A stretch of 64,000 nt of DNA, taken from NCBI GenBank assembly GCA_017534535.1, contig JAFXVZ010000004.1, forward strand, positions 40,251-104,250, written 5' to 3'. The notes beneath the pieces are model-generated. The model had not been told where the DNA came from. It did no database searches and saw only the letters and a program-made list of their open reading frames with translations. The stretch's first letter is position 1, and every line of letters starts with the position of its first letter. This document shows, piece by piece, positions 1 through 64,000 of the stretch. The DNA comes from Bacteroidaceae bacterium. GTDB lineage: Bacteria > Bacteroidota > Bacteroidia > Bacteroidales > Bacteroidaceae. A program made the position numbers and the translations under genes.

Positions 1-654
1 ACAGCTGACAAGCCAGCTTCCAAAGCTGCCGACCGTACCATCAAAACATGGTGGAGCGCTCAGACAGGCAAAGCTGAAGAGTGGCTGAGGATGGATTTGG
101 GTAACACATATCCTGTGGAGGCTATTCAGGTGAACTTTGCTGATGAAGGGTACCCGTTACGCACTATTGGTAATCCGTTTGTACCTTATAAATATAAGGT
201 GGAGGGCTCTGTGGATGGCGTGGAATGGACCATATTAGCGAACAAGGTTAACAATGACGTGACCAATCCTCATCCGCTGATTGTACTTGACAAGCCTGCT
301 ACGGCTCGTTATATCAAAGTTACGAATCTGAGCGACCTGCCTGGCAAGTTCTCGTTGTTTGAACTGCGTATTTTTGGTGTTGCGGATGGAGACAAGCCTA
401 CTGCTGCAAAAGATGTCATGGTGGAGCGTACTGCCGACCGTCGCACGGTTACCATCTCTTGGCCACCAGTAGAAGGTGCTCAGGGCTATTTCGTTCATTG
501 GGGCACTGAAAAAGACGAGCTGTTTGCTGCTTGTGAGACGTTAGAACCAAGCCTCACTTTAGGTCTCCTCTCCTCTGATGTGGATTACTATTTCAGGATG
601 GATAGTTTCAACGAAAGTGGTGTAACAAAGGGAAAGGTCACAAAGAAACAGTAA
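1..654 (+). CDS. Discoidin + fibronectin III protein, C-terminal part
   Basis: The reading frame is open from the first base of the window, so this is the 3' end of a longer gene. The visible ~217 residues hold a discoidin (F5/8 type C, CBM32-like) domain, seen as WWSAQTG, EEWLRMDLG, an SVDG-W strand and ARYIKVTN, followed from about residue 135 by a fibronectin type III domain (TISWPPVEGAQGYFVHW). The two together usually form the C-terminus of large secreted glycoside hydrolases in Bacteroidales, often family 43. The catalytic part is outside the window, so the enzyme class is inferred only. A strong terminator follows the stop codon. Confidence 0.7.
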   Translation, partial: TADKPASKAADRTIKTWWSAQTGKAEEWLRMDLGNTYPVEAIQVNFADEGYPLRTIGNPFVPYKYKVEGSVDGVEWTILANKVNNDVTNPHPLIVLDKPATARYIKVTNLSDLPGKFSLFELRIFGVADGDKPTAAKDVMVERTADRRTVTISWPPVEGAQGYFVHWGTEKDELFAACETLEPSLTLGLLSSDVDYYFRMDSFNESGVTKGKVTKKQ

Positions 655-676
655 TTGTTTATCAAAATAAAACATT

Positions 677-710
677 GAGAGGGCACCTAATTAGATGCCC
701 TCTCTCTTTT
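677..710 (+). terminator. Rho-independent terminator
   Basis: A perfect 9-bp stem, GAGAGGGCA (677-685) with TGCCCTCTC (696-704), is followed by a T-rich run. It lies 23 bp after the stop codon of the discoidin/Fn3 gene. Confidence 0.85.
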
Positions 711-809
711 ATTACTTAAACAATAACTATAACAAGATATAGACTATTTTTGTACTGCAAATACGAGATAATTCTGCCACATTATGCCAAATAATCATCA
801 TTTATAGGG

Positions 810-841
810 ATTGTGTGGTCAAAAAGCCCTCCTTAACTTTG
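810..841 (+). promoter_or_regulatory. Bacteroidota promoter for lipoprotein-TonB receptor pair
   Basis: An ATTG at 810-813 (-33 element) is 20 bp from TAACTTTG at 834-841 (-7 element, TAnnTTTG). Transcription would start near 848, 23 bp before the lipoprotein ATG. The receptor has no promoter of its own, so the two genes are probably cotranscribed. Confidence 0.7.
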
Positions 842-870
842 CACTCGGAATTAACTAAACAAATATTATT

Positions 871-1359
871 ATGAAATTAAAAAGTTTTATTTTATCGACA
901 ATTGCTATAGCCATCGCAATGGGCATGAGCTCATGTAGTAAAGACAAAGATGAACCAGAGGTAGCTGTAGCCGCACAAGTAGCTGGTACCTACACAGGTC
1001 AAGAGATTATCACTGTGATGGGAGATGAATCATCTAACGAAACCACTTCTTTCGAATTTGCCAAAACCACAGACTCTTCTGTGGACATGACTATTCCTCA
1101 ATCAGGTTCAATGGGACACATGACTATTCCCCCACTTTCAGTGAAGAACATCACTCTGTTAAAAAGCGGCAATAACATTACGGGGCAGCTTGCTTCGTAT
1201 GCTGGCACCGTAACCAACACTGATGGAGCTGAGAAAGCATATACAATCAATAATTTAATTGTTGTATTCAGTGAAAAGTCTGTTGTGGTATCGTTCGCAT
1301 TGAAATATGGAAACATGCCATTTGACATGATTACTAATTTCTCAGGAACCAAACAGTAA
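871..1359 (+). CDS. Calycin-like outer-surface lipoprotein
   Basis: 162 residues. A short hydrophobic signal ends in the lipobox MSSC, with the lipidated Cys at about residue 22, followed by SKDKDE, an acidic/charged stretch common in exported Bacteroidota lipoproteins. The rest is predicted beta-rich and resembles the calycin-like lipoprotein domain of Bacteroidales (...GTYTGQ..., ending in NFSGTKQ). It sits 12 bp before a TonB receptor start and shares its promoter, so it is probably a surface ligand-binding partner, analogous in position to HmuY before HmuR. It does not look like HmuY in sequence. The ligand is unknown. Confidence 0.6.
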   Translation: MKLKSFILSTIAIAIAMGMSSCSKDKDEPEVAVAAQVAGTYTGQEIITVMGDESSNETTSFEFAKTTDSSVDMTIPQSGSMGHMTIPPLSVKNITLLKSGNNITGQLASYAGTVTNTDGAEKAYTINNLIVVFSEKSVVVSFALKYGNMPFDMITNFSGTKQ

Positions 1360-1371
1360 ACAGTGGCTTTA

Positions 1372-3387
1372 ATGAGTAAAACATCGCTTCTCGCTATAGT
1401 CAGTTTGGCATTGTCCATGCTGGCTATGGGAGTTGCTGCCCAGACACTTCCTTCTACTGCCGTAAACGATTCTGTAGAGTTGGAACCCATTGTAGTGACA
1501 GCATCTCATTCGCCTAAAACGTTGAAAGACGTACCTGTGGTTACGCGTCTCATCACCCTCCACGATATCAAACTGACTGATGCTACCAATATTCAGGACA
1601 TGCTTACGCAAGAGATACCCGGACTGGAGTTCGGCCTTGCTATGAGCCAAGAGACATCACTCAACATGAGTGGTTTTGGCGGCAATGCTGTCCTCTTCCT
1701 GGTAGATGGAGAACGTATGGCAGGAGAAACGATGGACAATGTTGACTACAACCGCATGAATCTCGACAATGCAGGACGTATAGAGATAGTGAAGGGGGCA
1801 TCATCAGCACTCTATGGCTCAAATGCTGTAGGAGGAGTAATCAACATCATAAGTCAAGAGAATCTTGACCCCTGGGCTATCAATGTAAACTCTCGCTATA
1901 ATACGTTTGGACACGAATGGCGCAACGGAGCCAGCTTCTCATTCAACACCGCGAAATGGAACTCACAGACAAGTTTACAGCATACCAAAATTGATCCTGT
2001 CAATCTGCCAAAGGCACACTCTTCCGAAGAGATTGCCACTGAACTGATGAAGAAGGCACAGGGCTTGCCTTACGATGAGTCAATTCTGAATGATGACTCC
2101 AATATAAGCCGCCTGTATGGACAGAAAACTTACAACATAAAGGAACGGTTGATATGGCGTGCCTCTGATAATCTCACGCTTACAGGCAGGGGTAGTTATT
2201 TCTTCCGCACCAGCGAACGTGATACTTACGACTATCATTTCAACGGCTACGGTGCAGGATTGAAAGGCAAGTACGCGTGGAAACACGACAGCTATCTGGA
2301 ACTGTCATACGCATACGACCAATATGACAAGGCCAACTTCATGCCAAATGGTACACGTACCCATGACCACGACTATAGCAATAGACAACATGTGGCACAT
2401 GCCCTGTTCCACCATTCGTTTGGCAAGAACAGTCTCATCGTGGGAGCCGACTACCTGCATGATTATCTCACCACTTATCAATTCATAGACAACACGGCTC
2501 ACACCCAGAGCAATATCGATGGCTATGCACAGTTCGATTGGAACATCACTCCACAACTGAACATTGTGGGCAGCATGCGTTATGATTATTTCTCTGCTTC
2601 AGCAAAGCAGGCTCTCACCCAGCGTCTTGCCTTGGTGTATAAATTGCCGTTCATGACCCTTCGAGTCAACTATGCCAGTGGTTTCCGAGCCCCCACCCTC
2701 AAGGAAATGTATATGCATTTTGACATGGGCAATATGGGCTATATGATCATTGGCAATCCAGACCTGAAACCAGAGAAGAGCAACAATATCAATCTCGCTA
2801 TTGAGCGCACACACCGCATACAAAAAGGCGGATTACTGGATGGAACCTATAGCTTTACCCTCATGGGCTATTGCAACATCTTTGACAAGCGCATCACCAC
2901 TATCGACGGGGGGTTATACGAGGGTATGGAAAGCGCAGTATACTGGAACGAAGATGGAATCACGGTATGGGGTGTAGATGCCAGCCTTGGCTATGTCATG
3001 AAAAACGGCTTGTCACTAAGGTACAACTATTCATGGATGCATGAAACTGGCAATGTCTATTTCTCACAGTTCTCACAGCCTCGTTCACATTCCATGACCT
3101 GGCGCATAGGCTACAGCCATCGTTTTTCGCGCCACTATGCTCTCGATGCAGCTCTTTCTGGTCGCAGTCTTGGCAAACCGCAATCGGGTCGTAAGGATGT
3201 TGACCAGGGTTATACTATCTGGAAACTAATGTTACAGCATCAATTATGGAAAGGCATCCGTCTTAATACTGCCATTGACAATATCTTTAATTTCAAACCT
3301 AAGGCCTATTACTACTCTTCTCCACTCACTACAGGTACCTCCTTCAGCATAGGTCTATCAATTGATGTGGCAGCTCTAGGCGCGTAA
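1372..3387 (+). CDS. TonB-dependent outer membrane receptor, heme-type motifs
   Basis: About 671 residues. A signal peptide ends near AAQ, followed by a plug domain (IVVTASHSPKTLKDVP, then GRIEIVKGASSALYG, typical of the BtuB/HmuR class) and a 22-strand barrel ending in a hydrophobic strand. Between about residues 438 and 465 it has FRAP, a His (MYMHFD) and NPDL. That is the FRAP/NPNL box arrangement known from heme receptors such as HmuR, so heme or another tetrapyrrole is the likeliest cargo. I prefer the ATG at 1372 over an in-frame GTG at 1363 because it begins a normal signal peptide. The upstream lipoprotein probably acts with it. Cobalamin is an alternative ligand, but there is no riboswitch here. 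Confidence 0.8.
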   Translation: MSKTSLLAIVSLALSMLAMGVAAQTLPSTAVNDSVELEPIVVTASHSPKTLKDVPVVTRLITLHDIKLTDATNIQDMLTQEIPGLEFGLAMSQETSLNMSGFGGNAVLFLVDGERMAGETMDNVDYNRMNLDNAGRIEIVKGASSALYGSNAVGGVINIISQENLDPWAINVNSRYNTFGHEWRNGASFSFNTAKWNSQTSLQHTKIDPVNLPKAHSSEEIATELMKKAQGLPYDESILNDDSNISRLYGQKTYNIKERLIWRASDNLTLTGRGSYFFRTSERDTYDYHFNGYGAGLKGKYAWKHDSYLELSYAYDQYDKANFMPNGTRTHDHDYSNRQHVAHALFHHSFGKNSLIVGADYLHDYLTTYQFIDNTAHTQSNIDGYAQFDWNITPQLNIVGSMRYDYFSASAKQALTQRLALVYKLPFMTLRVNYASGFRAPTLKEMYMHFDMGNMGYMIIGNPDLKPEKSNNINLAIERTHRIQKGGLLDGTYSFTLMGYCNIFDKRITTIDGGLYEGMESAVYWNEDGITVWGVDASLGYVMKNGLSLRYNYSWMHETGNVYFSQFSQPRSHSMTWRIGYSHRFSRHYALDAALSGRSLGKPQSGRKDVDQGYTIWKLMLQHQLWKGIRLNTAIDNIFNFKPKAYYYSSPLTTGTSFSIGLSIDVAALGA

Positions 3388-3456
3388 AATCACACACGAT
3401 AATTGCATACGCTTACAAATCTAAGGGCAATACATATAAGACTAGTGTCTCATTAT

Positions 3457-3546
3457 CTTCCGCTTCTTCCGCTTCTTCCGCTATTACTTCCGCTACGATA
3501 ACCATTGTATAAATAAGCTATCTTGATTTAGCGGAAGTGCGGAAGA
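3457..3546. repeat. TTCCGC tandem repeat with inverted partner
   Basis: Three adjacent 9-bp units of the type CTTCTTCCG plus a degenerate fourth occupy 3457-3493. A complementary GCGGAAGTGCGGAAGA lies at 3531-3546, so the two can pair across a ~38-bp loop. The site is between the convergent ends of the TonB receptor and guaA genes and may serve as a bidirectional transcription stop. Confidence 0.6.
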
Positions 3547-3555
3547 TATATTTTA

Positions 3556-4539
3556 TTATTCCCACTCGATGGTACCCGTTGGTTTCGGAGTGAGGTCATA
3601 GAGCACACGATTCACACGTGGCACCTCCGTGATAATACGCTTGGTGATATGATGCAGCAATGTGTAAGGAATCTCCTCGATGGTAGCCGTCATAGCATCG
3701 CGCGTGTTGACGGCACGGATGATGACTGGCCAATCCCAACTGCGTTTGTTGTCCTTCACACCCGTTGACTTATAGTCGGGTACGATAGTGAAATACTGCC
3801 AAACCTTGCCCTCCAAGCCGTTCTTAGCAAACTCCTCACGCAGGATGGCATCACTCTCACGCAAAGCCTCCAAGCGATCACGAGTAATGGCACCCGTGCA
3901 ACGTACACCCAGACCAGGACCAGGGAATGGCTGGCGGAACACCATGTTGTCTGGCAACCCCAGTTCTTTACCTACCACACGAACCTCATCCTTGAACAAG
4001 AGCTTAATCGGCTCAACGAGCTCGAACTGTAGATCCTCTGGCAAACCACCTACGTTGTGATGAGACTTTACAGGACCAGACTCTACGATGTCAGGATAGA
4101 TGGTACCCTGCGCCAGGAAACTGATACCCTCTTGCTTACGAGCCTCTTCTTCAAACACACGGATGAACTCTGCGCCAATGATTTTACGCTTCTGCTCAGG
4201 ATCAGCCACGCCTGCCAGCTTGTCAAGAAAACGGTCGGTTGCATCCACATACACGAGGTTGGCATTAAGCTCATCGCGGAACACACGTACCACCTGCTCA
4301 GGCTCACCCTTGCGCAGCAAGCCGTGATTTACATGTACTGACACCAATTGTTTGCCAACAGCCTTAATGAGTAAAGCTGCAACCACAGAGGAGTCAACAC
4401 CACCCGAGAGGGCCAGTAGCACCTTTTTGTCGCCAATCTGAGCACGCAGCTCATGAATCTGTTCTTCAATGAATTTTTGGGCCAAAGCAGGAGTCGTAAT
4501 ACGCTCCATATCAGCCGGACGAACGTTACCTGTAGTCAT
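3556..4539 (-). CDS. guaA: GMP synthase, ATP-pyrophosphatase subunit only
   Basis: 327 residues equivalent to the C-terminal ~330 of standard ~510-residue GMP synthase, which aminates XMP to GMP using ATP and ammonia. The PP-loop SGGVDSS is at residues 45-51. GTIYPDIVES, KSHHNVGGLPE, RQPFPGPGLGVR and the C-terminal TGTIEWE are intact, with KPTGT in place of the more usual KPPAT. The class I glutaminase domain that normally supplies ammonia is missing. The gene starts at the linker position, and no upstream remnant is visible between 4540 and 4680. It could work with a separate GuaAA-like subunit elsewhere, use free ammonia, or be a second copy beside a full-length enzyme. Confidence 0.85.
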   Translation of the reverse strand: MTTGNVRPADMERITTPALAQKFIEEQIHELRAQIGDKKVLLALSGGVDSSVVAALLIKAVGKQLVSVHVNHGLLRKGEPEQVVRVFRDELNANLVYVDATDRFLDKLAGVADPEQKRKIIGAEFIRVFEEEARKQEGISFLAQGTIYPDIVESGPVKSHHNVGGLPEDLQFELVEPIKLLFKDEVRVVGKELGLPDNMVFRQPFPGPGLGVRCTGAITRDRLEALRESDAILREEFAKNGLEGKVWQYFTIVPDYKSTGVKDNKRSWDWPVIIRAVNTRDAMTATIEEIPYTLLHHITKRIITEVPRVNRVLYDLTPKPTGTIEWE

Positions 4540-4680
4540 AATTTTGATGTATTAATTATATTAATTCTATTTTAATCGGATAAAGTTACAAAATAATCTG
4601 GTAATAATCGCCAGTATGTGCTTTTTTTAACAATATTTTTTCTTATTTTTGCAGATAGATAAACTTAAAATGCAAAGATA

Positions 4681-5874
4681 ATGAGAAAGACTTTTTTATT
4701 ACTGACTACACTGGCGCTGGGCATCGTATATGCATCAGCACAGGAAGCCATTTTTGACCGTAATGACATTACCTCGCCTGAAGTGAACGCTGACGGTAGC
4801 GTGACGTTCCGTCTGTATAATCCTAAAGCGATCACCGTACAGGTGACGGGGGATTTCCTGAATGGGACTACAGCAGAGATGAAACAAGACTCTACAGGCG
4901 TGTGGACTTACACCAGTAAGCAGCTAGAGCCTGAGATGTATTCCTATAAGTTCTTGGTAAATGGTACTGAGTTCTTAGATCCCAGCAATATCTACCGAAG
5001 CAGAGACATTGCATCGTTTACAAATATCTTTATTGTCAGCAAAGACAAGGCCGACAAGGGTGGTCTGTACAGCGTACAGGAGGTGCCACATGGCAATGTA
5101 GCGAAGGTATGGTATAACAGTCCTACACTGAAGATGCAGCGTCGGATGACTGTCTATACGCCTGCTGGCTACGACGATAGCAAAAAGAGCTATCCAGTGC
5201 TATATCTGTTCCATGGAGCTGGTGGTGATGAAGATGCCTGGACAACCTTAGGACGTGCAGCACAGATATTGGACAACCTGATTGCAATGGGTAAGGCCGA
5301 GCCGATGATTGTGGTGATGCCCAATGGCAACATGAATGCTCAGGCTGTGGCTGGCGAATGGAGCAAGGGCATGTATAAGCCGTCATTCACCCAGCACATG
5401 GATCCTCCAGGCTTGGCTACGATGGAAGAGAGTTTCCCTGATATCCAGAACTATATAGAAAAGCACTATCGTGTTATCAAGGACAAGAAACATCGTGCGG
5501 TAGCCGGTCTGTCAATGGGTGGTGGACACACTTTCTCTGTGAGCAAGACGTATCCAGACCGTTTCGACTATATCGGTCTGTTCTCTGCTGCTATCGTAGC
5601 TGGTCGTAACGTAAACTTCATGGGTGTGAATAAGCAGACATTAGACAGCGATACAGAACTGGGCCATCAAATTGAGGCGCTGAAGAAGAATGATCCTAAG
5701 TTGTATTGGATTGCAATCGGTAATACTGATTTCCTGTACAATGTGAATAAGGCTTACCGAGAATACCTGGATGAGAAAGGCTTGAAGTATGAATACTTCG
5801 AGAATGAGGGCGGTCACATCTGGCGACTGTGGCGCATCTACCTGAGTATGTTTGCTCCAAGGCTTTTCAAATGA
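4681..5874 (+). CDS. Exported carbohydrate esterase (CE1/esterase D type)
   Basis: 397 residues: signal peptide (cleavage near ASAQ), an N-terminal E-set/CBM48-like beta domain (about 25-125, with VTFRLYNPKAITVQVTGDF), then an alpha/beta hydrolase of the esterase D/feruloyl esterase family. The nucleophile elbow GLSMGG places Ser near 278. TDFLYN (Asp near 351) and GGHIW (His near 379) complete the triad. Such enzymes remove acetyl or feruloyl groups from xylan side chains in the periplasm or outside the cell, which fits the xylose genes at 15-18 kb, although the substrate is inferred. A -7-like TATTTTTG at 4644-4651 precedes it, with no clear -33 element. Confidence 0.8.
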   Translation: MRKTFLLLTTLALGIVYASAQEAIFDRNDITSPEVNADGSVTFRLYNPKAITVQVTGDFLNGTTAEMKQDSTGVWTYTSKQLEPEMYSYKFLVNGTEFLDPSNIYRSRDIASFTNIFIVSKDKADKGGLYSVQEVPHGNVAKVWYNSPTLKMQRRMTVYTPAGYDDSKKSYPVLYLFHGAGGDEDAWTTLGRAAQILDNLIAMGKAEPMIVVMPNGNMNAQAVAGEWSKGMYKPSFTQHMDPPGLATMEESFPDIQNYIEKHYRVIKDKKHRAVAGLSMGGGHTFSVSKTYPDRFDYIGLFSAAIVAGRNVNFMGVNKQTLDSDTELGHQIEALKKNDPKLYWIAIGNTDFLYNVNKAYREYLDEKGLKYEYFENEGGHIWRLWRIYLSMFAPRLFK

Positions 5875-5925
5875 AGAATGAGCAAAATACTCACTCGCCC
5901 TAAAGGCACCCCTTCCATATTATGA

Positions 5926-5967
5926 TGTGCACCCCAATAGTTAGACAAAAAACTATTGGGGTGCACA
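5926..5967. terminator. Perfect 17-bp inverted repeat, bidirectional stop
   Basis: TGTGCACCCCAATAGTT (5926-5942) and its exact complement (5951-5967) flank an 8-base loop AGACAAAA. The hairpin lies between two converging genes, so it can terminate both. The arm resembles the terminal inverted repeats of some IS3-family elements, so it may be a collapsed IS end. Confidence 0.7.
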
Positions 5968-5989
5968 ATAATCAGACGGAGGAATATAA

Positions 5990-7354
5990 TTAATGAGTAG
6001 CGTCGTGAATCATTTCCAACAGTCCATTCACGATAGCACTCTCTGCATAACCTTGTTTGTAGCGTGAGCCCAGTACTTCGAATACCTCAGCACCATAAGA
6101 CTCATCGTCTGGGATATAGCCACCATAACCCACACCAGAGCAATATGCAAGACCTGTCATCATGGTACGAGAATAAGGAGATTCACGCTTCAGGCGTACC
6201 GCAATCTGGTTGTAAGGTTCACCAGCCACAGCCGTTACAGGAATATCGTCCAGCATAATCAGGCAAAGGCCAATGCCTGCCTCACCTGCATCTTCATACT
6301 GGCCTGCAAAACCTGCCCTCCCCTCTCTGTTGAGTAACTTACGAGCTGGCACATTGACCACCTTACGGGCACAGTTGATGGTGACATTCGTCTCAAAGTG
6401 GCGCATATTCATGATAACATACTTTACTTCTTCACCTAAGATTTGTCCATAACTTTCAATCATCCTTTCCTGCTCTCCCAACAGGCGCTGCACCTCTGGT
6501 TTGGTTCTATCCAAACCTTGTCCACCAGGAGGCATGCTATTGGAAATATCCTCACCACGAGCTGCAAAATCAGCTATACGGATATTGCGTAAGTCGAAGG
6601 TCTGCTGGAAATAAATGGGGTTCTGGTCACCAGCAGCACCAGAGGCAAAGCTCGCCACAAAATCATCACCATAGCGACTCTCCACATAACGCTCGGTAGC
6701 TCCCGGAAAGTCTGCACTAACCTTGTCAGTATTACCTGTTATCACAGCATGCATGGCATAGTTGAAATATGTGGCAATGGGGTTTCCGTCAAGACTCTCG
6801 AAATAGATGACACCTACGGTCTTGTCAGACTTTCCATCATAATCCGGACCTTCCCACCATGAGCCGCGCTCTGCATCAAACAAGTCGCGTTTCACATTCA
6901 AGTAGGACACACCAGCACCATAGCCTAATTTAGCAGGCACCATAGCATCTACTGCTGCTTTAACAGCACTCCATGTACGGTTATTCAACTCATCTCCTCT
7001 CACACTACCGCCAGAGTGTGTATGTGTGCCGTTATAGATAATATTGCCCTCTGGAATACCCAGTTCTTTTGCAGCACGCTCGTCTATATAGGCTGCAACA
7101 TTGCCATTGACACCTCCTGCATCAAAAGTTACAAAGGCAGCCTTGGTAGCACCGTTTCCAAAAGCGATGACACGAACAAAGCAATGGTCCAGAATGCCCT
7201 GCGAGGTAGGTGGTAGATCCTTCAGTTCTGGGGTTATATCCACTTTAGCAGCACCTGCCAACAACTGACCATGAGGTCCGTTAAAAGCTGATAAGCTGAC
7301 TGACTGCAACATGGCAGACATCAGCACAACCATAAACACAAATTTCTTTCTCAT
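5990..7354 (-). CDS. Exported neutral/alkaline ceramidase-like hydrolase
   Basis: 454 residues with a signal peptide. It matches the neutral/alkaline non-lysosomal ceramidase family: AAKVDITP at the mature N-terminus, the metal-site motif GTHTHSGG (about 108-115), NYAMHAV with a second His, SADFPG, and ASGAAGDQNP. Related enzymes split the N-acyl bond of ceramide, but Bacteroidota also carry many family members of unproven substrate. At 454 residues it is shorter than true ceramidases (~640-700) and lacks their C-terminal domain, so another amide or ester substrate is possible. Bacteroidales make sphingolipids, so a role in turnover of own or host ceramides is plausible but inferred. Confidence 0.65.
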   Translation of the reverse strand: MRKKFVFMVVLMSAMLQSVSLSAFNGPHGQLLAGAAKVDITPELKDLPPTSQGILDHCFVRVIAFGNGATKAAFVTFDAGGVNGNVAAYIDERAAKELGIPEGNIIYNGTHTHSGGSVRGDELNNRTWSAVKAAVDAMVPAKLGYGAGVSYLNVKRDLFDAERGSWWEGPDYDGKSDKTVGVIYFESLDGNPIATYFNYAMHAVITGNTDKVSADFPGATERYVESRYGDDFVASFASGAAGDQNPIYFQQTFDLRNIRIADFAARGEDISNSMPPGGQGLDRTKPEVQRLLGEQERMIESYGQILGEEVKYVIMNMRHFETNVTINCARKVVNVPARKLLNREGRAGFAGQYEDAGEAGIGLCLIMLDDIPVTAVAGEPYNQIAVRLKRESPYSRTMMTGLAYCSGVGYGGYIPDDESYGAEVFEVLGSRYKQGYAESAIVNGLLEMIHDATH

Positions 7355-7386
7355 AGTATTATTAATTAATTATTATATACAACAAA

Positions 7387-7427
7387 CAACTCCCGCTTGG
7401 AGCTGCTTGGCTAGCAAGTGGGAGTTG
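7387..7427 (-). terminator. Hairpin between Spy-like gene and ceramidase-like gene
   Basis: CAACTCCCGCTTG (7387-7399) pairs with CAAGTGGGAGTTG (7415-7427), with one wobble mismatch in 13 positions. On the minus strand the stem is followed by TTTGTTG, a weak T-tract, so it may be a terminator or attenuator between the two genes. Confidence 0.5.
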
Positions 7428-7444
7428 CATATAAGGACAACGTT

Positions 7445-7945
7445 CTATTGTCTATCTGGATTGTGTCTATGTTGTCTGTCTCTATTAGGGGCTCCACCAC
7501 TTTCAGAACGTGGACGCCACATATCTCTTACCATATCTCTGCGGAAACCCATCTCAGCACTTCTGATAAGGAATATCTTCTTGTCGGGTAGGATTTTGCG
7601 GAACTTATCTAGATACTCCTTCTCCAAGCGAGCAGAGTTCAACTGCGACTCAGTGAAGGCATCATTAATTTCCTTATAGCTGCCCTCTTTGGCGTTATTG
7701 TCCAAACCTTCGCGAAACAGCTTCCAAGCTTCATCCTGCATGGTTTTCTGTTTCTGTTTCATCTCAAAGTACAGCGGGAAGAACTCCTTGGCCTCTTGGT
7801 CTGTAAGTTCAGCAGTCTTAGCCAAATACTCCTGCTGTTTAGCCTGAAACTGCTCAGGCGATAGTCTTTCACGACGTGTTCTTTCTTGTGCGTTTAGTGA
7901 TGCTACAGCCACCACCATTGTCAATAATAATACGATTCTTTTCAT
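7445..7945 (-). CDS. Periplasmic Spy/CpxP-like helical protein
   Basis: 166 residues. A signal peptide (MKRIVLLLTMVVAVASLNA) is followed by a charged all-helical region with LSPEQFQAKQQ and LTDQEAKEFFPLY, recalling the LTxxQ motif of Spy/CpxP periplasmic chaperones and metal sensors. The C-terminus is low complexity and rich in Arg, Asp, Asn and His (NRDRQHRHNPDRQ). It lies directly downstream of a small membrane protein and an ECF sigma factor gene, so it is probably part of an envelope-stress sensing or response cassette. The family assignment rests on composition and motif and is tentative. Confidence 0.55.
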   Translation of the reverse strand: MKRIVLLLTMVVAVASLNAQERTRRERLSPEQFQAKQQEYLAKTAELTDQEAKEFFPLYFEMKQKQKTMQDEAWKLFREGLDNNAKEGSYKEINDAFTESQLNSARLEKEYLDKFRKILPDKKIFLIRSAEMGFRRDMVRDMWRPRSESGGAPNRDRQHRHNPDRQ

Positions 7946-7974
7946 AATCCAATGCTTTAATTATAAAATGTATA

Positions 7975-8334
7975 TTACTCTGCGTCAGATAAATAAAGAT
8001 AAAGAGAATAGTCGTCCATTTGCATTGACTCCACCATATTCTGCACCATCTCCGTTTCATATTGCTCTTCTTCTGCAGCAATCACATCGGGATTGTTGGC
8101 ATGCATATATCCCAACACCTTGATGATGATGGCGGCACCAGCAAACATGGCTGCCAGATAGACACTTGGCTTCGCCTTATCCCACCACGTCAATGGTTTG
8201 GTCTTGTACTCAGGAACAGGCTTTTCAGGCAGACTGTCCATCACACGGTTCGTCAGGCCCTCGAAATAGCCCTCGGGAACAGTGAAGGGGTTACTCTTCC
8301 CCACCTTGCGTAACAACAGATCTTCTTCTTTCAT
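7975..8334 (-). CDS. Putative anti-sigma factor, single-pass membrane protein
   Basis: 119 residues. The N-terminal cytoplasmic part has NPFTVPEGYFEGLT, a motif common in small proteins encoded after ECF sigma genes in Bacteroidota. One membrane segment follows (about 74-92, VYLAAMFAGAAIIIKVLGYM), then a short acidic periplasmic tail. It lies 48 bp downstream of the sigma factor gene and 29 bp before the Spy-like gene. Acting as anti-sigma is inferred from this arrangement; no zinc-binding anti-sigma motif is seen. Confidence 0.55.
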   Translation of the reverse strand: MKEEDLLLRKVGKSNPFTVPEGYFEGLTNRVMDSLPEKPVPEYKTKPLTWWDKAKPSVYLAAMFAGAAIIIKVLGYMHANNPDVIAAEEEQYETEMVQNMVESMQMDDYSLYLYLSDAE

Positions 8335-8382
8335 AGCTTTTATCCTTTTTCTATTTGTTAGACATCAGTATATTCAATTGGT

Positions 8383-8958
8383 TTAATCAGCATCCTCAAA
8401 AAATTTAGATATTTTCTTCACAGCCAAGTGATAGTCAGCTTTCAATGCCCCTACAGAGGAACCTATAATCTCAGAAATCTCCGTATAAGTCAGTTCGTCA
8501 AAGTAACGAAGGTTAAACACCAGTCGCTGTTTGTCTGGAAGTGTAGTAAGTGCCTGCTGCAACAGACGTTGTGCCTTCTCACCATCGAAGTATGGGTCAC
8601 TCTCCAATTGGTTGGCTACACTTGCCTCCTCGTTATCCATCGAGATGCTCTGTTGTGCCTTCTGCTTATTTAGGAAATTCAAACTCTGGTTGATGGCGAT
8701 ACGATAGAGCCAGGTGGAAAGTTTAGATTCCCCACGGAAGTAGTCGATGTTTTTCCAAGCCTGTATCAGCGTTTCCTGCAAGACATCATTGGCATCGTCG
8801 TGGTTAAGCACCAGGCGTCGTATCTGCCAATAAAGCTGTTGGCCAAACTCCTCCACAATCATGGCGAACGCCCTACGTTGCGTGGCATCGTCTTCTTGCA
8901 GCATCCTCAGCACATTTTCTTCGTCAAATCTTGCACTCATATCGTTTTGTTCGTTCAT
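8383..8958 (-). CDS. ECF-type RNA polymerase sigma factor
   Basis: 191 residues with region 2 (QQLYWQIRRLVLNHDDANDVLQ, then AWKNIDYFRGESKLSTWLYRIAIN) and region 4 (LPDKQRLVFNLRYFDELTYTEIS), the standard ECF architecture without regions 1.1 and 3. It redirects RNA polymerase, typically under control of the adjacent membrane protein. It starts 31 bp after the rnz stop codon and no clear separate promoter is visible, so it may also be read from the rnz promoter. Confidence 0.9.
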   Translation of the reverse strand: MNEQNDMSARFDEENVLRMLQEDDATQRRAFAMIVEEFGQQLYWQIRRLVLNHDDANDVLQETLIQAWKNIDYFRGESKLSTWLYRIAINQSLNFLNKQKAQQSISMDNEEASVANQLESDPYFDGEKAQRLLQQALTTLPDKQRLVFNLRYFDELTYTEISEIIGSSVGALKADYHLAVKKISKFFEDAD

Positions 8959-8989
8959 TAATCATTAGACAGAAAGAAAAGCAATAGGT

Positions 8990-9910
8990 TTAATCTATCA
9001 TCTCAAACACTTTCCCCTCATCAGCCAACAGAGTATTAGGAAATATGGATTTGGCCTCTTTAAGCAACTCATTCTCATCCGTATATCGTGCAGAGAAATG
9101 CCCTATAACGAGCCTTTTCACTTCAGCATCTTTAGCAATCTGAGCAGCTTGTAAGGTGGTGCTATGGAAGTGTTTTTCTGCTTTCAAAGCGTCTTCTGCG
9201 GCATAGGTAGCCTCGTGGTAAAGCAAATCCACTCCCCTCACCTGCTCAACAATCTCAGGTGCATACTTGGTGTCAGAACAGTAAGCATAGCTGTGCACTG
9301 GTGATGGATCAGTGGTAAGTTTTTCATTGGCAATTACCACACCATCAGGTTGCACAAAATCCTCTCCTGCACGAATATTGTTGATGTAAGCAATAGGTAT
9401 CTCATATGCATCAATCATATCACGTAGAATATGTCTTAGTCCCATTTTCTCCTCAAACAAGAAACCGCAGGTGGGTACCCTATGTTTCAAGGGGATAGTA
9501 GTGACTGTAAGCGTACGATCCTCAAAGATTACGATAGGGTTCTCAGTATCAAATTCATGGAAAAACACCTGATAGGTCATGTCGTAATTACAATAGTCCA
9601 TGATGGGCTTCATCATCGTCTCAAGACCTTGAGGACTATAGATGTGAAGCTCTGCCGTACGTCCTTGCAAGTTAAAGGTGGATATCAGGCCTGGCAATCC
9701 GAACCAATGGTCACCATGCAGGTGTGAGATGAAGATATTGTTCAGGCGGTTGAAAGGAAGTCGATTCTTACAGTACTGCATCTGTGTTCCTTCGCCACAA
9801 TCTATCATAAACAGCTTGTCACGCACGTTCAGCACCTGCGAAGAAGGGAAATGCTTCAACGTGGGTTTGGCTGAGCCACAACCTAATATCGTCAGTTCAA
9901 ACTTTTCCAT
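8990..9910 (-). CDS. rnz: Ribonuclease Z (tRNA 3' processing endonuclease)
   Basis: 306 residues, normal for the short form of RNase Z. This metallo-beta-lactamase fold enzyme trims the 3' trailer of pre-tRNAs lacking encoded CCA. Seen: LGCGSAKPT at the N-terminus, the zinc motif HLHGDH at about 61-66, further ligands in PLKHR, YCSDTKY and HEATY, and GHFSARY near the C-terminus. It has its own strong promoter embedded in the terminator of the upstream rpsA gene. Confidence 0.93.
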   Translation of the reverse strand: MEKFELTILGCGSAKPTLKHFPSSQVLNVRDKLFMIDCGEGTQMQYCKNRLPFNRLNNIFISHLHGDHWFGLPGLISTFNLQGRTAELHIYSPQGLETMMKPIMDYCNYDMTYQVFFHEFDTENPIVIFEDRTLTVTTIPLKHRVPTCGFLFEEKMGLRHILRDMIDAYEIPIAYINNIRAGEDFVQPDGVVIANEKLTTDPSPVHSYAYCSDTKYAPEIVEQVRGVDLLYHEATYAAEDALKAEKHFHSTTLQAAQIAKDAEVKRLVIGHFSARYTDENELLKEAKSIFPNTLLADEGKVFEMID

Positions 9911-9934
9911 AAACTCGTCTTGCTATTCAGTTTA

Positions 9935-9965
9935 CAAAGATAGCAATAAAAAAGGTGCCTGCAAA
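9935..9965 (-). promoter_or_regulatory. rnz promoter
   Basis: Read on the minus strand, TTTG (9965-9962), a 19-bp spacer and TATCTTTG (9942-9935) match the Bacteroidota consensus exactly. The -33 element lies inside the rpsA terminator hairpin. Confidence 0.85.
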
Positions 9966-9982
9966 CTTTGCAGACACCTTTT
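9950..9982 (-). terminator. rpsA terminator
   Basis: A 16-bp arm with one G-U type mismatch (9950-9965 against 9967-9982) folds around a single unpaired base and is followed by a T run on the minus strand. It lies 23 bp after the rpsA stop codon. Confidence 0.85.
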
Positions 9983-10004
9983 ATTATATATAAGGTGAAA
10001 GTTA

Positions 10005-11789
10005 TTACTTGCCGCCCTTTGCAAGCTTCTCTTTCAGAGCTGCCAGTGCATCGATATCACCCAGTGTGGTTGACGCAGCCTGGTTCTGAATTACAGGAGC
10101 CTCTTCACGCTTGTTGTTACGACGCTGAGCACGACGCTCGTTTCTTTCTTCACGAGCCTGATCTTCATAAACACGGCTGTGTGAGAGGAAGATGCGACGA
10201 GTATCCTTATTGAACTCAATAACCTTGAATGGCAGAGTCTCACCTACCTGAGCCTGAGTGCCATCCTGCTTAACCAAGTGCTTAGGAGTTACGAAGCCCT
10301 CAACGCCATGAGGCAGAGCAACCACTGCACCCTTGTCCAAGATATCAGTAACAGTACCGTCGAATACAGCACCCTCAGTGAATACGTTAGCGAAGGTATC
10401 CCAAGGATTCTCCTCAAGCTGCTTGTGACCCAAGCTCAAACGACGGTTCTCCTTGTCGATCTCCAATACTACTACGTCGATCTCTGCACCAATCTGGGTA
10501 AACTCTGATGGATGCTTAACCTTCTTGGTCCATGACAGGTCAGAAATGTGAATCAAGCCGTCAACGCCCTCTTCAATCTCAACAAATACACCAAAGTTGG
10601 TGAAGTTGCGAACCTTAGCCTTGTGCTGTGAACCAACTGGATAACGCTCTTCGATATTCTCCCATGGGTCAGCCTTCAGCTGCTTGATACCCAGAGACAT
10701 CTTACGCTCGTCGCGATCCAGAGTCAAAATAACAGCTTCTACCTCGTCGCCTACCTTCAAGAAGTCCTGAGCACTACGCAGGTGCTGGCTCCAAGACATC
10801 TCAGACACATGAATCAGACCTTCAACTCCAGGAGCAATCTCTACGAATGCACCGTAGTCAGCCATCACAACTACCTTACCCTTCACGTGGTCACCCACCT
10901 TCAGATCCTGATTCAGAGCATCCCAAGGATGAGGAGTGAGCTGCTTCAGACCCAAAGCAATGCGACGCTTGTCGTCGTCAAAGTCAAGGATAACAACATT
11001 TATCTTCTGGTCAAGCTCAACCACTTCGTGAGGATCACTTACACGACCCCAACTCAGATCGGTGATGTGGATCAAACCGTCAACACCGCCAAGGTCAACG
11101 AATACACCATAAGAAGTGATGTTCTTAACAGTACCTTCGAGTACCTGACCCTTGTCGAGCTTGCTAACAATTTCCTTCTTCTGTGCTTCCAACTCAGCCT
11201 CGATGAGAGCCTTGTGAGAAACAACTACGTTGCGGAACTCTTGGTTGATCTTCACAACCTTGAACTCCATAGTCTTGTTTACGAATACGTCGTAATCGCG
11301 GATAGGCTTCACATCGATCTGTGAACCTGGCAAGAATGCCTCGATGCCAAATACGTCCACAATCATACCACCCTTTGTGCGGCACTTGATGAAACCCTTG
11401 ATAACTTCCTGACTCTCCAATGCCTGGTTTACGCGATCCCATGCCAGAGACAGGCGAGCCTTGCGGTGAGAGAGCACCAACTGACCCTTCTTGTCTTCCT
11501 GATTCTCAATGTAAACTTCCACCTTATCACCAGGCTTCAGATCAGGATTGTAACGGAACTCACTCATAGGAATGATACCGTCAGATTTGTAACCGATATT
11601 CACCACGACCTCACGCTTGTTCATGCTGATAACGGTACCTTCAACGACCTCACGCTCATTAACTTTGTTCAGCGTGTTGTCATAAGCCTTCTCCTGGTCT
11701 TCCTTGCTGACTGGAGAAAGAGCTTCGCCACTTTCATAAGCCTCCCAATTGAAGTCATCGAGTGGCTGAATGTTTTTTAATTCTTCCAT
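10005..11789 (-). CDS. rpsA: 30S ribosomal protein S1
   Basis: 594 residues with six S1 RNA-binding repeats, each opening as VxGTVxxIxxYGVFVDLG-like strands (for example VKNITSYGVFVDLGGVDG, VVMADYGAFVEI, VRNFTNFGVFVEI). S1 binds mRNA on the small subunit and helps recruit leaders with poor Shine-Dalgarno sites, which suits Bacteroidota where such sites are weak. The C-terminus is a charged tail (EERNERRAQRRNNKREE). It is monocistronic, between its own promoter and a strong terminator. Confidence 0.97.
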   Translation of the reverse strand: MEELKNIQPLDDFNWEAYESGEALSPVSKEDQEKAYDNTLNKVNEREVVEGTVISMNKREVVVNIGYKSDGIIPMSEFRYNPDLKPGDKVEVYIENQEDKKGQLVLSHRKARLSLAWDRVNQALESQEVIKGFIKCRTKGGMIVDVFGIEAFLPGSQIDVKPIRDYDVFVNKTMEFKVVKINQEFRNVVVSHKALIEAELEAQKKEIVSKLDKGQVLEGTVKNITSYGVFVDLGGVDGLIHITDLSWGRVSDPHEVVELDQKINVVILDFDDDKRRIALGLKQLTPHPWDALNQDLKVGDHVKGKVVVMADYGAFVEIAPGVEGLIHVSEMSWSQHLRSAQDFLKVGDEVEAVILTLDRDERKMSLGIKQLKADPWENIEERYPVGSQHKAKVRNFTNFGVFVEIEEGVDGLIHISDLSWTKKVKHPSEFTQIGAEIDVVVLEIDKENRRLSLGHKQLEENPWDTFANVFTEGAVFDGTVTDILDKGAVVALPHGVEGFVTPKHLVKQDGTQAQVGETLPFKVIEFNKDTRRIFLSHSRVYEDQAREERNERRAQRRNNKREEAPVIQNQAASTTLGDIDALAALKEKLAKGGK

Positions 11790-11850
11790 TTTGTTAATTA
11801 ATTTTTAAATAGTTAACTGTGTTAGACATTATGTTGTCTCAAAAACGCCG

Positions 11851-11881
11851 CAAAATTACTACTTTTTTTCCGACCCACAAA
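11851..11881 (-). promoter_or_regulatory. rpsA promoter
   Basis: On the minus strand TTTG (11881-11878), 19 bp, then TAATTTTG (11858-11851). This is a near-perfect Bacteroidota promoter, ~60 bp before the rpsA start codon. Confidence 0.85.
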
Positions 11882-11893
11882 CAGTTTCGCCAA

Positions 11894-12727
11894 TTATTTT
11901 TTCTTTTTATTATTAAAATAGGAGAGAGCCGCTCCTATGGCCGTACTGTACTCTGCATATGGAGGAATGTGGAAGCGCACACCATAAAGGCCTTCCAGTT
12001 CATCGAACACTCCTCTGCACTGGGGCATACGGGTTAGATTACCGATGAGCACAAAATCTTTGATATCAGAGTTCAATGCACAAAGAACGGCTCCACTACC
12101 AATGGTCTGCAATACTGTCATAATGATACCGGCAGCAATGTCTTCTTGCGTAGAATCACTGTGTGCCTTGCCCAGCAACGATGCTGTAGCATTAAGGGGC
12201 AGGCCAGGCAGGTCGGATTTGCAAACATCCCCAATCAAGAGATTCACCTTAGTATGATCACCATGCTGCGCCAACTCAGCTACCTGAGTAATATCATGTA
12301 TTTTTAGCAACATATTAGACAGGCCTTGCAAGGTACCTCCACCTATGCCCATACCTCCAATATGCATGATTTTCTCATCTTCAATCTTCACGAAGGTAGT
12401 ACCTGTGCCCATGCTCACCACAATCAATTTGTCAATATTGATGTCATGACGGGCGCCCAAGCCATCTGCGGTAAATTCATCCACCATCTGAGTGGGCAAG
12501 CCATAGATAGGTGTTGTAACAAAAGCACTACCCACACCCGTCATCATCACTTGCTCGATATCCTCCAACTGAATGTTGTTATCATGCAGATACTTGCCAA
12601 ATGCCCCAAAAAGTGATGTCACAGGGTCAGCAGCAGTAATAAACATTGGTCTTATAATCTGATTGTCTCTGATGCCAACAATCTTTGTGGTGGAACCACC
12701 TACATCAATTCCTATTACCAATCCCAT
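11894..12727 (-). CDS. coaW: Type II pantothenate kinase-like (CoaW)
   Basis: 277 residues of the ASKHA fold: phosphate-1 loop GIDVGGSTTK (6-15), MGTGTTF, and the glycine-rich HIGGMGIGGGTLQGLS typical of type II pantothenate kinases (eukaryotic PanK and staphylococcal CoaW). It phosphorylates pantothenate, the first step to coenzyme A. It ends a tightly spaced minus-strand gene train (28 bp after the alarmone hydrolase), with a GTTAAAAG tandem repeat in that gap. Most Bacteroidales are thought to rely on type III CoaX, so this may be an additional kinase. A different acyl-pantetheine-like substrate cannot be excluded. Confidence 0.75.
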   Translation of the reverse strand: MGLVIGIDVGGSTTKIVGIRDNQIIRPMFITAADPVTSLFGAFGKYLHDNNIQLEDIEQVMMTGVGSAFVTTPIYGLPTQMVDEFTADGLGARHDINIDKLIVVSMGTGTTFVKIEDEKIMHIGGMGIGGGTLQGLSNMLLKIHDITQVAELAQHGDHTKVNLLIGDVCKSDLPGLPLNATASLLGKAHSDSTQEDIAAGIIMTVLQTIGSGAVLCALNSDIKDFVLIGNLTRMPQCRGVFDELEGLYGVRFHIPPYAEYSTAIGAALSYFNNKKKK

Positions 12728-12752
12728 TTTAGTTAAAAGTTAAAAGTTAAAA
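12728..12752. repeat. GTTAAAAG tandem repeat
   Basis: About three consecutive units of GTTAAAA(G) fill the gap between the alarmone hydrolase stop and the coaW start. They resemble in style the TCAATnG arrays elsewhere in the window. Confidence 0.5.
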
Positions 12753-12755
12753 AGC

Positions 12756-13346
12756 TTACTGTAATACTTTATCTTCAAAAACTTGTTTGACTAGCGAAGC
12801 AAACTCCTGAAAGGCAGCCGTATCACTCAGAGAGGATAAGGATTGCAAAAGGCCATAATAATGCCAGGCATGCTCCTGAGGGTCACTGACGTGGAAACGT
12901 TTCCACAAGGCATCACCAATCTCTGCATAGTCGCGAGCAATGATGCGCATATTAGACAACTTGTCACCCATTGCCACGATTTTCACATCGAGGGGGGCAT
13001 TTGCCAAGTGTTCAATAGCGATTTGTTTACGAAGATGCCATGTAGCAGAAGCACTTCCTTCAAATTTCATATCACTTTCATGAGCCACCAAATCGGCCAC
13101 ACGCTTTCCAAACTCCTGAACCAGTTGCTCATACGTTGTGTCGGTATCCTCCATCGTATCATGCAATACAGCTGCAGCTAACAATTCCTGGTCTGAAGTC
13201 ATGGTCGAGACAATAACCACCGCCTCCAAAGGATGAACTATGTAGGGGAAGCCTTTGCCCTTACGCTCCGTATTGGCATGAGCCCTGACCGCAAAGCAGA
13301 TGGCACGATCTAATAGGCTGCTATCCAAATAATCTTTCTTACTCAT
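12756..13346 (-). CDS. HD-domain (p)ppGpp hydrolase, small alarmone hydrolase
   Basis: 196 residues, an HD phosphohydrolase of the SpoT/MESH1 type: RKGKGFPYIVHPLEAV, then AAAVLHDTMEDTDTT with the HD metal motif at about 63-68, and KLSNMR near 150. There is no synthetase, TGS or ACT domain, so it is a stand-alone hydrolase expected to remove the 3' pyrophosphate of (p)ppGpp or a related alarmone. Its start overlaps the stop of the alarmone synthetase gene by 4 bp, so the two are translationally coupled and probably a functional pair (synthesis and removal, or toxin and antidote). Confidence 0.8.
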   Translation of the reverse strand: MSKKDYLDSSLLDRAICFAVRAHANTERKGKGFPYIVHPLEAVVIVSTMTSDQELLAAAVLHDTMEDTDTTYEQLVQEFGKRVADLVAHESDMKFEGSASATWHLRKQIAIEHLANAPLDVKIVAMGDKLSNMRIIARDYAEIGDALWKRFHVSDPQEHAWHYYGLLQSLSSLSDTAAFQEFASLVKQVFEDKVLQ

Positions 13347-14446
13347 ACGACTACATTTTTAAGATCTCCCCAAAATGATAGATTCTTGGCTTGTTCCATA
13401 ATCATATCCACCAAAACATCATTACCATCCTGTTCGCCATTCAGAGTATCATATACAATCTTCAATCCTTCACGTCCTTTACCCTGTTTGAGAACATAAA
13501 CCAGACAAAGATTCTGTAAACCAATGTTTTCAGCCAAGATATCAAGGTCGGTCATAGCTATCTGGGCAAGTGCCAATTGGTAAGCGTCCTCTTGATTCTC
13601 CTTAATAAAGGTATCAACATCCTTCAAAGTCTCAAAACCGAATGACACCAGCAGAGGGAGGAAGCCTGTGAGCGATGCAGGGAAAATCTCCGCCTGATTC
13701 ACTGAGGCAATGCGTTGATTCAACTTGTCAAACGGACGTTTTTCCAGATAAGTCATGAAGGAGTCGTTGGTGAGCAGAACGTCATCCAGATTGCCAGATT
13801 CCACCAGACTCTGTACATTTCGACGATATTCGTTTATCTGATTTCGCAACCTACTAAACTCATCATCCAACAACTCTAACATTCCTGCCAAGCGACTGAA
13901 CTGCCTACGATGCTCGTCAAGGATTTTCACGTTGCCTTTGTAACCCGTATCATGCTCAATGGTGGACCACACATGTTGCAAGGCTGTTCGCATCTGCAAT
14001 TCAAAGCGAATGTTTCTCAACTCAGGGTCGTTGCTACGAAGCTGACAGATAAAATGAAGGGAATTATAGCCGAAACTGGTGAGTTGATGTAATTTACGTT
14101 TGTCAACCGACTCCTTCCAATCTATCTCAAACAACTTCTTGGCAATGGCCGCTACCTTATCAACATCATCATTATAAAAGGTGATAACACGAATACCCAC
14201 CAAGTCAGTAACATCATTAATACTTGCATATTTACCACCTTTCTTCAGCAACTTTCCCTTTAGCGAATTCTCGGTCTTAACCCTGTGTTCAATAGCCGTC
14301 ACATAGATGCCCTGCTCATCAAGTGCTTTTTTCAACTTCTCAAAAGCCATCTTATCCAGTTTCTTCAACAGTGGCAGTTCGTCTTTGAACTGTTGCAACA
14401 ACTCTACTCCATGGGGGTCTAATATGATATCCTTTGTTTCTGACAT
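13343..14446 (-). CDS. RelA/SpoT-domain alarmone synthetase
   Basis: 367 residues. An N-terminal RelA/SpoT nucleotidyltransferase domain (about 40-190) has DLVGIRVITFY, LTSFGYNSLHF and FELQMRTALQHVWSTIEHD, the residues that bind GTP/GDP and ATP in (p)ppGpp synthetases. A helical C-terminal half (190-367) has no recognisable TGS, ACT or zinc-finger region, so it is neither a long RSH enzyme nor a minimal SAS of ~220 residues. It overlaps the hydrolase gene by 4 bp. Known toxic synthetases (toxSAS) are encoded beside neutralising hydrolases in the same way, but whether this one is toxic is untested. Confidence 0.8.
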   Translation of the reverse strand: MSETKDIILDPHGVELLQQFKDELPLLKKLDKMAFEKLKKALDEQGIYVTAIEHRVKTENSLKGKLLKKGGKYASINDVTDLVGIRVITFYNDDVDKVAAIAKKLFEIDWKESVDKRKLHQLTSFGYNSLHFICQLRSNDPELRNIRFELQMRTALQHVWSTIEHDTGYKGNVKILDEHRRQFSRLAGMLELLDDEFSRLRNQINEYRRNVQSLVESGNLDDVLLTNDSFMTYLEKRPFDKLNQRIASVNQAEIFPASLTGFLPLLVSFGFETLKDVDTFIKENQEDAYQLALAQIAMTDLDILAENIGLQNLCLVYVLKQGKGREGLKIVYDTLNGEQDGNDVLVDMIMEQAKNLSFWGDLKNVVV

Positions 14447-14473
14447 ATATTATTTATTTGATTATCAAGATAT

Positions 14474-15361
14474 TTATTTATCACAAAATCGCTTTAGGAT
14501 ATCGTCATAAGCCTCTATCCTCCTGTCTCTCAGGAAAGGCCACCAGCGACGCACTTGCTCTGAACGCTCCAGGTCAATCTCCACCACCATATTTTCCTCT
14601 TGGTTGTCAGAGGCATTGGCAATGAATTCACCTTGCGGACCTGCCACAAAGCTATTACCCCAGAACTGGATGCCATTGGTCTGTCCTGAAGGATCAGGCT
14701 CATGCCCCACCCTGTTCACAGCTATTACAGGCAAGCCATTCGCTACGGCATGACCACGCATCACTGTTTGCCAGGCACCCAATTGGCGTTGCTTTTCATC
14801 TGGAGTATCCGTACTTTCCCATCCTATAGCAGTAGGATAAATTAGCATCTCTGCCCCTTGCAAAGCCATGAGGCGAGCGCCTTCCGGATACCACTGATCC
14901 CAACACACCATCAGTCCCAACTTACCCAATGAGGTTTGTATGGGCCTGAAACCAATATCACCTGGTGTGAAATAGAATTTTTCATAATAAGCAGGATCAT
15001 CGGGTATGTGCATCTTGCGATACTTGCCTGCCATACTGCCATCCTTATCGAATACCACAGCAGTATTGTGATACAAGCCTGCTACCCTCCTTTCAAACAA
15101 AGAGGTAACCAACACAATGCCCAACTCCTTAGCAAGAGCACTATAGAAAGCAGTCGATGGACCTGGTATCGGCTCTGCCATGTCGAAGTTGTTCACATCT
15201 TCCACCTGACAGAAATAAGGGCTGTTGTGCAACTCCTGGAGTACCACCATCTGAGCCCCCTGAGTTGCACAAACCCTGGTATTATTAGCCAACTTCTCGC
15301 GATTAGCGGAGAGGTCGGAAGTAACGGATTGTTGTACCAATCCCACCTTTAACTTTCTCAT
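14474..15361 (-). CDS. aguB: N-carbamoylputrescine amidohydrolase
   Basis: 295 residues of the nitrilase superfamily with the Glu-Lys-Cys triad at E43 (LQELHN), K116 ([10 protein letters not shown]) and C153 ([10 protein letters not shown]). The set [20 protein letters not shown], with [12 protein letters not shown], is characteristic of AguB, which hydrolyses N-carbamoylputrescine to putrescine, CO2 and ammonia. The partner agmatine deiminase (AguA) is not next door. The start overlaps the xylA stop by 4 bp (ATGA), so it is cotranscribed with the xylose genes, an unexpected pairing. Confidence 0.85.
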
Positions 15362-16674
15362 TTACAATAGAGATTAAGAATGGTTTCATACAGTTCCTGC
15401 TTGCCACTCTTCTGTGCTGGTTCACCATGCTCCTTAGCATATGCCACCAACTCTTCCAAAGTCATATTGCCATCCTCGAAGCGCTTGCCCTCACCTGCAT
15501 CGAAGCTTGCATAGCGATCCTGGAGCATCTTTGGAAGTGGAGAATTCTCAATAATGTCAGCCGCATTGAGCAAAGCACGAGCCATGGCATCCATACCACT
15601 GATGTGAGCGATGAAGATGTCCTCTGGATCGGTAGAATTTCTACGCAGCTTAGCATCGAAGTTCATACCACCATTGCCCAATCCGCCATTGCGAATTACC
15701 TGCAACAAAGCCTGGGTAAGTTCAAAGTTGTCGATTGGGAACTGGTCAGTATCCCAACCATTCTGAGCATCACCACGATTAGCGTCTATGCTTCCCAACA
15801 TGCCATTATCCACAGCCACTGCCAGTTCATGTTCAAACGTATGACCAGCCAAAGTAGCATGATTCACCTCAATGTTCACCTTGAAATCCTTATCCAAACC
15901 ATTGGAACGCAAGAATCCAATCACCGTTTCAGTATCTACATCATACTGATGCTTGGTGGGCTCCATAGGCTTCGGTTCAATCAGGAAAGTACCCTTGAAT
16001 CCATTAGCGCGAGCATAATCGCGAGCAGCAGTCAGCATCTTAGCCAAGTGGTCTTTCTCACGTTGCATCTGGGTATTGAGTAAGGATGAATAACCTTCAC
16101 GACCACCCCAGAACACATAGTTAGTACCACCTAATTTAATAGTAGCATCAATAGCATTCTTGATTTGCACAGCTGCACGAGCCACTACATCAAAATCAGG
16201 ATTGGTAGCTGCACCATTCATATAACGTTTGTGACTGAATACATTAGCAGTTCCCCACAACAACTTGATGCCCGTCTCAGCCATCTTCTGCATAGCGTAG
16301 TCAGTGATAGCCTGCATACGAACTTCATATTCAGCAATATCTTCAGTATCTTCCACCAAGTCAACATCGTGGAAGCAGAAATATTCAATGCCCAGTTTCT
16401 GCATAATCTCGAAGCCAGCATCCATCTTGTCTTTAGCACGCTGAACAGCATCTGTAGCCTCGTCCCAAGCATAGTGACGGGTCTGACCGCCAAACTGATC
16501 ACTACTAGCCTGACCCAGTGTGTGCCACCAAGCCAAAGCAAACTTCAACCAGTCTTTCATTTTCTTACCCAGCACAACCTTATCGGCATCATAATAATGA
16601 AAAGCCATAGGGTTCTTACTTGATGTTCCTTCAAAAGGAATCTGAGCGATTTGCGGAAAATAAACTTTTGCCAT
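15358..16674 (-). CDS. xylA: Xylose isomerase
   Basis: 438 residues, a class II TIM-barrel xylose isomerase converting D-xylose to D-xylulose. Seen: the catalytic region EYFCFHDVD (His102, Asp105), [24 protein letters not shown] and [18 protein letters not shown]-like metal ligands, SIDANRGD and WDTDQFP. It is 15 bp downstream of xylB in the same direction and overlaps aguB at its 3' end. Confidence 0.97.
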
Positions 16675-16689
16675 AGTATTAAATTTAAA

Positions 16690-18177
16690 TTATTTATTTA
16701 TTTCATTTTCAAGTACATTCTTCCAACGTTGGTAAGCGGAAAGATATTCATCTCTCAGCGAAATTTGAGGTTCGATATGAGCATGACATACAAGTGAAGC
16801 AAAAGCCTCATTGTGGTCATGATAGATACCAACACCAATGCCTGCGCCTTTAGCAGCACCCTCAGAGCCATCAGTCTTATAGACATCTATACAGGCACCA
16901 CTCACAGTGGCCAGCGTATCTCGGAACAAAGCCGACTTAAACATGTTTGCCCTACCAGCATGAATATGTTGAATATCCATTCCCATCTGTTTCATTATCT
17001 CCATGCCATAGCAGAAAGAGAAAACAATGCCTTCTTGAGAAGCACGTAAAATATGACCTTCATGGTGTTGATTAAAATTCAGTCCATGGATAGAACATCC
17101 AAGTTCTTTGTTCTGCAGCACTCGTTCAGCACCATTACCAAATGGCATCACTACAACACCATCAGAGCCAATGGGCACAGATGAAGCCAAACTATCCATA
17201 TCAGGATAATCAATAGCTGGAGTAACATGATGATGCAACCATGAATTAAGAATGCCAGTACCATTCACACAAAGAAGAATACCTAAACGAGTTTGATTAT
17301 CAGTATGATTAACATGTGCAAACGTATTCACACGCGATAACTTGTCATACTGCACTTGTCCATTCACACCATACACCACACCTGAAGTACCTGCTGTAGA
17401 GGCAATCTCACCTGGATTAAACACATTCAAAGAAAGCGCATTGTTAGGTTGGTCGCCTGCTCGATATGTAATAGGAGTACCAGCATGCAATCCCAATTCA
17501 AGAGCAGCTTCCTTGGTAACAAAGCCTTGCTCACCAAAAGTAGGCACGATGTCGGCAATCAAATGCCTGTCTATGCCATAGTAATCTAACAAGAATTGGG
17601 CAACTTGGTTTTCTTTAAAATCCCAGAACATACCCTCTGACAAACCAGAAACGGTGGTACGAACCTCGCCAGATAATTTCATAGCAATATAATCACCAGG
17701 CAACATCACCTTGTCTATCTTTTCATAAACCTGAGGTTCATTGCGTTTCACCCATGCCAGTTTGGATGCCGTAAAATTACCAGGAGAATTGAGCAGATGA
17801 GAAAGGCATTGTTCAGAACCCAGCTCATTAAAAGCCTGTTCACCTATGCCCACAGCTCGAGAATCACACCAAATGATGGATGGACGCAGCACTTGTTTAT
17901 CCTTATCAACACACACCAATCCATGCATCTGGTAAGATATACCTATCGCTTTGATTTCTTGACCACTTGCTTTTGATGTCATAAGCACATCGGCAGTAGC
18001 CTTTTTTAAGTATTCCCACCACATTTCAGGGTGTTGTTCTGCCCACCCCACCTCTGGAGCCATAATCTCTGCCTCCTCCTTGGGATAGAATGAAGATGCC
18101 ACACACATACCTGTCTGGGCATCTACCAAACTCGCCTTCACTGACGAGCTACCTATGTCGTAACCTAAAAGATACAT
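16690..18177 (-). CDS. xylB: Xylulokinase
   Basis: 495 residues of the FGGY carbohydrate kinase family: GYDIGSSSVKASLVD at the N-terminus (ATP phosphate loop), ISYQMHGLV, IIWCDSRA, a GDQPNNALS active-site region with the catalytic Asp, and a C-terminal GAAKGAGIGVG segment. It phosphorylates D-xylulose to xylulose 5-phosphate for the pentose phosphate route. It is first of a train xylB-xylA-aguB-alarmone synthetase-hydrolase-coaW and has a clear promoter upstream. No XylR-type regulator gene is in the window. Confidence 0.93.
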   Translation of the reverse strand: MYLLGYDIGSSSVKASLVDAQTGMCVASSFYPKEEAEIMAPEVGWAEQHPEMWWEYLKKATADVLMTSKASGQEIKAIGISYQMHGLVCVDKDKQVLRPSIIWCDSRAVGIGEQAFNELGSEQCLSHLLNSPGNFTASKLAWVKRNEPQVYEKIDKVMLPGDYIAMKLSGEVRTTVSGLSEGMFWDFKENQVAQFLLDYYGIDRHLIADIVPTFGEQGFVTKEAALELGLHAGTPITYRAGDQPNNALSLNVFNPGEIASTAGTSGVVYGVNGQVQYDKLSRVNTFAHVNHTDNQTRLGILLCVNGTGILNSWLHHHVTPAIDYPDMDSLASSVPIGSDGVVVMPFGNGAERVLQNKELGCSIHGLNFNQHHEGHILRASQEGIVFSFCYGMEIMKQMGMDIQHIHAGRANMFKSALFRDTLATVSGACIDVYKTDGSEGAAKGAGIGVGIYHDHNEAFASLVCHAHIEPQISLRDEYLSAYQRWKNVLENEINK

Positions 18178-18198
18178 ATTACTATCATTTTAATCGTG

Positions 18199-18229
18199 TA
18201 AATATAGAGAATATTTTCGAGAGTACAAA
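18199..18229 (-). promoter_or_regulatory. xylB operon promoter
   Basis: On the minus strand TTTG (18229-18226), 19 bp, then TATATTTA (18206-18199), one base off the TAnnTTTG consensus. The -33 element sits in the T-tract of the preceding terminator. Confidence 0.7.
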
Positions 18230-18261
18230 AAAAATGTCGATAAAGATTAACTTTATCGACA
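18227..18261 (-). terminator. Terminator of the winged-helix gene
   Basis: TGTCGATAAAG (18235-18245) and its exact complement (18251-18261) are followed on the minus strand by a run of eight T. It lies 30 bp past the stop codon at 18292. The palindrome could alternatively be an operator for the xylose operon, but the T-tract favours a terminator. Confidence 0.7.
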
Positions 18262-18291
18262 CTTTTGATAGTTTTATGTACTAAGCTTAAA

Positions 18292-18507
18292 TTAAATCAG
18301 CTTAATGAACAGATCCTTACCGTCTTCAGTTACCTCAATCTTACCTTCACGCAACAGCCAACCCATAGCCAAGTATGCGTCCTTGTCGAGTAACTTAACT
18401 TCATTCTTCTTAGCTTCTGCCTTAATGTCCTTCAGTGTCATGCCGTTAGTACCATTCAGAATGTTCCAAATTACACCTGCAAACTCACCAACTTTTTCCT
18501 GTAACAT
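18292..18507 (-). CDS. Small winged-helix protein (DUF2582 type)
   Basis: 71 residues, a single winged helix-turn-helix: VGEFAGVIWNILNG, MTLKDIKAEAKKN (recognition-type helix) and AMGWLLREGKIEVTEDG (wing). It matches the short winged-helix family common and conserved in Bacteroidota. The function is unknown, either DNA binding or protein contact. Its leader contains an AGGGTTC/GAACCCT palindrome (18554-18569) and a -7-like TAACTTTG (18594-18587). Confidence 0.8.
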   Translation of the reverse strand: MLQEKVGEFAGVIWNILNGTNGMTLKDIKAEAKKNEVKLLDKDAYLAMGWLLREGKIEVTEDGKDLFIKLI

Positions 18508-18661
18508 TTTCTTTTTTACTTTTAAAAATTAAACATAAATTATAACGTTTCAAGGGTTCAGGAACCCTATCCCTTTGAAAACGGTGCAAAGTTACATATT
18601 AATTTAATAAGGTGTATCGTTTTTAACAATTTTTTAACTATTATTTTTCAAATAATCCTTA

Positions 18662-19678
18662 TTAATCATCAGCAGGGAAAACCACTCCCAATTGTTTCCT
18701 CACCTCATCAATCACTTCTATAGTGGCTAATGAAACAGCATGTGAATTGATTTCACTCTCCAGCTTTCCTTGCTCTATAAGGTTAATGAATTCCTCCATT
18801 TCATAATAATAATCATCATGTTCAGCCTTTACACCCACATCTTGTGGTACAGCTTTGGGTCCTCTGCCAGACATGGCAACTGGACGAGGAATATATGTCA
18901 CCTTCCGGATGGTATGTATTTCATCCATCACCAAATTGCCATCTTCGCCTTCTATTTCAGTAGGCAGATACGAATTGGCTATTTTAGAATATAACACAGT
19001 TGCATTCATACCCTCATAACGTAAATTCACAGCCCCTTGGCCATCCGTACCACTTGAAAGCATCACACCTTGCGCACTCACCTCTATAGGTTTGCCAAAC
19101 AAGGCAATGAGTGGATAAATGGTATATACACCTATATCCATCATGGCACCATTGGAAAGTTCAGGTTGGAAGGCATTGAGCACGACGCCCTCTTTGAACT
19201 TGTCATAACGAGAAGAATACTGGCAATAAGAAGCGAAATACCTGCGAATAGTGCCCAACTTAGGAAGCATCTCTTTCACGATGTTGAAATTCGGATTCAT
19301 CGTAGCAATCATAGCTTCCATCAAAAGAACCCCATTGCGTTTTGCTACCTCTATCATCTGTTTCACCTCTTTGGCATTCGATGCCATAGGCTTCTCACAA
19401 AGCACATGCTTGCCATGGTTCATGCAAGTGATGGCAATCTCGGCATGGGTGCAATTGGGAGTAGCAATATAGACAGCATCTACCACACGGCTCTTTGCCA
19501 TGTCCTCTACAGAGGTAAAGGTATGCTTCACCCCATACTTAGCAGCAAACTCATCAGCTCGCTCTTGTGTGCGTGAGCAAACGGCAGAGAGTTCAAATCG
19601 TTCATCCTGCATGGCACCTGCCAGAAGCCAGTCGGTTATCTTATTGGTGCCGACCACACCAAATTTCACTTTTCCCAT
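18662..19678 (-). CDS. Gfo/Idh/MocA-family NAD(P)-dependent oxidoreductase
   Basis: About 338 residues: N-terminal Rossmann fold (KFGVVGTNKITDWLLAG), then DAVYIATPNCTHAE and the family hallmark HGKHVLCEKPMA with the catalytic Lys, followed by the C-terminal alpha/beta substrate domain. The family oxidises or reduces sugars, inositols and their derivatives; the substrate is not evident. I prefer the start at 19678 (MGKVKFGVVG, with GAAGG-like purine-rich sequence before it) because an upstream start at 19711 would run into the LUD gene. It follows that gene by 7 bp. Confidence 0.88.
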   Translation of the reverse strand: MGKVKFGVVGTNKITDWLLAGAMQDERFELSAVCSRTQERADEFAAKYGVKHTFTSVEDMAKSRVVDAVYIATPNCTHAEIAITCMNHGKHVLCEKPMASNAKEVKQMIEVAKRNGVLLMEAMIATMNPNFNIVKEMLPKLGTIRRYFASYCQYSSRYDKFKEGVVLNAFQPELSNGAMMDIGVYTIYPLIALFGKPIEVSAQGVMLSSGTDGQGAVNLRYEGMNATVLYSKIANSYLPTEIEGEDGNLVMDEIHTIRKVTYIPRPVAMSGRGPKAVPQDVGVKAEHDDYYYEMEEFINLIEQGKLESEINSHAVSLATIEVIDEVRKQLGVVFPADD

Positions 19679-19685
19679 ACCTTCA

Positions 19686-20324
19686 TCAATAGCCCAATTC
19701 TTCACCCACAATCACTACGCAAAAACGACCATTATCGTACGAATTTCTAATAATATGTATTTGATTACAAATACTGTTAGCTGAATGACAATCATGACAG
19801 ACTCCGTCCAGTGTACAAGGGGTATCACGATTCAATCTTACAGTATTAATAGGTGCAGCTGTACCCCTGGCGCGCTTGATGGCAGCATCCAAATCTTTGG
19901 CAATCTTATTCACGCCCACCACAAAAATCACCTTCTTGGGTCCCCAGGCAATGGCAGACACACGATTGCCATTACCATCAATATTGACAATGTCACCTTG
20001 CTCACTCATGGCGTTGGCACTGCTCAGATAGAAATCCGCAGAGAAAGCCTGACGATAGATCCCTTGTGCCTCCTCAGGACTCTTGGCGAGGTCTCTATCA
20101 AACAATGTATAGCTTCCTGCCTCATGCAAGGCACTTGTCAACCCCATGTCGCGCAGGGTCATGGAGCCACCCCATGATATGCTACTGCCCTCAGGCATCA
20201 GTTGCATCACCTGGCGAATGGCATCTGCCGACGTAGCACAATAGTATCCATCAATGTGGCGAGTGTTCAAGCTCTTAATGACCTTGCCCGCCAACAACTC
20301 GTTTCTTTGTTCAATTGGTGTCAT
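19686..20324 (-). CDS. LUD-domain (LutC-like) protein
   Basis: 212 residues. It matches the LUD family: TSADAIRQVMQLMPEGSS, SWGGSMTLRDMGL, AFSADFYLSSANAMSEQG, VVGVNKIAKDLDAAIKR and a Cys cluster CTLDGVCHDCHSANSIC near the C-terminus. LutC-like proteins take part in lactate oxidation to pyruvate, but single-gene members such as this one, without LutA and LutB beside it, have no proven role. The Cys-rich tail may bind a metal or cluster. The start at 20324 gives the normal family N-terminus (MTPIEQRN). Confidence 0.8.
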   Translation of the reverse strand: MTPIEQRNELLAGKVIKSLNTRHIDGYYCATSADAIRQVMQLMPEGSSISWGGSMTLRDMGLTSALHEAGSYTLFDRDLAKSPEEAQGIYRQAFSADFYLSSANAMSEQGDIVNIDGNGNRVSAIAWGPKKVIFVVGVNKIAKDLDAAIKRARGTAAPINTVRLNRDTPCTLDGVCHDCHSANSICNQIHIIRNSYDNGRFCVVIVGEELGY

Positions 20325-20384
20325 AATAATTCGTATTAATAATGTTTTTCTCCCCAAAGATAGTGATAATTGTTGAAAAAGCAT

Positions 20385-20392
20385 TATTTTTG
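20385..20392 (+). promoter_or_regulatory. -7 element for DMT exporter gene
   Basis: TATTTTTG lies 21 bp before the ATG at 20414. No good -33 element is seen. It falls inside the longer open frame, which supports the downstream start. Confidence 0.5.
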
Positions 20393-20413
20393 CACGCAAA
20401 TTTCCGAGGTCGC

Positions 20414-21286
20414 ATGAAGAGCAAATTGCCATATCACCTGCTTGCCATTAGCATCATAGCTATCTGGGGAGTAACGTTCATCAACACAAAAGTGCTGATA
20501 CTGAACGGATTGAACCCACAGGAAATCTTCTTATTGCGATTTATTATTGCCTATTTAGGTGTGTGGACATTTTCACCTCATAAGCTTTGGACCGACAACT
20601 GGAAGGATGAGCTCACCACCATAGCCTTGGGCGTTACAGGTGGCTCGATGTATTTCTGGGCAGAGAATACAGCCATCCAATATTCCTTGGTCAACAATGT
20701 TGCATTCATCGTATGCAATGCCCCCCTATTGACCCTATTCCTGGGCATGGCATTCTCCAAAGAGATTCGTGCCACCCGATGGCTCATTGCTGGTTCCATC
20801 ATCTCACTGATAGGTGTAGCATTGGTGATTTTCAATGGCAGCTTTATCCTAAAGCTCAACCCCTTAGGTGACTTCCTGGCCTTGGTAGCTGCTGGTTCAT
20901 GGGCCATCTACAGCTTACTGATGCGAGGGATGACCAGTCGTTATAATGCCACCTTCCTCACCCGCAAGGTGTTCTTCTATGGCATCCTCACCATCCTGCC
21001 TGCCTTTGCCATCAAGCCATGGCAATTCCCGTTAGACAAGCTGACGGAGCCTGTCATTTGGGGGAACCTCATCTTCTTAGGTGTGATAGCCGCTCTCATC
21101 TGCTTCGTATTATGGAGCGTAGTCATTCGTGAGATTGGTGCCTTGTCGTCTGCCAACTACATCTACCTATCGCCAGTAACCACCATGATTGCCTCGGCAC
21201 TCTTCCTCCAAGAGCCTGTCACATGGATTTCCATCCTTGGTTCCATCCTCATCCTCTCTGGGTTGTATATTGCCAGCAAGAAATAA
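20414..21286 (+). CDS. DMT-superfamily (EamA) inner membrane exporter
   Basis: About 290 residues with ten hydrophobic segments in two EamA repeats (first from LLAISIIAIWGVTFINTKVL, second from LNPLGDFLALVAAGSWAIYSLL). Members export amino acids, purines or other metabolites, and the substrate here is unknown. I prefer the ATG at 20414 (MKSKLPYHLL) because the -7 element lies just upstream of it. It is divergent from the LUD gene. Confidence 0.85.
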   Translation: MKSKLPYHLLAISIIAIWGVTFINTKVLILNGLNPQEIFLLRFIIAYLGVWTFSPHKLWTDNWKDELTTIALGVTGGSMYFWAENTAIQYSLVNNVAFIVCNAPLLTLFLGMAFSKEIRATRWLIAGSIISLIGVALVIFNGSFILKLNPLGDFLALVAAGSWAIYSLLMRGMTSRYNATFLTRKVFFYGILTILPAFAIKPWQFPLDKLTEPVIWGNLIFLGVIAALICFVLWSVVIREIGALSSANYIYLSPVTTMIASALFLQEPVTWISILGSILILSGLYIASKK

Positions 21287-21302
21287 AATTTTTGCATGCT
21301 AA

Positions 21303-21334
21303 CTTGCAAAACACCTCAAAGATGATTAAATTTG
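21303..21334 (+). promoter_or_regulatory. Promoter of the DUF4298 gene
   Basis: CTTG (21303-21306), 20 bp, TAAATTTG (21327-21334), followed 22 bp later by the ATG at 21357. Confidence 0.65.
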
Positions 21335-21356
21335 CACGTCATCAATAGCAAAAATT

Positions 21357-21653
21357 ATGGAAGCAGACATCACAAGAATTAGGGAAATGGAACAACGAAT
21401 GACCAGGGCGCTGAAAATAGTCAGAGCCATGGATTCTGCACTCAATGCTTTTGAACTGGTGCAGGGCGACATCCGAACACTGGATGAATACTACGGTAGC
21501 GACGAATGGAAAGCCGACCTTGCAGCCGACGAGGCAGGACTTCTGCCCCCCACCCTCAAGCGTGGTGTCCTCTCCGAAGACGGCATTTGGAACCTCCTCG
21601 AAGACAACAAGGACCTGCTTCGCAGAATAACAAATCGCTCAAGCGATTTATAA
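21357..21653 (+). CDS. DUF4298 protein
   Basis: 98 residues with ITRIREMEQRMTRA, LDEYYGSDEWKADLAADEAG and RGVLSEDGIWNLLEDN, the pattern of the DUF4298 family (small helical, often in accessory regions, function unknown). The last codons are written by a short inverted repeat (AAATCGCT/AGCGATTT, 21632-21649), and the stop codon abuts the first GCGTTGGCACG repeat, so the natural C-terminus may have been replaced by repeat sequence. Confidence 0.7.
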   Translation: MEADITRIREMEQRMTRALKIVRAMDSALNAFELVQGDIRTLDEYYGSDEWKADLAADEAGLLPPTLKRGVLSEDGIWNLLEDNKDLLRRITNRSSDL

Positions 21654-21681
21654 ATGACGCGTTGGCACGTTGGCACACGGG
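21652..21681 (+). repeat. GCGTTGGCACG repeat, copy 1
   Basis: AAATGAC followed by GCGTTGGCACGTTGGCAC and ACGGG. It contains two tandem TTGGCAC units. It is one of five copies confined to 21.6-31.6 kb, and begins at the stop codon of the DUF4298 gene. Confidence 0.85.
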
Positions 21682-21779
21682 CAAGAATACTGTCCCACTC
21701 GGCATCGGGTAAGGACAGCATCGCACTGCCCGCCATCTGCACCTTGCGTTTCAACCGCCACATCAAATATAGTTCATCA
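21682..21779. other. Gene remnant between repeat and ASCH-like gene
   Basis: No complete gene is seen. The minus strand is open through the repeat, and the short frame looks like leftover 3' sequence joined to the repeat. Confidence 0.3.
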
Positions 21780-22310
21780 TCACTCTTTATTTAAATTGGT
21801 TCCTAAAATATTCCCAATTGCAAAATAAAAGAACAGCGGTCTTTCTTCCGCATTCTCCTTTTCCAGCTCTTCCAGTAACTCGTCAAACTCATGACAGTCA
21901 AATCTTTGCTGCAAATTCTCAACATTCTCCCTGGTTATTTCAATCAAGGAATTCTCAGTACATTCAACATCCAGGAACCAAGAATTGTTGTAATTATGGA
22001 AGTGAATCTTATACACTGGCCGCATCGCATTCGCAAACTCATCGAATGCTTCCATATCCATACCTTCGTCATCACGATGCTCATCCATCCATGCACATAC
22101 AGCCTTATCAGTCAACCGGTTCAGATAGTGGTCACTAAAATTGCGTATCTCCACCTTCTTCTCGCCAGAGAGAATTGCTTGGGCATACTCCTTACGCATA
22201 ATCAGGTCAAGAACCTCAATACCCTTAGGCTCTGGAACCTGATACTTAGCCAAAAACTCATCCTTAGCAGCAAAATACTGCTCATCTGTCATTTCTGCAT
22301 ACTTATTCAT
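21780..22310 (-). CDS. ASCH/PUA-like protein under WYL-type box
   Basis: 176 residues. The core [20 protein letters not shown] followed by [16 protein letters not shown] is an ASCH-domain-like pattern (PUA-related fold; members bind RNA or act on modified nucleosides, such as the ac4C amidohydrolase YqfB). The second half is acidic and ends in [18 protein letters not shown]. The promoter carries the palindromic box shared with three other transcripts in this region, and the gene is divergent from the WYL regulator. The family call is moderate, and no catalytic residues can be assigned. Confidence 0.55.
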
Positions 22311-22354
22311 AACTCAAACCTTTTTATGTTACACATTCTTTTATAGATTCACAC

Positions 22355-22392
22355 TGCAAAATTAACCAGAGGTTGTCCTAAATCGTGGTACA
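22355..22392 (-). promoter_or_regulatory. WYL-type box promoter 1
   Basis: Read on the minus strand: box TGTACCACGATTTAGGACAA (22392-22373), then TAATTTTG (22364-22357). The box has dyad symmetry (TGTnCC...GACA) and starts 28 bp before the -7 element, identical to boxes 2-4. It covers the place of the -33 element. Confidence 0.75.
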
Positions 22393-22424
22393 CCTTTCGT
22401 TTTTTTTCTTTTCTGCCACTTCAT

Positions 22425-22456
22425 TTTGTTTTATTTCAATAATAGTTCTATCTTTG
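22425..22456 (+). promoter_or_regulatory. Promoter of the WYL regulator gene
   Basis: TTTG (22425-22428), 20 bp, TATCTTTG (22449-22456), a canonical promoter. Box 1 lies ~57 bp upstream of it, so autoregulation from there is possible but at a different spacing. Confidence 0.8.
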
Positions 22457-22483
22457 CCTTAGAAAACAAAGAAAGAAATACCC

Positions 22484-23422
22484 ATGAAAACACCTGCATT
22501 ATTCAGAGAATACATCTGGCTCATAAACACCATCCGTAAAGCCGGACAAATCACGTTGGACGACATCAACGAAAGATGGTTGGAGTCTGAGCTCAGCGAA
22601 GGAGTAGAAATAGCCCGTTCAACCTTCAACCGCCACAGAGATGCCATCCTCGACATATTTGGCATAATCATCAGTTGCAACAAGAAAAACGGTTACAAAT
22701 ACTATATCGAAAACGAAGAAGTGCTAAGAGAGAACACAGTGCAGAACTGGATGCTCTCCACCCTATCCGTCAACAACATCATCAGTGAAAGCATCTCCTT
22801 GCAAAACAGGATATTACTAGAACCCTTAGCACACGAGGAACGATACCTCCCTGTGGTGATCGAGGCCATGAAACGCAGTGTCCGCATTGCCATCAAGTAC
22901 AGGAAATATGGAGATGTCGAACCTAAGAACCTGAACTTCGAGCCCTATTGCCTGAAGCTATTCCATCAGCGATGGTACGTTCTTGGTCATTTCCATCGTG
23001 ACGTGAAGAATGGTCCAGACATCGATTTCTTTGGCATGTTTTCCTTCGACCGCATCTTGGAGATGTCAATCACCGATATCAAGTTCCAGATGAACCCGGA
23101 TTTTGATGCAGAGGAATACTTCCATGACTGTTATGGTGCCATTGTCAACGATGACACTAAGGCACAGAAAGTTGTTATCCGCGTATTTGACTTTGAACAA
23201 TATTACACCAAAGACCTCATGATGCATCACAGCCAGCATGAAATCGGTCATGGCGAGGACTACACCGACTTTGAACTATTCCTGCGTCCGACCATCGATT
23301 TCACCCGTCATCTTGTCGGTCTTGGCGACCGGGTAAAAGTACTATCACCTAAATGGTTGGCTGTTGAAGTATGCAATGAGCACCTCATGGCCTCCGATTT
23401 ATACGAAGGATTGATAGAATAG
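22484..23422 (+). CDS. WYL-domain transcriptional regulator
   Basis: 312 residues. The N-terminal helix-turn-helix region (1-70: EYIWLINTIRKAGQITLDDI, ARSTFNRHRDAILDIFG) is followed by a WYL domain (about 130-200: IAIKYRKYGD, FEPYCLKLFHQRWYVLGH with WYV in place of WYL, FSFDRILEM) and a C-terminal WCX-type domain (VVIRVFDFEQYY, DRVKVLSPKWLAVEV). WYL domains bind nucleic acid or nucleotide ligands and switch repressors or activators in phage defence, DNA damage and RNA repair loci. It sits in the middle of the box-bearing promoters, so it is the obvious candidate for the protein binding them. Confidence 0.88.
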   Translation: MKTPALFREYIWLINTIRKAGQITLDDINERWLESELSEGVEIARSTFNRHRDAILDIFGIIISCNKKNGYKYYIENEEVLRENTVQNWMLSTLSVNNIISESISLQNRILLEPLAHEERYLPVVIEAMKRSVRIAIKYRKYGDVEPKNLNFEPYCLKLFHQRWYVLGHFHRDVKNGPDIDFFGMFSFDRILEMSITDIKFQMNPDFDAEEYFHDCYGAIVNDDTKAQKVVIRVFDFEQYYTKDLMMHHSQHEIGHGEDYTDFELFLRPTIDFTRHLVGLGDRVKVLSPKWLAVEVCNEHLMASDLYEGLIE

Positions 23423-23434
23423 TTTTTTCTATGC

Positions 23435-23472
23435 TGTCCCATGATTTGAGACAACACCCCGTTATGTTTGCA
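23435..23472 (+). promoter_or_regulatory. WYL-type box promoter 2
   Basis: Box TGTCCCATGATTTGAGACAA (23435-23454), then TATGTTTG (23463-23470), with the same 28-bp phase as the other three. It controls the GIY-YIG-like gene and the ASCH-like gene after it. The 25 bases from 23435 are identical to box 3. Confidence 0.8.
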
Positions 23473-23495
23473 AACAAGTTAAAAAATATAAGAAT

Positions 23496-24329
23496 ATGAA
23501 AGCAGATTTTGATTACACAATTGTTTATGTCTTCGGACCGGAAATTTGTGAAGACAAGTACTACAATGACGAGCTTTTGACTCGTGAAGCTGGAGAATGG
23601 GTTAAAATTGGTGAAACTGGTTTTCGAGGGAATATTGAAAATGTAACAACGGACATAATGAAAGACCAGTCAATGAAGCGCATTAATAATGAAAGTAGAA
23701 CAGGGATTCCTGTTATATCTAAAATCTATGATGTTTTCATTTTTCCCTATCACCAAAAAACGGATGACATAATTCGCAAACGTCTATGTGCAGAATTGTA
23801 TAATTTAGATAATAGCAAACAGATAAACAAACAATTAAAGGACGAAAAATACGTAATTAAAGCCGGAGATGAGTTTGTTTATGGTGTTTGTCGAAGCAAT
23901 ATAAAGTTTGCGGTTCAGTCATACGATCATGATCTTATAGCAAAAGCAGAAAACGATGAAGAAGTAAAAGTGATAGCCCAAATATGTCGCTGTAATGATA
24001 TTGACATTGATCGCAACACAGAGGAAATTGAAGATGTGGCATTGATTAAGAGAAAGCCCACTCTTGATTTAGACCTGATTCTATCCACAGGAGATGAAAT
24101 TATCCTTACTAATGGATTAGGTCAAGAAGTTCTCGACGCGAATAATAGTAAGATTACAGCTTATTATATTGGTGGGAATAAATTTGAGTGTAGAGATGAA
24201 ACAGGTAGGACTTCCTCTTTGGCAAAAAAATATTTAAACATGTATGGAGGTAAGAACCTAACAACCGTCAATGGGAATGAATACTGGACTTTTAAAGGCC
24301 AGAAGTTGACAACATTGCGTAAAAACTAA
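23496..24329 (+). CDS. Possible GIY-YIG (T5orf172-like) + RAMA-like protein
   Basis: 277 residues, not firmly recognised. The N-terminal half opens with YTIVYVFG and EWVKIGETG and continues SRTGIPVISKIYDVFIFPY and RKRLCAELY, reminiscent of T5orf172-like GIY-YIG nucleases (VYV...KIG-T). The C-terminus RTSSLAKKYLNMYGG, then GNEYWTFKGQKLTTLR, resembles a RAMA/DUF4357 module that accompanies methylases and nucleases. The gene is AT-rich compared with its neighbours, suggesting transfer. It is first in a two-gene operon behind a WYL-type box, 18 bp before the next gene. Confidence 0.4.
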   Translation: MKADFDYTIVYVFGPEICEDKYYNDELLTREAGEWVKIGETGFRGNIENVTTDIMKDQSMKRINNESRTGIPVISKIYDVFIFPYHQKTDDIIRKRLCAELYNLDNSKQINKQLKDEKYVIKAGDEFVYGVCRSNIKFAVQSYDHDLIAKAENDEEVKVIAQICRCNDIDIDRNTEEIEDVALIKRKPTLDLDLILSTGDEIILTNGLGQEVLDANNSKITAYYIGGNKFECRDETGRTSSLAKKYLNMYGGKNLTTVNGNEYWTFKGQKLTTLRKN

Positions 24330-24347
24330 AAGAAGTTCAAATAACCC

Positions 24348-24794
24348 ATGAGCTTAAAAGACGAAATACATGCTATTATGGCTGACCCCTCAAAATCTTA
24401 TGAAGACAAACGGGATGAGCTATTGAAATATATGACTCCGAAAGAGGTGTATGCCCTGCTACCAACGCCTAAAGAAAAAGTTCGGTTAAAAGAACATCTT
24501 GTATCCAAGCCGGAAAACATGCGTTTGCTTCGGTTATCTGTTAATATGCCTATCTTTGAGAGTGTCTTAAAAGGTAATCATGTGGAGCGTCGGGAATACA
24601 CAGAATACTATAAGAGTCGATGCACCTATATAGAGAATGGTGTAAGATATTTGGTCCCATTTGATGCTATAACCTTTTATGTCGGACATGGCTCACGAGC
24701 CAAAAGAGCAACCGTATCAATAAAGAATATAGTTTGCGATGGAGATTTTATCGACTTTTACTTAGGTGAAGTGCTTGACAATACTATTTTATAA
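24348..24794 (+). CDS. Second ASCH-like protein
   Basis: 148 residues. An N-terminal helical lead (LKDEIHAIMADPSKSYEDKR) is followed by LRLSVNMPIFESVLKGNHVE and RREYTEYYKSR, the same pattern (hydrophobic strand, VLxG, ExRxYTxYYxxR) seen in the ASCH-like protein at 21780-22310, then a beta-rich tail (ITFYVGHGSRAKRATVSIKN). ASCH/PUA-like folds bind RNA or modified nucleosides. It is cotranscribed with the preceding GIY-YIG-like gene. The two ASCH-like proteins are otherwise different, so this is not a simple duplication. Confidence 0.5.
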   Translation: MSLKDEIHAIMADPSKSYEDKRDELLKYMTPKEVYALLPTPKEKVRLKEHLVSKPENMRLLRLSVNMPIFESVLKGNHVERREYTEYYKSRCTYIENGVRYLVPFDAITFYVGHGSRAKRATVSIKNIVCDGDFIDFYLGEVLDNTIL

Positions 24795-24809
24795 TAAAAT
24801 CTGCTGGCT

Positions 24810-24847
24810 TGTCCCATGATTTGAGACAACACCCACTTAACTTTGCA
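24810..24847 (+). promoter_or_regulatory. WYL-type box promoter 3, for the tRNA-like RNA
   Basis: Box TGTCCCATGATTTGAGACAA (24810-24829), then TAACTTTG (24838-24845). The predicted start is near 24852, about 33 bp before the first stem of the structured RNA. Confidence 0.8.
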
Positions 24848-24884
24848 CCCATAAAGAAAAGAACAATTAACAAATTCGCTCCTG

Positions 24885-25021
24885 TCATTCATAGGGACAT
24901 ATATAGGTAAATACCTACCGTCTCATGTGAATGAACCTGATGATACGAGCAGAGCCATGATGTCGGAACAGAGGCCGCGAAAGCGAGATGAGTAGGTTCG
25001 AATCCTACCGCTCGTATCATC
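24885..25021 (+). ncRNA. Structured RNA with tRNA-like 3' domain
   Basis: The 5' module is a hairpin: TCATTCA (24885-24891)/TGAATGA (24928-24934), GGGAC/GTCTC and TAGGT/ACCTA inside. The 3' module is tRNA-like: a 12-bp closing stem GATGATACGAGC (24939-24950)/GCTCGTATCATC (25010-25021); a perfect T-arm GTAGG-TTCGAAT-CCTAC (24992-25008); a D-arm-like hairpin GCC/GGC with TCGGAA in its loop (24954-24975); and, in place of an anticodon arm, a 3-bp stem CGC-GAAA-GCG (24976-24985). No anticodon or CCA end is visible. Bacterial Y RNAs (YrlA) contain this kind of tRNA mimic with a reduced anticodon arm, so a Y-RNA-like RNA is the best guess. A degenerate tRNA is the alternative. Confidence 0.65.
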
Positions 25022-25062
25022 TTTATATTTGAAATAAGTGTTAATAAGAAAACCGAACTATC

Positions 25063-25680
25063 ATGACGACCGAAAGAAAACTAAATGGAATCTGGAATGC
25101 AGAGAGGATTCTGCATGAATACCTCTACTTTTCCCACCACACGCAGCATTTCAAAAAAATCGACCACACGGATGACTCTCCCAATGGCATCAGGATTCGG
25201 AGGTTCGATGCGGTTTTGAAAGCCTATGGGAAAGACGTGTCGGACTTCTGCGAGAACGGTTGGATCATCAGCCAGGCATGTTCGCAAGAGAGAATAGATG
25301 AGCTTCGCCAGCTACTCTCCCAATTTTCCGACGACTACACCATACAGAGATTGCTCAACCACCCCAGAACCTTCAGAAACGACAGAGACATCCGATACAT
25401 GTTTAGAGTACTATTCGAGTATAGAGTAGCACTTTACAAGGTAGAAGATTTCTGGTCAGGGCACATGGAGGGCACACAATCCGTCGCACTGGCCTATTAC
25501 ACCACCAGACAACTCTATGAAAATCATATCAAAGAAGTATGTGAACTCATAGACAAGCTGCTCGTATTGCTGATGGGAGATGATTTCGAGCGGTCCTTCA
25601 CAGAAGAGGAGCTACTCCCCTTCGGCTATCCCGACATCACCGATGACGAGTTGAGACACATGATAGTCGACAACTTTTGA
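25063..25680 (+). CDS. Unknown 205-residue protein behind tRNA-like RNA
   Basis: Not recognised. It is predicted mostly helical, soluble and charged, with no signal peptide and no membrane segment. Notable stretches are LHEYLYFSHHTQHFKKIDHT with four His, IQRLLNHPRTFRNDRDIRYM, and an acidic C-terminus (FTEEELLPFGYPDITDDELR). The start is 42 bp after the tRNA-like RNA, so it is probably the coding part of the same WYL-box transcript and may act with that RNA. A GCGTTGGCACG repeat follows the stop codon by 16 bp. Confidence 0.6.
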   Translation: MTTERKLNGIWNAERILHEYLYFSHHTQHFKKIDHTDDSPNGIRIRRFDAVLKAYGKDVSDFCENGWIISQACSQERIDELRQLLSQFSDDYTIQRLLNHPRTFRNDRDIRYMFRVLFEYRVALYKVEDFWSGHMEGTQSVALAYYTTRQLYENHIKEVCELIDKLLVLLMGDDFERSFTEEELLPFGYPDITDDELRHMIVDNF

Positions 25681-25696
25681 TTTATGTCCATGATAT

Positions 25697-25726
25697 AAAT
25701 GACGCGTTGGCACGTTGGCACACGGG
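25697..25726 (+). repeat. GCGTTGGCACG repeat, copy 2
   Basis: AAATGACGCGTTGGCACG then TTGGCACACGGG, between the converging ends of the 205-aa gene and the RhuM-PLD gene. Confidence 0.85.
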
Positions 25727-25737
25727 AACTATCCCCA

Positions 25738-26613
25738 TCATCGTATAATGCTGAGCAACTCTAAAGCAGAGGTCTCTTGCATCTTGATGAAAGCAAACAG
25801 CTTCTTCCCTGCATCCTTCAGGCTGGCACCAAACAAGTATGGCACATCGTCAATAATCAGGAAACGGTCATGGTTATGACGGCACACCACTACATTAATA
25901 GGAGGATATTGAGCGTTGTGCCTGGCCAGGTCCAACTGTTGTTGTGAGGTAAGTTGCCGAGTATGGATGGTAGCTGTAACACCAGCACCTCGCTTACTCA
26001 GCATCAGCAACGTACATTCGTCTATATAGTTATCCACCAATACAATAGAGGTCTTTGCCTGTTTAATGAGGTTAATAATCTGCACATAAGCATCAAAGAT
26101 TTGGCCATCATAGAAAACACCTTCAACTGGAGGTAAAGATGAACGGACAAAAAACTCGACTTGTTTCTTAAGTTCTGCAATATCAGCACCCTGCTCACCC
26201 ACTCTCTTTTCGATATCAATCATCCGTTGATTTATGACATAACCTTTTAGCAGATATTGTTTCAGGATGCCATTCGCCCATTTCCTGAATTTTGTACCGT
26301 TTAGGGATTTCACTCTATAGCCTACAGAAATAATCACATCAAGGCTATAAAACATTACTGGCTTGTCTGAATTTGTAATGTGCAAAATTTGCACATTGCT
26401 TTCTTCATCAAGTTCCCCCTCTTTAAACACATTTCTAATATGTTTGGAAATTACAGATCGTTCCCGAAGGAACAACATAGAGATTTGTTGTTGGGTCAGC
26501 CAAACGCTATCGTTCTCTACTCGTACCTCCAGTTTGACAGTTTCATCAGGTTGGTACATCACAATCTCGCCCTTTGTGCAATCCATTGCACCTTCATTCA
26601 AAGTTGGTTTCAT
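25738..26613 (-). CDS. RhuM-family protein with C-terminal PLD-like domain
   Basis: 291 residues from the ATG at 26613, chosen because a canonical promoter lies just upstream of it and inside the longer open frame. N-terminal RhuM/virulence-protein domain (about 12-130): GEIVMYQPDETVKLEVRVEN, DSVWLTQQQISMLF (HTH-like), FYSLDVIISVGYRVKS, FRKWANGILKQYLLKGYVIN. A coiled linker then a phospholipase D-like domain with RHNHDRFLIIDD and GASLKDAGKKLFAF follow. RhuM proteins accompany mobile and defence regions; the biochemical role is unproven. The PLD-like part is ~94% identical at DNA level to the next gene. Confidence 0.75.
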   Translation of the reverse strand: MKPTLNEGAMDCTKGEIVMYQPDETVKLEVRVENDSVWLTQQQISMLFLRERSVISKHIRNVFKEGELDEESNVQILHITNSDKPVMFYSLDVIISVGYRVKSLNGTKFRKWANGILKQYLLKGYVINQRMIDIEKRVGEQGADIAELKKQVEFFVRSSLPPVEGVFYDGQIFDAYVQIINLIKQAKTSIVLVDNYIDECTLLMLSKRGAGVTATIHTRQLTSQQQLDLARHNAQYPPINVVVCRHNHDRFLIIDDVPYLFGASLKDAGKKLFAFIKMQETSALELLSIIR

Positions 26614-26646
26614 TGTTATAAATGCTTTTAAAGTTCGTACTGGTTG

Positions 26647-26678
26647 CAAAGATACAACTATAATCTCATTCTCCCAAC
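26647..26678 (-). promoter_or_regulatory. Promoter of the RhuM-PLD gene
   Basis: On the minus strand GTTG (26678-26675), 20 bp, TATCTTTG (26654-26647). It has no WYL-type box. Confidence 0.65.
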
Positions 26679-26695
26679 AACTACTTGACTTTTTT

Positions 26696-26725
26696 AATGA
26701 CGCGTTGGCACGTTGGCACGCGGGG
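26696..26725 (+). repeat. GCGTTGGCACG repeat, copy 3
   Basis: AATGACGCGTTGGCACG then TTGGCACGCGGGG, 10 bp downstream of the 3' end of the second RhuM-PLD gene. It has one base change from copies 1 and 2 (ACACGGG to ACGCGGG). Confidence 0.85.
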
Positions 26726-26735
26726 ACTATCCCCA

Positions 26736-27527
26736 TCATCGTATTATGCTGAGCAATTCTGAAGCAGAGGTCTCTTGCATCTTGATGAAAGCAAACAGCT
26801 TCTTCCCTGCATCCTTCAGGCTGGCACCAAACAAGTATGGCACATCGTCAATAATCAGGAACCGGTCATGGTTATGACGGCACACCACTACATTAATAGT
26901 AGGATATTGAGCGTTGTGCCTGGTCAGGTCCAACTGTTGTTGTGAGGTTAGTTGTCGGGTATGGATGGTAGCTGTAACACCAGCATTTCGTTTACTTAGC
27001 ATCAGCAGCGTGCTTTCGTCTATATAATTATCCACCAATACAATAGAGGTCTTTGCCTGTTTAATGAGATTAGTAATCTGCACATAAGCATCAAAGATCT
27101 GTCCATCATAGAAGACACCTTCAACTGGAGGTAAAGATGAACGGACAAAGAAGTCAACCTTTGATTCAATCAAATTTATTCTCTCATTTTGGTTTTCAAA
27201 ACGCCTGTCAATATTGTTTTCCAGATATGTAAACCGCTGGTTAATAGAGACACCTTTCAGCAAGTAGTCTTTCAAAACACCATTAGCCCATTGTCTGAAC
27301 TCAATACCCTTTTTGGAATTAACTCTAAAGCCAACAGAAATAATAGTATCGAGATTGTAGAAAGTTAGAGTCCTTCGTACCCAACGATTGCCTTCTTGTT
27401 GAACTGTTCGGATTTTCCGAACAGTTGAATCCCTTTTCAGCTCTCCTTGTTCATAAATGTTCTTAATATGATCACTGATGTTTCCCTTACTAGACTGCTC
27501 GGAGAGTTTCTTCTTTCTGTCTAGCAT
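26736..27527 (-). pseudogene. Second RhuM-PLD gene, N-terminally truncated
   Basis: 263 residues. The RhuM domain begins late, at SKGNISDHIKNIYEQGELKR, after an aberrant MLDRKKKLSEQS. The ~35 residues with the WLTQ...F HTH segment are absent, and a TAA lies in frame directly before the ATG. The break coincides with the composite repeat that starts at ~27556. The rest (FYNLDTIISVGFRVNSKK, FRQWANGVLKDYLLKGVSIN, PLD motif RHNHDRFLIIDD) is intact, so a truncated protein could still be made. No promoter of the usual type is seen. Confidence 0.65.
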
Positions 27528-27556
27528 TTATTTAATGAACTAATGAATAATGACTT

Positions 27557-27780
27557 TTCGGAGCAGCGAGGGCAGAGCCAAGCTTGCTTGAGCTATGCCG
27601 AGTCGCGACGAAATTGATGCGAAGCAAAACGATGACCGTTTACCGTTGACCATTTACCGTTGACCATTAGATAAATCGCTCACGCTCGGGATAGTTCAAG
27701 CAAGCTTGAGTCTCCTCTCGCTTACTCGCGATTTTGACCGTTGACCGTTTAACGTTGACCGTTGACCGTTTAATGTTAAA
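27557..27780. repeat. Composite repeat: GC-rich module, TTGACC arrays, inverted copy
   Basis: It starts with a GC-rich module (GGAGCAGCGAGGGCAGAGC at 27560-27578, then GCTATGCCGAGTCGCGA), also found before trpF at 61710. Tandem units of GTTGACC and ATTTACC follow, then a diverged copy of the module in inverted orientation (27674-27732, with CAAGCAAGCTTGA against TCAAGCTTGCTTG), then more GTTGACCGTTT units. The inverted copies can fold into a long hairpin. Confidence 0.7.
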
Positions 27781-28285
27781 CTCCCCACCAGTTATGAGCA
27801 AGCTACGTCTGAAGGAACAGCCTCACTGTATTGGTTACCTGTCGCTTAGGGTGTATTCCTCCACTTCAACAAGAACTTCAGATTTTTTTTTTGCTGTTTT
27901 AGTTACATAGTTACACTATGCTTGATAATTAGTTGATACTTATTATGTTAATGCGAGTGTAACTTTTCTAAGAAGTTACACTAACATACACTACCATACA
28001 CTACCACCAAAACAAGTTGTTTTGGTGCGAGAGAATACTATCATGACACCTATCGGAAGCATTATAACGATACCAAAACAACTTGTTTTGGTGTGAGCGC
28101 ATTACTTTTTCCTGATGATGGAATCATGGTCTCGACTCTGACATTTGCCTATGTTTTACCTTTTAGCAAGCATTTTTTGCCAAATTAGTGTAACTTTATC
28201 AAAAAGGTACACCGCCGTAAATTGTTAATAAACAATAACTAACTCAAAAAGTGTAACTATGTAACTTTTTTCATAAAAAAAAAAT
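27781..28285. other. Gene-free stretch with palindromes
   Basis: No gene is seen. It holds ACACTACC-type direct repeats (27987-28006), two copies of a 21-bp palindrome, and AT-rich sequence leading to the promoter of the Rpn remnant. Confidence 0.5.
28005..28093. repeat. Pair of 21-bp ACCAAAACAA palindromes
   Basis: ACCAAAACAAG then TTGTTTTGGT (28006-28026) and ACCAAAACAAC then TTGTTTTGGT (28072-28092) are each other's reverse complement, differing only in the central base. They lie 66 bp apart, upstream of the Rpn-type gene remnant. Confidence 0.75.
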
Positions 28286-28316
28286 TTTGAGTAGCACTCG
28301 GCTTGCACTATCTTTG
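28286..28316 (+). promoter_or_regulatory. Promoter of the Rpn-type remnant
   Basis: TTTG (28286-28289), 19 bp, TATCTTTG (28309-28316). It is intact although the gene behind it is broken. Confidence 0.75.
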
Positions 28317-28356
28317 CAAAAGATAATTAGTTTATTCACTAATAATGCTTCAAAAT

Positions 28357-28744
28357 ATGAAAGGAAAGTTTATCAACCCTTCTGAACAATATGGAAAAAC
28401 TTGACAAGATGCCTTTTACGGACAAGAATCCCGCTTTTGTGGAATTGATTGACCTTGCCACTTACCAGAACATGAGTGAGGACGAGCAGGTGGCCTACGA
28501 CCGTTCGCTGAAGCGGATGTGGGACTATGACAACATGCTCCGCGGTGAGCGTGAGTATGCGATGGCTGAAGGTGAGGCAAGAGGTGAAGCAAGAGGTAGA
28601 GCTGAGGGTGAGGCAAGAGGTAGAGCTGAAGGTGAGGCAATGGAGAAAGCCAAAATTGCTAAGAATCTGAAGGGTCTGGCTGTGCCTATTGAAATCATCG
28701 TCCAGGCATCAGGCCTTACAAAAGAACAGATAGAAGAACTTTAG
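28357..28744 (+). pseudogene. Rpn/PD-(D/E)XK transposase-like gene with internal deletion
   Basis: The intact promoter leads to an ATG at 28357 encoding MKGKFINPSEQYGKT and a stop. FINP is the family N-terminus that normally continues into the nuclease domain. In another frame from 28391, the last ~117 residues of the same family follow (LDKMPFTDKNPAFVELIDLA, YDRSLKRMWDYDNML, then an EGEARGRA repeat tail ending GLTKEQIEEL). The ~180 catalytic residues between are gone, so it is an internal-deletion pseudogene. A short protein could still be made from 28391. A terminator follows. Confidence 0.7.
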
Positions 28745-28773
28745 GACATGGACCTATCTACCTGTAAACGACT

Positions 28774-28800
28774 AAAGCCTCTGCGGATTGCAGAGGCTTT
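28774..28800 (+). terminator. Terminator after the Rpn remnant
   Basis: AAAGCCTCTGC (28774-28784) and its exact complement (28790-28800) around GGATT, ending in TTT. Confidence 0.8.
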
Positions 28801-28914
28801 AATGTTTCCAAAATTACGCAGCACTTAGTTTAGGCAATAGTATAGGAGTTGGCACAAAATGAGTATAAAATGAACAGGGGAATCCTCAGTCAACAGATAT
28901 AGCACTCCCCTATT

Positions 28915-30096
28915 CTATCTCCAAAATCCGAAGATGCCTTTGCCTTTGGACTTTTCCGCTTCAGGCATGATATCGGATGCCTCGATGCCGTCCATGTCAT
29001 CCACAAAATCTTCTGGCTCAGCGGATTTGTTCTTCGACATCTTCTTATAGGCCTTCTCAAACCCCTTCATCGCCCAAGTCAGTCCTGTGTTCCCCAGTTG
29101 GGTGGGAATCTCTGCCAGGAGGAGAGGAACCTGAGTCAGTGCCTTCATCTTGGCTTTCAGCTTGGCAGTCCTTCCCTTGGCTCCCTTGAGCTCTTTAGAA
29201 CCCTTCTGGAGATAGTATTTCGTGATGTATCCGATGGCGATGGTCATGATGCCATTGGCAAGTCCGTCGGCAAGGGGTGCCAGAGGGATGCCCGGCAGGT
29301 TCAAGTTCCTGACGTACTGGGTGAAGTCGATGTTCGAGGCATCGATATCGGGTATCTCTACGTCGCTCACATCGATATCAACGTCAACATCATCCACGTC
29401 CGAGAGGGCATCTACGGCAGACTCAGCCACACCTTGGAAGAAATAGCTCAGGAAGGCGGAGCTGATGACATAGTAGTAAATCTTTACCAGCTGTATCTTG
29501 TTGGGACGGAAACCAGAGGATTGGACAATGTCAGAGATCATCCGATAGTTCAGACCCAGGGTTGCCAAGGTATCGATTCTGTTGCTGGAGGAGATGGCCG
29601 TAATGACGAAGACCTTGGTGGCATAGGTGATGATGTGCTTATCTACGGCACGATACCTTTGCTTCAGCTCGTCGTTCAGGATGCTTTTGAGCTGACTGAT
29701 GTCCTGAGTGGTTGCCACATCAGCCAAGGCGGTCTTCAGTTCTGCCTGACGGTCAGCCCTTTTCGACGTGGGCATATAGTAGCAATTGTTGCACAGCTTA
29801 TCACCAAACGCCATCAACTGCTTGCGGTAGGCTTCTTCACTCAAACCTTTATCATTGTCCTGAACCGCCAGCACAGGGAATTCTGGAGCGTTGTGTATCT
29901 TCATCATGGGTTGCAGGATGGCGAGATAGACGAGGTAGGTGAACAGGACGAGCAGCAGCAGGTAGAACGCATACTCGAGATAGGGAACACCTATTACCGC
30001 CGTCATTTTCTCACCTATGGTGATGACATTGCCCAGGATCACGATGACGGTGATGAGGACAAAGAGTGCTATGGTCAGATACAGTACTTTTTTCAT
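28915..30096 (-). CDS. DUF697/YcjF-like membrane protein
   Basis: 393 residues. Two N-terminal membrane segments (4-27 and 37-62) and a cytoplasmic DUF697-like part (about 175-230: VFVITAISSSNRIDTLATL, LNYRMISDIVQSSGFRP, VKIYYYVISSAFLSYFFQG) resemble the C-terminal domain of YcjF and of GTPase-associated membrane proteins. A very acidic stretch at about 232-256 has alternating DVD/DID units. A third hydrophobic segment follows near 275-295, then a Lys-rich tail. The family commonly partners a dynamin- or Era-like GTPase, but none is adjacent. The function is unknown. Its leader has palindromes at 30121-30152 and 30178-30192. Confidence 0.6.
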   Translation of the reverse strand: MKKVLYLTIALFVLITVIVILGNVITIGEKMTAVIGVPYLEYAFYLLLLVLFTYLVYLAILQPMMKIHNAPEFPVLAVQDNDKGLSEEAYRKQLMAFGDKLCNNCYYMPTSKRADRQAELKTALADVATTQDISQLKSILNDELKQRYRAVDKHIITYATKVFVITAISSSNRIDTLATLGLNYRMISDIVQSSGFRPNKIQLVKIYYYVISSAFLSYFFQGVAESAVDALSDVDDVDVDIDVSDVEIPDIDASNIDFTQYVRNLNLPGIPLAPLADGLANGIMTIAIGYITKYYLQKGSKELKGAKGRTAKLKAKMKALTQVPLLLAEIPTQLGNTGLTWAMKGFEKAYKKMSKNKSAEPEDFVDDMDGIEASDIMPEAEKSKGKGIFGFWR

Positions 30097-30177
30097 GGTG
30101 CCATTTGTTATGTTAGCTGATGCAGGGATTTACCCATGCATTTTACCCTGCAAATAAAATCATAATTCTCGAATAAA

Positions 30178-30192
30178 ACAACTGGCAGTTGT
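30178..30192. promoter_or_regulatory. 15-bp palindrome before DUF697 gene
   Basis: ACAACTGGCAGTTGT has 7-bp arms around a central base and lies ~80 bp before the start codon of the DUF697-type gene, in the upstream promoter region. It is a possible operator. Confidence 0.35.
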
Positions 30193-30217
30193 ATTTATTT
30201 ATGAGTTTTTGCATTGG

Positions 30218-30244
30218 CCCGTGTGCCAACGTGCCAACGCAGCA
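30218..30244 (-). repeat. GCGTTGGCACG repeat, copy 4
   Basis: Reverse orientation (CCCGTGTGCCAACGTGCCAA then CGCAGCA), 10 bp downstream of the ADP-ribosylglycohydrolase stop codon. Confidence 0.85.
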
Positions 30245-30254
30245 TAAGGTTAAA

Positions 30255-31496
30255 CTATATCTTTATTCCTGCGGGTTGCATGTCACAATAGCGGTCAAGC
30301 CATTGTTGCTTCGCTGGAGTTCTATCATAGTCATATTCACTGACGATGCAACCTTGATGCAGATCATCTGCCACAGCGAGGATGACATCATGCAATTCCA
30401 AGTTCTGCTTGAATCGGGCAGGAATGGCTTCATATCCGATGATTGCACCCAGAATATTACCTGCTACGGCTCCTGTTGAATCACTGTCACCATCGTGATT
30501 TACAGAGGCTATCATGCAATCGGCAAAGTTGTCGATATGACGGGATACGGCATAGAGGGCGATGGCTAATGTTTCTTCCGCTACCCAACCTTCACCCAGT
30601 AGTCGGATGTTGTCAATGTCCTCAGCATCGTTCTCTGCCAGCAGCAGGGCTTTCTTCAACAGACTACTCAGGTATTGGATATCCTTGGGGAAGACCGCGC
30701 CGAAAGGCTTGTCGGCCGGCCACGTCAACTCTGAGGTATGGATATTATCAGGCATCACCATGGTGGGCAACATATCCAAGGCTTCGTCAACCATCTGACG
30801 CAATCGTTCTCGCTGGCTGTCAGGCTGCAAGGCCTTGAATCCCGCTTCACCAAGTATGCGATAGATGACATGAGTCATGACCATTGCAGGCATCCATCCC
30901 AAAGGATGCTTGTGGGTCAAGCGGGCTATCTCACCACCTGCCATATCAATCATCTCAATACTCATGTTATGACGCTGAGTAGCACAAAGCAGGGGCCAAG
31001 GTGCCACACGCATCACCCCACCACAACCCTTGCTGTCGTTCTTGGGCGTACGGCTGTGGATGATATCCTCAATGGCCGACATACAGGTGTAGCCTGGTGC
31101 CCTGCGAGCATATAAGGTGGGGATGGCACTGAGCCAAGTGTGACGAGAATGTTTCTCATGCCGGCTGGCATCCATAATGTCGTGATAGGTTCTGGTCTGG
31201 GTATAGTACCAATCCAAGTAGGCCGCAAGCACATAGAAATGGGGCTGACTGCCAATGCCACGCATATAGTGGCGCGTCAAACCCATGAGCATGCCATTAG
31301 CCGTGAAGAGAGTCATTTGCGTATCGTCGCTAATCAATGCAGCCCCTCCTCTCAGTTCGTAATCCGTGATGCCAGGATGACCGTATTTCTGCAGAATCTG
31401 GTTGTAACGCATGAACTCTACGGTATAGCCCAATGCATCACCTGCGGCTCCACCAATCAAGGAACCACGCACTAAATCTTTCTTTTCTTGTTCCAT
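30255..31496 (-). CDS. ADP-ribosylglycohydrolase (DraG/ARH-like)
   Basis: 413 residues. It matches the ADP-ribosylglycohydrolase family: RGSLIGGAAGDALGYTVEF, ISDDTQMTLFTANG (metal-binding ST/DD motif), RVAPWPLL, TLAIALYAVSRH and NHDGDSDSTGAVAGNILGA (second metal motif). Such enzymes remove ADP-ribose from arginine, serine or nucleic-acid targets. It is longer than minimal DraG (~300), with insertions around the active site. Its promoter carries the shared WYL-type box, and repeats 4 and 5 flank the gene. It probably reverses ADP-ribosylation as part of the same response; the target is unknown. Confidence 0.85.
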   Translation of the reverse strand: MEQEKKDLVRGSLIGGAAGDALGYTVEFMRYNQILQKYGHPGITDYELRGGAALISDDTQMTLFTANGMLMGLTRHYMRGIGSQPHFYVLAAYLDWYYTQTRTYHDIMDASRHEKHSRHTWLSAIPTLYARRAPGYTCMSAIEDIIHSRTPKNDSKGCGGVMRVAPWPLLCATQRHNMSIEMIDMAGGEIARLTHKHPLGWMPAMVMTHVIYRILGEAGFKALQPDSQRERLRQMVDEALDMLPTMVMPDNIHTSELTWPADKPFGAVFPKDIQYLSSLLKKALLLAENDAEDIDNIRLLGEGWVAEETLAIALYAVSRHIDNFADCMIASVNHDGDSDSTGAVAGNILGAIIGYEAIPARFKQNLELHDVILAVADDLHQGCIVSEYDYDRTPAKQQWLDRYCDMQPAGIKI

Positions 31497-31522
31497 CTGT
31501 ATATTGTTTTTAGTTATTCAGC

Positions 31523-31560
31523 TACAAAATTACGATTTATTTGTATCATATCGTGGTACA
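31523..31560 (-). promoter_or_regulatory. WYL-type box promoter 4
   Basis: On the minus strand: box TGTACCACGATATGATACAA (31560-31541), then TAATTTTG (31532-31525), same phase as boxes 1-3. This copy has the best dyad (TGTAYC...GRTACA). Confidence 0.75.
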
Positions 31561-31592
31561 TGCTTCTAAAAAATTTCTTTTTATGTGCATTG

Positions 31593-31616
31593 CCCGTGTG
31601 CCAACGTGCCAACGCG
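31593..31616 (-). repeat. GCGTTGGCACG repeat, copy 5
   Basis: Reverse orientation (CCCGTGTGCCAACGTGCCAA then CGCG), upstream of the ADP-ribosylglycohydrolase promoter. It is the rightmost copy in the window. Confidence 0.85.
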
Positions 31617-31852
31617 GCATAAGTAATAACCCACATATCGAGAAAATAACTCTCCCACAAGAATTATTCCTACAAAAAGGAGTGGTTTATTCAGAATTTA
31701 TGTTTACCTTTGCTTTGTTATGTACGATTCTGCTTGTTTTTTTAATTGCAGCACTAAGGCAAGTGATAATCTGACATGACAAAAATCCTTGGCTTTTTGT
31801 TGCTCAGGAACTTATAAAGAAAGTAAACTAAAGTACTGCGGAATATGGTGAT
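31617..31852. other. Intergenic stretch at right edge of accessory region
   Basis: No gene is recognised. A 77-codon open frame starting at 31541 runs through the repeat and has no family features. No clear promoter for the next gene is seen. Confidence 0.4.
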
Positions 31853-32734
31853 ATGAAAAACATAACATTATTATTAGCCACATTATTCACACTGTGTTCA
31901 TGCACAGGTCAGAAGGAACAGGGAGAACCTAAGATTTCAGTGTTCGCCGTTCATATCAACACCATTGCCCAGCAAGAGAACATCTCATTCGTAGAAGCAG
32001 CTGTTAAGGTTAGGCAGATGGGCTATGCAGGAGCTGATGTATATCCTTATCAGGAGGATGTTATCGCAGTGCTCGACAGTCTGGGTTTTGGTCACTCTTG
32101 CGCTATAGTACATATCAATTACCTTGGTGATGAGCATGTTGAGGGCGTTGACGCCAACAGTCCACGAGGTTTCTTCCGAGGCGGATGGGGCGATCTGGAG
32201 AATGCTGCCATCAGTTTCACCAAGAGGCATAACTACCCTCACCTGATGCTGGTACCTAATGTATTGCCAGAGAATGCCACACCCGAAGATGCCGAGACGG
32301 TGCGACAGCGTGTGAGTAACTTTGCCAACAGATGTGTGGCTGAGGGGATAGACCTGGTGGTGGAAAGCTTTGACAATGAAGCTTCATTATGCTATGGCAC
32401 AGAACGACTGCAAGCTCTCCTGGACAGGTCGAAAAGCCTGGGTGTTGCCTTCGACATAGGTAACTTCACCTTCGCCAAGGAAGATCCCGTAGAGGCGTAT
32501 GAGACGCTGAAGGACAGGGTTCGCCATGTTCACGTCAAAGACCGTGCAAGTTTGGAAGACATGACGCCAGTGCCTGCAGGAACAGGCGTTTCAAAGATTT
32601 CAACTGTACTGAAGAAGATGGAAGAAAAGGGCTATGACGGATGGTACACCATTGAGGTGTTCGGCTCCAAGCAAATGCTCACTGATTTAGAGACGGCTTA
32701 TCGCAATACCTACTCTATCCTCAGGCCAGAGTGA
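31853..32734 (+). CDS. Lipoprotein sugar phosphate isomerase/epimerase-like TIM barrel
   Basis: 293 residues. Signal and lipobox (LFTLCSC, Cys near 17) are followed by an AP-endonuclease-2 type TIM barrel: EAAVKVRQMGYAGADVYPYQ, VESFDNEASLCYG, GVAFDIGNFTFA, VRHVHVKDRA and GWYTIEVFG. These supply the usual Glu, Asp, His and Glu metal ligands of xylose isomerase-like sugar epimerases. Export as a lipoprotein is common for such proteins in Bacteroidota carbohydrate use, but the substrate is not evident. It converges on cbiB with 7 bp between stop codons. Confidence 0.75.
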   Translation: MKNITLLLATLFTLCSCTGQKEQGEPKISVFAVHINTIAQQENISFVEAAVKVRQMGYAGADVYPYQEDVIAVLDSLGFGHSCAIVHINYLGDEHVEGVDANSPRGFFRGGWGDLENAAISFTKRHNYPHLMLVPNVLPENATPEDAETVRQRVSNFANRCVAEGIDLVVESFDNEASLCYGTERLQALLDRSKSLGVAFDIGNFTFAKEDPVEAYETLKDRVRHVHVKDRASLEDMTPVPAGTGVSKISTVLKKMEEKGYDGWYTIEVFGSKQMLTDLETAYRNTYSILRPE

Positions 32735-32741
32735 GAAAGAG

Positions 32742-33659
32742 TTACCACAAGAAGCTGAGGGCGAAGGTAATGGCTACCATCAGCACTTCGGAAAGTCGGT
32801 TGATTCTAACCGACTTTTTCATGTCTGCGGTGGTGAGGTCGCGATCATTGGTGCCGATATAGGGTTTGTCGAAGAGTTCGCCAAAGTAGATGTGAGGGCC
32901 ACCAAAGCGGCAATCGAGGATGGCAGCAAGGGCTGACTCAGGATAGCCGGAGTTGGGACTGGCATGGCAACGACCATATTTCCTGACGAATGACAAGTGC
33001 TTGAGATGACCTGAAGAGATGACCATCAAGAGGGCTGTGAGCCGAGCAGGGAGATAATTGGCTACATCGTCCATTTTTGCCGCAAAGCAACCGAAGTGTA
33101 GGTAACGCTCTGAGTGATAGCCTATCATGCTATCGAGGGTGTTGACCATCTTATATGCCATCATACCTGGGACACCCAATAGGAGGTACCAGAACAAGGG
33201 GGCAATGACACCATCGCTAAGGTTCTCTGCCAAGGTTTCCAGAGCTGCCTTGCGGACTTCCTGGGCAGTGAGTTGTGTGGTATCACGACCTACAATGCGA
33301 GCTACTTGTTTTCTGCCATCGTCTAATGAACGGTCGAGGGCGAGAAATACATCACGCACTTCTTTTATCAGTGTGGTGCCAGCTAAGCAGAAGAATATCA
33401 GGATGATTTGCAGGGCAGCATTGAGCCATGGGGATAGCATATCGGCAATTTGCAGGATGCCCCAGGTGGCGAAGAAAACCAGCAGCACAAGGCTTATGGC
33501 GAGGATGGCTCCTTTCAGCTTTCTATGCTGACCTTTGTTCAAAGCGTGTTCGCCCTGGGATATCAGTTTACCGAAGAAAACCACAGGATGTGGGAGCCAG
33601 GCTGGGTCACCCAACAGGCAATCCAATATATAACCTACTATGACTTGTATCGCTTTCAT
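32742..33659 (-). CDS. cbiB: Adenosylcobinamide-phosphate synthase
   Basis: About 305 residues, an integral membrane protein. Diagnostic segments are GYILDCLLGDPAWLPHPV, FGKLISQGE, ARIVGRDTTQLTAQEVRKAA, ETLAENLSDGVIAPLFWYLL, VNTLDSMIGY and PNSGYPESALAAILDCRFGG. It attaches (R)-1-amino-2-propanol O-phosphate to adenosylcobyric acid. The start at 33659 (MKAIQVIVGY) overlaps the stop of the decarboxylase gene as ATGA, showing coupling in cobQ-cobD-cbiB. Confidence 0.93.
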   Translation of the reverse strand: MKAIQVIVGYILDCLLGDPAWLPHPVVFFGKLISQGEHALNKGQHRKLKGAILAISLVLLVFFATWGILQIADMLSPWLNAALQIILIFFCLAGTTLIKEVRDVFLALDRSLDDGRKQVARIVGRDTTQLTAQEVRKAALETLAENLSDGVIAPLFWYLLLGVPGMMAYKMVNTLDSMIGYHSERYLHFGCFAAKMDDVANYLPARLTALLMVISSGHLKHLSFVRKYGRCHASPNSGYPESALAAILDCRFGGPHIYFGELFDKPYIGTNDRDLTTADMKKSVRINRLSEVLMVAITFALSFLW

Positions 33660-34687
33660 AGAATCATCCATTCTTCTATAGCCTTAACCAATTGGTCGTT
33701 CTCATCTGGATCTTGTGCCGCCACACGGAAGAAGCGGGAATCGAGAGCATCGAAGTTGGAGGCATCACGAATCAGGATGCCATGCTCTGCAGCCAACCAA
33801 TTCTTGAGGGCAGAGGCCTTGCCATATCGCAATTGCACCAGCATGAAATGAGTAGTGGTGTCCCAAACTTGGAGAGCCCCTATCCCATTCAAATTGTCAC
33901 GCAGGCGTTGAGCTTCACCTAAATAAGCATCTACAGGGGGGATGCCCTGGATGTCGTTAGCCAAGAGATAATGTCCAGCCTCTATCGCCAATGCATTGAC
34001 CGACCAAGGCATCTTGTGGGTACGCAATTGATGCATCAGGTGGGGTGCACCTGTGACATAACCCAATCGCAAACCTGGTACGCAATAACGCTTCGTGAGG
34101 CTATGGAGCAACAACAGATTGTCGAAGTTCAAGGCTTCTGAAGCCGAGAAAACGGGCTGCAATACGAAGTCTTCATAAGACTGATCTATCACGAACAACA
34201 CTTGAGGATTAGCTTTAACTAATTCTTCCAACAATCTTTTATCCAATAGATTGCCAGTTGGGTTGTTTGGGTTGCAAAGCCACAGCATACGAGCCTCATC
34301 GTCCAAGCGATAGTGCTCACGCTCGGAGGGTAACTGATTAAGTGCCTCCAGCTGACAACCATTCATCACACAGGCATCGGCATACTCACGAAATGTGGGT
34401 TGGAGCACCTGGGCATGCATGCCCTGATAGGCATGGGCAATGAGGTAGATGGCCTCTGTAGCGCCATTGGTGACCAGCACGTTCTCCTTGTCTATGTGAT
34501 GCAACTTCGCCAATGCAGACTCCAAGCTATAAGCCTCGGGCTCTGGATAGGAACCTATCACCTCCATACGCTCACTCAGGTAAACGTAGAGTCCGCTCAG
34601 GTCGGCATGGCTATAGATGTTTGAGCTGAAATTCAGCTTGATGCGATGCCCAAAGCGATAGCTGTCATCTCCGTGTCCTTCAATCAT
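33656..34687 (-). CDS. cobD: Threonine-phosphate decarboxylase-like aminotransferase
   Basis: 343 residues of the class I/II PLP aminotransferase fold. NFSSNIYSHADLSGLYVYL at the N-terminus, LVTNGATEAIYLIA, WLCNPNNPTGN, VIDQSYEDFV and SLTKRYCVPGLRLGY (PLP Lys in SLTK) are the marks of CobD/HisC relatives. Between cobQ and cbiB it would make aminopropanol phosphate from threonine phosphate for the nucleotide loop. HisC is the only serious alternative, and context argues for CobD. The start overlaps the cobQ stop by 4 bp. Confidence 0.88.
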   Translation of the reverse strand: MIEGHGDDSYRFGHRIKLNFSSNIYSHADLSGLYVYLSERMEVIGSYPEPEAYSLESALAKLHHIDKENVLVTNGATEAIYLIAHAYQGMHAQVLQPTFREYADACVMNGCQLEALNQLPSEREHYRLDDEARMLWLCNPNNPTGNLLDKRLLEELVKANPQVLFVIDQSYEDFVLQPVFSASEALNFDNLLLLHSLTKRYCVPGLRLGYVTGAPHLMHQLRTHKMPWSVNALAIEAGHYLLANDIQGIPPVDAYLGEAQRLRDNLNGIGALQVWDTTTHFMLVQLRYGKASALKNWLAAEHGILIRDASNFDALDSRFFRVAAQDPDENDQLVKAIEEWMIL

Positions 34688-36186
34688 GGCGTAGTAAGTA
34701 TTTGATATACCTTGTCCATATCAACATACTGGCGGATATGGGCAGCAAGCTTGTCGTATTGTTCTTCCTTGAACGATTGACCATTGACGATTGACGATTG
34801 ACAATTGACAATTTTATCTTTCCAAGGTTGCAAGAGGAAGTCGATAAAGGGAGGATTGTCGAGGATGCCATGGATGTAAGTACCCATGCACTTTGCATCG
34901 ACAAAATAACCATCAGGGTGACCATCGGTAAAGATATTGAGGGGTGACAAGGGGGCATCCTGCACAGGCTTTGTCTCGCCCATGTGGATTTCATAACCCT
35001 GCATCAAACCAGCATCTTCAGAGGAAACAGCCAAGTGGAAATGATCTTGACGTGTAACCTTTTCGCCTGTCATCGAGGTGCTTATAGGCAACAAGCCCAA
35101 GCCAGGAAGGCGTTCGATGGTGCCCTCTACATGGTCAGGGTCGAGCACCTCTACACCCATCATCTGATAGCCACCACAGATCCCCAGTATGGTAGCACCC
35201 TCACGATGCGCACGGATAATGGCCTGAGCTACCCCATTGCGACGCAATTCGTAGAGGTCGTCGATGGTACTCTTGCTACCAGGCAAGATAATGATATCAG
35301 CCTTCTGGATATCTTCAGTATTATTCGTATAAAATAGGTGTACACGTGGGTCGCGCTCTAAGACATTGAAATCGGTGAAGTTACTCAGATGACGAAGCAA
35401 TACCACCGCCACGTTCACCTTGCCCTGCTCAGCTTGCATCGACTTGGTAGCCAATGCTACACTATCCTCCTCGTCGATGTAGATATCTTTATAATAAGGT
35501 ACCACACCCAAGACAGGCACTTGGCAAAGGTCTTCCAGCATCTTGACACCACTCTCGAAGAGACGTAAATCGCCACGGAACTTGTTGATGATGATGCCCT
35601 TGATGAGTTTGCGCTCTTCAGGACGCAGTAAGGCGATGGAGCCATAGACGCTGGCAAACACCCCACCCCTGTCGATGTCACCTACTAAAATCACATCGGC
35701 ACCAGCATGCATCGCCATAGGGAGATTCACTAAGTCAGAGTCACGCAGGTTGATCTCGGAGATGCTCCCAGCTCCCTCCAATACGATGGGGTTATATCGT
35801 GATGCCAATCGGTCATAAGCCTCGCATACGGCTTGCCGGAGTTCCTCACGCCCTTCCTTGCGGAAATAGTCGTAGGCATGACGGTTGCCAATGGGTTTGC
35901 CATTAAGCACCACCTGAGACGTATGGTCACTTTGGGGTTTCAGGAGCAAGGGGTTCATATCCGTATGACAAGGGATGCCTGCAGCTTCGGCCTGTACGGC
36001 TTGCGCCCTGCCAATCTCAAAGCCATCGGGAGTGGCAAACGAGTTAAGTGCCATATTCTGAGCCTTGAAGGGGGCAGGTTGGTAGCCGTCTTGCTTGAAG
36101 ATACGACAGAAGCCAGCGGCGATGATGCTCTTGCCTACATCGCTGCCTGTTCCTGCAAACATTATGGGATGTAATAGCCGTTTCAT
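34684..36186 (-). CDS. cobQ: Cobyric acid synthase
   Basis: About 500 residues. N-terminal P-loop/BioD-like domain (MFAGTGSDVGKSIIAAGFCR, KAQNMALNS, MNPLLLKP, GDIDRGGVFASVYG) and a C-terminal glutaminase domain (LGICGGYQMMG with the Cys, then GTYIHGILDN with His). It amidates four side chains of adenosylcobyrinic diamide. The start at 36186 gives the family N-terminus and lies 6 bp past a -7 element, so the mRNA is probably leaderless. Near the C-terminus (34775-34813) a TCAATnG array in frame adds IVNCQSSIVNGQS just before the conserved FKEEQYDKLAAH. Confidence 0.95.
   Translation of the reverse strand: MKRLLHPIMFAGTGSDVGKSIIAAGFCRIFKQDGYQPAPFKAQNMALNSFATPDGFEIGRAQAVQAEAAGIPCHTDMNPLLLKPQSDHTSQVVLNGKPIGNRHAYDYFRKEGREELRQAVCEAYDRLASRYNPIVLEGAGSISEINLRDSDLVNLPMAMHAGADVILVGDIDRGGVFASVYGSIALLRPEERKLIKGIIINKFRGDLRLFESGVKMLEDLCQVPVLGVVPYYKDIYIDEEDSVALATKSMQAEQGKVNVAVVLLRHLSNFTDFNVLERDPRVHLFYTNNTEDIQKADIIILPGSKSTIDDLYELRRNGVAQAIIRAHREGATILGICGGYQMMGVEVLDPDHVEGTIERLPGLGLLPISTSMTGEKVTRQDHFHLAVSSEDAGLMQGYEIHMGETKPVQDAPLSPLNIFTDGHPDGYFVDAKCMGTYIHGILDNPPFIDFLLQPWKDKIVNCQSSIVNGQSFKEEQYDKLAAHIRQYVDMDKVYQILTTP
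34775..34813. repeat. TCAATnG array inside cobQ
   Basis: Five tandem 7-8 bp units, read on the coding strand as GTCAATT, GTCAATC, GTCAATC, GTCAATG and GTCAATC-like, translated in frame without interrupting cobQ. Confidence 0.8.
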
Positions 36187-36191
36187 GGCGG

Positions 36192-36223
36192 CAAAGATAG
36201 TATATGGATAGAAAATACGCAAA
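36192..36223 (-). promoter_or_regulatory. cobQ operon promoter
   Basis: On the minus strand TTTG (36223-36220), 20 bp, TATCTTTG (36199-36192). The ATG at 36186 is only 6 bp past the -7 element, where transcription should start. Confidence 0.8.
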
Positions 36224-36238
36224 TTTTTTTAACAATCG

Positions 36239-36269
36239 TTTGTCGATTCAATCAAAATAACTACCTTTG
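36239..36269 (+). promoter_or_regulatory. Promoter of the cobalamin riboswitch transcript
   Basis: TTTG (36239-36242), 19 bp, TACCTTTG (36262-36269), exactly on consensus. It is divergent from the cobQ promoter 15 bp away. Confidence 0.85.
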
Positions 36270-36283
36270 CAATCGGAATTGGC

Positions 36284-36445
36284 AACCAGTCGTTATCATG
36301 CGTCTGGTGCAAGGGAATCAGGTGAAAGACCTGAGCTGTTCCTGCAGCTGTAACCCTCAGAATGAGGTCTGCATCTACAAGTGCCACTGTTGCCCTGTGC
36401 AATGGGAAGGCCCTGCAGACCGAGGGAAGCCAGAATACCTACCTT
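36284..36445 (+). promoter_or_regulatory. Cobalamin riboswitch
   Basis: The conserved core is visible: GGTGCAAGGGAA, then CAGGTGAAAGACCTGAGCTG, then CCTGCAGCTGTAACCC, and the B12 box AAGCCAGAATACCTACC (36427-36443; consensus AGTCAGGATACCTGCC). It binds a cobalamin and shuts off the downstream receptor, chelatase and probably corrin synthesis genes. The 70-bp leader after the B12 box holds no strong hairpin plus T-tract apart from GGTTTTTTT at 36495, so control may be at translation. Confidence 0.9.
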
Positions 36446-36514
36446 TTCCAAACAAAAATAGACAAAGCTTCCCAGGAAAGGGGCGATGAATGTCGGTTTT
36501 TTTAAACTAATTGT

Positions 36515-38656
36515 ATGAGATTCAGACATTTCATAATTACGGCTGGTTTATGCCTGCTCTCTTCGCATCTATATGCCCAGAGTATCCTCGAAAACAAAAG
36601 CGAGGCTGATCTGTCATTGATGTTGGAGGAAGTGGTAGTGACAGGTACTGGCACAGAGCATCTTTTGAAGGATGTGCCTGTACAGACCGAGGTCATCAAC
36701 CACAAGATGTTGGAGAGCTATGGTGGCAAGAGTTTGCAGGACATGCTCTTGATGCTGACTTCATCCCTAGACTTCAACCAAGATGACATGGGTAGCCAGA
36801 TGCAGATGAACGGATTGGGTAATAGTTATATCCTGATTTTGATTGATGGCAAGCGCATCCATGGTGATGTGGGTGGACAGAACGATTTAGGCTTGATCGA
36901 CCCCAATAACATTGAGAAGATTGAGATTGTGAAGGGTGCATCGAGTGCCCTCTATGGCAGCGATGCCATTGCAGGCGTGATTAATGTCATCACCAAGAAA
37001 CACAACGAAGGTTTGTTGTTGGAAAACACCACACGTGTGGGCTCGTATGGTGATGTACGTCAGCACAATGGCATTGGCTTCCGCATCGGACGTTTCCAGA
37101 GCTATACCAACCTGCAGATGCAACATACAGACGGTTGGCAGAATACAGCTACTGAATATACTACTGGTACTGAAAAACCTGTAACCGACAGTCGAAACAA
37201 GACGGTGAACCGCTATACCAACGCACAGGTGGCACAGAAGTTTACCTATGACATTGGCGACAAGTTGCAACTCTATGCCGAGGGTAGTGCCTACTGGAAG
37301 CACATCTATCGCCCTACCAATGGCAGGCATCCACATTATGATGTAAAGACCTACGACTTGGAGTATCACAATGCTTCTTTGGCAGGTGGTGCCAAGTTCC
37401 AGTTGAATGCCACCGACCAGATTACCCTGGATGTGGATTGGAACCGTCATGCCTATTATTATCATTTTACCGATACCACTTTGGTGGATGGCTACCTGTT
37501 TGGCAAGTTCACCCATTATTATCCCAAATTCCCTGAGGAGCACGATTTGCAGAGCGACCAGCAACGCACGATGGTGAACCTGAAAGGTGTGTTTGAGTTG
37601 CCGTATGAGAACCGACTGAGTGCAGGTTTTGAATGGCGATACGACTGGCTCAATGCCCCCATGCGTGTGATAGATGAAAAGGTAAGCGACTGGACTGGCG
37701 CTATCTACGTGCAGGATGAGTTCAACTTGCTCAATTGGTTGAACATCACGGCTGGCTTGCGATTGAACAAGAATCAGAACTTCGGCATGAAGCTCACACC
37801 CAAGATTTCTGCCATGCTGAGCAAGGGCAATTTCCGTTTGAGAGCCACTTGGAGTGAAGGCTTCAAATCCCCTACCCCTAAAGAACTTTACTACCGATAT
37901 ATTAAGGAGATGAACGGCTCCTATCTCTACTTGGGTAATACAGAGCTGAAGCCTCAAACATCCGACTATTTCTCGCTGGGTGCCGAGTATTCGTGGAAAG
38001 GCTTCTACTTCAATGTGACTGGTTACTACAACACGTTGTACAATATGATAAACCAAGTGACCATTCCGAATTACAACGCTCCAGCAGAGTATCAAGTGGC
38101 ATACGAGTTGAAGAAGACGCGGCAGTATCAGAATATGGAGGATGCCAAGACCTATGGCGTGGATGTAACGCTTCGCTATGCCCACAAGGACTGGGGTGCC
38201 GGCATAGGCTACAGCTACTTGGACAATGAGGCACATGTTTATGATACCAACAAAGACATATTGCGCAAGGTGACCATTGACGGTACGGCTCATCACAAAG
38301 CCAATGCGTATGTAACGTGGAAACACAAGTTCAGTGATGCCTACAATTTTGGCATAGGTGTATATGGACGCATGAGTACCAAGCGTTATTACCAAATGGA
38401 TGGCGATGGAAAGGGCTATCAGATTTGGCGCATGAACACTACTCATGATTTCGGCAAGAGCAAGACGATGACTTATCGCTTAGAGGCGGGTGTGGATAAC
38501 ATCTTCAATTATAAAGACACCACACCTCATGGAAGGCACTTGGGTACCACTACACCAGGAACGACTATTTATGCCTCGCTCACTATCAAGTTTAGCAAAG
38601 GAAAGAAAACAAATAATAAGTTTAACTCTAATTTTAATAACAATGAAGACGATTAA
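36515..38656 (+). CDS. TonB-dependent receptor, BtuB-like, first
   Basis: 713 residues. Signal peptide (ending near LYAQ), plug domain (EEVVVTGTGTEHLLKDVP, IEIVKGASSALYGSDAIAG) and barrel ending INF-strand-like ASLTIKFS with a Lys/Asn tail. The extracellular region has GFKSPTPKELYYRY and GNTELKPQTS, the same places as the heme-receptor boxes but altered. It is directly behind a cobalamin riboswitch, so corrinoid uptake is the likeliest role; cobalt, siroheme-type tetrapyrroles or heme are alternatives given the chelatase encoded next, whose ATG lies 14 bp before this stop codon. Confidence 0.85.
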   Translation: MRFRHFIITAGLCLLSSHLYAQSILENKSEADLSLMLEEVVVTGTGTEHLLKDVPVQTEVINHKMLESYGGKSLQDMLLMLTSSLDFNQDDMGSQMQMNGLGNSYILILIDGKRIHGDVGGQNDLGLIDPNNIEKIEIVKGASSALYGSDAIAGVINVITKKHNEGLLLENTTRVGSYGDVRQHNGIGFRIGRFQSYTNLQMQHTDGWQNTATEYTTGTEKPVTDSRNKTVNRYTNAQVAQKFTYDIGDKLQLYAEGSAYWKHIYRPTNGRHPHYDVKTYDLEYHNASLAGGAKFQLNATDQITLDVDWNRHAYYYHFTDTTLVDGYLFGKFTHYYPKFPEEHDLQSDQQRTMVNLKGVFELPYENRLSAGFEWRYDWLNAPMRVIDEKVSDWTGAIYVQDEFNLLNWLNITAGLRLNKNQNFGMKLTPKISAMLSKGNFRLRATWSEGFKSPTPKELYYRYIKEMNGSYLYLGNTELKPQTSDYFSLGAEYSWKGFYFNVTGYYNTLYNMINQVTIPNYNAPAEYQVAYELKKTRQYQNMEDAKTYGVDVTLRYAHKDWGAGIGYSYLDNEAHVYDTNKDILRKVTIDGTAHHKANAYVTWKHKFSDAYNFGIGVYGRMSTKRYYQMDGDGKGYQIWRMNTTHDFGKSKTMTYRLEAGVDNIFNYKDTTPHGRHLGTTTPGTTIYASLTIKFSKGKKTNNKFNSNFNNNEDD

Positions 38657-39866
38657 GTATTTTGCAATGGCGATGTTCGCCATGGTGATTGCAGGTGGTT
38701 TTACCTCTTGCAAGGATGATGATCCAAAGGAAATCATCAAGGAAGTGATCAAGGAAGTTCCTGTCGAGAAGGAAGTGATCAAGGAAGTTGAGAAAGAAGT
38801 GATTAAGGAAGTGGAAGTGGACAATGCCTACAGCCGCTATCTGAAGGCTATCGTTGAGAATGTTAAGGCTCAGAAGAAGAATGACAAGGCTATCCTGCTG
38901 GTGGCTTTTGGCTCAACTTGGGAGCAGGCATTCGATGCCTTCGATGAAACCATCGCAGCTTACAAGGCAGAATTTCCTGAATATGATGTATTCTTGAGCT
39001 ACTCATCTGCTATCTGTATCAACCGTGCAGCTGCTGGTGAGAACACCGATCCTCGCAACTACTACGCTCCTTCTTTCTGGCTTTCAGCTTTCGCAGACAA
39101 GGACATTCAGTATAAGGAGATTGTTATTCAGTCATTGCAGGTAATCCCAGGTGAGGAATACACCCGTGTAATTAATTATATTAAGGACTTCGCCAACAAT
39201 GCTAACGGCGACCTCGATGACAGTTATCTGGCAAGTGTAGAGCTGAAACTGGGTGTGCCATTGCTGCAGGATAAGGAAACAGATGTGCCTGCTGTTGCTA
39301 CTGAGTTGAATAAGCTTTATGCAGACAAGGCCGCTAAGGATGTGGTTGCATTTATGGGGCATGGTAACCCAGACTCATACGACACATACAAAGCTAATGT
39401 TCGATATACCGAGTTAGAGCAGGCTTTGCAAGCCATCAATCCTAACTATTTCGTAGGTACAGTGGATATGATGGAGAACTTTAAGACTCAGGTATATGAC
39501 CGTATGGTGAAGGCTGGCTTGAACGGTAAAGGCATGAAAGTGTATCTGCACCCATTGATGTCTATCAACGGTGACCATGGACATAACGATATGGGTGGCG
39601 ATGATTTGCCAGAAGATGTTGATCCAGACAAATACACGTTTGCTGAACTTCAGGCCATGGCCAACGAGGAAGGTGAAGTGGAAGACACCAGCTGGAAGAT
39701 GTACTTCGGTGCTGAGGGTTCTGGCTTCACTTGCAACGATGAAACCGTGATTCCTCTGGGTCTGCTCGAGTTGCCAACTATCCGTCAGATTTGGATGAAC
39801 CACACCATCGATGCTATCGATGGTGAGGCACTGGATTTCTATCACTCTATGTATCCAGAAGAATAA
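38643..39866 (+). CDS. Exported lipoprotein CbiK-type chelatase
   Basis: 407 residues. A signal ending in the lipobox GGFTSC is followed by about 28 residues of a KEVIKEV-type repeat (a charged, probably helical spacer) and then a CbiK-like class II chelatase fold: KAILLVAFGSTWEQAFDAFD, EIVIQSLQVIPGEEY, VVAFMGHGNPDS with the first active His, and MSINGDHGHNDMGG with the second. Classical CbiK inserts cobalt into sirohydrochlorin in the cytoplasm; here the enzyme is outside the inner membrane. After the second His it has a ~65-residue insertion absent from its neighbour at 42017. The start at 38643 overlaps the receptor gene. Confidence 0.8.
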   Translation: MKTIKYFAMAMFAMVIAGGFTSCKDDDPKEIIKEVIKEVPVEKEVIKEVEKEVIKEVEVDNAYSRYLKAIVENVKAQKKNDKAILLVAFGSTWEQAFDAFDETIAAYKAEFPEYDVFLSYSSAICINRAAAGENTDPRNYYAPSFWLSAFADKDIQYKEIVIQSLQVIPGEEYTRVINYIKDFANNANGDLDDSYLASVELKLGVPLLQDKETDVPAVATELNKLYADKAAKDVVAFMGHGNPDSYDTYKANVRYTELEQALQAINPNYFVGTVDMMENFKTQVYDRMVKAGLNGKGMKVYLHPLMSINGDHGHNDMGGDDLPEDVDPDKYTFAELQAMANEEGEVEDTSWKMYFGAEGSGFTCNDETVIPLGLLELPTIRQIWMNHTIDAIDGEALDFYHSMYPEE

Positions 39867-39919
39867 AACAGTTTTTAAGATAAGAATAGTTATTTGATTA
39901 AAGTTAGTTGCTTGGATAG

Positions 39920-41995
39920 ATGAAAAAAGCTATCATCACATGTTGTGTGTTCACGGCCAGCCTTGTTTCAGGGTTGGCCGTTGAGCCACAAGATAGTACG
40001 ACTGTAAGGCGCATGGGACAGAATCCCGATGTGGCCAAAGAATTTGAATTGAACCCAGTAGTGGTGACTGGTACTGGAACGCACCAGCGACTGAAAAATA
40101 CCACTGCTCCAGTGGCCGTAGTCACTGCTAACGAAATAAAACGTGCCGGCATCACAGATTTCCAACAGGCGATGACGATGATGGTGCCTTCACTATCGTT
40201 CAACCCAACTACTATGGGTTCCTACCTGATGATGAACGGTTTGGGCAACAAGTATGTGCTCATTCTTGTCAACGGACACAAACTTATAGGTGATATTTCT
40301 AACAACATCGACCTTGGACGTATTGATATGAGTCGCATCAAACGCATCGAGGTACTCAACGGTGCGGCTTCATCTATCTATGGCTCTGACGCCATAGCTG
40401 GTGTTATTAACATCATCACCAATGATCCTGAAGACGAAATCACATTTACAAGCAGCAGCAAATACAGTGGCAAAGGACAATATACGCAGGATTTGAATCT
40501 GGACATTGCCAAGGGCAAGTTTGGTTCATCTACTGCTTACAGACATACACAGGCCAACAACTGGCAGAACTCACCATATGAGACGGTTACTGCAAAAGAT
40601 GGCACAGTGGGTTTGCGCGAGACTGTCTATCCTTTGTCATTTGGCTATCATTCCAATTCTATCAACCAGAAATTTACCTTCAAGGCCAACGACCAATTGT
40701 CGTTTTATGCCAGTGGTAACTATTACTGGAAACTTACCGACCGTCCTGTAAAGACAAAAGATACCAATGGCGGTTTCAATTACGACCTGCACAACGAGTC
40801 TTGGCGATTTGAGGGAGGCGGTCTGTATCGCATCAATAACCGCAACTCTATCAAGTTGGACCTTACGGCAGACGACTATAGTCAAAACCATAAATTCATT
40901 ACCGATTATCAAGGATATGTACCTGGCGACTATGCAATGAGCAAGCGCCAAAAATATTATAATGCTGAATTGCGAGGCGTCTTCCATTTCACACAGAACA
41001 GCAATACGGTATTTGGCTTGAATGCCCGTGAAGACAAACTGAAATCATCTAGTGGTGATGTGGAAGGCGATGCCTATACCCTCTCTGCTTACGCCCAGCA
41101 CGAATTGATGTGGAACGCTTTCAAAGCCACAGTGGGCGCCAGATACGACTACCACGAACTGGCAGGTAGTCATTTCAGCCCGAAGGCTACACTGATGTAC
41201 TCAGTCGGCGGATTCAACTTCCGAGCTACCTATGCACACGGTTTTCTCTCCCCTCAGTTGAATGAACTGTATTACAAATACTATAACGATAATGCAGGCA
41301 AGAAGCCCACGATCACCATCGGCAATAAAAACCTGAAGGCAGGCAAGAGTAACTATGTTTCTCTGAATGCAGAATATAGGAATGACCGTTTCAGTATGTC
41401 TGTAACAGGCTATCTGAACTATTTGAACGATATGATTACCCGCAAGGCCTACCCTATTACGGATGAGGTGATTAACTGGTCGCGCCAAAATCTTCACCTA
41501 ACAGAAGAACAAATTGACCGTCTGGAGGACTATAGTTTATATGTAAACTTCGATAGGGCAATTGTGCGTGGCGTACAAGTGGATGCTTCGGCCAACCTAT
41601 TCCCTGGCTTCATCGTAACGGGTAACTACAGTTATACTTACTCTCGTGGCAAACTGGATGGCGTATGGCAAAACATTGAACGCAGCATCCGCCATACGGG
41701 TACCATAGCTGCTAACTATTCACATAGTTGGGGCTACTATCGTCTAAATATCAACTTGAATGGTCGTTTACAAAGCAAGCGTCTCTTCCCAGACGAGGAT
41801 GATGCTCCTGGCTATGGAATCTGGAACATCAACACTCGACATACATTCGACCATATCAAGCATGTACAAATTGAACCAAGTATAGGCATCGATAATATTT
41901 TTAACAAGAAAGACTGTCGTCCTAAGGGTGTCAACTACGCGTTGCTCTCTCCTGGCAGAATGCTGACCGTGGGACTGATAGTAAAATTTTATTAA
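39920..41995 (+). CDS. TonB-dependent receptor, second
   Basis: 691 residues, a diverged paralogue of the receptor at 36515: plug with NPVVVTGTGTHQRLKNTTAP and IEVLNGAASSIYGSDAIAG, barrel ending RMLTVGLIVKFY. The FRAP/NPNL positions read HGFLSPQLNELYYKYY and GNKNLKAGKS. It is followed 21 bp later by another exported CbiK-type gene, so the locus is receptor-chelatase twice over. The substrate is probably a tetrapyrrole or a metal complex related to cobalamin metabolism. It is presumably on the riboswitch transcript. Confidence 0.82.
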   Translation: MKKAIITCCVFTASLVSGLAVEPQDSTTVRRMGQNPDVAKEFELNPVVVTGTGTHQRLKNTTAPVAVVTANEIKRAGITDFQQAMTMMVPSLSFNPTTMGSYLMMNGLGNKYVLILVNGHKLIGDISNNIDLGRIDMSRIKRIEVLNGAASSIYGSDAIAGVINIITNDPEDEITFTSSSKYSGKGQYTQDLNLDIAKGKFGSSTAYRHTQANNWQNSPYETVTAKDGTVGLRETVYPLSFGYHSNSINQKFTFKANDQLSFYASGNYYWKLTDRPVKTKDTNGGFNYDLHNESWRFEGGGLYRINNRNSIKLDLTADDYSQNHKFITDYQGYVPGDYAMSKRQKYYNAELRGVFHFTQNSNTVFGLNAREDKLKSSSGDVEGDAYTLSAYAQHELMWNAFKATVGARYDYHELAGSHFSPKATLMYSVGGFNFRATYAHGFLSPQLNELYYKYYNDNAGKKPTITIGNKNLKAGKSNYVSLNAEYRNDRFSMSVTGYLNYLNDMITRKAYPITDEVINWSRQNLHLTEEQIDRLEDYSLYVNFDRAIVRGVQVDASANLFPGFIVTGNYSYTYSRGKLDGVWQNIERSIRHTGTIAANYSHSWGYYRLNINLNGRLQSKRLFPDEDDAPGYGIWNINTRHTFDHIKHVQIEPSIGIDNIFNKKDCRPKGVNYALLSPGRMLTVGLIVKFY

Positions 41996-42016
41996 AGGCT
42001 GAAATAAACAAGATTT

Positions 42017-42835
42017 ATGAAGAGAATAACTATTTTGTTGATGGTATTGTGCATAGGACTAATGTGTTATGCACAAACTGAGAAGACCGCAATTTTGATG
42101 GTGCATTTCGGCACTTCAGAACCTGAGGGCAGAGCTTTGTCACTCGAAACGGTGAATAATGATGTAAAAGCTGCCTTCCCAAATATGGAAGTAAGACAAG
42201 CATACGCTTCTGCCATTATCCGTAACATTTGGGGCAAACGCGGTGAACATTTCTATAGTCCACAGGAGGCATTGATGCAATTGCGTGCCGACGGCTACGA
42301 GCGAGTGTATGTACAGAGTACTACCTTGATGGAGGGCTACGAGATGACTTATCTCCGTGAAGCCATTGCATCGCTACAACCATTCTTCAAAGTTCTGAAA
42401 GCTGGCAATCCATTACTCTATAGCGTTGAGGACTGTCAAAAGGTTTTGGATATCTTGACTCTCGAAGGAGCTGAGAAGAACCAAGCTGTAGTGTTCGTTG
42501 GTCATGGTACCACCCACCCTTCTACAGCTGTATATGCGATGTTGCAAATCATGTTGCAGGAGCGTGAGCAGAGCAATTGGTATGTTTCTACAATCGAGGG
42601 GTATCCTACCCAAGAAATGACTTTGAAGAACATGAAGGGCAACAAGGTGAAGAAAGTGCAATTGCGTCCTTTGTTACTGACAGCTGGTGATCATGCGCGA
42701 AACGACATCGCTAAAGGATGGAAAGAGTTGTTTGAACAACAGGGCTTCGAAGTGGATGTTAAGTTGCAGGGCTTGGGAGAAATCAAGGCCATCAGGGATA
42801 TTTATATCCAGCACATCAAAGACATGTTGAAGTAA
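42017..42835 (+). CDS. Periplasmic CbiK-type chelatase
   Basis: 272 residues. A cleavable signal (MKRITILLMVLCIGLMCYAQ) without a lipobox is followed by a complete CbiK fold: TAILMVHFGTSEPEGRALS, VYVQSTTLMEGYEM, VVFVGHGTTHPS (active His) and PLLLTAGDHARNDIA (second His), close to normal CbiK length. Desulfovibrio has a periplasmic CbiK form, so export is not without precedent. It may insert or remove Co/Fe in tetrapyrroles arriving through the receptors. It could also feed sirohydrochlorin metallation if that intermediate is exported, which seems less likely. Confidence 0.82.
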   Translation: MKRITILLMVLCIGLMCYAQTEKTAILMVHFGTSEPEGRALSLETVNNDVKAAFPNMEVRQAYASAIIRNIWGKRGEHFYSPQEALMQLRADGYERVYVQSTTLMEGYEMTYLREAIASLQPFFKVLKAGNPLLYSVEDCQKVLDILTLEGAEKNQAVVFVGHGTTHPSTAVYAMLQIMLQEREQSNWYVSTIEGYPTQEMTLKNMKGNKVKKVQLRPLLLTAGDHARNDIAKGWKELFEQQGFEVDVKLQGLGEIKAIRDIYIQHIKDMLK

Positions 42836-42894
42836 AATCTTTATATTTGCTGTGTCAACGAATGAGTTTCCATGACATGATTAATTGAAAAAAG

Positions 42895-44307
42895 ATGAAA
42901 CAACCCAAAATTATAGTAGCTGGCATAGGTCCGGGGAATGAAGCCGACATAACAGGAGCCGTTCTGAATGCTTTGAGAATTGCTGATGTGGTGGTGGGCT
43001 ACAAATACTATTTCCAGTTTGTGGAGCCTTTCCTCAAAGAAGGAGCACAGTGCATTGACACAGGAATGAAGAAAGAGCGAGAGCGTGCCAAGCAGGCTTT
43101 CGACCTTGCAGAAGAAGAAAATATTGTTGTAGTAATCAGCTCTGGCGATGCCGGAATCTATGGTATGACGCCCCTCATCTATGAGATGAAAAAAGAGCGC
43201 AACAGCGATATTGAGGTTATTTCTATTCCAGGCATCAGTGCTTTCCAGAAAGCTGCTTCATTGTTAGGTGCGCCCATAGGTCACGATCTTTGCCTCATTT
43301 CTTTGAGTGACTTGATGACACCTTGGGAGAAAATTGAGCGTCGCATTATTGCAGCAGCAGAAGCCGATTTCGTCACTGCTATCTATAATCCCAAAAGCGT
43401 GGGGCGTTACTGGCAACTCTATCGTTTACAGGAGTTGTTCTTGAAACATGGAAGAAGTGGTGAAACACCTGTTGGCTATGTGCGTCAGGCTGGTCGTGAA
43501 AACCAAGAGGTGAAAGTCACTACCCTCTCGGCTTTCAATCCTGAGGATATAGATATGTTTACTGTTGTTATCATCGGTAACTCACAATCCTACAATTGGC
43601 AGAACATGATGATTACACCTCGTGGCTATTATCGGGAGGTGGTATCTGATGGACAGAAAGTAGGACAAAACATCATGATAGAGAGCTTCCGCACTATCGA
43701 AAAAGAGTTGAAGGACAAGAACATGCCAATAGGTAGGAAATGGTCATTACTGCACGCCATCCACACCACTGCAGATTTTGACATGGAGAACATCCTGTTG
43801 GTAGATGACCAAGCTGTAGAAAAGCTATATGAAGGCGTATCAAACGGACGCACCAAGCATATCATTACTGATGTGACGATGGTTGTTAGCGGTATCCGAA
43901 AGGGAGCTCTGCAACGCTTGGGTGTAGATGCTAAGTGTTATCTGGATGACCCTCGCGTAAAACAAATGGCGGAGGAAAAAGGCATCACCCGTACACAAGC
44001 TGGTATCCGTCTGGCAGTAGAGGATTATCCTACTGATGCTATTTTTGCCTTTGGCAATGCGCCAACAGCTTTGATGGAGCTATGCGAATTAATTCGTAAA
44101 GGCAAAGCGCATCCAGCTGGCATTATTGCTGCTCCTGTGGGATTTGTGCACGTAAGGGAATCTAAGCATATGGTGAAACCTTTCAAAGATATCCCCAAAC
44201 TGATTGTGGAGGGACGCAAGGGAGGTAGTAACCTGGCAGCTACTTTGGTAAACTCTATCCTTTGCTTTAATGATGCAGAGGCTTTATGGCCAGGGAGGGA
44301 CTTATGA
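42895..44307 (+). CDS. CbiH (precorrin-3B C17-methyltransferase) - CbiC (methylmutase) fusion
   Basis: 470 residues. 1-245: SAM-dependent corrin methyltransferase CbiH/CobJ (VAGIGPGNEADITGAVLNAL, VVVISSGDAGIYGM, SIPGISAFQKAASLLGAPIG, FVTAIYNPKS). 255-470: precorrin-8X methylmutase CbiC/CobH (IESFRTIEKEL, HTTADFDMENILLV, IITDVTMVVSGI, YPTDAIFAFGNAPTAL, PAGIIAAPVGFVH). It carries out C17 methylation with ring contraction and the late methyl migration. It opens a run of four fused corrin genes joined by ATGA overlaps. A -7-like TATATTTG at 42842 stands alone upstream. Confidence 0.92.
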   Translation: MKQPKIIVAGIGPGNEADITGAVLNALRIADVVVGYKYYFQFVEPFLKEGAQCIDTGMKKERERAKQAFDLAEEENIVVVISSGDAGIYGMTPLIYEMKKERNSDIEVISIPGISAFQKAASLLGAPIGHDLCLISLSDLMTPWEKIERRIIAAAEADFVTAIYNPKSVGRYWQLYRLQELFLKHGRSGETPVGYVRQAGRENQEVKVTTLSAFNPEDIDMFTVVIIGNSQSYNWQNMMITPRGYYREVVSDGQKVGQNIMIESFRTIEKELKDKNMPIGRKWSLLHAIHTTADFDMENILLVDDQAVEKLYEGVSNGRTKHIITDVTMVVSGIRKGALQRLGVDAKCYLDDPRVKQMAEEKGITRTQAGIRLAVEDYPTDAIFAFGNAPTALMELCELIRKGKAHPAGIIAAPVGFVHVRESKHMVKPFKDIPKLIVEGRKGGSNLAATLVNSILCFNDAEALWPGRDL

Positions 44308-45596
44308 AAAAGTTTGTTGTGATAGGGTTAAGTGATGCCCAAGAGCCATGGTTAGAGCCAAAAGCTTTGGAAGCCATCAAGCACGGAAAGGTGTTTAGTG
44401 GTGGCAAACGACATCACGAAATTGTAAAAGATTTGCTTCCTTCTGATGCAGTGTGGATTGACATCACAGTGCCACTATCAACTGTGTTTGAGCAATACGA
44501 AGGTTTTTTTAATAATTCGCTTCGTCCTATCTCGTCACAACTCGACCAGACATGCAAGAATAACGACTCTCACAGCTCTGGGAAGTCTCAATTAGCAATT
44601 TATAATTATCAATCGTCAATTGTTGTATTCGCCTCAGGAGACCCTTTGTTCTTCGGCTTCGCCAACACCATTCTGCGCGAAATGCCAGATGCAGAAATAG
44701 AGTTATTCCCAACATTCAACTCCCTGCAAACACTGGCACACCGCATGCTGATACCCTATCACGATATGCACATTGTATCACTCACTGGACGCCCTTGGCA
44801 TGAGTTCGACAAAGCGTTAATAGAAAGAGTTTCCAAGATAGGTATATTGACAGACAACAAAGAGCATACCCCAGCTACTATTGCACAACGTATGTTGGAC
44901 TATGGCTACGACCAATACAAGATGTGTGTAGGAGAGCATTTGGGTAACCCGGGAAAAGAGTGCATTACCCATCTTTCTTTAGCAGAAGCTGCAAAGCAGA
45001 CGTTCACCAATCCCAATTGTCTGATACTGCAAGCAAGTCACACAAAGCCAAGAATATTTGGTATTCCCGATGAACGGTTTGCCGTATTGGAAGGGCGTCC
45101 AAGAATGATTACCAAAGCCCCTATCCGATTGCTCTCATTACAAGCCTTAGATCTGTATCAGAAGCACACGCTTTGGGACATAGGTTTCTGCACAGGTTCC
45201 GTGAGCATAGAGGCTAAGTCGCAATTCCCTCATCTGGAGATTGTTTCTTTTGAAGTGCGCGAGGAAGGCAAAGAACTGATGCGAATTAATTCGCAACGCT
45301 TTGGAACACCAGGCATCACCGCTTTGATAGGTGATTTCATGAAGCAAGACCTGAACAACCTGCCTCATCCGGATGCTGTGTTCATTGGAGGACATAACGG
45401 ACAACTCTCTTCTATGTTAGAACGCATCAAGAGCGTGTTGCTGCCTGGTGGATGTGTAGTTTTAAATTCAGTAAGCCAAGAGAGTCAGCAAGCATTCAAA
45501 CAACAAGCCGAGGAAATTGGTTTTACCTTACAACCATCTATGCACATTACACTCAACGATTTTAACCCCATAGAAATTATAAAAGCAACCTTATGA
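44304..45596 (+). CDS. CbiE-CbiT (CobL) fusion, precorrin-6/7 methyltransferase-decarboxylase
   Basis: 430 residues. 1-235: CbiE (FVVIGLSDAQEPWLEP, GGKRHHEIV, VVFASGDPLFFGFANTI). 240-430: CbiT (TKAPIRLLSLQALDLYQKH, LWDIGFCTGSVSIEAK, DAVFIGGHNGQLSSML). It methylates C5 and C15 and decarboxylates C12. The start at 44304 overlaps the previous stop (ATGA). Between EQYEGFF and VVFASGDPL about 40 residues not expected in CbiE are encoded by a repeat (44520-44623), beginning NNSLRPISSQLDQ and ending NYQSSI. Whether the enzyme tolerates the insert is unknown; the frame is open. Confidence 0.92.
   Translation: MKKFVVIGLSDAQEPWLEPKALEAIKHGKVFSGGKRHHEIVKDLLPSDAVWIDITVPLSTVFEQYEGFFNNSLRPISSQLDQTCKNNDSHSSGKSQLAIYNYQSSIVVFASGDPLFFGFANTILREMPDAEIELFPTFNSLQTLAHRMLIPYHDMHIVSLTGRPWHEFDKALIERVSKIGILTDNKEHTPATIAQRMLDYGYDQYKMCVGEHLGNPGKECITHLSLAEAAKQTFTNPNCLILQASHTKPRIFGIPDERFAVLEGRPRMITKAPIRLLSLQALDLYQKHTLWDIGFCTGSVSIEAKSQFPHLEIVSFEVREEGKELMRINSQRFGTPGITALIGDFMKQDLNNLPHPDAVFIGGHNGQLSSMLERIKSVLLPGGCVVLNSVSQESQQAFKQQAEEIGFTLQPSMHITLNDFNPIEIIKATL
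44520..44623. repeat. Repeat insertion in frame inside cbiET
   Basis: The left part (CTTCGTCCTAT and ACTCGACC) resembles the reverse complement of the GC-rich module before trpF (there CTCCGTCCTAT and ACTCGGC). The right part ends in ATTATCAATCGTCAATTGT, the TCAATnG type. Confidence 0.6.
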
Positions 45597-47362
45597 AAAT
45601 AGCTGTTATACCCATAAACGAAACAGGTAAAGTGGTGGCTAATACTATATGCCAGCAATTTCATGCAACCACACTACATCGCGTAAATGTGGGCAATACG
45701 TGGAATCAATACGATGCCTTTGTATTTATTGGAGCCCTGGGTATCTGTGTGCGAACCATTGCGCCATACATATACGACAAGCATACTGACCCTGCCATTA
45801 TTTGTATTGACAGCTTGGGAAAACAAGTAATATCTGTTTTGTCTGGTCATGTAGGAGGGGCGAATGATTTGGCTTTACAGATTGCAGGCATTTTGGGAGC
45901 TACGCCTGTCATTACCACACAAAGCGATATGTCTGGATTATGGGCACTCGATACACTTGGCGAACGCTTTAACTGGCAACCCCTTCATGCCACAAATCCT
46001 GCTATTTTTGCTTTTGTCAACCAAGAACCAACGGCCCTGTTGCTCGACATTCACGATGAGGGAACGGAGTATCTGGAGAACACCCTACCCTCACATGTCA
46101 CCATCGTCAACAACATAGACGAAGTGACAACCAGTAAGTTTAAGTTGGTCATCATTGTTTCCTACAAGCATTTTGAGGCTATCAACGGTGTTGTCATGCT
46201 TCAATATATTCCCGAAGTACTGACATTGGGCATCGGTTTGGCACATCAGGCGGAACCAGTAGAGAGTATTTTGCAGGAAATCTACCATCAATTGACACTC
46301 GACGGCATAGAGCCGAAGGCTATAAAGCAATATGCCACCATTGACGTAAAAGCAGATGAACCTGTCATACATCACTTGCAAAGGGAAGGCAAAGAGGTGG
46401 TTTTCTTCAAAGCCAATGAATTGTCGGATATTGACGTACCGACTCCCAGCAGTACAGTAGCACAACATGTGGGTACACCAAGCGTTTGCGAAGCAGCTGC
46501 CATCTTAGGTTCCAATAACGGCAAGCTCATCAAAGAAAAGGTGAAAGGCAAGAACTGGACGCTTGCCTTAGCAATAGGCAACACCTATTTGCGAGAGCCT
46601 AAACAAGGACATATTGAGATTGTGGGAGCTGGTCCTGGTGATCCCGATTTAGTGTCTGTTAGAGGCAGGAAGATGTTGGAAAAAGCCGACCTTATCCTAT
46701 ATGCAGGCAGTCTGGTTCCCAGGGAATTAACCGAATGTCACAAACCAGGAGCCACCGTTCTCAGTTCGGCCTCTATGGCATTGGAGGAACAAGTAAACTT
46801 GATGAAGAGATTCTATGACGAAGGTAAGTTCATCGTACGCTTGCACACGGGCGACCCTTGTATATTTGGTGCCATTCAGGAACAGATGAATTACTTCGAC
46901 AAATGGGGTATGAGCTATCATATTACCCCTGGCATCTCGTCATTCTTAGCTGCTGCTGCTGAATTGCGCTCTCAGTTTACTATACCAGAACGGGTGCAAA
47001 CCATCATTCTGACACGAGGAGAAGGCCGTACTCCTATGCCTGATAAGGAAAAGCTGCACTTGTTGGCACGTAGTCAGAGCACCATGTGTATCTTCCTGAG
47101 TGCGGCCATCGTTGACGAGGTGCAACGTGAATTGTTGATGGAATATCCTGAAGATACTCCTGTTGCGGCTTGTTACCACCTTACGTGGAAAGACCAACGC
47201 ATCTATCGTGGAGTATTAAAGGATTTAGCAAAAATAGTGAAAGACAACAACCTAACTCTGACAACCATGCTAGTAGTTGGCGATGCCATCGACAACCGCC
47301 AGGGATTGTCGGAGTTATACAATAAGCAGTTTACTCATTTGTTCCGAAAGGGAAAAGAATGA
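45593..47362 (+). CDS. CbiG - CbiF (CobM) fusion
   Basis: 589 residues. 1-330: CbiG, opening the delta-lactone of cobalt-precorrin-5A (AFVFIGALGICVRTIAPYI, VISVLSGHVGGANDLALQIA, ITTQSDMSGLWALD, LTLGIGLAHQAEPVESI, CEAAAILGS). 342-589: CbiF/CobM, C11 methyltransferase (IEIVGAGPGDPDLVSVRGR, ADLILYAGSLVP, RLHTGDPCIFGAIQEQM, TPGISSFLAAAAEL, TRGEGRTPMP). CbiG marks the anaerobic (early cobalt insertion) pathway. It is joined by ATGA overlaps to both neighbours. Confidence 0.93.
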   Translation: MKIAVIPINETGKVVANTICQQFHATTLHRVNVGNTWNQYDAFVFIGALGICVRTIAPYIYDKHTDPAIICIDSLGKQVISVLSGHVGGANDLALQIAGILGATPVITTQSDMSGLWALDTLGERFNWQPLHATNPAIFAFVNQEPTALLLDIHDEGTEYLENTLPSHVTIVNNIDEVTTSKFKLVIIVSYKHFEAINGVVMLQYIPEVLTLGIGLAHQAEPVESILQEIYHQLTLDGIEPKAIKQYATIDVKADEPVIHHLQREGKEVVFFKANELSDIDVPTPSSTVAQHVGTPSVCEAAAILGSNNGKLIKEKVKGKNWTLALAIGNTYLREPKQGHIEIVGAGPGDPDLVSVRGRKMLEKADLILYAGSLVPRELTECHKPGATVLSSASMALEEQVNLMKRFYDEGKFIVRLHTGDPCIFGAIQEQMNYFDKWGMSYHITPGISSFLAAAAELRSQFTIPERVQTIILTRGEGRTPMPDKEKLHLLARSQSTMCIFLSAAIVDEVQRELLMEYPEDTPVAACYHLTWKDQRIYRGVLKDLAKIVKDNNLTLTTMLVVGDAIDNRQGLSELYNKQFTHLFRKGKE

Positions 47363-49281
47363 TACTAGTTTTTGGAGGAACAACAGAAGGCAGGATAGCC
47401 ATCAGGAAGCTCGAAGAAGCTGGCAATCCCTACTACTACTCAACGCGAGGCGATGAGCAGGAGGTTGTGTTGCATCATGGCACTCGCCTTACAGGTGCTT
47501 TGAATGCGGAACAACTCAAAACCTTCTGTTTGGAACACGCAATCAAACTACTGGTTGATGCAGGACATCCCTTTGCCGAGGTGTTGCATCAAACGATAGC
47601 TGATGTAGCTCTTTCCTTAAATATTCCTGCCATTCGTTTTGAGCGCATTTTCCCACCGAGAGACCCTTCTATCATTTGGTGTAACAACTATGCCGATGCT
47701 ATTGAGAAGATACAAGAAAATGGAGTGAAACATCTGTTGGCACTTACTGGCGTACAGACCATCACCAAACTAAAGCCACTTGTCAATCGTGGTATTGATT
47801 GCTATTTCCGCATCCTCAACCGAGAAAGCTCATTGCGAATAGCACATGAAAATGGTATCTCTGATGACCATCTTTTCTATTATGACGAGAATAATGATGC
47901 CACATGGAATAACCTTCACTTGTCGCTACAACCACCGTTTGATGCCATGATTACAAAGGAAAGTGGCATAAGCGGAGGCTTTCTCGAGAAAGTGAATGCC
48001 GCCAAAGAGCAAGGTATGCAAGTATTTGCCATTTGTCGTCCTGCTACGCCATCGGTCTTTCATATCGTCAATGGCGAACACGGTTTACGTAGAATGGTAG
48101 AGAAACTGTTGCCAAAATTCTATCCATTACATAGTGGAATCACCACAGGTACCTGTGCCACTGCAGCTTCCATAGCTGCTATGTATCAATTAGATGGACA
48201 ACATCCTCAAGTCGTTCCCGTTATTCTCCCTGATGGCGAGACTATTCATGTGGAAGTACACTATGGTGACAATTATGCCTATGTACTGAAGGATAGCGGT
48301 GACGATCCTGATATCACCAAAGGGATAGAAATCAGGGCTTCTGTAGAAATATTGCCTGATGGCACACCTTTATCAACAGAAGACCAAGCCGATAATGATC
48401 AGCTCTTGCCACACATCCTTATCCGAGGTGGTGAAGGCATTGGACGCATCACCCTACCTGGCTTTGACTATCCCGTTGGCTCTGCTGCTATCAATAAGGT
48501 ACCTCGCCAAATGATTCGTCAGAACCTCCGGCACTTATTAGAAAAGGAACATGGTCCAATTCTCAATTATCAATTAAAAACAATTAAAGTTATAATAAGC
48601 GTTCCAGCTGGTACAGAACTTGCCCACAAAACCTTCAATCCCCGTTTGGGGATTGTTGATGGTATATCTATCGTGGGGGTATCAGGCATCATACAACCCT
48701 TCAGTATCGAAGGTTTCATCAATTCCATCCGCAAATGCATGAATGTGGCAAAGGCAATGGGATGCCAGCATCTGGTACTCCATTCGGGAGCCATGAGCGA
48801 GAAGATCTTGCAAGAAAGATATCCGGAACTACCCACACAAGCTTTTGTGGAATATGGCAACTACGTAGGAGAAGCTTTACGTCTGGCCAATGAGATGGAG
48901 ATACCTCAAATCACCATCGGCATTATGATGGGTAAGGCCGTAAAACTGGCTGAAGGACATTTAGATACACATAGCCGTGAAGCTACGATGAATAAGGATT
49001 TTATCAAGGTGATGATGCGTGAAGCAGGATGTTCGAACGAGAGTTTGCAACTATCCGACAACCTGAATATGGCACGTGATTTAATTTGCCTGCTTCCTCC
49101 CTCTGAACTTGATGCTTTTGTGGAAGTGGTACTTCGGCATTGCTACGAGCATTGTGCTCCATTACTTTCTGATGGGAAATTATTTTTTGACTACGTACAA
49201 TTAACTCGACACTCAGCACCGAAGTCAAATGACATATCATCAAAGAAGCAGAACGATGATAAAAGCAAAAAATATGATTAA
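47359..49281 (+). CDS. CbiJ (CobK) - CbiD fusion
   Basis: 640 residues. 1-250: precorrin-6A reductase CbiJ/CobK (ILVFGGTTEGRIAIRKLEEA, LLVDAGHPFAEVLHQ, LLALTGVQTITKLKPL, MITKESGISGGFLEKV). 255-630: CbiD, the C1 methyltransferase of the anaerobic route (HSGITTGTCATAASIAA, KDSGDDPDITKGIEI, GGEGIGRITLPGFDYPVGSA, NPRLGIVDGISIVGVSGII). A stretch NYQLKTIKV at ~48565 is a possible weak trace of the TCAAT repeat. The C-terminus is Lys/Asn-rich. Precorrin-2 methylase CbiL and the nucleotide-loop genes CobU, CobS and CobT are not in the window. Confidence 0.93.
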   Translation: MILVFGGTTEGRIAIRKLEEAGNPYYYSTRGDEQEVVLHHGTRLTGALNAEQLKTFCLEHAIKLLVDAGHPFAEVLHQTIADVALSLNIPAIRFERIFPPRDPSIIWCNNYADAIEKIQENGVKHLLALTGVQTITKLKPLVNRGIDCYFRILNRESSLRIAHENGISDDHLFYYDENNDATWNNLHLSLQPPFDAMITKESGISGGFLEKVNAAKEQGMQVFAICRPATPSVFHIVNGEHGLRRMVEKLLPKFYPLHSGITTGTCATAASIAAMYQLDGQHPQVVPVILPDGETIHVEVHYGDNYAYVLKDSGDDPDITKGIEIRASVEILPDGTPLSTEDQADNDQLLPHILIRGGEGIGRITLPGFDYPVGSAAINKVPRQMIRQNLRHLLEKEHGPILNYQLKTIKVIISVPAGTELAHKTFNPRLGIVDGISIVGVSGIIQPFSIEGFINSIRKCMNVAKAMGCQHLVLHSGAMSEKILQERYPELPTQAFVEYGNYVGEALRLANEMEIPQITIGIMMGKAVKLAEGHLDTHSREATMNKDFIKVMMREAGCSNESLQLSDNLNMARDLICLLPPSELDAFVEVVLRHCYEHCAPLLSDGKLFFDYVQLTRHSAPKSNDISSKKQNDDKSKKYD

Positions 49282-49300
49282 AAATAAAAAGAAAAGATAT

Positions 49301-50452
49301 ATGAAAAGTATTATCAAAACATTTGGTTTATGTCTGATGGCTTGTCTTCTATGTTGTTGCAAAGGCAAGAAAACAAATAACAACGATTCTGTTGCCAATG
49401 GCCTCTCTACAGAAAAAGTCACTGTGCTGAATTATGCTCAAGGCTTTCAAGTAAAAGACCTTACCAACGGCATCCGTCTGATTGATATCCAAGACCCACA
49501 AGCGGAGGAATCTACTGCCTGGCATTTTGCTTTGGTACCAAAGCTGTTGGCATCATTCGATGTACCTCAGGACTATACAGTGGTTCGAACCCCTATCGAC
49601 AAAGCCATCTGCATGACCATGTTGCAATTGGCCGATTTCATTGCCCTAAATGCATTGAATAATGTGTCAGGCATCACCAGTATCAAGAACCTTTTCAATG
49701 AAAACGTCTTGCAACTGGTGAACGATGGAAAGATACAGCAAATAGGTTCGGAAGGCGACTTCGATGCAGAGGTGGTAATGGCGGCCAATCCTGATGTCAT
49801 CTTCATTTCTCCATTCAAAAGAGGCGGTTATGAGGCCATCAAAAATACGGGAATTACGTTGGTTCCCCATCTGGGATACAAAGAGTTACATCCACTTGGA
49901 CAAGCCGAATGGCTGAAGTTCATAGGTTTGTTCATTGGGCAAGAAGAACAAGCCAACAACCTCTTTGAAAGCATTTGTCAACGTTATGACCACATCAAGG
50001 AGATAGCTTCGAAAGCCGAGTATCGTCCTACTGTATTAAGTGGCGAGATGCATGGAGGCAACTGGTATGCGGTTGGTGGCAAGAGTTTCTTGGCTCAGAT
50101 ATTTGCCGATGCAGGAGCTGACTATGTTCTGAAAGACGACCCCAATAGTGGTGGTGTGAATATAGAGTTTGAAAAATTATATGCGATGGCAGCTAATGCC
50201 GACTACTGGCGCATACTCAACAGCTTTCCTGGCGAATTCAGCTACGATGCCCTGAAAGCCAGTGAGCCCCGTAACGAATTGTTCAAGGCATTCAAAGAAC
50301 ACCAGGTCATCTATTGCAACATGAAACGCAGTCCTTATTACGAAAAGGCTCCTGTAGAGCCTGATATATTGCTCTCAGACTTGGTATATGTATTCCATCC
50401 GGAAGTATTACCAGCTGATTATCAACCTACTTATTATAAGATTCTGAAATGA
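49301..50452 (+). CDS. btuF: Cobalamin/iron-siderophore ABC substrate-binding lipoprotein
   Basis: About 383 residues from the ATG at 49301, which begins a normal lipoprotein signal (MKSIIKTFGLCLMACLLCCC). It is a class III (BtuF/FecB-like) solute-binding fold with VMAANPDVIFISPFKRGGYE, YKELHPLGQAEWLKFIGLFI, GEMHGGNWYAVGGKSFLAQI, and a long central helix. Together with the permease that follows and the cobalamin context it should deliver cobalamin or cobinamide to BtuC. Iron complexes are possible on sequence alone. Confidence 0.8.
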   Translation: MKSIIKTFGLCLMACLLCCCKGKKTNNNDSVANGLSTEKVTVLNYAQGFQVKDLTNGIRLIDIQDPQAEESTAWHFALVPKLLASFDVPQDYTVVRTPIDKAICMTMLQLADFIALNALNNVSGITSIKNLFNENVLQLVNDGKIQQIGSEGDFDAEVVMAANPDVIFISPFKRGGYEAIKNTGITLVPHLGYKELHPLGQAEWLKFIGLFIGQEEQANNLFESICQRYDHIKEIASKAEYRPTVLSGEMHGGNWYAVGGKSFLAQIFADAGADYVLKDDPNSGGVNIEFEKLYAMAANADYWRILNSFPGEFSYDALKASEPRNELFKAFKEHQVIYCNMKRSPYYEKAPVEPDILLSDLVYVFHPEVLPADYQPTYYKILK

Positions 50453-51483
50453 AGACAACCACCTACCTCATTGGACTAACGCTGCTTATTTTAGTATTGT
50501 TTGCCCTCAATTTGGCAGTAGGCACCATCGAGATTCCACTGAAAAGCGTTTGGCTGATTCTCATGGGTGACAACTCCCAACAAGAGATTTGGCAAAACAT
50601 CGTCATGCGTTCTCGTTTGCCACAGGCACTTACAGCAACAGTAGCTGGTGCAGGATTGGCCGTAAGCGGTATGCAGATGCAAACGGTATTCCGTAACCCG
50701 TTGGCAGGACCTTCTGTTTTAGGCGTAAGCAGTGGAGCCACTTTGGGTGTTGGTTTTGTGGTATTGCTTTCTGGTTCTTTAGGTGGTGTTGCCCTTAGTC
50801 GCTTAGGTTACCTGGGCGATGCAGCAATGTCTGTAGCTGCTATCGTTGGTGCTTTGGCAGTATTGTCACTCATCGTATGGGTGTCACACAAGGTGAAGGG
50901 CAATGTAACCCTCTTGGTGATAGGTGTGATGATTGGCTATTTGGCTACTGCAATTATAGGTGTTCTGAAATTCTTTAGCAATGAAGAAGATGTCAAGGCA
51001 TTTGTGGTATGGGGACTAGGTAGTTTCTCACGTGTTTCAGGCGACCAAATGTTACTGTTTGTTACACTAATGGTGATACTCCTCCCTCTTTCTATGACGT
51101 TAATCAAACCACTAAACCTGTTATTATTGGGCGATGGATATGCCCGTAGCTTAGGCCTGTCCATCAAGTGGGCACGCACACAGGTTATTTGTTGTTCAGG
51201 TATCTTGGCGGCAATCGTCACAGCTTATTGCGGTCCTGTCATGTTCCTTGGATTAGCGGTGCCCCACTTATGCAGAGCCCTGTTTCGCACCTCCGACCAC
51301 CGCATTTTGTTGCCCGCATGCGTTTTGGCAGGTGCTGCTTTAGCATTGCTCTGCAATTTGGTAGCCCGTATGCCTGGTTATGAAGGAGTATTACCAGTCA
51401 ATTCTGTAACCGCACTGATTGGCGCCCCAATTGTGGCAATGGTGCTCTTCGGCAAGAACAAAAACAACAAGATAGACGAATAA
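50449..51483 (+). CDS. btuC: BtuC/FecCD-type ABC permease
   Basis: 344 residues with about ten membrane segments. Family marks are RLPQALTATVAGAGLAVSG, QTVFRNPLAGPSVLGVSSGA, WGLGSFSRVSGDQ, ARSLGLSIKWAR and GPVMFLGLAVPHLCRALFRT, then a terminal ALIGAPIVAMVLFGKN. It imports cobalamin across the inner membrane. It overlaps the binding-protein gene by 4 bp. The ATPase BtuD that usually follows is absent; the next gene, 4 bp past its stop, is on the other strand. Confidence 0.88.
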   Translation: MKTTTYLIGLTLLILVLFALNLAVGTIEIPLKSVWLILMGDNSQQEIWQNIVMRSRLPQALTATVAGAGLAVSGMQMQTVFRNPLAGPSVLGVSSGATLGVGFVVLLSGSLGGVALSRLGYLGDAAMSVAAIVGALAVLSLIVWVSHKVKGNVTLLVIGVMIGYLATAIIGVLKFFSNEEDVKAFVVWGLGSFSRVSGDQMLLFVTLMVILLPLSMTLIKPLNLLLLGDGYARSLGLSIKWARTQVICCSGILAAIVTAYCGPVMFLGLAVPHLCRALFRTSDHRILLPACVLAGAALALLCNLVARMPGYEGVLPVNSVTALIGAPIVAMVLFGKNKNNKIDE

Positions 51484-51487
51484 ACAA

Positions 51488-52030
51488 TTATTTCCAATCC
51501 TCAGAAGCAATGCCTTCTTTCTGCAATTGCTCTTTAGTCATCACAAACAGGAAATCGCTGAGTCTATTCATGAATCGCATCACAGAAGGATCTATAGGAT
51601 AATCTCTGCTCACTGTCCATAGTCTGCGTTCAGCTTGTCGTGCTATCGTTCGGGCAATGTGTATCTCTGCAGATGCCATAGAGCCGGTAGGCACGATAAA
51701 ATGCCCGTGCTCTTCTAGCTTGGCCATCACTTCTTCCATTCTCTGCTCCATGCGCTCTGTCAGTACATCCGACTGCAACTGACGTGGATTGATCTTGTCC
51801 TGTGGTGTGGCTACATGACTCATCACCGTCATCAGCTCTTTTTGGATATCCTGCAAATAGGGTTTCCAGTCATCACTAATGCTAGGCATCACTCGCAACT
51901 TGCCGATTAGGGCATTCAGCAAATCGATGGTGCCATTGGCCTCTATACGTATATCATCTTTAGGTACCCTCACACCACCCCTTAAGCTGGTCATTCCCTC
52001 ATCTCCTGTCTTAGTATATATCTTCTTCAT
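51488..52030 (-). CDS. PduO-type cob(I)alamin adenosyltransferase
   Basis: 180 residues, the PduO family: KIYTKTGDEGMTSLRGG (ATP site), RIEANGTIDLLNALIG, and near the C-terminus ARTIARQAERRLW and RFMNRLSDFLFVM. It adds the 5'-deoxyadenosyl group to cob(I)yrinic acid diamide or cobalamin. It overlaps the upstream cbiA gene by 4 bp. Confidence 0.93.
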   Translation of the reverse strand: MKKIYTKTGDEGMTSLRGGVRVPKDDIRIEANGTIDLLNALIGKLRVMPSISDDWKPYLQDIQKELMTVMSHVATPQDKINPRQLQSDVLTERMEQRMEEVMAKLEEHGHFIVPTGSMASAEIHIARTIARQAERRLWTVSRDYPIDPSVMRFMNRLSDFLFVMTKEQLQKEGIASEDWK

Positions 52031-53331
52031 GATTCAAATAAATCCATAAATCCCGACTCACCCCAATAAAGATGAGTATAACTGGAAATCAAATTATTAT
52101 ATCTAAAAATAGGGGTCTCAACTGGTCTGCCTAACGCATCAAACACCTTGAATGCAGAAGGTGGCACAGGTTCATCCGGCATGAATTGCGTATAATGAAA
52201 CTCATGTCCACAATAACGCAGCTCTTTCCATTCAAAGGATCGATAGCCCAACGTCAACTTCTTGTCTTGTTTCCGCATGGATATCTTAAAAGGCAATACA
52301 CCAGCCATTGGATAGAAATTGTCCTCATCGGCAACAATGCCTTGTGAAAGGTATATCATACCTCCGCACTCAGCTAACGTTTTACCACCATTATCTATAA
52401 ACTGCTTGATAGAACTTCTTGTAGTCTTAGCAACTACTAAAGCGTCCATATGCTTTTCAGGATAGCCACCAGGCAGATAGAGCAAATCAATATCACGAGG
52501 AATCTCTTGGTCTTCTTCAGGATTGAAGAACGTCACCGTTCCCATGTCATGTAGCAAATCCAAGTGCTCGGCATAGATGAAAGAAAAAGAATCATCATTG
52601 CGGGCCACCCATATTTTCATATTCTTTTGGAATTCTTTCTTAGGAACTTCATTCGTTGGTACTTCACCATGTGTAGCTTGTAAGATACCTTGCCAATCAA
52701 CATGTTCTTCTATCAAGTCGGCCAAGGCATCATCATCATTCATCTCACTGAAATCTAGTCCTAAATACCTAGATTGTTGCATCAATTCCGAACGTTTGGG
52801 GATATAGCCAAAACAAGGGATATTCAAATCAGAGCACACACTCCACAACATCCTTTCGTGTTTGGGAGAACCCACATTGTTGTATATCACACCCATTATC
52901 TTGACATCAGATTTGAAATGCAGGAACCCACTGATTAAAGCAGTTAACGAATAAGCAGCACTCTGAGCATTCACCACCAAGATAACAGGCAATTGCAATA
53001 TCCTTGCCACCTCAGCACAAGAGCCTCTATCACGATCGTAGCCGTCAAACAAGCCCATCATCCCTTCAACAACGCAAACATCAGTATCTTGAGCATGTCC
53101 GTAATAAACCTCCTGCAAATGCTCCTTTGAAGCCATAAAAGAATCCAGGTTATATGAAGGACGCTTACAAACCCGTTCATGAAACTTCGTGTCTATATAG
53201 TCGGGACCACACTTAAATGGTTGCACTAGATAGCCTTTGCGCACAAGCAGAGCCATCAGCCCTCGACTAACGGTGGTCTTTCCTGAGCCCGACGATGGGG
53301 CAGCTATCAATAATTGTGATAAATTTCGCAT
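52027..53331 (-). CDS. cbiA: Cobyrinate a,c-diamide synthase
   Basis: 434 residues. N-terminal BioD-like ATPase (LIAAPSSGSGKTTVSRGLM, FKCGPDYIDTKFHE, VVEGMMGLFDGYD) and C-terminal glutaminase-like domain (LLYLPGGYPEKHMDAL, LAECGGMIYLSQGI with the Cys, YTHLYWG with His). It amidates side chains a and c. A -7 element TATATTTG (53358-53351) lies upstream, sharing its intergenic region with the divergent kinase gene. Confidence 0.94.
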   Translation of the reverse strand: MRNLSQLLIAAPSSGSGKTTVSRGLMALLVRKGYLVQPFKCGPDYIDTKFHERVCKRPSYNLDSFMASKEHLQEVYYGHAQDTDVCVVEGMMGLFDGYDRDRGSCAEVARILQLPVILVVNAQSAAYSLTALISGFLHFKSDVKIMGVIYNNVGSPKHERMLWSVCSDLNIPCFGYIPKRSELMQQSRYLGLDFSEMNDDDALADLIEEHVDWQGILQATHGEVPTNEVPKKEFQKNMKIWVARNDDSFSFIYAEHLDLLHDMGTVTFFNPEEDQEIPRDIDLLYLPGGYPEKHMDALVVAKTTRSSIKQFIDNGGKTLAECGGMIYLSQGIVADEDNFYPMAGVLPFKISMRKQDKKLTLGYRSFEWKELRYCGHEFHYTQFMPDEPVPPSAFKVFDALGRPVETPIFRYNNLISSYTHLYWGESGFMDLFES

Positions 53332-53407
53332 TATAAAACTTTTTATGCTACAAATATAGTAAAATCTCTTGGAAAAATTGTATATTCGCCCAATAAAATA
53401 AAGGTAT

Positions 53408-54832
53408 ATGATAGACGAACAACTGAGAACGCTATATCTGTCCTATACGGGACATGAGCCTGACACCATCGAGGAGATGCCTTCTTCAGGTTCCAACCGT
53501 TTGTATTTCAGGCTAAATGGTAATCCAACTGTGATTGGGGTAAGAGGAGAATCTCAAGCTGAAAATGCTGCTTTTCTTTATATGGACAAGCATTTCAAAA
53601 GAAAAGGATTGCCCGTACCAGAGGTCTATTCACAAAGCGACGACCAAATGTATTACATCCAACAGGACTTGGGTGATACCCTGCTTTTCAAGGCGATTGA
53701 AAAAGGACGACTGACGCATCAATTCAGTGAAGACGAAAAGACCTTGCTTAAGAAGACCATACGCCTATTGGCAAAGGTTCAATTCAAAGGAGCTGAAGGG
53801 ATGGATTTCAGTTATTGTTATCCACAGGAGGAGTTTAACAGACGAAGCATTCTTTGGGACTTAAACTATTTCAAATACTGCTTCCTCAAGGCAACAGGAT
53901 TGTCTTTTCAAGAGAACCTTTTAGAGGATGATTTTCAACGAATGGCAGATGTATTGTTGCAGAGTTCATGTGACACATTTATGTATCGCGATTTCCAAAG
54001 TCGAAATGTGATGATACAAAATGGAGAGCCTTGGCTAATTGATTTTCAAGGAGGTAGAAAGGGACCATTCTATTACGATGTAGCTTCCTTCCTTTGGCAA
54101 GCAAAAGCCAACTACCCTGAAAGTCTACGCCAGGAATTGTTGCAGGAGTATCTTGATGCTCTACGCGTCTATAAGCATATTGAGGATAACGAATTCTTCT
54201 CAACCTTGCGTCATTTTGTGCTCTTCCGCACCATGCAGGTGTTAGGTGCCTATGGATTCCGAGGCTATTTCGAGAAGAAACCACATTTCATGCAGAGCAT
54301 TCCATTTGCGATGGAGAACCTACGACAGTTGTTGAAATCAGCTTATCCTGAATATCCTTATATGTGCGAAGTATTGAAACAACTTACTGAGCTAAAGCAG
54401 TTTAAGGATCAACAAAAGAGACCACTAGTGGTGAAAGTAATGAGCTTTGCTTATAAAAAAGGTATTCCTGATGATACCACTGGCAATGGTGGTGGTTACG
54501 TGTTCGATTGCCGTGCTATCAACAACCCAGGCAAGTACGATCGCTACAAACCATTCATCGGTTTGGATAAACCTGTGATTCAGTTCTTAGAGGAAGATGG
54601 CGAAATCCTTACCTTCCTCAAGAATGTATATGCTTTGGTGGATGCTTCTGTGAAGCGATACATGGAGCGAGGATTTACCAATCTCTCTGTATGTTTTGGT
54701 TGTACTGGTGGTCAACATCGTTCTGTCTATGCAGCCCAGCATTTGGCAGAACATCTGAATGAGAAATTTGGTGTGGAGGTTAATTTGATCCATCGTGAGC
54801 AAAACATCCAACAAACACTTGCTGCTAAATAA
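53408..54832 (+). CDS. AmgK-like sugar kinase fused to RapZ C-terminal domain
   Basis: 474 residues. 1-320: aminoglycoside-phosphotransferase fold like AmgK, the kinase making MurNAc/GlcNAc 1-phosphate (SSGSNRLYFRL, catalytic loop FMYRDFQSRNVMIQ, metal motif LIDFQGGRKGP). 330-474: RapZ/YvcJ C-terminal domain (SFAYKKGIPDD, YVFDCRAINNPG, VCFGCTGGQHRSVYAAQHL), which in E. coli RapZ senses glucosamine 6-phosphate and binds RNA; the RapZ N-terminal ATPase is missing. The next gene is MurU-like, as in the AmgK-MurU cell-wall recycling pathway. Confidence 0.85.
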   Translation: MIDEQLRTLYLSYTGHEPDTIEEMPSSGSNRLYFRLNGNPTVIGVRGESQAENAAFLYMDKHFKRKGLPVPEVYSQSDDQMYYIQQDLGDTLLFKAIEKGRLTHQFSEDEKTLLKKTIRLLAKVQFKGAEGMDFSYCYPQEEFNRRSILWDLNYFKYCFLKATGLSFQENLLEDDFQRMADVLLQSSCDTFMYRDFQSRNVMIQNGEPWLIDFQGGRKGPFYYDVASFLWQAKANYPESLRQELLQEYLDALRVYKHIEDNEFFSTLRHFVLFRTMQVLGAYGFRGYFEKKPHFMQSIPFAMENLRQLLKSAYPEYPYMCEVLKQLTELKQFKDQQKRPLVVKVMSFAYKKGIPDDTTGNGGGYVFDCRAINNPGKYDRYKPFIGLDKPVIQFLEEDGEILTFLKNVYALVDASVKRYMERGFTNLSVCFGCTGGQHRSVYAAQHLAEHLNEKFGVEVNLIHREQNIQQTLAAK

Positions 54833-54863
54833 TAAATAGGAGAATCAAAATGTTAAACAGTCA

Positions 54864-55625
54864 ATGGTAAATGGTAGAAAGGCAATGATTTTTGCAGCAG
54901 GCATTGGTTCTCGCCTGCGACCCATCACAGATAGCATTCCAAAGGCTTTAGTACCTGTGGGTGGAGTTCCTATGTTGCAACGAATTTTGTTACAACTGAA
55001 GAGTTTTGGCTTCGACGATGTAACAATCAATATCCATCATTTTGGTCAGCTAATTATTGATTTCCTATTAGCTAACAATAACTTCGGCTTGGATATCCAT
55101 ATCAGCGATGAGCGAGAAGAATTGTTGGATACAGGTGGTGGAATCTTGAAAGCAAAGGCGTTCTTGGAAGGCGATGAACCTTTCTTGGTGCACAACGTGG
55201 ATATTCTGAGCAATATCAATTTGCACGAGGTTTATCGCCAGCATGTGGAAAGCAAAGCAGATGCTACCTTGTTGGTAAGCGATCGTAACACCACACGTAA
55301 ACTGCTATTCGACAAGGATATGCGACTGCACGGTTGGCTCAATCATACTACAGGTGAAACCAAGCCTGAAGGTTTTGTGCCTGATGCTACCCAACATCGG
55401 GAGTTGGCTTTTGAGGGCATACACGTTATTTCTCCCAACTTATTTAATAAGATGGGCAAAGGTACCCAGTGGCAAGGCAAATTCTCCATCATACCGTTCT
55501 ATCTCTCTGTTTGTCAATCTTTAAACCTGCAAGGTTATGAACTGAAAGATATCACCTGGTTTGACATCGGCAAGCCAGAGACATTACAACAAGCGAATGA
55601 ATATTTTAATTTTAAATCATTATAA
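54864..55625 (+). CDS. MurU-like sugar 1-phosphate nucleotidyltransferase
   Basis: 253 residues: AMIFAAGIGSRLRPITDSIP (NTP-binding signature), KALVPVGGVPMLQ, LLDTGGGILKA, PFLVHNVDILS and a C-terminal WFDIGKPETLQQ. With the AmgK-like kinase upstream it should make UDP-MurNAc (or UDP-GlcNAc) from recycled sugar phosphate. The annotated start MVNGRKAMIF comes from a TCAATGGTAAATGG repeat just upstream; family members begin MKAMI. An internal ATG at 54885 is the alternative. Confidence 0.83.
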   Translation: MVNGRKAMIFAAGIGSRLRPITDSIPKALVPVGGVPMLQRILLQLKSFGFDDVTINIHHFGQLIIDFLLANNNFGLDIHISDEREELLDTGGGILKAKAFLEGDEPFLVHNVDILSNINLHEVYRQHVESKADATLLVSDRNTTRKLLFDKDMRLHGWLNHTTGETKPEGFVPDATQHRELAFEGIHVISPNLFNKMGKGTQWQGKFSIIPFYLSVCQSLNLQGYELKDITWFDIGKPETLQQANEYFNFKSL

Positions 55626-55627
55626 TT

Positions 55628-56323
55628 ATGAAGAAAGAAAACAGAATCATTGAGGCCGCAATTATTGCATTGGGTCTCGTTGTATTAGGTTACTGCCTTA
55701 AGGCTGGTATCGACAATTTTGTAAATAAAGACCGTCAGGTTACCGTCAAAGGTCTCTCTGAGAACGAGGTGCCAGCCAACACGGTAACTTGGCCTTTAAG
55801 CTTCTCTCAGTTGGGCAACGATTTGCCTCTGCTGTACCAAAGTGTGAACAGGACTCGCGACGTTATTGTGCGTTTCATCAAGGAAAACGGATTGAGTGAA
55901 GATGAGATAACCATCAATTCTCCAACCGTTTACGACAGAAACAGCAATATGTGGAGCGAGAACAAATCACCTTATCGTTATCAAATGACCTCCAGCATCA
56001 CAGTCAAGACCAAGAAGGTTGACGAGGTTCGCAAGGCATCAGGTAAAATTGGCGAGTTGTTGAATCAGGGCATTGCCATTGATGAAGGTTACATTAACTA
56101 TGACTTCACCGATTTCCAAGAGATGAAACTGAAGATGATGCAGGAAGCTATCAAGAATGCCGAGCAGGCTGCTTTGCAGTTTGCAGAGAACAGCAACAGT
56201 CGTTTGGGTGGCATTATGCAAGCTACTCAGGGAACTTTCTCTATCGACGATCGCGATGAAACCACACCTTATATTAAGAAACTCCGTGTGGTTACAACGG
56301 TGACATACTCCTTGAAAGACTAA
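55628..56323 (+). CDS. SIMPL-domain protein
   Basis: 231 residues: an N-terminal membrane anchor (IIEAAIIALGLVVLGYCLKAG) then a SIMPL/DUF541 domain (VTVKGLSENEVPANTVTWPL, FIKENGLSEDEITINSPTVYD, MTSSITVKTKKVDEVRK, KLKMMQEAIKNAEQAALQFA). Members are envelope proteins of poorly known function, some linked to stress or multimer formation. It starts 2 bp after the MurU-like stop codon, so it is cotranscribed with the recycling genes. Confidence 0.88.
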   Translation: MKKENRIIEAAIIALGLVVLGYCLKAGIDNFVNKDRQVTVKGLSENEVPANTVTWPLSFSQLGNDLPLLYQSVNRTRDVIVRFIKENGLSEDEITINSPTVYDRNSNMWSENKSPYRYQMTSSITVKTKKVDEVRKASGKIGELLNQGIAIDEGYINYDFTDFQEMKLKMMQEAIKNAEQAALQFAENSNSRLGGIMQATQGTFSIDDRDETTPYIKKLRVVTTVTYSLKD

Positions 56324-56403
56324 GCTTTATGTCTGGAACAAGACATATATATAAATAGGTGTAACAAAAATAACGAGCAATTTTAAACTTTTTTCTAAAA
56401 ATA

Positions 56404-56435
56404 TTTGGGAGTTTCAAAAGAACCCGTTATATTTG
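56404..56435 (+). promoter_or_regulatory. trp operon promoter
   Basis: TTTG (56404-56407), 20 bp, TATATTTG (56428-56435). The start is expected near 56442, 22 bp before the leader peptide ATG. Confidence 0.85.
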
Positions 56436-56463
56436 CAGTGTAAAAATGTAGAAAATGTAAGTT

Positions 56464-56526
56464 ATGAAACATTCAATGGTAAATATGTATTGGTGGTGGC
56501 GCCCGTTAAGATTCCTAGAGTCGTAA
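56464..56526 (+). CDS. trpL: trp operon leader peptide
   Basis: A 20-residue peptide, MKHSMVNMYWWWRPLRFLES, with three consecutive Trp codons (TGGTGGTGG at 56491-56499). Ribosome stalling at these codons when tRNA-Trp is uncharged would disturb the downstream hairpins and let transcription continue into trpB, the classical attenuation logic. The codons for SMVN (TCAATGGTAAAT) match a unit of the window's short repeat family. Confidence 0.9.
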   Translation: MKHSMVNMYWWWRPLRFLES

Positions 56527-56580
56527 GGGGAGCAGCGCTCGTATGTACATATTCTACCTCACATGATTAGGATAAAGACG

Positions 56581-56617
56581 AAGCCCTGTCGCAACTTGCG
56601 ACAGGGCTTTTCTTTTT
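56581..56617 (+). terminator. trp attenuator terminator
   Basis: A 13-bp stem (56581-56593 with 56597-56609) around a 3-base loop, rich in GC (GCCCTGTCGC), ends in TTTCTTTTTT. It lies 55 bp after the leader peptide stop and 34 bp before trpB. Confidence 0.9.
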
Positions 56618-56650
56618 TAGTTTGATTATTATTTTAACACCGAACATTAT

Positions 56651-57832
56651 ATGAGTTTTTTAGTTGACAAAGAAGGTTATTATGGCGAATTTGGAGGGGC
56701 TTACATCCCTGAGATCCTGCACAAATGTGTGCATGACCTGCAACAAAGCTATCTGCCAGTGATTGAGAGCGAAATTTTCCAACGGGAGTATCGACAACTG
56801 TTACGCGACTATGTGGGAAGACCTTCCCCACTCTATTTCGCCAAACGTCTGAGTGAGCGTTATGGTTGCAAGATTTACCTAAAACGTGAAGACTTGAATC
56901 ACACTGGTGCTCACAAAATCAACAACACCATCGGACAAATCCTTATCGCACGTCACCTAGGAAAGACACGCATCATTGCCGAAACTGGAGCAGGCCAACA
57001 TGGTGTGGCTACAGCTACAGTCTGTGCTTTAATGAATATGGAATGTGTGGTATATATGGGGGCAACAGACGTAAAAAGACAGCACATTAATGTAGAAAAA
57101 ATGAAAATGTTAGGGGCTACTGTGGTGCCTGTAACGAGTGGAAACATGACATTGAAAGATGCCACCAACGAGGCAATACGAGACTGGTGTTGTCATCCTG
57201 CCAATACCTTCTATATTATCGGCTCAACGGTAGGACCTCACCCTTATCCTGATATGGTAGCTCGTCTGCAATCAGTTATCAGCGAAGAGATTAAGAATCA
57301 ACTTCAGGAAAAGGAAGGCAGAGATTATCCTGATTATCTGATGGCTTGTGTAGGTGGTGGAAGCAATGCTGCTGGTACTATTTATCACCACATCGATGAC
57401 AAACGTGTTAAAATAGTATTAGCAGAAGCTGGTGGCGAGGGAGTGGAAACAGGCAAAACAGCTGCTACCATTGCATTGGGAAAGACAGGCATCATTCATG
57501 GTGCCAAGACTTACGTGATTCAAGATGAGGACGGACAGATTGAGGAACCCTACTCTATCTCTGCCGGCTTGGATTATCCAGGCATAGGACCTATGCACGC
57601 CAACCTCTCGGCTCAACACAGAGCACAAGTGATTCCCGTAAATGACAACGAAGCTATTGAAGCGGGCTATGAACTTACCCTATTAGAGGGCATCATCCCT
57701 GCAATAGAAAGTGCCCACGCCTTGGGTGCTTTGCCTAAGATAAACTTCAAACCTACTGACCTTGTGGTGTTAACCGTTTCTGGAAGAGGTGACAAAGACA
57801 TTGAAACATATCTGAAATTCAAAAGTTTATAA
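56651..57832 (+). CDS. trpB: Tryptophan synthase beta chain
   Basis: 393 residues, TrpB1 type: [42 protein letters not shown] with the PLP Lys, [17 protein letters not shown] (containing the catalytic Glu), [12 protein letters not shown] phosphate site, [14 protein letters not shown]. It condenses indole with serine. It is placed first in the operon behind the attenuator, as is usual in Bacteroidales. Confidence 0.97.
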
Positions 57833-57834
57833 AT

Positions 57835-59235
57835 ATGAAAAAGTTTAACTACAAAACAGCAACCCGAACATTGCTAGGCGATTTACACACGCCAGTAAGC
57901 ACATACTTGAAAGTTCGTGATTTGTTCACACAAAGTGCACTGATGGAAAGTTCAGATTATCACGGTACAGAGAATAACCGTTCGTTTATTGGTCTATGCC
58001 CACTGGCCAGTGTCAGCATCCATCATGGTGTGGCCATCTTTCGTTTTCCAGACGAGAGTGTAGAAAAACGACCCATTAGCGATGAATACACTGTTGATAT
58101 GGCACTGAATGATTTCCTGAGATGTGTCCAAGTGGAGGGAGAGTATAGCAACTATTGCGGACTTTACGGATATACTTCCTTCAATGCAGTAAGGTATTTT
58201 GAACACATCCCCGTCAAGGATAGCACAGAGGAAAGGAATGATGCTCCTGACATGCACTATATCTTGTATAAGTACTTGATTATTTTTAATGATTTTCAAC
58301 ATGAGATGATGCTTGTTGAAATGCTTTCCGAAGGAGAAAAAGAGTCGCTTGACACCATCCAGAAAGCCATTAACAACCGCAGTTATCGCTTATTTGAGTT
58401 TCATGCAGAGGGTGAACCTACCTCTACTCTCACTGACGATGAGCATCGTGAGAACATCCGTAAGGGCATCGCCCATTGTTTGCGTGGCGATGTATTTCAA
58501 GTGGTGTTGTCACGCAGATTTGTCCAACGGTTCCAAGGTGATGACTTCAAACTCTATCGTGCCTTGCGAAGCATCAATCCTTCACCTTATTTATTTTACT
58601 TCGACTTTGGTGGCTTCCGCATCTTCGGATCTTCTCCAGAGACACATTGCCGGATCGAAGGCAGAAAGGCAACCATCGACCCTATCGCTGGCACTACACG
58701 CAGAACAGGTGATGCATCAGTAGATGCCATCAATGCCCAGCGTCTATGTGATGATCCCAAAGAGAATGCCGAGCATGTGATGTTAGTGGACTTGGCTCGT
58801 AATGATCTGAGTCGCAATTGCCATAATGTGCAGGTAGAATTCTACAAGCAAGTACAACTTTACAGTCATGTTATCCATCTGGTAAGTCGTGTAAGTGGAA
58901 CTTTAAATGACGATGCTGACCCTATCAAGACCTTTATCGATACTTTCCCAGCAGGAACATTGAGTGGGGCTCCGAAGGTTCGTGCTATGCAGATTATCAG
59001 TGAATTGGAACCTCATAACCGAGGGGCTTACGGTGGTTGCATCGGTTTCATCGGACTGAATGGCAATCTCAACCAAGCTATCACCATCCGTACCTTTGTG
59101 AGTCGAAACAACACCCTGTGGTTCCAAGCTGGAGGTGGCATTGTTGCCAAGAGTGATGTGGAAAATGAATTGCAAGAGGTAAACAACAAATTGGGTGCTT
59201 TGAAGAAAGCCATAATGAAAGCAGAAGAACAATAA
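57835..59235 (+). CDS. trpE: Anthranilate synthase component I
   Basis: 466 residues of the chorismate-binding family: LMESSDYHG (cf. the LLESS tryptophan feedback motif), RGDVFQVVLSRRF, IFGSSPETHCRI, DPIAGTTRRTG, LVDLARNDLSR, TFPAGTLSGAPKVRAMQI and GAYGGCIGFIG. It makes anthranilate from chorismate with ammonia from TrpG. It starts 2 bp after trpB. Confidence 0.96.
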   Translation: MKKFNYKTATRTLLGDLHTPVSTYLKVRDLFTQSALMESSDYHGTENNRSFIGLCPLASVSIHHGVAIFRFPDESVEKRPISDEYTVDMALNDFLRCVQVEGEYSNYCGLYGYTSFNAVRYFEHIPVKDSTEERNDAPDMHYILYKYLIIFNDFQHEMMLVEMLSEGEKESLDTIQKAINNRSYRLFEFHAEGEPTSTLTDDEHRENIRKGIAHCLRGDVFQVVLSRRFVQRFQGDDFKLYRALRSINPSPYLFYFDFGGFRIFGSSPETHCRIEGRKATIDPIAGTTRRTGDASVDAINAQRLCDDPKENAEHVMLVDLARNDLSRNCHNVQVEFYKQVQLYSHVIHLVSRVSGTLNDDADPIKTFIDTFPAGTLSGAPKVRAMQIISELEPHNRGAYGGCIGFIGLNGNLNQAITIRTFVSRNNTLWFQAGGGIVAKSDVENELQEVNNKLGALKKAIMKAEEQ

Positions 59236-59248
59236 AAAGAATACTGTT

Positions 59249-59824
59249 ATGAAAAAGATAGTGATTATAGATAATTATGATTCATTCACTTATAACCTGG
59301 CGCATCTGCTCAAGGAGTTAGGTGCACAAGTGGATGTGAAGCGAAACGATCAGTTCAAGATGAGCGATTTGCAGGCATACGACAAGATTGTGCTCTCCCC
59401 TGGTCCTGGTATTCCTGAGGAAGCAGGCTTGCTTTTGGATGTCATCAAAACTTACGCTGGTCAAAAGCCTATTTTGGGTGTTTGTTTAGGCGAACAAGCA
59501 ATAGGACAAGTATTTGGAGCTAAACTCACCAACCTCAAGCAAGTATTTCATGGAGTACAGACCCCCGTCTTTCTATTAAAAGCCAACGATAGCTATCTGT
59601 TTAACAATCTTCCTGATGTAATCAATGTGGGACGATATCACTCTTGGGTGGTGGATCAAGATGGTTTCCCTGAGAGTCTAGTAATGACAGCAGTAAGTAA
59701 CGAAGGACAGATTATGGCACTCAGGCACAAGGACTATGATGTACTAGGCATTCAATTCCACCCAGAATCAGTATTGACACCGGAAGGTCGAACCATTATC
59801 AGCAATTGGCTGAACAATGAATAA
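59249..59824 (+). CDS. trpG: Anthranilate synthase component II (glutaminase)
   Basis: 191 residues, class I glutamine amidotransferase: DNYDSFTYNLAHLLKELG, LSPGPGIPEEAG, LGVCLGEQAIGQVFGA (nucleophile Cys ~81; Glu replaces the more usual His two residues later), GRYHSWVVD and GIQFHPESVLTPEG (His, Glu). It supplies ammonia to TrpE. PabA function in folate synthesis may be shared. Confidence 0.94.
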   Translation: MKKIVIIDNYDSFTYNLAHLLKELGAQVDVKRNDQFKMSDLQAYDKIVLSPGPGIPEEAGLLLDVIKTYAGQKPILGVCLGEQAIGQVFGAKLTNLKQVFHGVQTPVFLLKANDSYLFNNLPDVINVGRYHSWVVDQDGFPESLVMTAVSNEGQIMALRHKDYDVLGIQFHPESVLTPEGRTIISNWLNNE

Positions 59825-59882
59825 GCAAGTAGCACAAACCAACCATATACATACAACTTGAATTAAATACAACTATAAGATT

Positions 59883-60878
59883 ATGAAAGAAATATTAAAA
59901 AGAATGCTGAACCATGAGGAATTGAGTTCAGCAGAAACTAAAGAGATAATGCTGGATATCACGAAAGAAAAATATCCAGATGCTCAAATAGCAGCATTGT
60001 TGACTATTATGCAGATGCGTGGGGTAACGGTAGACGAACTGTTGGGCTTTCGTGAGGCACTGATGGGAACTCGTATACCTATCGATTTCACTCCATATCG
60101 CCCCATCGACATCGTCGGTACAGGTGGTGATGGCAAGAACACATTTAACATTTCCACTTGCTCTTGCTTCGTTGTGGCTGGTGCAGGTTACAAGGTAGCG
60201 AAGCATGGTAACTATGGAGCATCGTCCGTTAGTGGAGCCAGTAATGTATTGGAGTTGCATGGAGTGAAGTTCACCAACAACCAAGATAAACTGCGACAAA
60301 GCATTGAGGAGTGCAACATGGCTTATCTACATGCCCAACTCTTCAATCCAGCCATGAAGTTTGTAGGTCCCACACGCAGGTCATTGCAAGTACCCACAGT
60401 GTTTAATCTGTTGGGGCCCCTCATCAACCCAAGTAAACCTGCCTATCAATTGTTAGGTGTGGCAAACTTGAGTCAGATGCGTCTCTATACAAATGTATTG
60501 AATCGATTAGGTATGGAATTTGCTGTAGTAACGAGCCTTGATGGGTATGATGAGATTTCACTTACCAGTGGTTATAAGGTGATGACCAACAACAATGAGC
60601 AGATTTACCAAGCTAACGACTTGGGATTCAGACTTTCTGCTCGCGAAGAGCTTTTCGGAGGCAATACTCCACAAGAAGCAGCTAAAATATTTGACGATGT
60701 ACTGAACAATCGAGCCAGCGAGTCGCAAAAGCAAACCGTCATCGTAAATTCAGCATTTGCCATCCATGTAATTGAGCCAAAGAAAGAGATGGAAGAGTGT
60801 GTAGCGATAGCAAAAGAATCACTCGAAAGTGAGAGAGCTTTACAAACATTCAAAAAGTTCATAACTATCAATAGCTGA
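59883..60878 (+). CDS. trpD: Anthranilate phosphoribosyltransferase
   Basis: 331 residues: helical N-domain (ERMLNHEELSSAETKEIM-like), then IVGTGGDGKNTFNISTCS (PRPP site), AKHGNYGASSVSGASNVLE, PAMKFVGPTRRSLQVPTVFN and LLGPLINPSKP. It transfers phosphoribose to anthranilate. It follows trpG after 58 bp with no promoter seen. Confidence 0.95.
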   Translation: MKEILKRMLNHEELSSAETKEIMLDITKEKYPDAQIAALLTIMQMRGVTVDELLGFREALMGTRIPIDFTPYRPIDIVGTGGDGKNTFNISTCSCFVVAGAGYKVAKHGNYGASSVSGASNVLELHGVKFTNNQDKLRQSIEECNMAYLHAQLFNPAMKFVGPTRRSLQVPTVFNLLGPLINPSKPAYQLLGVANLSQMRLYTNVLNRLGMEFAVVTSLDGYDEISLTSGYKVMTNNNEQIYQANDLGFRLSAREELFGGNTPQEAAKIFDDVLNNRASESQKQTVIVNSAFAIHVIEPKKEMEECVAIAKESLESERALQTFKKFITINS

Positions 60879-60881
60879 GCC

Positions 60882-61691
60882 ATGAAAGACATTTTACATG
60901 AAATAGTAGCCAAAAAACGCGAGGAGCTCAAAACGCACTCGCAAATATTCCCAGCAGAGTATCTGGAAGAGATGGTTGAAGGATTAAAAGACCAACCAGT
61001 CAGAAGTATGAGTCAGGCGTTGGCATCATCGCCAACAGGCATCATTGCAGAATTCAAACGCAAGTCACCCTCAAAAGGATGGATTCACGAAGATGCTCAG
61101 CCACATATCGTTATCCCTGCCTACGAAGCAGCTGGAGCAACAGCAATCTCTGTCTTGACAGACACCCCTTACTTTGCTGGTAACCTCAAGTATATTCGTC
61201 AGGTACGTGAATCTGTAAACATTCCTATCCTACGCAAGGACTTCATCATCGACCGTCATCAGCTGTTGGAGGCGAAGCTTACTGGTGCCGATGCCGTATT
61301 GCTGATAGCTGCGTGTCTGGAAAAAGATGAGTGTCAGATGCTCATGGAAGAAGCCCACCAACTAAAGCTGGAGGTAATGTTAGAGATTCACCGAGCTGAG
61401 GAGCTTGCTTATATACAAGGTTCACCCGATATGGTAGGCATCAATAATCGAAACTTAGGATCGTTTGTAACGGATGTAAACAATTCCTATCACTTGGCTT
61501 CCATGCTTAAAGAAGCCACAAAAGACTTATCCAGCCAACCTGTTTTAGTGAGTGAGAGTGGAATCTCAAATATAGGGGTAATCAAACAGTTACGAGAAAT
61601 AGGATATCGTGGTTTCCTAATTGGTGAGACTTTTATGAAAGCCCCAGATCCAGCTGAATCATTAAAACAATTTATCAACGGATTATTATAA
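60882..61691 (+). CDS. trpC: Indole-3-glycerol phosphate synthase
   Basis: 269 residues, TIM barrel: ILHEIVAKKREELKTH, GIIAEFKRKSPSKGWI (catalytic Glu/Lys), AISVLTDTPYFAGNL, ILRKDFIIDRHQLLEA, VGINNRNLGSF, LVSESGIS and GFLIGETFMKAPDP. It is monofunctional, not fused to TrpF. It starts 3 bp after trpD. Confidence 0.96.
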   Translation: MKDILHEIVAKKREELKTHSQIFPAEYLEEMVEGLKDQPVRSMSQALASSPTGIIAEFKRKSPSKGWIHEDAQPHIVIPAYEAAGATAISVLTDTPYFAGNLKYIRQVRESVNIPILRKDFIIDRHQLLEAKLTGADAVLLIAACLEKDECQMLMEEAHQLKLEVMLEIHRAEELAYIQGSPDMVGINNRNLGSFVTDVNNSYHLASMLKEATKDLSSQPVLVSESGISNIGVIKQLREIGYRGFLIGETFMKAPDPAESLKQFINGLL

Positions 61692-61693
61692 TT

Positions 61694-61812
61694 GTCAATG
61701 GTCACTTTTTGGAGCAGCGAGGGCAGAGCGATGCTTACATCAGCTATGCCGAGTCGCGATAAAATAGGACGGAGTCAATCGTCAATGGTCAATAGTCAAT
61801 CGTCAATAATAA
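61694..61812. repeat. Composite repeat between trpC and trpF
   Basis: TTGTCAATGGTCAC, then a GC-rich module (GGAGCAGCGAGGGCAGAGC at 61711-61729, GCTATGCCGAGTCGCGA to 61759), then five TCAATnG-type units to 61808. The module is shared with 27560-27606. Confidence 0.75.
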
Positions 61813-62405
61813 AAATATGTGGTATGACTGATGCAGAAAACATCAGAGAAGTGGAGCAACTTAATCCATCCATGATGGGTTTCATCTTCTATGAGAAGTC
61901 ACCCAGATATTGTCAAGTGAAGCCAAGCTATTTGCCAACAAGTGCCAAGCATGTAGGTGTATTTGTAGATGCTGACATTACATATATAAAGAATCAGATG
62001 TTTGATTTTCAGTTAGATTATGTTCAGCTACATGGAAACGAAACACCAGCATTCTGCCAAGAACTAAAAGCAACTGGCATAGGAGTCATTAAGGCAATTG
62101 GAATGAGTTGCGAGGCAGATTTATGGGTAGCAGAGGCGTATATAAATATGTGTGACTATCTGCTCTTTGACACTAAAACACCTAAGCAGGGAGGCTCAGG
62201 CAAGCAATTCAATTGGAACCTCTTAAGTGCCTACAAAGGTCCAACACCTTTCCTGCTCAGTGGAGGTATAGGTCCAGAGGATGCAGAGAAACTCCAACAA
62301 TTCCACCACCCCATGTTGGCAGGCTATGACCTCAATAGTAAGTTTGAGTCAAGTCCTGGCATAAAAAATGTTCCCAAGTTAAAGGCATTCTTAGTAGGCA
62401 TTTAA
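61785..62405 (+). CDS. trpF: Phosphoribosylanthranilate isomerase
   Basis: 206 residues from ATG 61785: IIKICGMTDAENIREVEQLN (catalytic Cys), MGFIFYEKSPRY, VGVFVDADI, VQLHGNETPAFCQELK, LLFDTKTPKQGGSGKQFNW (catalytic Asp) and PFLLSGGIGPEDAEK. The N-terminal MVNSQSS before IIKICG is encoded by TCAAT repeat units, so the repeat supplies the start codon. The frame is also open back to an ATG at 61698 through the GC-rich module, which would add 29 more unusual residues. Confidence 0.92.
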   Translation: MVNSQSSIIKICGMTDAENIREVEQLNPSMMGFIFYEKSPRYCQVKPSYLPTSAKHVGVFVDADITYIKNQMFDFQLDYVQLHGNETPAFCQELKATGIGVIKAIGMSCEADLWVAEAYINMCDYLLFDTKTPKQGGSGKQFNWNLLSAYKGPTPFLLSGGIGPEDAEKLQQFHHPMLAGYDLNSKFESSPGIKNVPKLKAFLVGI

Positions 62406-62442
62406 TTATTAATTATCAATCGTCAATTGTCAAATGTCAATA
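62405..62442. repeat. TCAATnG array between trpF and trpA
   Basis: ATTATCAATCGTCAATTGTC and AAATGTCAAT form tandem units after the trpF stop codon, matching the arrays in cbiET and cobQ. Confidence 0.7.
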
Positions 62443-62455
62443 AAAAAAGCAAGTT

Positions 62456-63235
62456 ATGAATAGAATCAATCAATTATTCCAACAAGACCCAAAGCGCCTG
62501 CTTTCCGTATATTTCTGTGCAGGCAGCCCTACCCTAAATGGTACATCCCAAGTCATCAAAGACTTGGAGAACAATGGTGTAAGTCTAATAGAGATAGGTA
62601 TCCCCTTCAGTGACCCAATGGCTGATGGCGTGGTCATTCAGAATGCAGCTACAGAAGCTTTGCGAAACGGTATGAGTCTCAGATTGCTCTTCCAACAACT
62701 CAGAAACATTCGTCAGGAAGTAAGCATCCCATTGGTATTGATGGGCTATCTCAATCCCATCTATCAATTTGGTTTCCAAAATTTCTGCAAGGAATGTGCA
62801 GCTTGTGGCATCGATGGTGTCATCATCCCCGATCTGCCTTTCCGTGACTATGAGCAGACCTTCAAACAGATAGCCGACCAATATGATATCCGAGTCATTA
62901 TGCTCATCACGCCTGAAACCAGCGAGGAGCGCATTCGAGAGATTGATGCCCAAACCGATGGCTTTATCTATATGGTGTCGTCAGCATCCACCACTGGTGC
63001 CCAGCAAGACTTTGATCGTCAGAAGCAAGCCTATTTTGAGAAGGTTGACAGCTTGAACCTCCGCAATCCTCGCATGGTGGGCTTTGGCATCAGCAACCAG
63101 CAAACCTTCGATGCTGCTTGCTCCCATGCCTCTGGAGGCATCATCGGTAGTCGCTTCGTCAGTTTACTCAGCCAATATCAAGGCGATGCTGATAAAGCAA
63201 TAAAACATTTGAAAATTGACATTTCACATACATAA
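62456..63235 (+). CDS. trpA: Tryptophan synthase alpha chain
   Basis: 259 residues, TIM barrel: LIEIGIPFSDPMADGVVIQ (Glu and Asp catalytic acids), LVLMGYLNPIYQFGFQNF, GIDGVIIPDLPFRDYE, VSSASTTGAQ, VGFGISNQQTFDAA and GGIIGSRFV. It cleaves indole glycerol phosphate to indole for TrpB. It is the last gene of the operon. Confidence 0.95.
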   Translation: MNRINQLFQQDPKRLLSVYFCAGSPTLNGTSQVIKDLENNGVSLIEIGIPFSDPMADGVVIQNAATEALRNGMSLRLLFQQLRNIRQEVSIPLVLMGYLNPIYQFGFQNFCKECAACGIDGVIIPDLPFRDYEQTFKQIADQYDIRVIMLITPETSEERIREIDAQTDGFIYMVSSASTTGAQQDFDRQKQAYFEKVDSLNLRNPRMVGFGISNQQTFDAACSHASGGIIGSRFVSLLSQYQGDADKAIKHLKIDISHT

Positions 63236-63289
63236 CTACACAAATACAACTTATTAATTTGTATATCTGCATATTACACTAATGTTCTA

Positions 63290-63352
63290 CCTACACTAAA
63301 ACTACATATAACTACACTTTAACTACACTTTAACTACACTCAAACTACCATT
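63290..63352. repeat. ACTACACT degenerate tandem repeat
   Basis: Six or so units of AACTACACTTT-type sequence between trpA and the insertion element. A similar ACACTACC run is at 27987-28006. Confidence 0.55.
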
Positions 63353-64000
63353 AGTGTCCCGTTAAAATCGGGACGAGTTAAATATTAATCAAATAGCCCC
63401 GGAATGAGGGGATCAAATTGATCTTTGACATCGTTGAAATTAGTCTTATCGAACAGGTCTCGCAGGTGAGTTTTGTCTGTCAATGAGATGCTAAGAATCT
63501 GCAATACCTCATAGGTTGAGCGTTCCAATCGCATATCATGTTGGACAATAGCTACTAGACAGTATGTGATAATTGCCACACTGATTTGTATGCGTACTGC
63601 ATTCTCCGTCGTACCCCAAAACCTCTTTATCTTGAGATGTTGCTTGAGCCATTTGAAAAATAGTTCTACCAGCCATCTTTTCTTATAGAGATTTGCGACA
63701 TCCAATGCGGAAAGATGCTTTGCATTCGTCAGGAAAGTGAACTCACGGTCATCTTCCTCGTCATAGTAGCGAATGAGTCTGAATGACTCTGGATACTTCT
63801 TCTCCGAGAGATAACCTGTCAGTTTCACTTCTGCATCAGTCAGTATGTTCTTAGGCATCCTTCGCTTCCATTTGACTATCTTGTACTTCAGGTTCGTCTT
63901 GGCTCTGACAACAAAGAAAGACTCTGTAAGGTGTATTCTGTAGAGTTCCCTGAATGAGTCGTAAGCCCTATCGAATACGTAGTAAGCATTTGGCTCACAG
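63352..64000 (-). mobile_element. IS4-type insertion sequence, 3' part
   Basis: The likely element end is at AGTGTCCCGTTAAAATCGGG (63353 onward), which includes the short inverted repeat GTCCCG/CGGGAC, 15 bp before the transposase stop region. The element runs leftward off the window, so its other end and target duplication cannot be checked. Confidence 0.65.
63385..64000 (-). CDS. IS4-family DDE transposase, C-terminal part
   Basis: The frame stays open to the window edge, so the 5' end is missing. The ~205 visible residues hold the second DDE Asp region (YYVFDRAYDSFRELY), the insertion-strand region (LTNAKHLSALDVANLYKKRW), and the YREK-type signature YKKRWLVELFFKWLKQHL with the catalytic Glu, then RFWGTTENAVRIQI. 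The C-terminus ends DQFDPLIPGLFD. It is likely intact as far as seen. It sits directly downstream of the trp operon. Confidence 0.88.
   Translation of the reverse strand, partial: CEPNAYYVFDRAYDSFRELYRIHLTESFFVVRAKTNLKYKIVKWKRRMPKNILTDAEVKLTGYLSEKKYPESFRLIRYYDEEDDREFTFLTNAKHLSALDVANLYKKRWLVELFFKWLKQHLKIKRFWGTTENAVRIQISVAIITYCLVAIVQHDMRLERSTYEVLQILSISLTDKTHLRDLFDKTNFNDVKDQFDPLIPGLFD

Follow-up and report, generated by a model that had tools for sequence, protein, structure and literature searches.

What does a single DNA box do at four promoters clustered around a gene for a WYL regulator in a Bacteroidaceae genome, and which protein reads it? In the window, by which we mean the whole 64-kb stretch of DNA analysed, the pattern TGTnCCAyGATwTnnnACAA occurs exactly at 22392-22373 and 31560-31541 on the minus strand and at 23435-23454 and 24810-24829 on the plus strand. 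At all four sites, a TAnnTTTG element starts at position 29 from the box start, as the sequence-only reading of this DNA had reported. The rest of the window matches the box pattern only with three mismatches (six matches at three or fewer mismatches, against 2.9 expected). With a matrix built from 117 sites, those four included, the window sites score 33.6-52.2 bits, and five mononucleotide shuffles of the window gave one match of -1.7 bits, the sole one above -5.

The box occurs without mismatch five times in the genome that holds the window (G000; 2.7 Mb in 49 contigs, completeness 89%), and 5/5 of these sites carry TAnnTT at position 29; the fifth, TAAGTTAG, lies outside the window at G000:C5:195936. 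The other 13 matches in this genome have one or two mismatches and no TA at position 29. We regard them as roughly background, because the reversed pattern also yields eight matches in an unphased search; in phase, the reversed pattern gives 0 sites in G000. A scan of 60 relatives for the phased box found 0 sites. In viral contigs, the phased pattern gave two matches, both without TTTG, which we treated as chance. In 18 rumen and gut Bacteroidales genomes chosen because they bear the box, we counted 70 sites, from 1 to 11 per genome, with 0 for the reversed control; Prevotella ruminicola KHT3, for instance, carries one exact site and three with a single mismatch. The family consensus is a near-palindrome, TTGTCCCA-YGATT-TGGGACAA, located 8 bp upstream of the -7 element. 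The box had been called palindromic, which is right for this consensus and only partly so for the four window copies.

The candidate reader of the box is encoded at 22484..23422 on the plus strand. This 312-aa protein has a wHTH-WYL-WCX architecture (Pfam WYL 35.2 bits; WCX 21.6 bits, with a cut-off of 23.9). Its sequence on its own found nothing in the PDB, and its predicted structure is closest to DriD, a Caulobacter WYL protein that senses ssDNA and activates a non-SOS DNA-damage response. The two share their domain architecture, and DriD recognises, at several promoters per genome, a pseudo-palindromic 20-bp sequence that overlies a weak -35 region; here too, the box covers the -35/-33 slot at several promoters, with binding by the WYL protein suggested by co-occurrence. 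They differ in sequence (14-16% identity), full-length alignments have a high rmsd of 10-12 A, the box is phased to the Bacteroidetes -7 element, and the nameable targets are mainly defence, DNA repair and HIRAN proteins together with tRNA-like RNAs. SiwR of mycobacteria is reportedly likewise a WYL-domain regulator, and CapW is said to be a WYL regulator of phage-defence genes. PafBC of mycobacteria, also with a WYL domain, is described as activating at promoters without the usual -35 contact (PMC11804915). PafBC is a heterodimer that reads a -26 motif with one HTH, whereas we find a palindrome and a single gene, and a by-eye alignment revealed no obvious counterpart in the window protein of the ssDNA-contacting R181 of PafB.

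We think it probable, with appreciable room for doubt, that a single DriD-like WYL factor uses the box as its operator across a defence and repair regulon. The box would cover the -33 slot of promoters that have no -33 element, and a dimer switched by a nucleic-acid ligand, for example ssDNA from DNA damage or phage replication, would let the polymerase start. The genes so controlled would form a genome-wide, strain-variable set for phage defence and DNA repair, often with the regulator included, plus a family of short RNAs that are shaped like tRNAs, lack an anticodon arm and may shield or service tRNAs. Computation establishes the box, its phasing, the WYL linkage, the list of targets and the covarying RNA family; binding, activation in preference to repression, the ligand and the role of the RNA are proposals built on these.

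The same WYL regulon could instead be held off by a repressor of the BrxR/CapW type, with the dimer blocking the -33 region until a phage or damage signal arrives, a reading that we consider rather unlikely. BrxR is described as a WYL regulator that represses defence genes (PMC9122601), the box overlaps the promoter core, and elsewhere the WYL gene often lies behind its own box, as in autorepression. A -33 element is present in 0/44 box promoters, which speaks against repression only moderately, because a box in that slot necessarily leaves no -33 element. The fold and profile appear nearer to DriD and PafBC than to BrxR and CapW, whose similarity to the window protein seems weaker, and the distance to the -7 element never varies by a single base, a precision that a blocker would not need. 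BrxR and CapW are also, in the excerpts of the literature covered, described at single defence islands, whereas the regulon here spans many loci.

The link between box and WYL gene is strong. Among 301 genomes of the family, the box is present in 23/44 with a close WYL orthologue versus 14/257 without one (p about 3e-13; 62 box sites counted in this comparison). When WYL loci were picked by protein alone, 25/34 had the box, compared with 0/45 other WYL genes, and in a WYL tree of 111 of 112 loci (109 distinct; one locus had no match) the box label follows one WYL clade. The matrix hits in related genomes are non-random and track the WYL orthologue, and the proposal that the WYL protein is the likely binder gains support from this co-occurrence. 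The association has exceptions in both directions: 21/44 close-WYL genomes have no box at one mismatch or fewer, 9/34 orthologue loci have no match of 22 bits, and 14/37 box-bearing genomes have no close WYL orthologue, so the box follows the WYL gene overall but not in every genome. In two of those 14, a WYL gene at the 40-41% level has its own promoter box; the remaining 12/37 lack both a close WYL and a sister WYL with a box nearby, and three of them (G669, G695 and G785) are 97-98% complete. In the window itself, no phased box precedes the WYL gene, whose promoter looks ordinary (TTTG at 22425-22428, 20 bp, then TATCTTTG at 22449-22456). A search of phage records for the WYL protein gave six records with 22-40% identity.

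The box genomes without a close WYL, the WYL gene's frequent place among the targets and a box-to--7 spacing as fixed as that of a sigma-type promoter would all suit a box that belongs to another factor or an alternative sigma factor, with the WYL gene as a mere frequent member of the regulon. We find this improbable in view of the protein-picked loci and the single clade, of a box variant that in G587 and G611 precedes sister WYL genes, and of the palindrome, which suits a dimeric wHTH protein. That the box is part of a mobile repeat spreading in front of genes is hardly credible: site number does differ between genomes, but conservation is limited to the 20-bp box with the -7 element and a handful of adjacent bases, information at spacer positions 24-28 amounts to 0.03-0.14 bits, and many nameable downstream genes are alike in function.

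We turn to the genes behind the boxes in the window. The box at 22392-22373, with -7 element TAATTTTG at 22364-22357 (45.7 bits), is the promoter of a 176-aa protein at 21780..22310 on the minus strand. It was named ASCH-like, and Pfam does match ASCH (E 0.0015), at 19.6 bits and below the cut-off of 21.2; homologues sit behind the box in other genomes (L226:10554-11078; a cluster of four). The box at 23435-23454, with TATGTTTG at 23463-23470 (47.4 bits), precedes a plus-strand operon of a 277-aa protein (23496..24329) and a 148-aa protein (24348..24794) that is ASCH-like by eye and has a homologue in the box operon L243. The 277-aa protein had been called GIY-YIG-like by eye, an assignment that Pfam does not bear out: it has no convincing Pfam family, and the only other hint is a weak MUG113 match in the neighbour of another WYL gene. 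It matches PADLOC PDC-S57 (4e-6, residues 210-276), and a PDB sequence search gave weak unrelated matches only. The minus-strand box at 31560-31541, with TAATTTTG at 31532-31525, is the weakest of the four (33.6 bits) and precedes an ADP-ribosylglycohydrolase at 30255..31496 (minus; Pfam 194.7 bits); a second such gene (Pfam 108.1 bits) lies behind a one-mismatch box in G182 (L227).

The strongest site, at 24810-24829 with TAACTTTG at 24838-24845 (52.2 bits), leads on the plus strand into a hairpin (24885..24934, from folding analysis of the leader), a tRNA-like RNA (24939..25021) and, on the same transcript, a 205-aa protein of unassigned fold (25063..25680). The whole 184-nt leader has a z of -4.5, and 0/200 shuffles were equally stable. 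The RNA combines a 12-bp acceptor stem with a D-like arm bearing GG, a 3-bp GAAA hairpin where a tRNA would have its anticodon arm, a T arm GTAGG-TTCGAAT-CCTAC and a T-rich 3' flank; its 3' stem plus T-run may act as its own terminator. ARAGORN made no tRNA call on it, and the Rfam tRNA model (RF00005) scores 17.7 bits, below the gathering cut-off of 29. It is the founder of a covariation-supported noncoding RNA family of 16 members in 12 genomes that our searches did not match in Rfam 15. Downstream of a box lie 14/16 members, and the proposal that the RNA is a genuine regulon member is supported. The 205-aa protein has a 26% identical relative behind the box in another genome, where the RNA is absent, and 158 genomes of the genus yielded no further relative; its structural model (pLDDT 49) is too poor for use. 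Viral contigs held no relatives of the 205-aa and 277-aa proteins, and plasmid blastn with the RNA plus the 205-aa gene gave no match.

Four genomes have the RNA ligase RtcB adjoining tRNA-like RNAs of the family, and in three of these the box lies between the two. This recalls YrlA of rsr-yrlBA-rtcBA operons, a damage-linked noncoding RNA that is partly tRNA-like, is found next to RtcB and has been suggested to compete with a tRNA nuclease (PMC7790460). The window RNA differs in having no covariance match to YrlA (RF02553) at E up to 5, in its 12-bp acceptor-like stem, in having a WYL box where YrlA is under RtcR control and in that no TROVE/Rsr was found in its own genome (89% complete); a weak YrlA match (28.9 bits, cut-off 69) lies in an array behind another RNA member. 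We infer that the RNA shields or services tRNAs when tRNA-cleaving or RNA-repair enzymes act.

Elsewhere, the box precedes, among others, type I-C CRISPR, Cas12a (V-A) CRISPR, an AddAB-like nuclease-helicase, UmuD, radical-SAM repair, HIRAN, GmrSD, AIPR and the WYL gene itself, with one-mismatch boxes before several named targets (UmuD, radical-SAM, AIPR, SIR2 and UDG). The box-operon clusters include eight WYL and seven HIRAN entries, one gene being counted twice in each, and 14/40 Pfam-scanned box-operon proteins have no match at E 0.01. In the PADLOC comparison the unit counted is the family and not the protein, one helicase matches many families, and the control genes also include two WYL genes, one SIR2 and a few defence-family matches. 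An Rfam search of six loci with gene-less or late-gene boxes gave nothing over the cut-off, and a PDB sequence search with a RING-family protein gave nothing. A single regulon is supported. The theme first proposed for it, RNA damage or nucleotide modification, is unsupported as stated because most nameable targets are CRISPR-Cas, restriction, nuclease-helicase, DNA-repair and HIRAN genes; it should rather be read as defence and DNA repair, with RNA repair as a side branch seen where RtcB lies beside tRNA-like RNAs.

The S24-family SOS regulators of Bacteroidetes control umuD/dinB-type genes in the same phylum. They are not WYL proteins, and the box consensus is unlike their LexA-like operators, given as CTAA-N5-TTAG and GGA-N5-TCC (PMC8565304). 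A limited search of the published literature did not find this regulon or box motif, and among the matches listed neither full motif was present and the titles look unrelated. A more far-reaching idea, which we hold to be speculative and somewhat doubtful, is that Bacteroidales have a stress programme independent of LexA, in which a WYL protein senses damage to nucleic acids and switches on CRISPR-Cas and other defences, DNA repair and an inducible tRNA-elbow RNA. This RNA would act as decoy or cofactor for enzymes that cut tRNAs or repair RNA, and so protect tRNAs during phage attack.

In gut and rumen Bacteroidales, a single box seems to govern many genes of phage defence and DNA repair, and with them a new family of small tRNA-shaped RNAs. 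A single regulator apparently ties unrelated defences (CRISPR I-C and V-A, GmrSD, AIPR and AddAB-like) to DNA repair, chromosome-wide. The box would offer a direct way to predict when defence systems are on and a route to new defence genes among uncharacterised targets, such as HIRAN, ASCH and PUA-like proteins. A whole stress programme would thus become readable from sequence through one box and one travelling regulator gene.

The sequence-only reading had placed one 20-bp box ahead of four transcription units of the window, namely the ASCH-like gene, the GIY-YIG-like operon, the tRNA-like RNA and the ADP-ribosylglycohydrolase, in identical phase to a promoter element. This description is accurate: all four are exact matches to the pattern, TAnnTTTG starts at position 29 in each, and the remaining matches in the window all have three mismatches. 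The whole genome (G000) contains five exact matches, all of them phased; 60 relatives contain no such site, and the reversed pattern gives none. The fifth site lies on another contig, ahead of a gene for a protein that is PUA-like by eye and has a weak leucine-rich-repeat adhesin match. By eye, the window also holds at least five copies of an intergenic repeat, TGACGCGTTGGCACGTTGGCAC or its complement with varying ends (21655-21676, 25700-25721, 26698-26719, 30223-30244 and 31598-31619). Two adjacent RhuM-type genes (25738-26631 and 26736-27527) have nearly identical C-terminal halves and look like a duplication with differing N-termini. A cobalamin riboswitch (36263-36460) and a Bacteroidetes tryptophan leader RNA (56444-56590) are ordinary.

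A scan of 84,980 species, one genome per species, with a relaxed phased pattern matched at least 116 stretches. Among the matches listed, 107 of 116 belong to Bacteroidota by their record titles, mostly rumen and gut Prevotellaceae and Bacteroidaceae, including a few Candidatus genera that we take to be members of the phylum. The other nine, which include Pseudoalteromonas, Scalindua, Nitrospirae and cyanobacteria, agree with the roughly seven expected by chance (our own estimate, with equal base frequencies), and the five off-phylum loci among 80 inspected all lack TTTG. Across 18 whole genomes, selected for having the box and overlapping with the family sample below, 70 phased sites were found with at most one mismatch, up to 11 in one genome, and the reversed pattern gave none. 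A matrix built from 117 sites has the consensus TGTCCCAYGATTTGRGACAA-N8-TAWYTTTGCA, containing the palindrome TTGTCCCA-YGATT-TGGGACAA if the preceding T (52% of sites) and G at position 15 (36%) are counted. Positions left free in the pattern are also conserved: T12 (91%), G14 (97%) and the T and G at positions 35-36 (94% and 99%).

A wHTH-WYL-WCX regulator encoded in the window had been proposed as the binder, with a matrix scan of relatives as the check, and the box sites do go with the WYL orthologue. In a family sample of 301 genomes, own included, a close WYL relative (E 1e-84 or better) is present in 44, the box in 37 and both in 23 (Fisher p 3e-13). In an order sample of 393 genomes, own included, five have a WYL gene at 50% identity or more, three of these with the box (p 1e-5); two of the remaining 388 have a box-like match, and two a match to the reversed pattern. 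Among loci retrieved solely through their WYL protein, a matrix hit of at least 22 bits lies no more than about 1.5 kb away from 25 of the 34 close orthologues; none of the 45 other WYL genes has one, the best there scoring 14.9. In a FastTree of 109 WYL proteins, 36 of 39 box-labelled rows fall in one clade of 52, and IQ-TREE on 65 of these places 26 of 27 in a clade of 34 (support 100/99). The stricter expectation, that the box occurs only where the WYL gene does, does not hold throughout: 14 of the 37 box-bearing family genomes lack the close relative, in a sampling that includes metagenome-assembled genomes. Two of the 14 (G587 and G611) have a box in the promoter of a WYL gene with 40-41% identity; of the other twelve, three are 97-98% complete. 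Seven WYL genes of the 18-genome set have a box upstream, six being the first gene after it and one the last gene of an operon. The window WYL gene has an ordinary-looking promoter with no box ahead. The regulator may act as an activator at the boxes, possibly with ssDNA as its ligand. In G039, a 44-46% identical WYL relative (L049:7394-8781, minus strand) adjoins a gene judged HIRAN-like by eye and lacks any detectable box in its vicinity; it may represent the same system with a box that has diverged.

The targets that can be named come from one or a few sites each. Exact boxes precede type I-C CRISPR genes for Cas3 and Cas7 (L253), the N-terminal part of Cas12a (L251), an HD-DEAD protein truncated at the end of its contig, a homologue of the L253 Cas3 (L216), an AddB-like PDDEXK protein with an AddA-like helicase below the NCBIfam cut-off for AddA (L228), a pair homologous to these two (L259), GmrSD (L240), and SNF2 and PLD helicases with an Eco57I methylase (L220, L257). 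Boxes with one mismatch precede another such homologous pair (L247), UmuD (L261; 147.6 bits, cut-off 110), a radical-SAM/DUF4130 repair pair 250 bp downstream (L237; TIGR03916, 642 bits), an ADP-ribosylglycohydrolase with a helicase (L227), AIPR and SIR2 as second genes (L218 and L263), and UDG and PDDEXK_4 as second and third genes (L267). The window's own box set has no CRISPR genes. Six genes behind boxes in the 18-genome set encode HIRAN-type proteins (one sequence cluster, one member Pfam-checked), ASCH-like and PUA-like proteins recur, and 14 of 40 scanned box-operon proteins had no Pfam family at E 0.01. At E 1e-10, 56 first genes matched 84 PADLOC families and 56 control genes, drawn randomly from 192 others in the same loci, matched 16; these counts are of families, not proteins, and the controls contain two WYL genes and a SIR2 gene.

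Short hydrophobic ORFs (26-106 aa) stand alone just after boxes in L217, L218, L220, L222, L223 and L224, with conservation inside two pairs of loci, L218/L220 and L223/L224; they could be stress-induced membrane peptides. Gene-less boxes at L230:8498, L238:9662 and L245:7968 are followed, by eye, by about 100-150 nt that contain terminator-like hairpins and lack an ORF, possibly small RNAs, and Rfam gave no match over cut-off at these loci. One box locus contains the Bacteroidetes FopS sRNA (L119:3105-3175, RF04319).

The tRNA-like RNA proved to be a family of 16 distinct members in 12 genomes. A single-sequence model of the window RNA found relatives in three of 55 other box loci (L225, L226, L265) and in four of 291 family genomes, own included, all four with a close WYL gene. 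With an improved model, matches appeared in 5 of 100, 5 of 74 and 6 of 85 loci having a box or a WYL orthologue, some places being shared; 73 control loci (411 kb) gave none. The 12-bp acceptor stem varies in sequence among members and keeps its pairing in 95% of cells, with changes on both sides at 12 of 12 pairs, in an alignment fitted to the model; the observed values were reached in 0 of 500 shuffles, and sliding lowered pairing from 92% to 36-44%. Pairing is lower in the D-like stem, at 76%. When nine members are aligned with plain MAFFT, the acceptor arms match by eye in most rows. In 13 of 15 members the 3' flank opens with at least three T, sometimes preceded by one C, so the stem and T-run may end transcription. 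A same-strand box lies within 4 kb upstream in 13 of the 15 members surveyed, and in 14 of 16 with the L265 member (8931-9015), which lies 54 bases past the box at 9069; L394 and L172 are the exceptions. In 12 of 16 members no more than 250 bp lie between box and RNA, and this interval contains no ORF of 70 codons.

In four genomes (G673, G609, G585 and G607) the RNA lies downstream of a gene for RtcB, identified by Pfam in G673 (370 bits) and by reading the sequence in G609, G585 and G607; a second WYL gene lies divergently upstream (Pfam for G673 only). A box separates RtcB from the RNA in G673, G609 and G585. On the 3' side of the RNA are tRNA-Phe in G585 and G607 and odd long tRNA-like genes in G673 and G607 (Rfam) and G585 (by eye); the RNA is also followed by a RING-family protein in G673, which by eye has a homologue in G585. 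The G609 locus shows no such array. The arrays (L368:1655-2279, plus strand; L394:795-214 and L370:1392-1320, minus strand) look like polymeric tRNA/Y-RNA-like genes. L370 and L394 have tRNA-Phe genes, L368 and L394 five tRNA-like genes of 117-123 nt with an insert of about 50 nt in the anticodon arm, and by eye repeated stems, GGTCAAG ... CTTACTTC ... CAATTACC, part the genes; the arrays gave one weak YrlA match.

For Salmonella, PMC7790460 connects DNA damage with the cleavage of tRNAs and the induction of both RtcB and a tRNA-like Y RNA, and suggests that the tRNA-like part is a possible competitor of the nuclease. Although the window RNA differs from YrlA in having no Rfam match to it, a similar role, by analogy, is a natural first guess for what the RNA would do in the regulon. 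The RNA damage put forward by the sequence-only reading would therefore be one part of the regulon, seen in RtcB beside the RNA, and not its theme.
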